Virus record (IMG/VR): IMGVR_UViG_3300042992_001218
Location: 1-27,060 of that record
From: a virus
DNA: 27,060 nt
Direction: 5' to 3' (one strand)
Of this stretch, positions 1 through 27,060 are shown one piece after another. The notes beneath the pieces are model-generated. The model made no database searches, was not told where the DNA came from, and worked only from the letters and a program-made list of their open reading frames with translations. The first letter of the stretch is position 1; each line of letters begins with the position of its first letter. A program made the translations under genes and the position numbers.

Positions 1-2
1 CG

Positions 3-1625
3 CGCCGAACTGCTGCCATTTCCAGTGGTAAGTATTCATCGGGTTCTGTATTTCGTTTAGTACGGGAGATCCGTGGTTCCGCGTACTCTGTGGGTGACGA
101 GTTTATTCTTTCAGAAGAGCAGGACTGCTTTAATCCTAGCATTCTTAGGCTTGGTGGCGTTGGCGAAAACTATTTTGCTGACCCAAGTGGTCGCCCTCTT
201 AAAATTGAAGCGGGAGACAAGCAGATTGATTCTATTTTTCAATTGGTAGAACCCACTGCTGTACCATTACTAGAAGAAATTAAAGTAGTTTCGCCTCCTG
301 TCCGAAATGTTTCAGAGACAGAGTTTTCTGCATTCCGTTCAGGTTTGGCTGATCTACTCACTGAGATTTCTGCTGTTACTTCCGCACAAGGTGAACGGGG
401 CGAACGAGGCACTCGTGGATACACAGGTGTTCAGGGAGCAAAAGGCGATAAGGGTGAACAGGGAAATCAGGGAGAACAAGGACAAGCAGGAATCACTGGT
501 GAACGGGGACAGCAAGGTGAGCAGGGAGTTGCTGGCGTTCAGGGTGATAAGGGAGACAAAGGCGATACGGGTAGTAGTGGTGCTGATGGAGTGCAAGGAG
601 TTCAAGGCAACAAGGGTGATAAGGGTGATCGCGGAGATCAGGGGCTGCAAGGAGTTCAGGGCAAGAAGGGCGACACGGGAGTTGCAGGTAAAAAGGGAGA
701 CAAGGGCGACAAGGGAGATCGCGGTGAGCAAGGACTTCGCGGTGTTAGTGGTGCGCGAGGCGAAGCAGGAGTAGCAGGAGTAGCAGGTAAACGCGGTGCT
801 GATGGTGCTGACGGCAAGGCAGGAGTCAAGGGAGTCCGAGGAGCCAAGGGAGATAAAGGCAGCACTGGCGATTCAGGTATTGTTTCCGCCAAGTTTCCAC
901 TTGTTTATGACGCAGCCGAAAAAACCATCTCAATTGATGAAGCACGGCTAGACAAAATTCTCAAGAAGATTCTTGGCGGCGGCAAGGTGTCTCCACAAGA
1001 CATGGGTTGGCTTGCGTCCACGGGTGGTGGCGGCAAGGTGGCTGTATACATTAACGGCTCCAAGATTACTCCTGATGTTCGCACACTAGACTTTACAGGC
1101 GCAGGAGTCTCGGCTACAAAGGTGGGCGGGAAGGTTACCGTTAACATTACAGGTACAGGTGGTGGAACCGCCGCAGCAGGAACAAACTTCTACTATCAAG
1201 AAAATCCACCTGCTGCAATTGATGGAGTTACCATTGGTTCTCGGTGGATGGACTCCGACAACGGACAAGAGTACATCTATATTAATGACGGAAACACCCA
1301 ACAGTGGGTACAGCCAGCAATTCCGAATGTAATATCAAGTGTTGTTCACACCGTTGTGACTATTAGTGCCGCAACTTATGAAGCAAGCAACCTAGACTAT
1401 TATATTGGGGTTAGTTCTGGAGTACCATCAACTATTACTCTTCCTGAAGGACCAGCATACGGGCGAGAGGTAATAATTAAAGATGAATCAGGGCGGTCAA
1501 ACACATACCCCATCACGGTGATTGGTGCAGATTCGGCTCTCATAGATAATCAGGCGGGTGTTACTATTGATACCAACAATAGAGCAATTCATTTTATATA
1601 CAATAGTGGATGGAGAATAATATAA
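3..1625 (+). CDS. Collagen-like tail fibre protein (5' partial at window edge)
   Basis: This is a probable virion fibre. The first internal start is GTG at 90, but the frame stays open to base 3 and the upstream codons read as plausible protein (ending REIRGSAYSV), so the gene very likely begins outside the window. Numbering from the GTG, residues 1-100 are a globular N-terminal part. Residues 101-265 form an uninterrupted Gly-X-Y tract of 55 triplets, rich in KGD, KGE and RGE and with no proline. Residues 266-511 are a beta-rich C-terminal part with glycine-rich linkers and a segment (GSRWMDSDNGQEYIYINDG) typical of phage fibre proteins. Collagen-like tracts in phage fibres are known to form trimeric triple helices. 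The role in host attachment is inferred from this and from the following fibre genes. A base-plate or neck appendage is an alternative. Confidence 0.8.
   Translation, partial: RRTAAISSGKYSSGSVFRLVREIRGSAYSVGDEFILSEEQDCFNPSILRLGGVGENYFADPSGRPLKIEAGDKQIDSIFQLVEPTAVPLLEEIKVVSPPVRNVSETEFSAFRSGLADLLTEISAVTSAQGERGERGTRGYTGVQGAKGDKGEQGNQGEQGQAGITGERGQQGEQGVAGVQGDKGDKGDTGSSGADGVQGVQGNKGDKGDRGDQGLQGVQGKKGDTGVAGKKGDKGDKGDRGEQGLRGVSGARGEAGVAGVAGKRGADGADGKAGVKGVRGAKGDKGSTGDSGIVSAKFPLVYDAAEKTISIDEARLDKILKKILGGGKVSPQDMGWLASTGGGGKVAVYINGSKITPDVRTLDFTGAGVSATKVGGKVTVNITGTGGGTAAAGTNFYYQENPPAAIDGVTIGSRWMDSDNGQEYIYINDGNTQQWVQPAIPNVISSVVHTVVTISAATYEASNLDYYIGVSSGVPSTITLPEGPAYGREVIIKDESGRSNTYPITVIGADSALIDNQAGVTIDTNNRAIHFIYNSGWRII
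390..884 (+). repeat. Collagen-like Gly-X-Y repeat region
   Basis: Fifty-five consecutive Gly-X-Y triplets are encoded without interruption. X and Y are mostly D, K, E, Q, R, V and A, and proline is absent throughout. GGxGAyAAG-type codons recur, giving a 9-bp periodicity and spurious long reading frames in other phases on both strands. Confidence 0.9.
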
Positions 1626-1629
1626 TTCC

Positions 1630-2061
1630 ATGCCACTAGATTTCCCCCCATCACCAAGCGTAAACAATACCTACTCCTTTGGCGGAAAAACATGGAAGTG
1701 GAATGGTGCTGCATGGGAGGTATTTTTCAGTATTGATAGCGGTGCTGCTGTCGTGGGCACCTCATTTGAAGTGGAAGTAACTGCTGGAGCAACTCAATAC
1801 ATCATTGGACTGCCTAATGATGTGGTATTAGGCGGTGGAATCAGCACAAATTATTTGAATTTTGCTAATGGAGCCACATTTTCGGGAAACTCTTCAGGAG
1901 TAACTCTTTCTAATACTTTGAATGTTTCGGGTGATCTAAATATAGCAGGACGACTCCTCGTAGATGGAGTCATTGTCAGCAAATCAGGATTCAGTGGATT
2001 TACTGGAAACGGTATAGTTGAGCCAGTAACTGATGTAGACCTAGACGGAGGAGAATTCTAA
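1630..2061 (+). CDS. Short tail fibre-like structural protein
   Basis: The 143-aa product opens with a motif common in phage fibres (MPLDFPPSPSVNNTYSFGGK followed by TWKWNGAAWEV), a short aromatic beta unit near residues 1-32. The rest is a beta-rich repetitive stretch resembling blocks in the larger fibres downstream (TFSGNSSGVTLSNTLNVSGD). It ends in DLDGGEF, a variant of the DGGTF/DGGTY tail seen on three other proteins here. The start is 4 nt after the collagen-like gene, so the two are probably cotranscribed. The codons for the terminal GGE also form the GGAGGAG Shine-Dalgarno of the next gene. The exact virion position is unknown, and the structural call rests on motif and context. Confidence 0.7.
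   Translation: MPLDFPPSPSVNNTYSFGGKTWKWNGAAWEVFFSIDSGAAVVGTSFEVEVTAGATQYIIGLPNDVVLGGGISTNYLNFANGATFSGNSSGVTLSNTLNVSGDLNIAGRLLVDGVIVSKSGFSGFTGNGIVEPVTDVDLDGGEF
2047..2053 (+). promoter_or_regulatory. Shine-Dalgarno GGAGGAG embedded in preceding gene's C-terminal motif
   Basis: A full-strength SD lies 9 nt upstream of the ATG at 2063. The same bases encode the Gly-Gly-Glu of the terminal DGGEF of the 143-aa protein, so translation of the two genes is probably coupled. Confidence 0.7.
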
Positions 2062-2062
2062 A

Positions 2063-3601
2063 ATGGCAATTATCCGTATAAAACGATCAACAGGAACCAA
2101 TTTACCATCAGGTCTTACCTTTGGCGAGTTGGCGTTTGTGCAAGGCAGTGGAGCCACCGCAAATCGTTTGTATATTGCAGGTAGTTCAGGTGGAACCGCA
2201 TGGGTTGGCGCAGAGATTCTCAATTCTCCCGTCTATTGGAGTGGACTAACTGCACAAACCACTCTTGCAACCGTTTCTGCAACCGAAAACCGAATCGTTG
2301 CTGGTGGTGGTGTAACATTTGCATCAGATATAACAGTAAATATTAGTGCAGGTAAGTATTTTGGAAAGTATACTCGCGGAGACATTATTCCCGCAACAGG
2401 AAAAACTGTTAAAGAAGTGGTAGAGTTGTCACTTAGTGAAGTAATTGCTCCAACTATGAGTCTTACCACAGTGGGTCAATCTGTTACTTTCGGACAGACA
2501 TCTGGATCTCTCAGCATTACTGTGGGATACACCATTAAAACCGCAGGAGCAAGCGCAGCAGGTTCTACACTAGAGTTTAGGTACGGAAGTGGAACATGGA
2601 CAACCCTTTCTTCTGCTCTCAAGGACGATGCCAAGGGAACAGATGTAGCGTACAGTTCTGTATTCGCGCACACCACATGGAATCGCAGTGTTGATGCGGA
2701 ATCAGGTGGTGGCTACTCAACCACGGCATTAAACTACCGATACACCGTTCATGACACATTCGGTGCAAGCGCATCCGCAACAGGAACCATAGGTGCAGGA
2801 GGAGCAGTACTTCCTAGTGTATCATTTGCTGCTGGAATAACTGCACCCACATTGAGAACGGGTTCATTCGCTGCGCCAAGCGGAACAGAAACACACACAT
2901 TCCGAGAAAAGGGAAACACATTCACAACAGTAAATTTTGTTGTTAGTAGAGCAAATTCATATGTTCCCCTTACAAACTATGTGTTACAGGCTCAAGAACT
3001 AGTAAATAATTCCCTTGGTGGATGGACAACAATAAAGAGTGAGGCTATCTCAGGAAATCCTGGAACGGTTACTAAAGGATTAACATACTCTCCATCTGCA
3101 AGCGGAGCAAGTCTTGACCAATTGCAGTTCCGTGTAAGAGTAAATGATCAGTACAACAATACTCTTGGAACAACTACAGATAGTGCAACACAAACTGTGT
3201 ATTTTGATTACATGATATTCTTTGGAGCAACCACAAATGTTCCCACAACATCAGCCGATATTCGCGGACTGTCTTCAGGAATTATAGCAGGAAATCCCGC
3301 AGTGTTTGGTAGCGGTGGCGGTGGAACTTCAATCAGCAATCCGTTTACGGGATTGGTTGGAGGAGCAAACAACAAGTTTATTGTTGCCCTCCCCGACTCT
3401 GTTACTCCGACCACGATAGTTGATAGTGCTACATTCGCAGATGTTAGTCCTTCGTTTATTCTAAGCGCAACCCTAACTGCTGTAAATGACAGAAGTGGTT
3501 CACCAAAGAATTACAATGTTTACATTATGGACAACACCAATCCATATAACGATTCTAGAACTCATACTGTAACACGAACGGGATCGGTTTCACAGCCGTA
3601 A
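2063..3601 (+). CDS. Tail fibre / receptor-binding-like protein (512 aa)
   Basis: Residues 1-50 (MAIIRIKRST, then LTFGELAF and LYIAGSSGG) match the short N-terminal module that opens many phage receptor-binding proteins and resembles the N-terminal domain of the major tropism determinant family. Residues about 125-255 look like an Ig-like or fibronectin-like beta sandwich, and about 255-380 like a second one. Residues about 380-508 (IFFGATTNVPTTSADIRGL, FIVALPDSV, YNVYIMDNTNPYNDSRTHTV) match a C-terminal domain recurrent in structural proteins of aquatic phages. GGAGGAG at 2047-2053 lies 9 nt before the ATG. Unlike several neighbours it lacks the DGGTF-type tail. A virion adhesin is well supported as a class; the receptor is unknown. 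Confidence 0.75.
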   Translation: MAIIRIKRSTGTNLPSGLTFGELAFVQGSGATANRLYIAGSSGGTAWVGAEILNSPVYWSGLTAQTTLATVSATENRIVAGGGVTFASDITVNISAGKYFGKYTRGDIIPATGKTVKEVVELSLSEVIAPTMSLTTVGQSVTFGQTSGSLSITVGYTIKTAGASAAGSTLEFRYGSGTWTTLSSALKDDAKGTDVAYSSVFAHTTWNRSVDAESGGGYSTTALNYRYTVHDTFGASASATGTIGAGGAVLPSVSFAAGITAPTLRTGSFAAPSGTETHTFREKGNTFTTVNFVVSRANSYVPLTNYVLQAQELVNNSLGGWTTIKSEAISGNPGTVTKGLTYSPSASGASLDQLQFRVRVNDQYNNTLGTTTDSATQTVYFDYMIFFGATTNVPTTSADIRGLSSGIIAGNPAVFGSGGGGTSISNPFTGLVGGANNKFIVALPDSVTPTTIVDSATFADVSPSFILSATLTAVNDRSGSPKNYNVYIMDNTNPYNDSRTHTVTRTGSVSQP

Positions 3602-3607
3602 ACAACT

Positions 3608-5566
3608 ATGCCTCTCCACATATACACACCTGGCGTAAAAGTTCCGAGCGGTTTAGAACCAGTAAATCCCATTCCAGTTGACTCTTGGTCTGGTCCTTAT
3701 GTTGGTAGTTCCACTGCTGCTGCTATTTCACTGGCAAACAGCACAATTCCTGCTTCCCTGCGATTCTTGTCACTTGAAGCACGAATTCTTGCTCCCGATC
3801 CAGACAATGCTGGTCAAACTCTTGCATACAAGTACTGGTATCGTGGAAGTACAGCAAATGATGGACTTGTAGAATTCTCTTCTGCTTCTTCCACTTCCAC
3901 TGGTTCTGGTGTAACACTAGCAGTTGCTGGCGCAGGAATTGTGCTGTCTCCCGCAGGAGGAACAGGAACAGTTACATTCATCAATAATGGTGTGTTGTCG
4001 TTCAACGGCAATACAGGTGCTGTTACAGGTGCATCGCTTGGTGCAAACACCTTTACGGCAAGTCAAACAATTTCGGGTTCATCTGCTTCCTTAACAGTTA
4101 CAAACACTAACAATACTGCGACTTCAGAGTATACTAGCAGCGGTATAAATGTATCTTATGGTCCTGGTTCACAAACGATAGCGTATGGTCTTTCAGTTCC
4201 TGGAAATACTGTAACATTTCCTGCATATTCAACAGTACTTGCAGGACTTGCAGGAACACAGACCTTCAGTGGAACAAATACTTTTACTGCAATTTCAAAT
4301 TTTAATGCAGGTATCACTACAGCATCCATCTACTCTTCCACAGGATCCACATTTGCTGGAACCCTAAAAGTAGTTGGCGGAGCCACCTTTGATGCACGAG
4401 TTGATGTTGGTGGTGTTCTTGAGGTTGCTGGTGGTGTCACATTAGAACACACTCTTAATGTGACTAGTGTGGCTAAATTCCATAGCAATGTTATTCTCGG
4501 CGATGAGATTACGGATAGCATAACCGCAACAGGAACTTTTCTAGGTCTAACTTCTAGTGGTCTGCTTATAGCAAATGCAGGTATTACTACAGCATTCATC
4601 TACGCTTCTACAGGTTCTACTTTTGCTGGAACCCTGAAAGTAGTTGGTGGAGCAACATTTGACTCTACTACGGATCATGGTGGTGTTGCACGATTTACCG
4701 CAGGACTCACTACTTCCTCCCTTGATGTTCAGGGTGTTTCCAAGTTTGCAGGTGGAGCAACATTCGCTTCGTCTGCTAATTTTGCTGTGGGTCTTACCTC
4801 TAGCGGAGATGTGGTTGTTGGTTCTGCTGGCACCGTACTCAAGACAAACGGCGATGTCACCATTGGTGCCACCCTCACGGTGAACGGCAACTTCTTTGTT
4901 GCAGGAACACTGACCACGGTTAACCAAACCACTCTTCAAATTGACGACAAGACTATTACTCTTGGTAGAACCCTTGACAATGATAATCTTGCAGACGGCG
5001 GCGGACTGATTCTGAACGCGAATACAGACAGAACACTCCTCTGGAATTCAGTCAGTGATGCGTGGACTAGCAGTGTTAATTATAATGTTGCCACTGGATA
5101 CGGCTACAAGATAAACAACACCACAGCCCTTGCTTCAGGCATGGTTCACGGGTTGAGTGCTTCGGCAGGAATAATTACTGGTGGTACATGGCAAGGAAAC
5201 TCAATTGGTCTTGCCTACGGTGGAACAAACAAGGATCTTGCTGCTGTGGGTGCCTCTGGTGGTGTGGTGTACAAAGACGGAACAGGACTAACGATTACCG
5301 CTGCGGGAACAGTTGGTCAGATTCTCCAAGCAAACAGCAGTGGTGCACCTGTATGGGTTAACACTACTTCCCTCACAGGAATCACAGCCGACAGAGTTAA
5401 AACCAACGACACGAATTCGGGCATATACTACCTTACATTCGTGGCGGGTGCTTGTGCTTCCACAGATCTGCTTGTTGATACCGCCGCAGGAGTAACTTAC
5501 AATGCTGCATCGGGTGTACTGTCTTGTGTACAGTTGGAAGCACTTGTTGACGGTGGTACATTTTGA
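3608..5566 (+). CDS. Modular tail fibre protein (652 aa) with shared C-terminal region
   Basis: This is a repetitive beta-rich fibre. The N-terminus (MPLHIYTPGVKVPSGLEPVN) differs from the RBP-like module of its neighbours. An SFNGNTGAVTGASLGANTFT block lies near residues 136-155. Two copies of a STGSTFAGTLKVVGGATFD block lie 270 bp apart (about 4311-4400 and 4581-4670). Residues about 420-520 carry NGNFFVAGTLTTVN, IDDKTITLGRT and ADGGGL, a block seen in many marine phage structural proteins and again in the 779-aa fibre. A TGGTWQG/YGGT segment follows, and the protein ends LVDGGTF. It starts 6 nt after the 512-aa gene with no obvious Shine-Dalgarno. It is directly followed by a small coiled-coil gene. 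The fibre role is inferred from repeat type and context. Confidence 0.75.
   Translation: MPLHIYTPGVKVPSGLEPVNPIPVDSWSGPYVGSSTAAAISLANSTIPASLRFLSLEARILAPDPDNAGQTLAYKYWYRGSTANDGLVEFSSASSTSTGSGVTLAVAGAGIVLSPAGGTGTVTFINNGVLSFNGNTGAVTGASLGANTFTASQTISGSSASLTVTNTNNTATSEYTSSGINVSYGPGSQTIAYGLSVPGNTVTFPAYSTVLAGLAGTQTFSGTNTFTAISNFNAGITTASIYSSTGSTFAGTLKVVGGATFDARVDVGGVLEVAGGVTLEHTLNVTSVAKFHSNVILGDEITDSITATGTFLGLTSSGLLIANAGITTAFIYASTGSTFAGTLKVVGGATFDSTTDHGGVARFTAGLTTSSLDVQGVSKFAGGATFASSANFAVGLTSSGDVVVGSAGTVLKTNGDVTIGATLTVNGNFFVAGTLTTVNQTTLQIDDKTITLGRTLDNDNLADGGGLILNANTDRTLLWNSVSDAWTSSVNYNVATGYGYKINNTTALASGMVHGLSASAGIITGGTWQGNSIGLAYGGTNKDLAAVGASGGVVYKDGTGLTITAAGTVGQILQANSSGAPVWVNTTSLTGITADRVKTNDTNSGIYYLTFVAGACASTDLLVDTAAGVTYNAASGVLSCVQLEALVDGGTF
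4393..4441 (+). repeat. 49-bp block identical to 8038-8086
   Basis: The two copies, in the 652-aa and 779-aa fibre genes, are identical over 49 bases and encode ARVDVGGVLEVAGGVT. Flanking bases are also similar (STGSTF-type codons upstream) but diverged, which points to a conserved module or recent gene conversion between the fibres. Confidence 0.85.
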
Positions 5567-5607
5567 TCACCTAGTTTAATCGCCTAGATAGAGTGAAAGG
5601 CTTTACT

Positions 5608-5823
5608 ATGAACGAACCAAATTACAATGAGACTGTTGTGATTCCGTTGCTTCAGAAGAAGTTTCAGGAACTCACCAACGCAAATCTAGTATTGGAGGCT
5701 AATCTTCTTGTGGAAAAGGAGAAAAATGCCTATTTACAAAAGCAGATAGCGTACATTCGTGGCGACACACCACCAAAGAAAAAGAAAAAAGATGACTTGG
5801 TGATAGACGGCAACGCTGTCTAA
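5608..5823 (+). CDS. Small coiled-coil protein, paralogue of the 172-aa gene downstream
   Basis: The start is taken as ATG 5608, not GTG 5593, because GAAAGG at 5595-5600 lies 7 nt upstream and the resulting N-terminus aligns with its paralogue. The 71-aa product begins with NETVVIPLLQKKFQELTNAN, continues as a heptad-rich helix (LVLEANLLVEKEKNAYLQKQ) and ends with a lysine cluster (PPKKKKKDD). The gene at 9187 starts with the same pattern: NETxxIPLLxK, AN, EAxLL. Both lie immediately downstream of fibres that share a C-terminal region. No function is recognised. A fibre-assembly chaperone, trimerisation partner or minor virion component is inferred from position and coiled-coil character. 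Confidence 0.65.
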   Translation: MNEPNYNETVVIPLLQKKFQELTNANLVLEANLLVEKEKNAYLQKQIAYIRGDTPPKKKKKDDLVIDGNAV

Positions 5824-5831
5824 AATATTTA

Positions 5832-6710
5832 ATGGCACAAATAATCACAAAATATTCAACGACTTCTAGCACTTCGCCAGTTGGCTTGACCACTGGCGAG
5901 TTGGCTGTGAATATTTCAGACAAAAAACTGTATGTTGGTGGTGCAGCAGGATCGGTAGGATCGGTAAGTCTGTCTGATTCGTATGTAACCTCGTTTAATG
6001 GTAGAACAGGTGCAGTTCAGGGTGTGTCTGCCGCTAACGGACTTACAGGTGCTGTTACATGGGCAGCGGGTACAGGTCTAGATGTTTCTTCTGGTGGTGG
6101 AGCCATTACCTACGGAATTGGTGCGGGATTCGCACTGCTACGCTCTGTTGGAAACACAGCCGCCTTGGATAATATATCTAATCCGAACATTGGTGACTTG
6201 GTGTTTGTGCAGGATCGAGGAACTTACTACTACTGGGATTACTACGCCGCAGGAGGGACACTCGCGTGGATTAACATTAGTTTAATTTCAAGTGCACTGC
6301 AAGGAGATCTGAACGGTGACGGATCCGTTAATGGTGCAGACCTCGGCATTTTGCTTAATAGTTGGTCTGTACTATCTGGTAGCAATTCCTTGACTATCGG
6401 TGTTAAAGACGGCATAACAGGTGCTTTTAAAATATTTGCAGATGGAAGTGGCAATCCCAAGAAGCAAGACATGGTTGTGGTGTCAACCGAAGGCTTGACA
6501 TCAGAATTCTCAGTAAACACAGACGATATTTATCTTACGGGAGTAGTTCATATAAATGGAGAGGGTGAAGAGATTGCACTCGAAGTCTTAAATGGAAGCA
6601 CTCATGTTGGCAATTTGGTAGTGGGTTCAGGAATTGATTTATATAGTGGTTTAAATATTATTAGTGGTGGCATATCGGGTGGATTTATAGACGGCGGGAC
6701 ATTTGTATAA
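5832..6710 (+). CDS. Tail fibre-like protein with a dockerin-type calcium-binding repeat
   Basis: The 292-aa product starts with the RBP-like N-terminal module (MAQIITKYST, LTTGELAVNISDKKLYVGGA) and an SFNGRTGAVQG block near residue 54. Residues 159-170 (DLNGDGSVNGAD) form a perfect dockerin or EF-hand loop with D1, N3, D5, G6, V8 and D12, followed by the helix-like LGILLNSW. Only one repeat is present, whereas cellulosomal dockerins carry two. The C-terminus FIDGGTFV carries the DGGTF-type tail plus one residue. No Shine-Dalgarno is visible; the upstream bases read CTAAAATATTTA. It is a virion adhesin by similarity to its neighbours. The calcium loop probably stabilises the fold or mediates a protein contact, which is inference. 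Confidence 0.7.
   Translation: MAQIITKYSTTSSTSPVGLTTGELAVNISDKKLYVGGAAGSVGSVSLSDSYVTSFNGRTGAVQGVSAANGLTGAVTWAAGTGLDVSSGGGAITYGIGAGFALLRSVGNTAALDNISNPNIGDLVFVQDRGTYYYWDYYAAGGTLAWINISLISSALQGDLNGDGSVNGADLGILLNSWSVLSGSNSLTIGVKDGITGAFKIFADGSGNPKKQDMVVVSTEGLTSEFSVNTDDIYLTGVVHINGEGEEIALEVLNGSTHVGNLVVGSGIDLYSGLNIISGGISGGFIDGGTFV
6306..6365 (+). other. Dockerin type I-like calcium-binding repeat (within 292-aa fibre)
   Basis: The segment encodes residues 159-178. Calcium-ligand positions 1, 3, 5 and 12 are D159, N161, D163 and D170, with G164 at position 6 and V166 at position 8. The following LGILLNSW matches the short helix of dockerin repeats. It is a single copy. Confidence 0.75.
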
Positions 6711-6760
6711 TTACCTATATAGTAACAGCATACTTTACTAGTAACTTTTAAGGACACTAC

Positions 6761-9100
6761 ATGGCAACTCAACTAACTTTCCGCAGAGGCACATCCGAAC
6801 CAACTCAAGCATCAGGGCTGACTCTTGGTGAACCAGCGTTTAATACCGCGCTGAGTACTTTCCATATTGGACGAGGAGCAGGTGTCACGGCTGCTTGGGT
6901 TGGTGCACAAATCAGTGGTCTGTCTACGGGGATTGCTGCGGGACTTACCTTGCAGGTTCCAACCATGTCTGCGGTTAAAGACTATGTTGCAAGCACCACA
7001 TCTGGTGTTGCCACTCTAAACAGTTTAACAGGTGCAGTTACCATTGTTGGTGGCACTAATATTGGAGTTACCAGTGCTAGTGGAAGTATTACTGTTACGA
7101 ACTTGGGTGTGCGAACCTTTAACGGACTCACTGGTGCACTTCAAGGTGTGTCTGCTGCTGTTGCAGGAACAGGCATCTCCGTATCAGGTGCAACAGGCTC
7201 TGTTACCATTACAAATATTGGTGTTCAATCTTTCAACGGAAACACAGGTGCAGTCACAGGAGCATCGCTTGGTGCAAACACCTTTACCGCACTCAACACA
7301 TTCAACGCAGGTATTAGTGCTGCTGGTGGTGTGACTTTTGCGGGTGACATTGCAGTCAATGGTGGTGATATCATAACCACAAGTGCTACTGCAACGGTAT
7401 TCAACACAACTGCAACCACATTGAGTATTGGTGGTGCTGCTACTACTTTGGTAATGGGTGCTACTACTGGTGATGCCGCAATACGGAATCCTACTTTGAC
7501 ATTAGGCGATACGGGTGCTGCTATCATTAAAGCAAAAAATGGAGGACTTCTATTACAATCATCAACTGGCACATCTCCGAGCGGCAGTCTACCAAATATT
7601 ACAATAGATAATACTGAGAACGGTCTTGGTTTTGTAAGTATTATGGGTGGTAATCTATACCTTGGCTATAAACTAGATAATGTTGCCGCGACAACGCCAG
7701 TAAATATAGTGTTTGAAGGAGCAGACACTGACGAATTTGAAACCACATTAACTGTAGACAACCCAACAGCAAATAATACAATCGCCTTACCTAATGCTTC
7801 TGGTACTGTTGCACTCACAAGCCAGTTGATGGGGGCAGTGAACGGCTCAACGGCTGCAACCAATGCAGTGACTTCTTTCAACGGACGCACGGGTGCGGTT
7901 ACAGGTGCATCACTTGGTGCAAACACCTTTACTGGACTCAACACATTCAACTCAGGTATAACCACATCGTCCATCTACTCTTCCACAGGATCCACTTTCG
8001 GTGGAACTCTGCAAGTAAACGGTGGAACAACACTTGGTGCACGAGTTGATGTTGGTGGTGTTCTTGAGGTTGCTGGTGGTGTCACAATGGAATCCACTAG
8101 TGATCATGCTGGTGCTGCCAGGTTTGCTTCAACAGTTGTTTCTACAGGTTCAGTAACCGCGAATGGTGGATTGACTGCTTCCACCCTTGATGTGAGTGGT
8201 GCTGCTCGTTTGGCTAGTACACTTGCTGTTACTGGTATTCTGACACAAACAGGAGGTGCTACCTTTGCATCCACCACTGATCATACGGGTGCTGCCAGAT
8301 TTGCTTCAACAGTTGTTTCCACTGGTTCAGTAACTGCCAACGGTGGATTGACTGCTTCCACACTTGATGTTTCGGGAGCGGCTCGTACCACAGGAGATGT
8401 TACTGTTGGTGCAACTCTAACAGTCAACGGAAACTTCCAAGTTTACGGAACGCTTACTACTGTTAACCGCACAGACCTAAACATTGACGACAAAACCATC
8501 ACGATGGGTCGCACCCTTGCAAATGATGCTCTTGCAGACGGCGGTGGTTTAAGCCTGTCGGGAACTGCTGCTCGTACATGGACATGGAGCAATACTCGTT
8601 CAGCATGGGAAAGTAATCAAGGCGTAAATGTTGCTTCAACTTACGGGTATGCCGTAAACGGTACAAGTGTTCTTACAAGTAATACACTGGGCAGCGGTGT
8701 TACTGGTTCTAGTCTTACCAAAGTTGGAACACTGACAACAGGCGTATGGCAAGCCACAGCGATTGGTGCAACCTACGGTGGTACGGGAATTATTTCATAC
8801 ACCATTGGTGATGTGCTGTACGCAAACGGCACAAGTTCTCTTGCTAAACTTACTACTACCACGGCAGGATATCTGCTGTCGGCAAACGGTGCTGGTGCTG
8901 CTCCTGAGTACAAGCAGTTGCTTGTTAAAGACGGTGGCGGAACCTCTATTGCCACGGTCACTTCTGGATCAGGAACTCTTAGTGCTACTATTCAGTATGC
9001 CACGGCATCACTCAAGGGAGTTGCATCGTTTGATAACACTAACTTTACTGTTAGTACTGGAGCAGTTACGATTACAGGAGTAGACGGTGGCACTTACTGA
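6761..9100 (+). CDS. Modular tail fibre protein (779 aa)
   Basis: Residues 1-53 are the RBP-like module (QLTFRRGTSEPTQASGLTLG, WVGAQI). Repeated SFNGxTGAVTGASLGANTFT blocks follow near residues 120, 150 and 370. A block GDIAVNGGDIITTSATATVF recurs in the 1037-aa fibre. A tandem 59-residue duplication (DHxGAARFASTVVSTGSVTA, 8102-8278 and from 8279) follows. The C-terminal third (NGNFQVYGTLTTVN, IDDKTITMGRT, ADGGGL, then YGGTGI) aligns with the 652-aa fibre, and the protein ends GVDGGTY. AAGGA lies upstream of the ATG. A 49-bp block is identical in DNA to the 652-aa gene (8038-8086 and 4393-4441). The class is well supported as a virion fibre; receptor and attachment site are unknown. Confidence 0.78.
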   Translation: MATQLTFRRGTSEPTQASGLTLGEPAFNTALSTFHIGRGAGVTAAWVGAQISGLSTGIAAGLTLQVPTMSAVKDYVASTTSGVATLNSLTGAVTIVGGTNIGVTSASGSITVTNLGVRTFNGLTGALQGVSAAVAGTGISVSGATGSVTITNIGVQSFNGNTGAVTGASLGANTFTALNTFNAGISAAGGVTFAGDIAVNGGDIITTSATATVFNTTATTLSIGGAATTLVMGATTGDAAIRNPTLTLGDTGAAIIKAKNGGLLLQSSTGTSPSGSLPNITIDNTENGLGFVSIMGGNLYLGYKLDNVAATTPVNIVFEGADTDEFETTLTVDNPTANNTIALPNASGTVALTSQLMGAVNGSTAATNAVTSFNGRTGAVTGASLGANTFTGLNTFNSGITTSSIYSSTGSTFGGTLQVNGGTTLGARVDVGGVLEVAGGVTMESTSDHAGAARFASTVVSTGSVTANGGLTASTLDVSGAARLASTLAVTGILTQTGGATFASTTDHTGAARFASTVVSTGSVTANGGLTASTLDVSGAARTTGDVTVGATLTVNGNFQVYGTLTTVNRTDLNIDDKTITMGRTLANDALADGGGLSLSGTAARTWTWSNTRSAWESNQGVNVASTYGYAVNGTSVLTSNTLGSGVTGSSLTKVGTLTTGVWQATAIGATYGGTGIISYTIGDVLYANGTSSLAKLTTTTAGYLLSANGAGAAPEYKQLLVKDGGGTSIATVTSGSGTLSATIQYATASLKGVASFDNTNFTVSTGAVTITGVDGGTY
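8038..8086 (+). repeat. 49-bp block identical to 4393-4441
   Basis: This is the second copy of the block, in the 779-aa fibre gene. A diverged third version (SRVDITGILDVVGGAT) occurs in the 1037-aa fibre near 12108-12152. Confidence 0.85.
8102..8395 (+). repeat. Tandem 177-bp duplication in the 779-aa fibre gene
   Basis: A unit starting GATCAT at 8102 recurs at 8279, a period of 177 bp or 59 codons. Both copies encode GAARFASTVVSTGSVTANGG followed by LTASTLDVSGAAR with mostly silent differences. The second copy then diverges into the shared C-terminal region. Confidence 0.8.
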
Positions 9101-9124
9101 TTGAAAATATTACAGTGGTTGGGT

Positions 9125-9146
9125 AGCAGAGCGTAAAGGCTCTGCT
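9125..9146 (+). other. Intergenic stem-loop
   Basis: A perfect 8-bp stem AGCAGAGC/GCTCTGCT with a 6-nt loop lies between the 779-aa fibre stop and the coiled-coil gene start. No U-tract follows, so it is not a canonical terminator. It may protect the mRNA 3' end or be a processing site. Confidence 0.6.
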
Positions 9147-9186
9147 GTCCACATACATACTACAGCCTCTTGAAAGGAGATATATT

Positions 9187-9705
9187 ATGGAAAGCAAGAA
9201 CCCGAACGAAACTATTTTGATTCCCCTTCTAAACAAGCGACTCACTGATCTTGTTGTTGCAAATATTTTAACTGAAGCCAAGTTACTGTACTGCGAAGAA
9301 GAGAAAACAGAACTAAAAACACTGTTGGAGAAAGAGCAGACTGCGGCAAAGCAGTTTGTTGAAGACAACTCATCTGCTTTCTCCAAAGCACTGCAAGAGC
9401 AAACACAAAGCATTCGTGATACCTGTGAGCAGGAAAAAAATGCTGTGCAACAGGCTGCTGAACACAGCAAGCAAGAAATTGCTAAAAATTGGGCGCAAGA
9501 ACTTGCAACCCAAACAGGAAACCTGAATGCAAGGATTAGTGCCTTAACGGCAGAACTCCAATCATCCAATCAAATGGTTAGTTCTCTTCGCAAAGAGATC
9601 GAGGAGTTAACGGTACCAGTCGTTGTTGTGGAGGAAAAAACTACCCCACAACCGAAGCGAAACAGCAAAAAACTGGCTCCTGCAATGAGTAGTGATACCT
9701 ACTAA
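9187..9705 (+). CDS. Coiled-coil protein (172 aa), paralogue of the 71-aa gene
   Basis: A strong Shine-Dalgarno AAAGGAG precedes the ATG. The N-terminus NPNETILIPLLNKRLTDLVV, then AN and EAKLL, matches the start of the 71-aa gene at 5608. The middle (residues about 35-140) is almost wholly charged or polar helix with heptad-like leucines and alanines (TALTAELQSSNQMVSSLRKE-like spacing). The C-terminus is basic and proline-containing (PQPKRNSKK). There is no signal peptide or membrane segment. It lies between the 779-aa and 1037-aa fibres and probably shares their transcript. No enzyme family is recognised. A fibre chaperone, molecular ruler or trimerisation factor is an inference from position and coiled-coil content. 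Confidence 0.7.
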   Translation: MESKNPNETILIPLLNKRLTDLVVANILTEAKLLYCEEEKTELKTLLEKEQTAAKQFVEDNSSAFSKALQEQTQSIRDTCEQEKNAVQQAAEHSKQEIAKNWAQELATQTGNLNARISALTAELQSSNQMVSSLRKEIEELTVPVVVVEEKTTPQPKRNSKKLAPAMSSDTY

Positions 9706-9708
9706 ATA
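9701..9708 (+). promoter_or_regulatory. T4-late-type promoter candidate (ACTAAATA)
   Basis: ACTAAATA matches the TAAATA core of T4-type late promoters and overlaps the stop codon of the 172-aa gene. The predicted start, 6 nt after the element, is 9714, directly at the AGGAG that precedes the TTG start of the 1037-aa fibre. The motif is short, so chance occurrence is possible. Confidence 0.35.
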
Positions 9709-9713
9709 GGGGT

Positions 9714-9718
9714 AGGAG
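9714..9718 (+). promoter_or_regulatory. Shine-Dalgarno AGGAG fixing a TTG start
   Basis: AGGAG lies 8 nt before TTG 9727. The TTG is preferred because the product then starts MATQIQIKRG, aligned with the N-termini of the other RBP-like fibres (MATQLTFRRG, MAIIRIKRST). Confidence 0.8.
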
Positions 9719-9726
9719 AATTTACA

Positions 9727-12700
9727 TTGGCAACACAAATTCAAATCAAGCGTGGCTCTACCACTCCAGCAGGACTAACTGTTGGCGAAAGTGCCATGAA
9801 CACGAGCACCAACCAAATCTACTTGGGTGGAACGGGTGGAACTGTTTTGGTTGGTGGACAAGTCACGGGTGGTGTAGACATGGGTGCAGGTTCGGCTGTT
9901 TCTGCCAATCGCATTCCCACACAGAGTGGTGTCTACAACTATGTTCGCAATAGTACTGTTACTTCGTTTAATGGACTCACAGGAGCCGTGGGTGGTGTGT
10001 GTGCAGCGCAAGCAAACACCTTTACCGCACTACAGACATTCACGGCAGGTATTTCCGCTGCGGGTGGCATGACGCTTGACGGCGGCAAGGTGTGGCACTC
10101 CCTAAATGACGGAATCACATCTGGTCTTGATGCAGGATTGGTTCACGGCGTGTGTGGTTCTAGATTCTTGGAGAACCTACAGACAGGTCTGCTGTACGGT
10201 GGACTCATTAGTGTGAACGCAGGAAATACTGCACAAGTGAATATTACCGCAGGTGCAGGAATGGTTGTTTCTCCTGGAGCATCACTCACAGCATACCCCA
10301 TTCCCACAGTTACACCTGTTACATGGGCAGCAAAAACAGGGGTCACCCTTGCTGGATTGACTAGTAGTGACGAAACATGGCTTGCTATTGATAGCAGTGG
10401 CAATCTTGTACAAACGCTTGTTGCATTTACTGATGCACAGTACTCTTCACAGATTCCCCTTGGCGCAGCACTTCACTCGTCGCGCACAAACATTCAGTTG
10501 ATCAAGGGATATCCCCATGTTTCATATGGGCAACCAGAGCAGTTTGATCCGTTTATTCGTGCATTCGGAAACTTGAAACTATCGGGACACGAAATCTCTG
10601 CAAACGGAGCAAACCTAAATGTGAATCGCAGCGCAGGAAAAGCGTATGCGATGGGAAGAAACTACAGCAACGATCCAAACAATCCCAACATTGTTACCGA
10701 TACGAGTGCTGCTCCTGCAACTGGAATATATCGTTTCTATCGCAACGGAAGTGGTGCATTCACTACCGTTATCAACTCAGCAATTGATCCAAGCAAGTAC
10801 GATAACGGAACAGGCACTCTTGCCACCACCACTTCTGCAAAGTTTACGATTCAGCGACTGTTCTATCTGCCTGATCAGCCAACTTTGTTGGGTGTGTATT
10901 ACGGAAGACAAGAGTACAATTCCATTGCGGATGCACAGGCAAACATTCCATTTGAATCGTTTTCCGAAAGTGAGTCTACGGCAACACAGGGCATTTTCTG
11001 TGGATGGCTCATAGTTCAAGGAAACTGCACAGCCTTAAACGACACAGCCGATGCCAAATTTGTTAATGCAGGGCTGTTTCGAAACACTGCAAATATTGGT
11101 GGTGGTGGTCTTGCAATTGCGTCTATTGACGACTTGAATGATGTTACAACAACCACACCATCCAACAACCAAGTGCTTCGATGGAACAACGGCACAGCAC
11201 AGTGGGTAAACAGTGATGTTTCTTCCTTGGCTGTTTCGTCCTTTAATGGACTCACTGGCGCAGTTACAGGTGTCACGGTGGGTGGTGCAAACACCTTTAC
11301 AGCACTCAATACTTTTAATGCAGGTATCTCTGCTGCGGGTGGTGTAACCCTTGCAGGAACCCTCCAAGGAACGACAGGATCATTCTCTAAACTGCTGACT
11401 CTTTCTGATGGATTGAGTGCTGCGGGTGGTTTTACAGTTGGTAACGATATTTCTGTTTTTGGTATTAGAGTTGGCAGAGGAAATCGAGGTGCTTCCGCAG
11501 GAGGAGATACAAATCTTGCTGTGGGAGCCAATGCTCTTAAATCTGTTATTCCAAATCCAGGCTCATATGCAGGAATACAAAATTTAGCATTCGGAACGAG
11601 TGCATTAGAATTGACGACATCAGGTGGATATAATTCTGCATTTGGTACTGAGGCATTATATACCAATACTAGTGGTAATGGTAATATTGCTTTCGGTGTT
11701 CATGCACTAAGACTAAACACATCTGGAGCAGAGAACTGTGCTTTTGGTGGTGGACCAATGTATCAGAACACAACTGGTGGATACAATACTGCCATTGGAA
11801 GTTTAGCATATTATTACAAAAGTACAGGCAGTTATAATGTTGCCGTAGGATTTCAGGCAGGATATAATTTTGGTACTCCAAGATCTGGTAGTAATGTAAC
11901 ATCTGCAACTAACTGCACACTAATCGGTACTTATGCTACTCCTTTGACCAGCGGATCAACAAATGAAATTGTCATTGGTTATGATGCAATTGGTAAGGGC
12001 AGTAACACGGTTTCGATTGGAAACAGTTCAATTACTGCTACACACCTAACAGGACTTGTAAATATTTCTTCTGGTCTGAGTGCAGCAGGTGGTGCAACCC
12101 TCGGTTCACGAGTTGATATTACTGGTATTCTTGATGTTGTTGGTGGTGCCACAATGGAATCCACTCTTGATGTGGTGGGTGTTTCTAGATTTGCTGGTGG
12201 CGTGACTTTTGCAGGAACACTTCAAGGAACAACAGGCTCATTCTCTAAACTGCTGACTCTTTCCAATGGATTGAGTGCTGCGGGTGGAGTAACATTTGCA
12301 GGTGATATTGCAGTCAACGGTGGTGATATTACTACTACAAGTGCCACTGCAACTCTTTACAACACAACTGCAACTACTGTAAATATCGGTAATGCTGCTA
12401 GTACAGTAGGTGTAATGGGTGCAACAGCAGGTGCTAGATTGAACATTGGATCTAATTCTTATGTTAAAACTGGTTCTAAAAATACAACCACTACAACAAA
12501 ACAAGAGATTTTTTCGTATATAGCGGTAGCACCACCCCTTGCCGACACATATTTTGCTGACATAATTATTACTGCCAACTACGGTGGTAGTATTGCTGGT
12601 AGTATTAGTTCACAAATTACAAAAATGTTAGTTGCTACCTCTTATAATACAGCCATAAACCATACAGAATATGGAAATGTCAATACTGCTGGAAATTTGG

Positions 12701-12840
12701 CAGTATACACCGCTGAAATATCTGGAAATAATGTAATCATCTACGCAACACCCACTTCTTCGAGCCCAGTCTACCCAACGGTATTTAATACTTATGCTAC
12801 TCTTATAAAAGGATCTCTGGGTGCTAACACCGAGGAATAA
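9727..12840 (+). CDS. Giant modular tail fibre (1037 aa) with 17-residue beta-helical repeats
   Basis: Translation starts at TTG with AGGAG 8 nt upstream. Residues 1-47 are the RBP-like module. SFNGLTGAV blocks recur near residues 79 and 505. Residues about 135-480 hold a larger globular region (HGVCGSRFLENLQTG, ITAGAGMVVSPGASLTAYPI). Residues about 585-715 contain about seven units of the type NxAxGxxALxxNTSGGY, five of them exactly 17 residues apart, like trimeric adhesin head repeats. NEIVIGYDAIGKGSNTVSIG follows, a segment that in many phage fibres precedes an S74 chaperone, but no such domain follows here. SFSKLLTLSxGLSAAGG appears twice. The C-terminal 110 residues form an unrecognised beta-rich tip ending GANTEE. 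It is a virion adhesin by class; the receptor is unknown. Confidence 0.78.
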   Translation: MATQIQIKRGSTTPAGLTVGESAMNTSTNQIYLGGTGGTVLVGGQVTGGVDMGAGSAVSANRIPTQSGVYNYVRNSTVTSFNGLTGAVGGVCAAQANTFTALQTFTAGISAAGGMTLDGGKVWHSLNDGITSGLDAGLVHGVCGSRFLENLQTGLLYGGLISVNAGNTAQVNITAGAGMVVSPGASLTAYPIPTVTPVTWAAKTGVTLAGLTSSDETWLAIDSSGNLVQTLVAFTDAQYSSQIPLGAALHSSRTNIQLIKGYPHVSYGQPEQFDPFIRAFGNLKLSGHEISANGANLNVNRSAGKAYAMGRNYSNDPNNPNIVTDTSAAPATGIYRFYRNGSGAFTTVINSAIDPSKYDNGTGTLATTTSAKFTIQRLFYLPDQPTLLGVYYGRQEYNSIADAQANIPFESFSESESTATQGIFCGWLIVQGNCTALNDTADAKFVNAGLFRNTANIGGGGLAIASIDDLNDVTTTTPSNNQVLRWNNGTAQWVNSDVSSLAVSSFNGLTGAVTGVTVGGANTFTALNTFNAGISAAGGVTLAGTLQGTTGSFSKLLTLSDGLSAAGGFTVGNDISVFGIRVGRGNRGASAGGDTNLAVGANALKSVIPNPGSYAGIQNLAFGTSALELTTSGGYNSAFGTEALYTNTSGNGNIAFGVHALRLNTSGAENCAFGGGPMYQNTTGGYNTAIGSLAYYYKSTGSYNVAVGFQAGYNFGTPRSGSNVTSATNCTLIGTYATPLTSGSTNEIVIGYDAIGKGSNTVSIGNSSITATHLTGLVNISSGLSAAGGATLGSRVDITGILDVVGGATMESTLDVVGVSRFAGGVTFAGTLQGTTGSFSKLLTLSNGLSAAGGVTFAGDIAVNGGDITTTSATATLYNTTATTVNIGNAASTVGVMGATAGARLNIGSNSYVKTGSKNTTTTTKQEIFSYIAVAPPLADTYFADIIITANYGGSIAGSISSQITKMLVATSYNTAINHTEYGNVNTAGNLAVYTAEISGNNVIIYATPTSSSPVYPTVFNTYATLIKGSLGANTEE
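11380..11405 (+). repeat. 26-bp repeat, copy 1 of 3
   Basis: An identical 26-base stretch encoding FSKLLTLS occurs here, at 12238-12263 (same gene) and at 12975-13000 (307-aa gene). Each copy is embedded in a longer similar block TGSFSKLLTLSxGLSAAGG. Confidence 0.85.
11540..11880 (+). repeat. 17-residue (51-bp) adhesin-head-like repeats
   Basis: Consecutive units start NLAVG, NLAFG, NSAFG, NIAFG, NCAFG, NTAIG and NVAVG; from the second to the seventh the spacing is 17 residues. Several units end TSGGY, TSGNG or TTGGY. The pattern is that of a left-handed or trimeric beta-roll stalk. Confidence 0.8.
12238..12263 (+). repeat. 26-bp repeat, copy 2 of 3
   Basis: Same 26 bases as 11380-11405. 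The block continues into VTFAGDIAVNGGDITTTSAT, a module shared with the 779-aa fibre. Confidence 0.85.
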
Positions 12841-12842
12841 TA

Positions 12843-13766
12843 ATGGCTATACAAAGATTTAATGCCGTAGGTGGATACTCAACAGGACTCACCGCAACTG
12901 CCGTGATTGATGACACTGGTAATATTACTGGTGTTGGTGCAACATTCACAGGAACCTTTAGTGGTGCAACAGGATCATTCTCTAAACTGCTGACTCTTTC
13001 TGGTGGATTGAGTGCTGCTGGTGGAATTACATTCTCAAGTGCAATAGTATTGCCAATCAACGCTGCTCCCGCAATCACAATTGGAACTCATTCAACAAGA
13101 AATCTTATTCTGTCATGCGTTGATAGTGCGGGACTCATAGAAGTAGGAGGAAATACATCAGCATCACTAACAGTTCGTCAGGCAAGTGGTGGGGCTGTTG
13201 TAATTGGTGGAGGAATGGGCAACGCATATCTTTCAATATATGATGAAACTGGTAATGCCTATTTACAAAGCACAAATCTATTTATTGGAGATGGTGATGG
13301 TGTGGCAAATGGTAACTACATTCATATTGATGATGCGTCTACGACCATCACCGCTATTTGTGGTAGTTTTGGTGTGAGTGGTCGTCTTGATATGAATGGG
13401 GGATACTCCGAAGCGGGTGCCACGGCTACACAGGCAACAAACACCATAACATTTAATGCTGCTTCAGGAAACACACAAAAATTTGTTCCTAGTGCAGTGA
13501 CCAATACCGTTAATTTTACTAATATAAACACCACCCCAACACAGTGCACATCCGCAACTCTAATATTCCTGCACGGTGCAACTCCTTACGGACTTACTAC
13601 GGGAACATTCTCTGTGCAACTAGCGGGAGTAACCAAAACTGTGAAGTGGTCTGGCGGATCTGCACCAACGCTAACAAACACTGCAAACAAAACAGATATT
13701 CTTAACTTCCTGACATATGATGGTGGAACTACTTGGCTTGGATTTGTTGGAGGTCTGAATTTCTAA
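12843..13766 (+). CDS. Tail fibre-like structural protein (307 aa)
   Basis: The ATG follows the 1037-aa stop by 2 nt, with GAGGA 7 nt upstream. The N-terminus (FNAVGGYSTGLTATAVIDDT) is a beta-rich leader, followed by the TGSFSKLLTLSGGLSAAGG module shared with the 1037-aa fibre. The middle resembles beta-helical fibre sequence. The C-terminal part (about residues 205-307; SVQLAGVTKTVKWSGGSAPT, LTYDGGTTWLGFVGGLNF) matches a short domain common at the end of phage tail or fibre proteins. It probably forms part of the same appendage as the preceding fibre. The structural call is well supported; the specific role is unknown. Confidence 0.75.
   Translation: MAIQRFNAVGGYSTGLTATAVIDDTGNITGVGATFTGTFSGATGSFSKLLTLSGGLSAAGGITFSSAIVLPINAAPAITIGTHSTRNLILSCVDSAGLIEVGGNTSASLTVRQASGGAVVIGGGMGNAYLSIYDETGNAYLQSTNLFIGDGDGVANGNYIHIDDASTTITAICGSFGVSGRLDMNGGYSEAGATATQATNTITFNAASGNTQKFVPSAVTNTVNFTNINTTPTQCTSATLIFLHGATPYGLTTGTFSVQLAGVTKTVKWSGGSAPTLTNTANKTDILNFLTYDGGTTWLGFVGGLNF
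12975..13000 (+). repeat. 26-bp repeat, copy 3 of 3
   Basis: Same 26 bases as 11380-11405, located near the start of the 307-aa gene, which links this smaller protein to the large fibre by module sharing. Confidence 0.85.
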
Positions 13767-14167
13767 TGTTTCCATCAAAGGTAGGTTTTCACTCCTCTAT
13801 TCTTACTCCGAGGCTGACCAGTACTCTTGTGGCTTTGAGCAGAAGCGTAAACAATTACGGTACGATTGGGTATGTTCTCATCGGTAACATAAACAAGCGT
13901 GAAAGATTTTTCGTAACAACAACGAATGCTAACATTACAGTTCAAATAGAAACTACAAGCACATCAGCAAATCCCTTTTTTGTGATTACAGGAACAAATG
14001 CGTTTGCTACTCCTATTGAATTAAAAATCAACAATGGAGAGTATATTCATATTGGTGTAAAAGGATCCGTTGTAGGTACTGGAACTTTATCCTTGCGTTC
14101 AAATAGTTCTACAGGAACAGTTTTGGCAAGCGTTGCATACACCGTTATCACTGGTGGCAGACCCTAA
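13766..14167 (+). CDS. Small beta-rich probable virion protein (133 aa)
   Basis: The start is taken as ATG 13766, which overlaps the preceding stop (TAATG, 1 nt), with GGAGG at 13749-13753. An in-frame ATG further upstream lies inside the previous gene and is less likely. The product is rich in T, N, I and V with alternating patterns (FFVTTTNANITVQIETTSTS) and has no signal peptide or membrane helix. It is the last gene of the fibre block and is followed by a 22-bp repeat and a hairpin. No family is recognised. Virion association is inferred from coupling to the 307-aa gene. Confidence 0.6.
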   Translation: MFPSKVGFHSSILTPRLTSTLVALSRSVNNYGTIGYVLIGNINKRERFFVTTTNANITVQIETTSTSANPFFVITGTNAFATPIELKINNGEYIHIGVKGSVVGTGTLSLRSNSSTGTVLASVAYTVITGGRP

Positions 14168-14187
14168 ACCAAATAATCATCCGAATA
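14166..14187 (+). repeat. 22-bp direct repeat, copy 1
   Basis: The repeat overlaps the stop codon of the 133-aa gene and recurs exactly at 14540-14561. It is followed directly by a small stem-loop. The core is CCAAATAATCATCCGAATA. Confidence 0.9.
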
Positions 14188-14204
14188 TTTCTCTTGTAGA
14201 GAAA
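14188..14204 (+). other. Stem-loop after repeat copy 1
   Basis: A 6-bp stem TTTCTC/GAGAAA with a TTGTA loop sits directly after the 22-bp repeat. No good U-tract follows, so termination is doubtful. Confidence 0.45.
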
Positions 14205-14217
14205 GACAATTTGAACC

Positions 14218-14247
14218 TTGACTAAATTTCTTCTTACGGTATAAATA
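14218..14247 (+). promoter_or_regulatory. Promoter upstream of the 84-aa gene (late TATAAATA; also sigma70-like)
   Basis: TATAAATA at 14240-14247 is an exact T4-type late promoter element, and its predicted +1 is 14253, the A of the ATG. The same bases also fit a sigma70 promoter: TTGACT at 14218-14223, a 16-nt spacer and TATAAA at 14240-14245. Either reading places the transcript start at or next to the start codon. Confidence 0.6.
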
Positions 14248-14252
14248 ATAGT

Positions 14253-14507
14253 ATGACTACCCACCACCACATCACAGAAACACCAGAAATTCGTCTTCAG
14301 AATGACATTAGTGCAATGTACGACAGTGTAAATTTGATAAACGAATTAATAGCAAACAATCAACATTCTGATGAAATCCATGATACTATTAGCAGAAATG
14401 TAGATCATCTTGGTGTTATGTTAACCCGACAAAATATCATAGACAATAACACAGTCACCACAGATTTTGATGCTGCCATTACGAATGGTAATCTATTTAT
14501 TGTCTAG
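14253..14507 (+). CDS. Small acidic, lysine-free protein of unknown function (84 aa)
   Basis: The product has a His-rich start (MTTHHHITETPEIRLQNDIS) and is helical, acidic and contains no lysine, cysteine or tryptophan. It has no membrane segment or recognised motif. No Shine-Dalgarno is present; the ATG sits exactly 5 nt after TATAAATA, so a leaderless mRNA is plausible. The gene is bracketed by two copies of a 22-bp direct repeat and followed by a strong terminator, making it an isolated transcription unit between the fibre block and nrdJ. Small acidic phage proteins are sometimes inhibitors or DNA mimics, but nothing here proves that. Confidence 0.6.
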   Translation: MTTHHHITETPEIRLQNDISAMYDSVNLINELIANNQHSDEIHDTISRNVDHLGVMLTRQNIIDNNTVTTDFDAAITNGNLFIV

Positions 14508-14539
14508 GTTGTGGTCTTCACTACTTTGCACTAAACGCA

Positions 14540-14561
14540 AAACCAAATAATCATCCGAATA
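14540..14561 (+). repeat. 22-bp direct repeat, copy 2
   Basis: Exact copy of 14166-14187, 374 bp downstream. It lies 32 nt after the stop of the 84-aa gene and 4 nt before the terminator stem. Confidence 0.9.
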
Positions 14562-14565
14562 CTTT

Positions 14566-14589
14566 AGAGGGGCGAAAGCCCCTCTTTTT
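14566..14589 (+). terminator. Rho-independent terminator
   Basis: AGAGGGGC (14566-14573) pairs perfectly with GCCCCTCT (14578-14585) around a GAAA tetraloop, followed by TTTTT. This is a canonical intrinsic terminator. It closes the 84-aa unit and separates it from nrdJ. Confidence 0.92.
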
Positions 14590-14591
14590 GT

Positions 14592-14597
14592 TATAAT
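14592..14597 (+). promoter_or_regulatory. Possible -10 element (TATAAT) for nrdJ
   Basis: TATAAT lies just after the terminator and 40 nt before the nrdJ ATG. The expected -35 position falls in the GC-rich terminator stem and does not match, so any promoter here would need an activator or phage factor. Confidence 0.35.
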
Positions 14598-14637
14598 TCG
14601 CTCTACATACTCTACCTAATCAACACAGGAGTTCGCT

Positions 14638-16557
14638 ATGAAATCACTTCCCACGCTGTACCAATCGTTTATCCACCTGTCCCGCTATTCCCGTTGGCTT
14701 GACACCGAAGGGCGGCGTGAGTCATGGGAGGAAACAGTTGACCGCTATTTCCGCTTCTTTGATGAACACTTTGCGGAAAAGGGTGTAAAACTAAATAAGA
14801 CTATACGCGATGAGTTGCGTGATGCAGTTTTAAATTTGCAAGTAATGCCTTCTATGCGTTCTCTAATGACCGCAGGAGAAGCACTGAAGCGTGACAACAC
14901 GGCAGGATACAACTGCTCGTATGTTGCCGTAAACAAGGTTCGTGCCTTTGATGAGATTCTGTATGTTCTCATGTGTGGCACAGGAGTCGGCTTTAGTGTA
15001 GAAAGGCAGTATGTTGAAAAACTTCCTACAATTGCTGAAGAGTTTACACAAAGCGATACGCTCATTGTGGTCAAAGACTCCAAAGAAGGTTGGGCAAAAG
15101 CCTACCGCGAGTTGGTGTCCCTACTTATTGGAGGTCAAATCCCCCGATGGGACACCTCTAAAATTCGTCCTCTTGGTGCGCGTCTCAAAACTTTCGGTGG
15201 ACGCGCAAGTGGACCGCAACCACTGGAAGACCTCTTCCGATTTACCGTCAGTACTTTTAAGAAGAGTGCTGGCAGAAAACTCACATCTATCGAATGCCAC
15301 GACATTATCTGTAAGATTGCGGAAATTGTCGTGGTCGGCGGAGTGCGTAGATCTGCTCTTATCTCTCTCTCGAACCTCACCGATGAGCGAATGCGTGATG
15401 CTAAAGTGGGGCAGTGGTGGTTGGAAAACCCACAGCGAGCGTTAGCCAACAATTCGGTTTCATACAAAGAGAAGCCAGAGATTGGCGTGTTCATGGAAGA
15501 GTGGCTGTCACTCTACAAGTCCAAGAGCGGCGAACGCGGCATCTTTAATCGTCAGGCTGCACAGAAAACTGTGGAGAAACTTGGTGATCGCCGTGACCCT
15601 ACCTACGAGTTCGGAACCAATCCGTGTTCAGAAATCATTCTGCGTGACAAGGAGTTCTGCAATCTGAGCGAAGTTATTGTTCGTGCAGACGATACTCCTG
15701 AAACTCTAAAGCGCAAGATTCGTCTGGCTACAATTCTTGGCACATGGCAAGCCTCTCTCACCAACTTCCCGTACTTGTCAAGTGAGTGGAAGAAGAACTG
15801 CGAAGAAGAGTGCTTGCTTGGTGTTTCTCTTACAGGCATTCTTGACAACAAACTCATGCGTGATCAGGGTGCTGAATTGGAAAGACTGCTTGCGGGTCTT
15901 CGTGCCACTGCTGTTGAAACCAACAAGGAGTGGGCAAAGAAGATTGGTATTAATCCTGCTGCTGCGATTACTTGCGTGAAGCCTAGTGGAACGGTGTCTC
16001 AGTTAACTGATTCCGCAAGCGGTATTCACGCTCGTCACAACGAGTACTACATTCGTACTGTTCGTGCAGATCGCAAGGATCCCATGTGTCAGTTTATGAT
16101 CGACAAGGGTTTCCCTGCTGAACCGTGTGCCATGCGTCCTGATCACACAATGGTGTTCTCGTTTCCGCAGAAGGCAGTGGGATCGGTGACTCGCACAGAC
16201 TTGACTGCTATTGCTCATCTAGAGTTGTGGCTCACCTATCAGCGGCACTTCTGTGAACACAAGCCGTCCATCACCGTGACTGTCAAGGAGTACGAGTGGA
16301 TGGCGGTGGGTGCGTGGGTGTACGATCACTTTGATGAAGTGTCAGGTGTGAGTTTCTTGCCCCACTCCGATCACACCTATGTTCAGGCTCCGTATCAGGA
16401 CTGCACCAAGGAAGAGTACGAAGCAGCAGCAGCAAAACTGCCCCTGTCTATTGATTGGAGCGAGTTGACAAAGTACGAAAAGGAAGACACTACCAAGGGC
16501 ACACAAACCTTTGCGTGCAGTGCTGGCTCGTGTGAAGTAGTAGACTTGACTAATTAA
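14638..16557 (+). CDS. nrdJ: Adenosylcobalamin-dependent (class II) ribonucleoside-triphosphate reductase
   Basis: It reduces ribonucleoside triphosphates to deoxyribonucleotides for phage DNA synthesis, using adenosylcobalamin and needing no separate radical subunit. The radical-site motif NPCSE is at 328-332 (radical C330, N328, E332). Redox cysteines are C93 (YNCSYV) and C341 (FCNLSE), and the C-terminal pair C627 and C632 (ACSAGSCE) relays electrons from thioredoxin. The spacings 330-341 and 627-632 equal those of the monomeric Lactobacillus enzyme (408-419 and 731-736). At 639 aa it is about 100 residues shorter than that enzyme. AGGAG at 14627-14631 lies 6 nt before the ATG. It has its own unit after a terminator. 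The family call is firm. Confidence 0.95.
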   Translation: MKSLPTLYQSFIHLSRYSRWLDTEGRRESWEETVDRYFRFFDEHFAEKGVKLNKTIRDELRDAVLNLQVMPSMRSLMTAGEALKRDNTAGYNCSYVAVNKVRAFDEILYVLMCGTGVGFSVERQYVEKLPTIAEEFTQSDTLIVVKDSKEGWAKAYRELVSLLIGGQIPRWDTSKIRPLGARLKTFGGRASGPQPLEDLFRFTVSTFKKSAGRKLTSIECHDIICKIAEIVVVGGVRRSALISLSNLTDERMRDAKVGQWWLENPQRALANNSVSYKEKPEIGVFMEEWLSLYKSKSGERGIFNRQAAQKTVEKLGDRRDPTYEFGTNPCSEIILRDKEFCNLSEVIVRADDTPETLKRKIRLATILGTWQASLTNFPYLSSEWKKNCEEECLLGVSLTGILDNKLMRDQGAELERLLAGLRATAVETNKEWAKKIGINPAAAITCVKPSGTVSQLTDSASGIHARHNEYYIRTVRADRKDPMCQFMIDKGFPAEPCAMRPDHTMVFSFPQKAVGSVTRTDLTAIAHLELWLTYQRHFCEHKPSITVTVKEYEWMAVGAWVYDHFDEVSGVSFLPHSDHTYVQAPYQDCTKEEYEAAAAKLPLSIDWSELTKYEKEDTTKGTQTFACSAGSCEVVDLTN

Positions 16558-16588
16558 AAAATCTGGACATTTTTACTCGACAGCCTCT

Positions 16589-16596
16589 TCTAAATA
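16589..16596 (+). promoter_or_regulatory. T4-late-type promoter candidate (TCTAAATA)
   Basis: The element lies exactly 5 nt before the ATG at 16602, so the predicted +1 is the A of the start codon. The 15 bases from TAAATA through the ATG are the same as at the 84-aa gene (TAAATAATAGTATGA). Confidence 0.5.
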
Positions 16597-16601
16597 ATAG
16601 T

Positions 16602-17366
16602 ATGAAGAGGCGCGTAGTCCAATCTCTTCTGCTGGCTCTAGCACTCGTCTTGCTGCAAGCCTGTGTTCAAGATATAACTGCCGCTGCGCCGAAGAGCGTG
16701 GAGCCGCCGAAGAGCGGGGCAGTCGATCCAATGGCAGAAGCCCCTGTGGAGACTCAGTTCTTCATGAGGGGTTTCTCGCCGTTGGCGGCAGACGAGGAAG
16801 CCGCTGTGGGGCATCTAGAGGGCGAGAACGGGGAGGTAATAGGCAGTGCGGTTCTCATTGCTCCCGATGAAATTCTTACCGCAGGACATTGCCTAGACGA
16901 TACGGGGGCAGCGTGGTTCTCCACTGGCAACCACTGCTACAGAATAATTAAACACACCACCCATCCGTTTTATAAAATTGGTGACACCATGCTGTACGAT
17001 GTGGCGGTGGCGTGGCTAGAGGAACCCTGCGGTGTTCAACCCCTTCGTGTGGTGACAGCACCCCATTATTTCACTCGTACCGAACCACTCACCGTTATAG
17101 GATTTGGTGGGGGCATTAAGCGTAGAAGCAATCCCAACACATTCCACTACTTTGGAACGGTGGTGGAAGACCCCACCTACTTCAAGTTTATTCCCTTTGA
17201 AGGCACCGTTTGGTTTGGTGACTCAGGTGGTGCAGTCATAGATGCCAACGGAGTACTTGTAGGGATTGTGTCATCATTTACTATATTCAACGGTCACCTG
17301 TACGAAAACTCCGCAACTCGTTTGGATCTCGTAAGCGATTGGATCGCAGAACAGAAGGGCAAATGA
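16602..17366 (+). CDS. Lipoprotein-type trypsin-like serine protease (S1 family)
   Basis: This is a predicted exported protease. Residues 1-20 form a signal peptide with a basic start (MKRRVVQ), a leucine-rich core and lipobox LLQA-C21, so the mature protein would be lipid-anchored. A Pro/Ala-rich linker (22-55) precedes a chymotrypsin-fold domain with the full triad: H96 in TAGHC, D133 in YDVAVAWL and S208 in GDSGGA. The domain is about 200 aa, typical for the family. No Shine-Dalgarno is present; the ATG is 5 nt after TCTAAATA. It overlaps a 28-aa membrane peptide gene by ATGA. Secreted S1 proteases are uncommon in phages. It may act in the host envelope during infection or lysis, or have been acquired from a bacterium. 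Substrate unknown. Confidence 0.85.
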   Translation: MKRRVVQSLLLALALVLLQACVQDITAAAPKSVEPPKSGAVDPMAEAPVETQFFMRGFSPLAADEEAAVGHLEGENGEVIGSAVLIAPDEILTAGHCLDDTGAAWFSTGNHCYRIIKHTTHPFYKIGDTMLYDVAVAWLEEPCGVQPLRVVTAPHYFTRTEPLTVIGFGGGIKRRSNPNTFHYFGTVVEDPTYFKFIPFEGTVWFGDSGGAVIDANGVLVGIVSSFTIFNGHLYENSATRLDLVSDWIAEQKGK

Positions 17367-17449
17367 AACTCACCCAAATTCAGCGTGTGCTTCTTGGTGC
17401 TTGCAGTTTTTTAGTTGGTGTTTTACTGGCTCGCGCAGTAGGTTTCTAG
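17363..17449 (+). CDS. 28-aa predicted membrane peptide, coupled to the protease
   Basis: The ATG overlaps the protease stop (ATGA). The peptide reads MKLTQIQRVLLGACSF, then a hydrophobic run through LVGVLLARAVGF, giving one membrane segment after a basic N-terminus. It is too short for standard gene callers. The overlap, membrane character and lack of a competing gene support it. A role as protease partner, mini-spanin or holin-like peptide is speculative. Confidence 0.5.
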   Translation: MKLTQIQRVLLGACSFLVGVLLARAVGF

Positions 17450-17457
17450 TATTGCAC

Positions 17458-17465
17458 CATAAATA
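17458..17465 (+). promoter_or_regulatory. T4-late-type promoter candidate (CATAAATA)
   Basis: The element lies exactly 5 nt before the ATG at 17471, with predicted +1 at the A of the start codon. It is the third case of this arrangement in 3.2 kb. Confidence 0.5.
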
Positions 17466-17470
17466 CTTAC

Positions 17471-18049
17471 ATGATACTAGCGGGAATAGATTACTCATTG
17501 TGTGGACCAGCCGTGTGCCTGTTCAAGTCGAACGCCACGGGGAAATTTTCATACAGTGGATGCTCATTTTTTTTCCTTACTGAGAACAAGCGGCAATCGG
17601 AAATTCGTTGCATGAATGTGTTTGGTGAGCGGCTGAGTGATTGGAACTCAGACGAACACCGCTACGAAAGCATTGCAGATTGGGCTGTGGACATTGTAAT
17701 GGGCTGTTCCCATGTGGCTCTTGAAGGCTACGCGTACTCCGCTAGTGGCAGAGTGTTTCAGATTGCCGAGAACACAGGCATCTTAAAATATAAACTGTAC
17801 CTGTTAAGCATTCCTGTTACGGTGATTCCTCCCACCGAAATAAAGAAGTTTGCCACAGGCAAGGGCAATGCAGACAAGAACGCCATGTACGCGGCGTTCT
17901 CGCATGAAACAGGAGTTAATCTAAAGTCGGTGCTGACACCAAAACGAGCAGACTCAGTGAGTCCTGTTTCGGATATTGTTGACTCGTACTACATCTGCAA
18001 GCGAATGTTTGAATCGCTTCCTGAAGACTTGCGCTGCGAAACCGATTAA
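17471..18049 (+). CDS. RuvC-like Holliday junction resolvase / RNase H-fold nuclease
   Basis: Predicted Mg-dependent endonuclease that cuts branched DNA during phage replication, recombination or packaging. Residues 3-14 (LAGIDYSLCGPA) give the first RNase H strand with D7. ALEGYAYSASGRVFQIAENT near 83-102 supplies E85 and a conserved helix. PPTEIKKFATGKGNADKNAM (120-139) is the lysine-rich DNA-binding segment, and SDIVDSYY (167-174) provides D168 and D171. At 192 aa the length fits the family. There is no Shine-Dalgarno; the start is 5 nt after CATAAATA. Its stop shares TTAA with the convergent lipoprotein gene. The fold assignment is strong; the precise junction specificity is inferred. Confidence 0.82.
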   Translation: MILAGIDYSLCGPAVCLFKSNATGKFSYSGCSFFFLTENKRQSEIRCMNVFGERLSDWNSDEHRYESIADWAVDIVMGCSHVALEGYAYSASGRVFQIAENTGILKYKLYLLSIPVTVIPPTEIKKFATGKGNADKNAMYAAFSHETGVNLKSVLTPKRADSVSPVSDIVDSYYICKRMFESLPEDLRCETD

Positions 18050-18348
18050 GGAGTCGGCAAGTCTACGGTGTTTGGAGTTGATACGGGAGCAGCCTTTGGA
18101 GTTTTGGGGGCAGCGTTGTCTCGCTTGCGACCAAAGAATTCCTTCCACGCCCACGCCACAACCAAGAACACAATGGGAAGATACCACAAGATCCATCCCC
18201 AATTGCCGACAATCTTGTCGCCGCTCAGGATGTCGTGCTTGAGTTTCAGCATAACAGGACTGTCTGATGTGGTATCAGGAATAATAATGGGGGAGGTGTT
18301 GCATCCCGCAAGGAAGAGCAAACAAAGAATATAGTTTAGTTTAGACAT
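18046..18348 (-). CDS. Small lipoprotein with a second transmembrane segment
   Basis: The start is ATG 18348, with AAAGGAG at 18360-18354 five nt upstream. A longer reading from 18390 would begin inside the upstream gene and hide the signal peptide. Residues 1-15 are a signal peptide ending in lipobox LAG-C16. Residues about 50-68 (WGWILWYLPIVFLVVAWAW) are a membrane helix, followed by a basic stretch (KEFFGRKR) and a Pro/Ala-rich tail. The topology is odd for an outer-membrane spanin but fits an inner-membrane-retained envelope protein. It follows the three-TM holin-like gene by 10 nt. A lysis-accessory role is inferred, not shown. Confidence 0.65.
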   Translation of the reverse strand: MSKLNYILCLLFLAGCNTSPIIIPDTTSDSPVMLKLKHDILSGDKIVGNWGWILWYLPIVFLVVAWAWKEFFGRKRDNAAPKTPKAAPVSTPNTVDLPTP

Positions 18349-18358
18349 GGCTTCTCCT

Positions 18359-18796
18359 TTAAGACTTGTTTGAAGCAGCGGCTGAACCAAAGTAGAAGCC
18401 TACAATGCTCACCAAGATTTGACGAGTTTCAGACGCAAACAAGAATCCGTTGATCTCAACAAAATACTTGCGGGTTGATTGCGGAATAAGTCCAAACAGC
18501 CCTTCGGGTGTGGTAGCGTCTACTTCAACGAATGTGGGCAGACCAAAGAACGGCAGAATGAACGGAGCCAGCATAGTAGCAAACAGCACTGCAAGAACAA
18601 TGAGTTGGCGAATGCCCCTACCCACATCCATAGGAACACGCTGTGCTGCCTTGTCTTGGTTCTCTGTGGTCTGCTTGTTGGCAGCAATAAGCCGCTCAAA
18701 GATTTCTTTTTGATCCTGACTCTTCTGAGCCATGTAACGAAACAAGAATCCTGTAGCCGCTCCTCCAACCAATGAAATCAATTCGGTACTAATCAT
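18359..18796 (-). CDS. Three-transmembrane holin-like protein
   Basis: The 145-aa protein has hydrophobic segments at about residues 6-22 (LISLVGGAATGFLFRY), 66-87 (LIVLAVLFATMLAPFILPFF) and 124-141 (QILVSIVGFYFGSAAA). A charged helix (MAQKSQDQKEIFERLIAANK) lies between the first two. The C-terminal FYFGSAAA recalls three-TM holins of gene-transfer agents and related phages. The ATG has GAAAGG upstream. It lies between a proline-rich 60-aa gene and a lipoprotein gene. If a holin, it would time lysis by permeabilising the inner membrane. No endolysin is in the window, so this stays a structural inference. Confidence 0.55.
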   Translation of the reverse strand: MISTELISLVGGAATGFLFRYMAQKSQDQKEIFERLIAANKQTTENQDKAAQRVPMDVGRGIRQLIVLAVLFATMLAPFILPFFGLPTFVEVDATTPEGLFGLIPQSTRKYFVEINGFLFASETRQILVSIVGFYFGSAAASNKS

Positions 18797-18833
18797 TTCA
18801 ATCTGCCTTTCTATAGCACAACTGCACTACTCT

Positions 18834-19016
18834 TTATTTAGGCTTCATCTTCTTCCTACGAGCAATATTTGATTTGAGTCTTGGGTTGCCAGGCGGCATA
18901 TCAGGGGGCAAACCTGCAATGCTGCCGCCTCCTGCGGTGTTTGTGGGTGGCGGCGATGCCATTGGGGGTGGAATTTCTTCGGAAATAAACTTTGAGAATT
19001 TTTTGATTGTAGACAT
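18834..19016 (-). CDS. Proline-rich small protein (60 aa)
   Basis: It starts MSTIKKFSKFISEE, continues with a Pro/Gly/Ala-rich stretch (IPPPMASPPPTNTAGGGSIA) and ends with a very basic tail (RLKSNIARRKKMKPK). AAGGA lies upstream of the ATG, and the gene starts 8 nt after the 1377-aa stop. The short helical KFxxFxxEE start recalls the leader of many T4-like virion proteins. No family is recognised. It could be a minor virion or adaptor protein. Confidence 0.55.
   Translation of the reverse strand: MSTIKKFSKFISEEIPPPMASPPPTNTAGGGSIAGLPPDMPPGNPRLKSNIARRKKMKPK
18835..18842 (-). promoter_or_regulatory. T4-late-type promoter candidate (CCTAAATA)
   Basis: On the minus strand, CCTAAATA overlaps the stop codon region of the 60-aa gene. 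The predicted +1 near 18829 leaves a leader of about 33 nt with a GAAAGG ribosome-binding site before the holin-like ATG. Confidence 0.35.
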
Positions 19017-19024
19017 GGGTTTCC

Positions 19025-22000
19025 TTAACGACCAATAGGTGTTCCTGAACCTGATACTATACCTGATGCTGGAGAACTCAAAGACGATATTGTATACACA
19101 GGAGGAATTGCTGATTTAGTAATCAACCAAACTCCACGAGTTCCTTCAATTCCTTTTCGGGAAGTTCCAGGATAAGTATGCTCAGGAACTGCACCACCAG
19201 GTATAACAAGTCTGTCTGGTATGTCTGCTCTTGCAGTTTGTCCGAGTATAACAGTTTCATATAATCCCATAAGTCCTGGTCGTGCAGTCATTCTCCACAA
19301 ATATGAACCTGCCATTGGTCCTCTATTCAGTTGACCACCCGAAGTAAGTACAGGAGAATCGTATGGAAAGGGATTCGTTGTAACACATCTTACGCTGCTG
19401 TTTCCACTTATAGTTCTCCACGCTTCAAGCACTTTGTGGATAATAATAGTCTGACCATCACCAGCACCGTCTTCACTGGATGCACTAGTACGAAACCATT
19501 GCAAATATTTTCCACTAGAAAGCAGCAGATGATAAGCGTGTTCGTAGAAATATCGGGGATCCATACTCCATTGTTCATGACTGACTTCTTGCCAAGGACC
19601 AACAAATGGAGCGTGTCCTTTTGTTGTCATCCACGGATTGCTACGAAGCATAGCCCGAATTTTTTGCATATCAAACAAGAAGCAGTGATACGAAGAATTA
19701 CTGGTTGTGTGTTCAATCGTAAAGGTGGTTCCTGCAACTATTCCGTAATTACTCAATGATTCCAATACTGTTATAAATTTTTTACTACCAGCAGTAATTC
19801 CTCCAAGATTATTTCTAACAGTAAGTGGAACGGGGTTTGTTATGCCACTTGGATTCTGTACCCAAATGTAATCACCTGCAAGAGCAGTAAATCCTCCCCA
19901 TGCAGTAAATCCAGTGGAAGTAGATGGAGTTGACTCAACGGTTGCTCCAACAGGAGGAGTCCATATAGTCCCTGTGTTGCCCCATCCAGAACCCTTGTCT
20001 CTTTGTGTGTCTGAACCATTATATCCAGTACCAGCAAGTCCTATTGCTGTTTTTGGATAAAACTTTCTGCGTCCATTAGGCATGATATAATAGTCTACCG
20101 CACCATTGCCCATAGGCAGTCCTGCCACACTTGAAATATAATTAGCGTAGTCTCCTACTGAATATGTTTGTCCGTTCAGGCAATGCTTTTCAGCATTGGT
20201 CGTAGGATTTGGAACAAATCCACTGTATAGTGCTGGATTTGTACTACCACCAAGTGCATTACCGTACATGGTAACAGAATTAATAGTTTTTTCTCCTGTT
20301 AACGACATCTGTATTTCTGGTCCTAGATTTGCGTCTACTGCAAATTCCATATTATCTGCATCAGCATTTCCTGTTCCGTACATATTGTATATTATACCAG
20401 CACTCATTCCATCAGAATATGCAATAGAACGATAGTGTCCCCAATACCATTCTGCAACGGTTTGATCCCATGCAAGCCATATCAGATAGTGATTAAAATT
20501 ATTTATTGATCTTGCTTGATATCCCAAAATACCAGAACCCCGTTCGGTAGCAAAATATGGAAAATTGGGTGTTGCACCAAAGGCTGCTGCTCCATGAGCA
20601 TAAACAATATCCACAGCATGAGATAGTCCTATCATGGGAGTAGCACCTTGTGCCGTGACTCCTGTTACATTCCACCGCTTACACATCTTTCCGTATATTT
20701 CCATGAATCTAGACGGGAATGTGGGGGAATCTGCGGTAGTTATTCCGCTTGTGGAGAACTGATATGTGGCAATGCGTGGATCACTTATCAATGCACGCAG
20801 CATTTCTGGATCAGCCCTGTTTACTAGTTTACTTTTTCTACTAGATCCAGAAGCGGATATTCCGTAATAGTCATATAAGAATTCAGAAGTAACACCAGAT
20901 ACTCCAAGTGCGCGATCTGGATCTGTTCCTGCAACAAATGCACCACTGGCTATTCCCGAATTTGTAATTACTTTATATTTAGTTGAAGTTCCCAGGTGGT
21001 ACAGCGACATTGTTCCTGGAGCATTTTCGGAATCATCTTGAAAAATACCTGGTGTTACACCAGCAGCACCCAATGCACGAACAAGTTCATTCACAGCAAT
21101 GCGTTTATCGTTTGCTTGTTCATCCGAAATAAGACCTAGTATTCGTCTGCTTGCAGGAAAGGTTGCTCCGCTATATGTGGTTCCTGTTGAGTAAAGATGA
21201 CCATTAATACTTTCAGCGGCTACTGTAAATCCTGCATTTGTTACACCAGTGGGATAATGTACGCTGGTGTATGTAAACCCATCTCTAATAGCATAATGTT
21301 GTACAAGTCTTTCGCGTTGATCACTAGTAGTTACGGGAAGTATTCTGCAAGTAGAGCGAAACTCTACCATGCGTCTGGATTGTGGAACATTTTTTATGAC
21401 TTTTGCCCATGCAGCAACACTTCCACCAAGCAATCCCGTTTCATTAATATATGTTGTACCCAAATCTCTTTGCATTACTCCCGAAAAATATCCAGAAGTT
21501 GCTCCAATATAAGTGCTTAGTATTGGAACCATAGATTTTTTTCCTGGCACATATCCTAATTCACCCGCCTGATTTATTAGTGTTTGATTTCCATCTACTC
21601 CATCTACCCAAGCCCAATGCGATCCGTACACATCGTAATCAAGATTGTTTATTGGTTCGGAAAGAGTGTATGGACTGTTCAAGTAGAACGACTGCCCTTG
21701 CAGCACCTCACCAAACACCATAAAGTGAATGCGCTCGGTGAGTCCGCTTTGGTAGATTACACCCTGCTGTGTCCACGAGTTGTCCGCAGGGTTTTGCTTT
21801 AGTGATTCAACACGGAATCCTGAAGTAGTTTTGTACTTGTTGTTTAGTCCTGCGCGAATCAACAACAGGGAGAACTCAGGAGTTGCCGCAGTAAGATTAG
21901 TTTCGGTGTTGGACTCGTACTCACCCGTTAGTATGGTGCAGTAGGTGTTCGATGTCATGGGAGTCACAAACGAAACATCAAACAAGGAGTTTGCTCCTGC

Positions 22001-23158
22001 TGATACGCCTTTCACATTGAATCCGTTTTCAATGTACGCGCTTACCGTGCTGCTGTTACCTTTGTTTGGTGGAATCACAATTGTTCCGTATGCCACTGCC
22101 TTGCGCTTGTCTGCTTTATTAAACAGAGAAGACGAGTAGGTGTTCCCCACCGTGCCAAAGCCTCCCGCACCAGGAACAAGCCGCTTGCGTGCGTCTTGGT
22201 TGCCTTTAGTACCAGTATAAGTAATTGGTTGTGTTCCAATTGGAGTAGAAACAAACTCCGTCACTAGGCTTCCTGGTTCTAGTTGTGCTCCCGCAATATA
22301 GTATCTGGCAGAAGCAGATGTGGCTGTGCCGCCCAATCCAGAGGCTAGACTGCCCTGTAGCCCAAGTTGAATTCCTTCTACGCTGGTACCAGTTATTTGA
22401 GTACCCGTGATAGAATATCGTTTCCAAGTATTAGTGAGTGTGAGCAGTGTTTTGCTACCGCCAACACTTCTAATGAATATCTGCTCTCCGCCTATCTCTC
22501 CCTTTATAAAAATGCTTGATGTCCACGGTGTTGATTTGAACCAAGCAGGAGTAGCAGCCGATTGAATTGCTACAGCAGTGACAGCATTGGCGGCAATATT
22601 TACGCTTTGGTTAACTTGATACGAATTGGGTATTCCTATTGGACCTGGCACTCCACTAGGAGGGAAGGTAGAAAGAGTACTGTCCACTATCCAATTTCCA
22701 ACTTCTGGAGCACGCAGATTATTTTCTGTGGCAAGTGCAAACACTGCCACATTAGATCGAACTGCATACTCTTTGGCTGAGTCTCCTATGGTAGCAGTTC
22801 CGCCACCTGGATGAAATCCTGAGTAATTAAAGTTTGCTACTCGTATTCCTGCGGACTTGCCCTTGTCGGTAGCATTAAAAAAGTCTTCACCATTTTTTAA
22901 GATCTGCGGTCCGTATCCTGCATCGTAACCAACTTCGGGTGTACAAATCGTAACATACGCCCCACCGCCGAACTGTTCAGGATTGGAAAATGAAATTCCG
23001 TACACTCCTGCACTTACTCGATGGGTTCCCAAAATACCGTAACCATCGTTCACCGTGGGAGCCTTGTCCGTGTCGTACTGCATATTGATCCACGCATCAC
23101 AGGTGGGAACAGTAGTAGTAGAAGAAGTAAATTGTGCTGCTGAACGAGAAGAAGTCAT
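19025..23158 (-). CDS. Giant tail fibre / tailspike-like virion protein (1377 aa)
   Basis: The start overlaps the previous stop by ATGA. Residues about 20-145 and 350-485 are two versions of a small beta domain (GISFSNPEQFGGGAYVTICT; DVSFVTPMTSNTYCTILTGE) also seen in the 157-aa neighbour. Residues about 185-305 resemble a carbohydrate-binding beta sandwich common in phage adhesins (WTSSIFIKGEIGGEQIFIRS, WKRYSITGT, YYIAGAQLEPGS). Residues about 505-1377 are a long, aromatic-rich region (NHYLIWLAWDQTVAEWYWGH, RALGAAGVTPGIFQDDSE) that could be a glycan-binding or glycan-cleaving domain; no catalytic residues can be assigned with confidence. No signal peptide is visible. A virion role is supported by domains and context. 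Whether it is an enzyme is open. Confidence 0.7.
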   Translation of the reverse strand: MTSSRSAAQFTSSTTTVPTCDAWINMQYDTDKAPTVNDGYGILGTHRVSAGVYGISFSNPEQFGGGAYVTICTPEVGYDAGYGPQILKNGEDFFNATDKGKSAGIRVANFNYSGFHPGGGTATIGDSAKEYAVRSNVAVFALATENNLRAPEVGNWIVDSTLSTFPPSGVPGPIGIPNSYQVNQSVNIAANAVTAVAIQSAATPAWFKSTPWTSSIFIKGEIGGEQIFIRSVGGSKTLLTLTNTWKRYSITGTQITGTSVEGIQLGLQGSLASGLGGTATSASARYYIAGAQLEPGSLVTEFVSTPIGTQPITYTGTKGNQDARKRLVPGAGGFGTVGNTYSSSLFNKADKRKAVAYGTIVIPPNKGNSSTVSAYIENGFNVKGVSAGANSLFDVSFVTPMTSNTYCTILTGEYESNTETNLTAATPEFSLLLIRAGLNNKYKTTSGFRVESLKQNPADNSWTQQGVIYQSGLTERIHFMVFGEVLQGQSFYLNSPYTLSEPINNLDYDVYGSHWAWVDGVDGNQTLINQAGELGYVPGKKSMVPILSTYIGATSGYFSGVMQRDLGTTYINETGLLGGSVAAWAKVIKNVPQSRRMVEFRSTCRILPVTTSDQRERLVQHYAIRDGFTYTSVHYPTGVTNAGFTVAAESINGHLYSTGTTYSGATFPASRRILGLISDEQANDKRIAVNELVRALGAAGVTPGIFQDDSENAPGTMSLYHLGTSTKYKVITNSGIASGAFVAGTDPDRALGVSGVTSEFLYDYYGISASGSSRKSKLVNRADPEMLRALISDPRIATYQFSTSGITTADSPTFPSRFMEIYGKMCKRWNVTGVTAQGATPMIGLSHAVDIVYAHGAAAFGATPNFPYFATERGSGILGYQARSINNFNHYLIWLAWDQTVAEWYWGHYRSIAYSDGMSAGIIYNMYGTGNADADNMEFAVDANLGPEIQMSLTGEKTINSVTMYGNALGGSTNPALYSGFVPNPTTNAEKHCLNGQTYSVGDYANYISSVAGLPMGNGAVDYYIMPNGRRKFYPKTAIGLAGTGYNGSDTQRDKGSGWGNTGTIWTPPVGATVESTPSTSTGFTAWGGFTALAGDYIWVQNPSGITNPVPLTVRNNLGGITAGSKKFITVLESLSNYGIVAGTTFTIEHTTSNSSYHCFLFDMQKIRAMLRSNPWMTTKGHAPFVGPWQEVSHEQWSMDPRYFYEHAYHLLLSSGKYLQWFRTSASSEDGAGDGQTIIIHKVLEAWRTISGNSSVRCVTTNPFPYDSPVLTSGGQLNRGPMAGSYLWRMTARPGLMGLYETVILGQTARADIPDRLVIPGGAVPEHTYPGTSRKGIEGTRGVWLITKSAIPPVYTISSLSSPASGIVSGSGTPIGR

Positions 23159-23628
23159 ATTACCACCACCCTTATCTGAATAAGAGAATTAGACTCAAAT
23201 GTTACGGCACGAACTTGGTTCCCATTCCCAGTAGCCAAGCCAACATTTCGCTTGGGAGTACCCAATCGTATCCAAAATGAAGTGGTTAGTTTTGGAAATT
23301 GGGTTGAGTTTAGTGCGTGAGTATATACTGGAATACTCGTACCAGCATTGTGTAGAAATTCAGCCTGTATAAAAATTTTATATTTGGTGTCCCGCATGGG
23401 AGTAATAAAAGAAAACTTTAGTGCCTTACCCAAGACATCACTAGCACCTGGAGAGATATGGTTAGACGGATCCAAACGAAGGTTGTATCCGTCTACGAAA
23501 TTTGCACTATCCCACCTGTTGGTGGGTACGGCACCACTGAATACAGGAAGATGCGACACACCCGTATGACACCACGCCTTCACGGTGCTGTTTTGTGCAA
23601 AGAATGGAAGTTGCGGTGAGTTTGCCAT
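23155..23628 (-). CDS. Small virion protein sharing a domain with the 1377-aa protein
   Basis: The 157-aa product begins MANSPQLPFFAQNSTVKAWC. Its central part (KALKFSFITPMRDTKYKIFI, then QAEF) aligns with the repeated beta domain of the 1377-aa protein. The ATG overlaps the previous stop (TAATG), and its own TGA overlaps the next ATG (ATGA), so the three genes are probably translationally coupled. There is no signal peptide. It may be a single-domain version of the fibre module, acting as an adaptor or cap. This is inference from similarity and gene order. Confidence 0.65.
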   Translation of the reverse strand: MANSPQLPFFAQNSTVKAWCHTGVSHLPVFSGAVPTNRWDSANFVDGYNLRLDPSNHISPGASDVLGKALKFSFITPMRDTKYKIFIQAEFLHNAGTSIPVYTHALNSTQFPKLTTSFWIRLGTPKRNVGLATGNGNQVRAVTFESNSLIQIRVVVI

Positions 23629-24011
23629 TACAATTGCCTCAGAATCTGTGCTAGTTTGCCGTCCATCGGGATGTCCGAGACTACGATGCCGTCAAAAATC
23701 ATCCGCTCATCTATGTATTCCAAATACAGGAGAACGGTCTTCAGTGCAGGGTAGATGTCCGCTTCCAATTTGTGAAACAGCATACGAGACGCTGCCGCAC
23801 GACCAAACACATTCCCAAGCACCATGATGTGGTTCAGGAGAAGAATGGTTCGCAAAGTGCCGCAGCGGTTATACCGCTTCAGCAACCGCTTTACATATTT
23901 GATTTTTGAAATATCTTCCAAGAATTCATCCATCCCCATGCAATCAGGATTCGTGTAGTTTCCCATTGCATAGAGAGAGAAGTTGTCTTTGGTCAATATA
24001 TTAATGTCCAT
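23628..24011 (-). CDS. Conserved phage protein, DUF7207-like
   Basis: The 127-aa helical protein has NYTNPDCMGMDEFLEDISKI, then KYVKRLLKRY, and later LRTILLLNHIMVLGNVFGRA with AASRMLFHKL. This pattern (NYxNPxC, FxEDxxxxKYxKRLxxRY, LxLNHxxVLxNVFG, RMLFxKx) is that of a small conserved protein of T4-like aquatic phages whose function is not established. The family name is from memory of that pattern. There is no membrane segment. It sits between a basic 425-aa protein and a virion protein and is probably cotranscribed with them. Confidence 0.65.
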   Translation of the reverse strand: MDINILTKDNFSLYAMGNYTNPDCMGMDEFLEDISKIKYVKRLLKRYNRCGTLRTILLLNHIMVLGNVFGRAAASRMLFHKLEADIYPALKTVLLYLEYIDERMIFDGIVVSDIPMDGKLAQILRQL

Positions 24012-24026
24012 GATAAAAGTATTCGC

Positions 24027-25304
24027 TTACCAGCGCATACCGTACTTGTTTAGTCTGTCTTTAATTGCATGACTTTTAGCACTTTGTTCTGCTCCACCTG
24101 GTAGTGTAGTCCGCTTCTTCATAGTCTTCTTTGGGGTCTTTGCGGCTTCATCCACAACCTTCTTGATGCGCTTGGTTCCCTTGCCGCTTTGATCAGCAAT
24201 GTTTGATCCAAGAGCAGGATCCATGATTGGAAGACCTGTGGTGAATTCTGTGGTTACATCTTCCTTTACAGACTTCTTGGAGCGAAGCATCTTGAAGTCT
24301 TGCGAGTCAAGCCGCTTGTTCTTGTTCGCATCAAGTTTCTTCTGACCGCCAACAAGTTCTTCCTTTACAGACTTCTTGGATCGAAGCATCTTGAAGTCTT
24401 GCGAGTCGAGACGCTTGTTCTTGTTTGCATCCAATTTCTTCTGACCGCCAACAAGTTCTTCCTTGACACCCATAGCCGTCTTGATGCCCTTCACAGCATT
24501 GGCTTGCTTTTTGCCCGTGAGCGAATTGTAGTTCTTGTCGGAACCGTACTTCATGGACGACAGTTGTGATCCACGCTTGGCAACATACGCGTCCTTGGTC
24601 GCCTTGCTCAACTCGTCAATCTGCTCTGCGCCTTCCTTCACTTCCACGCCTTCTTCAGCCATCACAGGCTCTTCCTTTGGTGAAACAAAAGCGGTTACAC
24701 GGTACATGGAGTCATCGCCCAATTCAACTTTAACGGTAAGCGTGAACTCTTGGAATCCGTCTTGGCTACCTGCACGACCATCAAAGCGAATTCCGCCAGT
24801 CAGTGCATCGTATCCATCAACACGACCAAAGCGTGTCAGTGGAAGAGTAAACACACCAACCACAGAACTGTTTTCTCCTGGTGCAGCAGGTGGAACCTGT
24901 GCGTATCCTGACCACACCCGTGGTGTCCACGGGAAGTCAAGCAACAGCACATTGAGTCGTGCACGAATCTTCACCAGTGCATCGGTGGTATTCAAGTACG
25001 AGTACTTTGAAAGAGCATTAAGCATGGCATTGGCGTTGGCAATGAACTGTGCATTGAACTTGAATGCTCCAACATCAGTATCAAGCGAACGATTAGGATA
25101 GCCTGTAAGGGTTTCCTTGTACTCGCTCTCGTTGAGTGTGTTACGGAACGCTTTGAATTGTTTGGTTTCTTTCATGTGCTTTGCCTTTGAAATTTCGATG
25201 GCAGCCAGTTGCTTCTGTGCCTTCTCTTTGGATGGGTGGGTTCCTAGAATCTTGGAACCTGTAGAATCAGTGACTACGAATTTGCTTCCGCTTTTCTTTA
25301 TCAT
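24027..25304 (-). CDS. 425-aa probable virion-associated protein with tandem EF-hand-like repeat
   Basis: Residues 5-42 (SKFVVTDSTGSKILGTHPSK, then EKAQKQLAAIEISK) form a short beta-beta-alpha motif common in phage proteins. FKAFRNTLNE follows near residue 50. Residues about 70-210 are a beta-rich domain (FPWTPRVWSGYAQVPPAAPG, FTLTVKVELGDDSMYRVTAF). Residues 283-315 and 316-348 are an exact protein duplication, each containing DANKNKRLDSQDF, an EF-hand-like loop with D at 1, N at 3 and 5 and D at 12. The C-terminus is very basic (KTPKKTMKKRTT). The ATG follows the previous stop by 3 nt. The function is unknown. A capsid or tail-associated, possibly nucleic-acid-contacting role is inferred. 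Confidence 0.65.
   Translation of the reverse strand: MIKKSGSKFVVTDSTGSKILGTHPSKEKAQKQLAAIEISKAKHMKETKQFKAFRNTLNESEYKETLTGYPNRSLDTDVGAFKFNAQFIANANAMLNALSKYSYLNTTDALVKIRARLNVLLLDFPWTPRVWSGYAQVPPAAPGENSSVVGVFTLPLTRFGRVDGYDALTGGIRFDGRAGSQDGFQEFTLTVKVELGDDSMYRVTAFVSPKEEPVMAEEGVEVKEGAEQIDELSKATKDAYVAKRGSQLSSMKYGSDKNYNSLTGKKQANAVKGIKTAMGVKEELVGGQKKLDANKNKRLDSQDFKMLRSKKSVKEELVGGQKKLDANKNKRLDSQDFKMLRSKKSVKEDVTTEFTTGLPIMDPALGSNIADQSGKGTKRIKKVVDEAAKTPKKTMKKRTTLPGGAEQSAKSHAIKDRLNKYGMRW
24261..24458 (-). repeat. Tandem 2 x 99-bp repeat (EF-hand-like units)
   Basis: Two adjacent 99-bp units (24261-24359 and 24360-24458) differ at six bases, all silent, so both encode the same 33 residues around KKLDANKNKRLDSQDFKMLR. 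Confidence 0.92.
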
Positions 25305-25307
25305 GGT

Positions 25308-26753
25308 TTAGTCTGTTGTTGTGGTTGAACGGTAGTCTGCATCACCTGAGCGGCGGCGTTGACTCGTCTTGGTGTCTTTGGTGCGCCGATCCTTTGCCCA
25401 TTCCATCTTTTTGCCTTTTCCCATACGAGCCATTGGATTTGTTGATCCACGAGCAGGTGGAATAGGCTTGCGAAGTTCTTCGGCGTGTTTGGCGTAGTCT
25501 GCCTTTAGACCCTGAAGTTTTGCAGTAACCCCACTCGCTTCATTCACTTTCTTCTTGACGATAGGTCTTTCTATTTTTCTCGCGTGTTTCAAATCGGCTT
25601 TTAATTCTCGATCCTTGAGTTGATTTGAAGTACTATTTTTTGGGTTGTATTTCAAATCTGGATGTTCTTCAGCGGTTCTTTTGTCTGATGGTTTACCCAT
25701 CATTTTAATTAAGTCAACTCTTCTCATTCTTGCGTGTGCGATCTTAGAATCCCTAAGTCCTTTACTTGAATAATCATCTTCATCAGTAACACGATTGGCA
25801 TCACTTGTTGCTTTACTCTTAATTTTGTCCAACGCGGCTCTTCTTGCAGGAGTAATTCTATAGATTTCAGTAACCTCACTGGCTTCTTTCACTGGCTTTG
25901 GCTTTGGCATCTTTTCGGATTCCATTTCATCGCGCAGTTTACGAGCCTTCTCTCGCGCAGTAGCATTTTCCTTTGGACTCTTGCGGTTCATGGTGGTCAT
26001 GTATTCGTTGAGTTCATTCTGAAGCGCAAAGAATGTTTTTCCTTCGCTCACACTTTTCCAATCGCCGCCTTGTTCGTTGTACCACTTAACAGCCCAACCG
26101 TTGGCGTAGGCAGAAGGGTACACATCAAACTTTGCACGAGCCTTGGATTTTGCTTGTGACCACAGTTCAGGATTTGTTGGCTTGTTCTTTTCCATTAGTT
26201 CTTGTGCGGCTTCAACCAAACCAAACTCGTCCATGCTTTCGGTGTTTGGTGTCTCGAATGATTCCTCAACAGTTTCTCCACCAAGAGTCTTGCGGAAAGC
26301 GTTGAACAGAACAGGTGATCCTGTAATCTTCTTTACCATTGAGTCCATCATGTCAATCATGAGGTCGCGATACACTTTGGATGCACCCATCTTGATGGCT
26401 GTCTCAGGAGACTGCAAAGCGCGGCGAGCCACGATTACATCCTTTTTCTTTACAAGACCACTACGAAGCAGGGTCTTCGTGCGTTCGCCTTCAACACTTT
26501 CGGTGGTGATGTTTGATTCCTTGGACAGACTAGTGCGGAGAGCGGTGTACAGGTTGCGGTTATTCAGTACACGATCCACCACATCCACAAGAATTTCCTG
26601 CATAAGCATACGGTATGCGGGATTCTTCATTGCCTTGTCGGGGTCTTGGAACAGAACCGCTGCACGGCGAATGTTGTTCTTGGAAACAAGACCAAGCCGC
26701 AGCAAGGTGTTGAGTTTCGATGTGATTCCGCTATCGTGTCCGATTCCGTCCAT
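25308..26753 (-). CDS. 481-aa basic protein with internal duplication and DUF5872-type motif
   Basis: Residues about 15-76 and 93-157 are two diverged copies of one helical unit (TLLRLGLVSKNN...LFQDP...LYTALRTSL; TLLRSGLVKKKD...ALQSP...LFNAFRKTL), offset by 78-81 residues. Residues 196-230 carry LWSQAKSKARAKFDVYPSAY followed by ANGWAVKWYNEQGG, a motif found with DUF5872-like proteins in phages and large viruses; its function is not known. The remainder is lysine/arginine-rich with acidic patches, and the end is Ser/Thr-rich. There is no signal peptide. GGGAG lies 8 nt before the ATG, and a TCTAAATA element lies 15 nt further up. It is probably a virion-internal or DNA-contacting protein, which is inferred from charge only. 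Confidence 0.6.
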   Translation of the reverse strand: MDGIGHDSGITSKLNTLLRLGLVSKNNIRRAAVLFQDPDKAMKNPAYRMLMQEILVDVVDRVLNNRNLYTALRTSLSKESNITTESVEGERTKTLLRSGLVKKKDVIVARRALQSPETAIKMGASKVYRDLMIDMMDSMVKKITGSPVLFNAFRKTLGGETVEESFETPNTESMDEFGLVEAAQELMEKNKPTNPELWSQAKSKARAKFDVYPSAYANGWAVKWYNEQGGDWKSVSEGKTFFALQNELNEYMTTMNRKSPKENATAREKARKLRDEMESEKMPKPKPVKEASEVTEIYRITPARRAALDKIKSKATSDANRVTDEDDYSSKGLRDSKIAHARMRRVDLIKMMGKPSDKRTAEEHPDLKYNPKNSTSNQLKDRELKADLKHARKIERPIVKKKVNEASGVTAKLQGLKADYAKHAEELRKPIPPARGSTNPMARMGKGKKMEWAKDRRTKDTKTSQRRRSGDADYRSTTTTD

Positions 26754-26772
26754 TGTAGAGTCTCCCTTTTCC

Positions 26773-27060
26773 TTATTTAGACGATTTCAAGTGGCTAGTC
26801 ATGCGGGGGGCGTTTCCTTTTCCGCTTTGCTGTGTTTCTGGTTCAACTCGTCTTTTTTGAATTACAGCGCGTTTTCTCTCTTTGGGAGTCATCTCTCCCA
26901 CCGTCTCAGGGGTCTTGCTGCTTACTTTGTTTAGGGGACGGCATTTAGGGTATTTACCCTTGGAGGTGTCAGAGCGACCACATGGGGGGTACTCCCCTGT
27001 CTTGGGGTCTTTCTTGCCGCCAATGTCCACCCACTTCTCCTTGAACCACTGCGAAAGGTC
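26773..27060 (-). CDS. DUF5872-like small protein (5' partial at window edge)
   Basis: Ninety-five residues are visible. An internal GTG at 27030 could serve as a start, but the frame is open to the window end and the upstream residues DLSQWFKEKWVDIGGKKDP match the expected family N-terminus, so the gene starts outside the window. The pattern WFKEKWVDI, PPCGR, YPKCRPLNKVSSKTP and GEMTPKERKRAVIQKRR is typical of DUF5872 proteins of phages and large viruses. The two cysteines could bind a metal together with partners outside the view. The C-terminal part is basic. No biochemical role is established. It probably shares a transcript with the 481-aa gene, which carries a related motif. Confidence 0.7.
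   Translation of the reverse strand, partial: DLSQWFKEKWVDIGGKKDPKTGEYPPCGRSDTSKGKYPKCRPLNKVSSKTPETVGEMTPKERKRAVIQKRRVEPETQQSGKGNAPRMTSHLKSSK
26774..26781 (-). promoter_or_regulatory. T4-late-type promoter candidate (TCTAAATA)
   Basis: On the minus strand the element overlaps the stop codon of the DUF5872-like gene. The predicted +1 near 26768 gives a 15-nt leader containing the GGGAG ribosome-binding site of the 481-aa gene. Confidence 0.4.

Follow-up and report, generated by a model that had tools for sequence, protein, structure and literature searches.

Candidate leaderless late genes preceded by T4-type late-promoter-like elements at a fixed spacing in an aquatic phage lineage

In a viral DNA stretch of 27,060 nucleotides (hereafter the window), we find three genes that are each preceded by an octamer resembling a phage T4 late promoter and ending exactly 5 nt before the ATG. 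Leaderless late mRNAs made from T4-type late promoters are, with high though incomplete confidence, the best explanation of this arrangement; mapped 5' ends are lacking for all of these phages, and the support is hence computational only. What can be read from the sequences is the motif, its spacing, enrichment and conservation, a contrast in Shine-Dalgarno (SD) sites, and the presence of gp55, gp33 and gp45 in relatives. Transcription start at the A of the ATG, leaderless translation and late timing are all inferred. The conservation of the layout in aquatic relatives, and not at the gene starts of T4, suggests a route by which these viruses could make proteins without the usual ribosome-binding site.

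Three elements in the window

The first octamer, TATAAATA (14240..14247, plus strand), is separated by the 5-nt spacer ATAGT (14248..14252) from the ATG at 14253, on whose A the transcript is inferred to start; this codon opens an 84-aa ORF (14253..14507) matching no family. The second, TCTAAATA (16589..16596, plus strand), lies 5 nt ahead of the ATG at 16602 of a gene for a 254-aa trypsin-like protease (16602..17366; PF13365, E 3.7e-13), and the third, CATAAATA (17458..17465, plus strand), 5 nt ahead of the ATG at 17471 of a gene for a 192-aa RuvC-like Holliday junction resolvase (17471..18049; phrog_159, E 1.5e-29), both genes being leaderless by prediction only. By eye, the protease N-terminus resembles a lipoprotein signal. 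The positions are those claimed in the initial annotation, and TAAATA-N5-ATG occurs three times in the window against 0.17 expected, a count reached in 0 of 100 shuffles with both strands considered; bare TAAATA occurs 25 times against 12.8 expected. The same annotation had two of the sites sharing 15 identical bases from TAAATA through the ATG: sites 1 and 2 do have 15 bases in common (TAAATAATAGTATGA), of which just 14 make up that stretch. A 14-mer, TAAATAATAGTATG, present in at least 120 stretches in a collection scan, was left out of the evidence, and searches of the window for Rfam families and tRNA found none.

No GGAG-type site precedes any of the three genes, and nrdJ, the class II ribonucleotide reductase gene lying among them (14638..16557, plus strand; phrog_367, E 1.5e-186), is SD-led, with AGGAG. 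This contrast, already drawn in the initial annotation, is thus visible, but it is partly automatic because the box itself fills the SD position (-11 to -6). By our reading, an SD-like site stands before six of the eight plus-strand structural genes of the window (starts 2063, 6761, 9187, 9727, 12843 and 1630) and was not seen before those at 3608 and 5832, the doubtful starts 90, 5593 and 13733 having been left out. The site of the gene at 1630 is rather distant (14 nt).

The window also holds candidates for leadered late genes, with TAAATA at 9703..9708 (plus strand; 18 nt to a TTG start at 9727, AGGAG between), 18835..18840 (minus strand; 38 nt to the ATG at 18796, AAGG between) and 26774..26779 (minus strand; 20 nt to the ATG at 26753, GGGAG between). 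The TAA of these boxes doubles as the stop of the ORFs at 9187-9705, 18834-19016 and 26773-27030, respectively.

Spacing in relatives

Since the window is a 27-kb fragment, the genome-wide spacing test was run on relatives, with d denoting the nucleotides between TAAATA and the start codon, and eight related contigs forming the clade set. Starts were taken from our own simple caller together with in-frame candidates within 60 nt; the counts are lower bounds, as the caller found only one of the three window sites. The clade contigs gave 4 cases at d0-4, 18 at d5, 13 at d6-8, 3 at d9-12, 78 at d13-30 and 63 at d31-60. Dinucleotide shuffling of the upstream 80 nt gave a mean of 0.38 and a maximum of 3 at d5 (200 shuffles), so that the check proposed in the initial annotation, enrichment of the fixed spacing, came out in its favor in these relatives. 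Fourteen 6-mers of the same composition occur 0-3 times each at d5, and 10-69 times at no more than 60 nt from an ATG start, against 179 for TAAATA; with the shuffles, these rule out base composition as the source of the peak. The 18 sites are not independent, because the eight contigs are related and five sites belong to RuvC-like orthologues. Spacings of 6-8, corresponding to leaders of 1-3 nt, are also raised, mostly in G002.

A pooled AT-rich set including two Pelagibacter phages has 31 cases at d5 against a shuffled mean of 1.5. Pelagibacter phage HTVC008M has d5 genes at 11 of its 49 boxes, with ATGs at 18916 (minus strand) and 18943 (plus strand) among them, and Mosig at 6 of 47; the control phages T4, Syn9, phiM12 and Cr30 have none. 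Cr30 offers just 8 boxes in total. Sinorhizobium phiM12 and Caulobacter Cr30 infect alphaproteobacteria rich in leaderless mRNAs, yet show no d5 gene. Counts of the raw pattern against its reversed control gave no clear signal in Atu_ph07 (15 vs 9), pf16 (2 vs 0), ACG-2014f (5 vs 2), P-TIM40 (0 vs 1), Vibrio V07 (4 vs 3), or PhiW-14 and DLP6 (0 vs 0 each).

Conservation among orthologues

The 5-nt spacing is retained in most RuvC-like and protease orthologues compared. For the RuvC-like gene, TAAATA stands at d5 in 49 of 77 orthologue loci, including 15/15 at 94% identity or above and 33/47 at 73-90%, the latter with diverged spacer and flanks. Three orthologues at 51-52% identity (L186-L188) start at the same ATG, but their box lies 16 nt from it and AGGAGG stands in the gap, and none of seven at 34-46% has a d5 box. 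The protease gene has TA[AG]ATA-N5-ATG in 75 of 97 readable loci (TAAATA in 47, TAGATA in 28). Support from divergent orthologues comes from these two genes only, as the 84-aa ORF gave just 5 tblastn matches among the fetched loci, the readable ones being identical upstream. That ORF lies inside a 374-bp segment flanked by direct repeats and absent from some close relatives. A host search of genome contigs with the RuvC-like protein yielded 19 stretches matching a pattern, none of which encodes a relative.

One box, two gene classes

In the clade, a C precedes TAAATA at 17 of 18 d5 sites and 73 of 98 leadered sites (d13-45), and from this common box, CTAAATA, the two classes appear to use the same promoter. 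The leaderless late gene set suggested in the initial annotation is thus supported computationally, with the amendments that the clade box is CTAAATA and that a larger, leadered and mostly SD-bearing class exists beside it. An SD motif precedes 82% of 100 clade genes at d14-60, 46% of 784 without a box and 0/18 at d5; in the AT-rich set it precedes 10% of 31 at d5. C occupies the sixth position after the box at just 6 of 98 leadered clade sites and 8 of 124 sites of T4, Syn9, P-SSM2 and phiM12. Indirectly, and without mapped 5' ends, this C-poor position would mark the predicted +1, a place taken in the d5 class by the A of the ATG; it is the only sign, and an indirect one, that the box lies at about -13 to -6 as in T4-type late promoters.

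Of 51 d5 candidates, 49 begin with ATG, but so do 141 of 161 at d13-30 (Fisher p 0.11); a preference for AUG, as leaderless mRNA should have, is therefore not shown at a significant level. Weaker 5' structure in d5 messages was rejected, the folding energies of the first 40 nt being alike (clade means -4.26 at d5 and -4.29 without a box). No d5 gene (0/49) overlaps the gene upstream. Divergent orientation is found for 13/49 d5, 15/197 leadered and 56/1304 box-less genes.

Late machinery and back-to-back genes

Homologs of gp55, gp33 and gp45 were detected in 9, 8 and 9 of 11 relative records, respectively, the window itself being outside this search; all three occur in a near-identical 113-kb relative (G001). 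Of 20 d5 proteins scanned, eight match virion families, namely tail fibre, tail tube (2), DNA end protector, head closure, tape measure, baseplate wedge and wedge initiator. Another six have matches outside the virion families (helicase, 2OG oxygenase, regulators, phosphoesterase and a starvation-type protein), and the remaining six have no match; judged by function, the set is thus not uniformly late.

The HTVC008M genes gp2 and gp4 are both d5 and divergent, with 26 bp between their ATGs as deposited. This layout recurs in viral stretches 82 times with 5-nt spacers, 14 times with 6-nt and 3 times with 4-nt spacers, both ORFs being open in 68, 3 and 1 of these. Among 23 of the 99 contigs, selected for length, gp55 was found in 6/16 with 5-nt spacers and, as a weak match, in one of the seven whose spacers are 4 or 6 nt, which is weak evidence as all may be fragments.

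Alternative explanations

TAAATA at -11 to -6 might instead be an A/U-rich ribosome-binding or Kozak-like translation element, with transcription beginning further upstream. The box does sit in the SD position, and SD-less, Kozak-like initiation signals are reported in Flavobacterium (PMC6847099). We nevertheless hold this improbable: CTAAATA is also found 13-60 nt ahead of genes that are for the most part SD-led, 6-mers of the same composition show no enrichment at its position, and the ATGs of gp2 and gp4 are only 26 bp apart. The spacing is moreover sharp at 5, with just four cases at 0-4, a left edge that leaderless transcription would produce if a smaller gap removed the start codon.

Tight gene packing, with an upstream TAA stop followed by a start codon, would give the 5-nt spacing as a by-product, and the three leadered window boxes do overlap ORF stops. 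Among d5 genes the TAA is the upstream stop in only 7 of 49 cases, which largely refutes such an origin of the box; the other 42 are not such stops, 13 of the 49 are divergent, none of the three window d5 sites overlaps the preceding stop, and T4, Syn9, phiM12 and Cr30 lack the d5 class, leaving this the least credible alternative. Scarcely more plausible is that the boxes act as -10 elements of the host sigma-70 type and yield leaderless early transcripts independently of gp55. Several bacteria are known to have leaderless genes with a -10 box near the ATG, and several d5 genes are non-virion; against this, CTAAATA is a poor match to TATAAT, a plus-strand search reaching 400 nt upstream of the three genes turned up no sigma-70-like site, virion proteins make up 8 of the 20 scanned, and relatives encode gp55, gp33 and gp45.

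Proposed mechanism and implications

We therefore favor leaderless late transcription, in which the three elements would be T4-type late promoters recognized by the host RNA polymerase when bound to the phage sigma gp55, together with gp33 and the gp45 clamp. Box placement would direct initiation to the A of the ATG, and the resulting messages would be translated without an SD site, presumably by 70S ribosomes on the 5'-terminal AUG. One gene set in this lineage and its pelagiphage and AT-rich relatives would be built leaderless, while other genes of these genomes combine this box with a leader and, in most cases, an SD site. More speculatively, and as a whole rather unlikely on present evidence, the late transcription switch could double as a translation switch across much of the aquatic T4 superfamily: gp55-dependent promoters would yield 5'-AUG messages for a gene set including virion genes, allowing 70S initiation free of SD competition, and promoter plus start signal, within about 13 bp, would permit gain of small cassettes and back-to-back arrangement over 26 bp.

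If correct, 5' ends are predicted to the base for phages from sea and lake samples, SD-based start calling will err in such phages, and natural orthologue pairs with and without a leader offer material for studying leaderless translation. The prediction is directly testable, since HTVC008M and its host are cultured.

Comparison with known systems

The T4 late promoter consists of an 8-bp TATA box, placed roughly one turn ahead of the transcription start, and has no -35 element (PMC2988020). Our elements resemble it in the box, in the gp55/gp33/gp45 homologs of relatives and in the C-poor sixth base after TAAATA in leadered genes; they differ in that T4 has called ATG starts at d5 for 0 of 55 boxes (raw pattern 10 vs 5 reversed), whereas the clade has a conserved, predicted-leaderless subset and a CTAAATA box. 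Late promoters of the cyanomyoviruses S-PM2 and Syn9, NATAAATA, have a similar box and the same machinery (PMC2984593), but Syn9 has no d5 gene and its boxes are mostly at least 20 nt away, and P-SSM2 has d5 at 3 of 73 boxes with a raw pattern equal to its control (6 vs 6). The pelagimyophages HTVC008M and Mosig, in contrast, share the strong d5 class. For pelagimyophages, an attempt to predict late promoters with the cyanophage method was reported as unsuccessful in a paper whose main text lacks the word "leaderless" (PMC7029224); such promoters may have been missed because their predicted place is the SD position.

In the Thermus phage P23-45, middle and late transcripts are leaderless, a likeness in late genes expressed as leaderless RNA, though the phage and its transcription scheme are unrelated. 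Leaderless mRNAs with a 5'-terminal AUG number 375 in Caulobacter and 171 in S. meliloti (PMC4117421, PMC9031893), and phage transcripts are described as often leaderless (PMC5312081). The messages proposed here would share the 5'-terminal AUG with these, but are predicted for a phage late sigma-and-clamp system, in which some orthologues carry a leader and others do not.

Five-nucleotide spacing in the window and its relatives

We observed TAAATA-N5-ATG three times in the window, an IMG/VR fragment of 27,060 bases, with boxes at 14242, 16591 and 17460. Each lies on the plus strand and precedes an open reading frame: an 84-aa ORF without a family match, and two genes with family matches, one for a trypsin-like protease and one for a RuvC-like resolvase. 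Given an expectation of 0.17 and no shuffle in 100 reaching three, the claim of the initial annotation that three genes start 5 nt past TAAATA is borne out. The nrdJ gene, sitting among the three, has AGGAG upstream, and boxes separated from the start by a Shine-Dalgarno (SD)-like site stand 18 nt ahead of the start at 9727, 38 nt ahead of 18796 (minus strand) and 20 nt ahead of 26753 (minus strand); hence, both layouts are present in the window. A 28-aa ORF (17363-17449), its ATG overlapping the protease stop, directly precedes the predicted RuvC-like promoter. Separately, two 99-nt tandem repeats (94%; 24259-24456) lie within a minus-strand gene (24027-25304) with a weak dockerin-like match.

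The phage carries DUF7207/phrog_407, common to cyanophages and Sinorhizobium, Pelagibacter and Caulobacter phages, and a phrog_159 match, and is therefore assigned to the T4 superfamily. Its relative G001, a 113-kb contig (nrdJ 100%, RuvC-like protein 99% identity), encodes the late sigma gp55, gp33 and the clamp gp45. A small gp45+gp55 tree, weak at its deep nodes, places the clade among lineages of the T4 superfamily. G001, G002 and G003 have 7, 9 and 10 tRNA genes, and tmRNA genes occur in G003 and G002 (L291 6387-6801, L275 7885-8237), one marked permuted and one single-piece.

Genes in the window and in 15 related contigs were called by a simple codon-usage caller. Distances were then measured from TAAATA to every ATG that was in frame and no more than 60 nt from the called start; as the caller finds just one of the three window starts, counts are lower bounds. 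Boxes at up to 60 nt number 179 in the eight clade contigs (G001, G002, G003, G004, G006, G008, G009 and G014): 4 lie at 0-4 nt, 18 at 5 nt, 13 at 6-8 nt, 3 at 9-12 nt, 78 at 13-30 nt and 63 at 31-60 nt. Shuffled upstream regions place a mean of 0.38 (maximum 3, 200 rounds) at 5 nt, and the other 14 orders of the same six bases 0-3. Thus, the genome-wide scan against shuffled controls proposed in the initial annotation, run here on relatives, finds this spacing enriched, even as the contigs are related and the sites not independent (5 of 18 fall in one RuvC-like family by blastp groups). The AT-rich Pelagibacter phages HTVC008M (11/49 boxes) and Mosig (6/47) and contigs G005 (7/62), G010 (5/23) and G015 (2/12) together yield 31 such sites against 1.5 in shuffles (maximum 6). 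P-SSM2 has 3/73; T4 (0/55), Syn9 (0/35), phiM12 (0/23) and Cr30 (0/8) pooled have none against 1.1 shuffled. Across 18 contigs the raw pattern matches 57 times, versus 18 for its reverse.

Promoter or translation element

A C directly precedes TAAATA at 17/18 clade sites with the 5-nt gap and at 73/98 leadered sites (13-45 nt); hence, both classes use one box. The sixth base after the box, next to the 5-nt gap, would be the expected initiating base. In leadered genes it is C in 6/98 (clade) and 8/124 (T4, Syn9, P-SSM2 and phiM12), and a purine in 68% and 73%, respectively. The box could alternatively be a translation element, in which case neither the sharp left edge of the spacing nor its standing 13-60 nt ahead of SD-led genes would be expected. 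In a review of T4 late transcription, the box is placed roughly one helical turn ahead of the start, without a -35 element (PMC2988020).

An SD motif (GGAG, GAGG or AGGA at -20 to -5) precedes 82% of 100 clade genes with a box at 14-60 nt, 46% of 784 unboxed genes and 0/18 with the 5-nt gap; in the AT-rich set the values are 76% of 84, 42% of 512 and 10% of 31. The absence at 5 nt is partly forced, since the box lies where an SD would be. In T4, Syn9, phiM12 and P-SSM2 boxed and unboxed genes are alike (41% and 39%). ATG usage (49/51 at 5 nt versus 141/161 at 13-30 nt; p 0.11) does not decide the matter and was dropped as evidence.

Conservation and gene neighborhoods

The RuvC-like survey covered 77 of 80 fetched loci. 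The 5-nt gap is found in 15/15 loci at 94% identity or more; in 33/47 at 73-90%, the rest comprising gaps of 8 nt (5) and 9 nt (5) and TACATA-N5-ATG (4); in 1/8 at 51-53%, with a box at 16 nt plus AGGAGG in three, a 4-nt gap in one and AGGAGG without a box in three; and in 0/7 at 34-46%, five having a box 15-27 nt off. In 7 of 19 inspected loci the RuvC-like ATG, with its box at 5 nt and lacking an SD, has a divergent, SD-bearing ORF of 61-83 codons starting 44-49 nt away; this short gap is predicted to host two initiation modes. Among 97 of 105 protease loci with a readable start (certain contigs fetched twice; in-frame ATGs at 5 nt preferred), 47 have TAAATA-N5-ATG, 28 TAGATA-N5-ATG and 22 other arrangements, several with an uncertain true start; the 5-nt gap occurs down to about 38% protein identity. 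No divergent orthologue of the 84-aa ORF was present among fetched loci. Its gene lies in a 374-bp segment flanked by 30-nt direct repeats (90%; 14161-14564), and close relatives such as L206-L208 lack it, with a single repeat copy ahead of the same terminator; hence, gene and putative promoter look like a recent cassette.

The 20 proteins scanned from genes with the 5-nt gap comprise eight virion proteins (tail fibre, two tail tubes, DNA end protector, head closure, tape measure, baseplate wedge and wedge initiator), six non-virion proteins (helicase, 2OG oxygenase, two regulators, phosphoesterase and starvation-type protein) and six without a match. Also in the class are protease genes, RuvC-like genes and genes for short proteins that start MKxFxQ. 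Several proteins of the class, from G001, G002, G003, G005 and G015, begin like MKSFLQHLQE; as such starts resemble T4 capsid-targeting sequences, these may be packaged head proteins. The fibre gene entering the window from the left has a start with the 5-nt gap in G012 and G001, at a position equivalent to 37 bases before the window.

None of 49 genes with the 5-nt gap overlaps its upstream gene; 13 are divergent, and in seven TAA is the upstream stop. Divergent genes number 15 of 197 leadered and 56 of 1304 unboxed genes, 454 of the latter overlapping. In HTVC008M, gp2 (18916, minus strand) and gp4 (18943, plus strand) have 26 bp between deposited starts, laid out as CAT-N5-TATTTA-N4-TAAATA-N5-ATG. 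Searching viral stretches with this 4-nt middle recovered 82 with 5-nt spacers (including HTVC008M itself and near-identical contigs), 14 with both of 6 nt and 3 with 4 nt. Reading frames on both sides stay open over 50 codons or as far as the contig end in 68/82, 3/14 and 1/3. The gp2/gp4 pair accounts for 23 of the 82, in 10 distinct sequences, versus one in controls; several unrelated gene pairs are among the remaining 59. Loci L430 and L485 have a divergent 26-bp pair encoding proteins starting MKTYADILVE and MKTMRDIINE; gp55 was not detected in the 240-kb contig holding L430.

Relation to known systems

We posit that these genes are read as leaderless transcripts, a proposal well supported by sequence, though unproven, resting on the spacing, shared box, conservation and divergent layout. 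The open-access literature, as far as its texts were available, yielded no account of T4-related phages with leaderless late genes. Late-promoter prediction is reported as unsuccessful in pelagimyophages (PMC7029224), 15 late promoters are counted in the methylophage Melnitz (PMC9004378), and 375 leaderless mRNAs are given for Caulobacter and 171 for S. meliloti, with AUG preferred (PMC4117421, PMC9031893). As the class is absent from phiM12 and Cr30, phages of such leaderless-rich hosts, host tolerance alone does not explain why some genes are leaderless.
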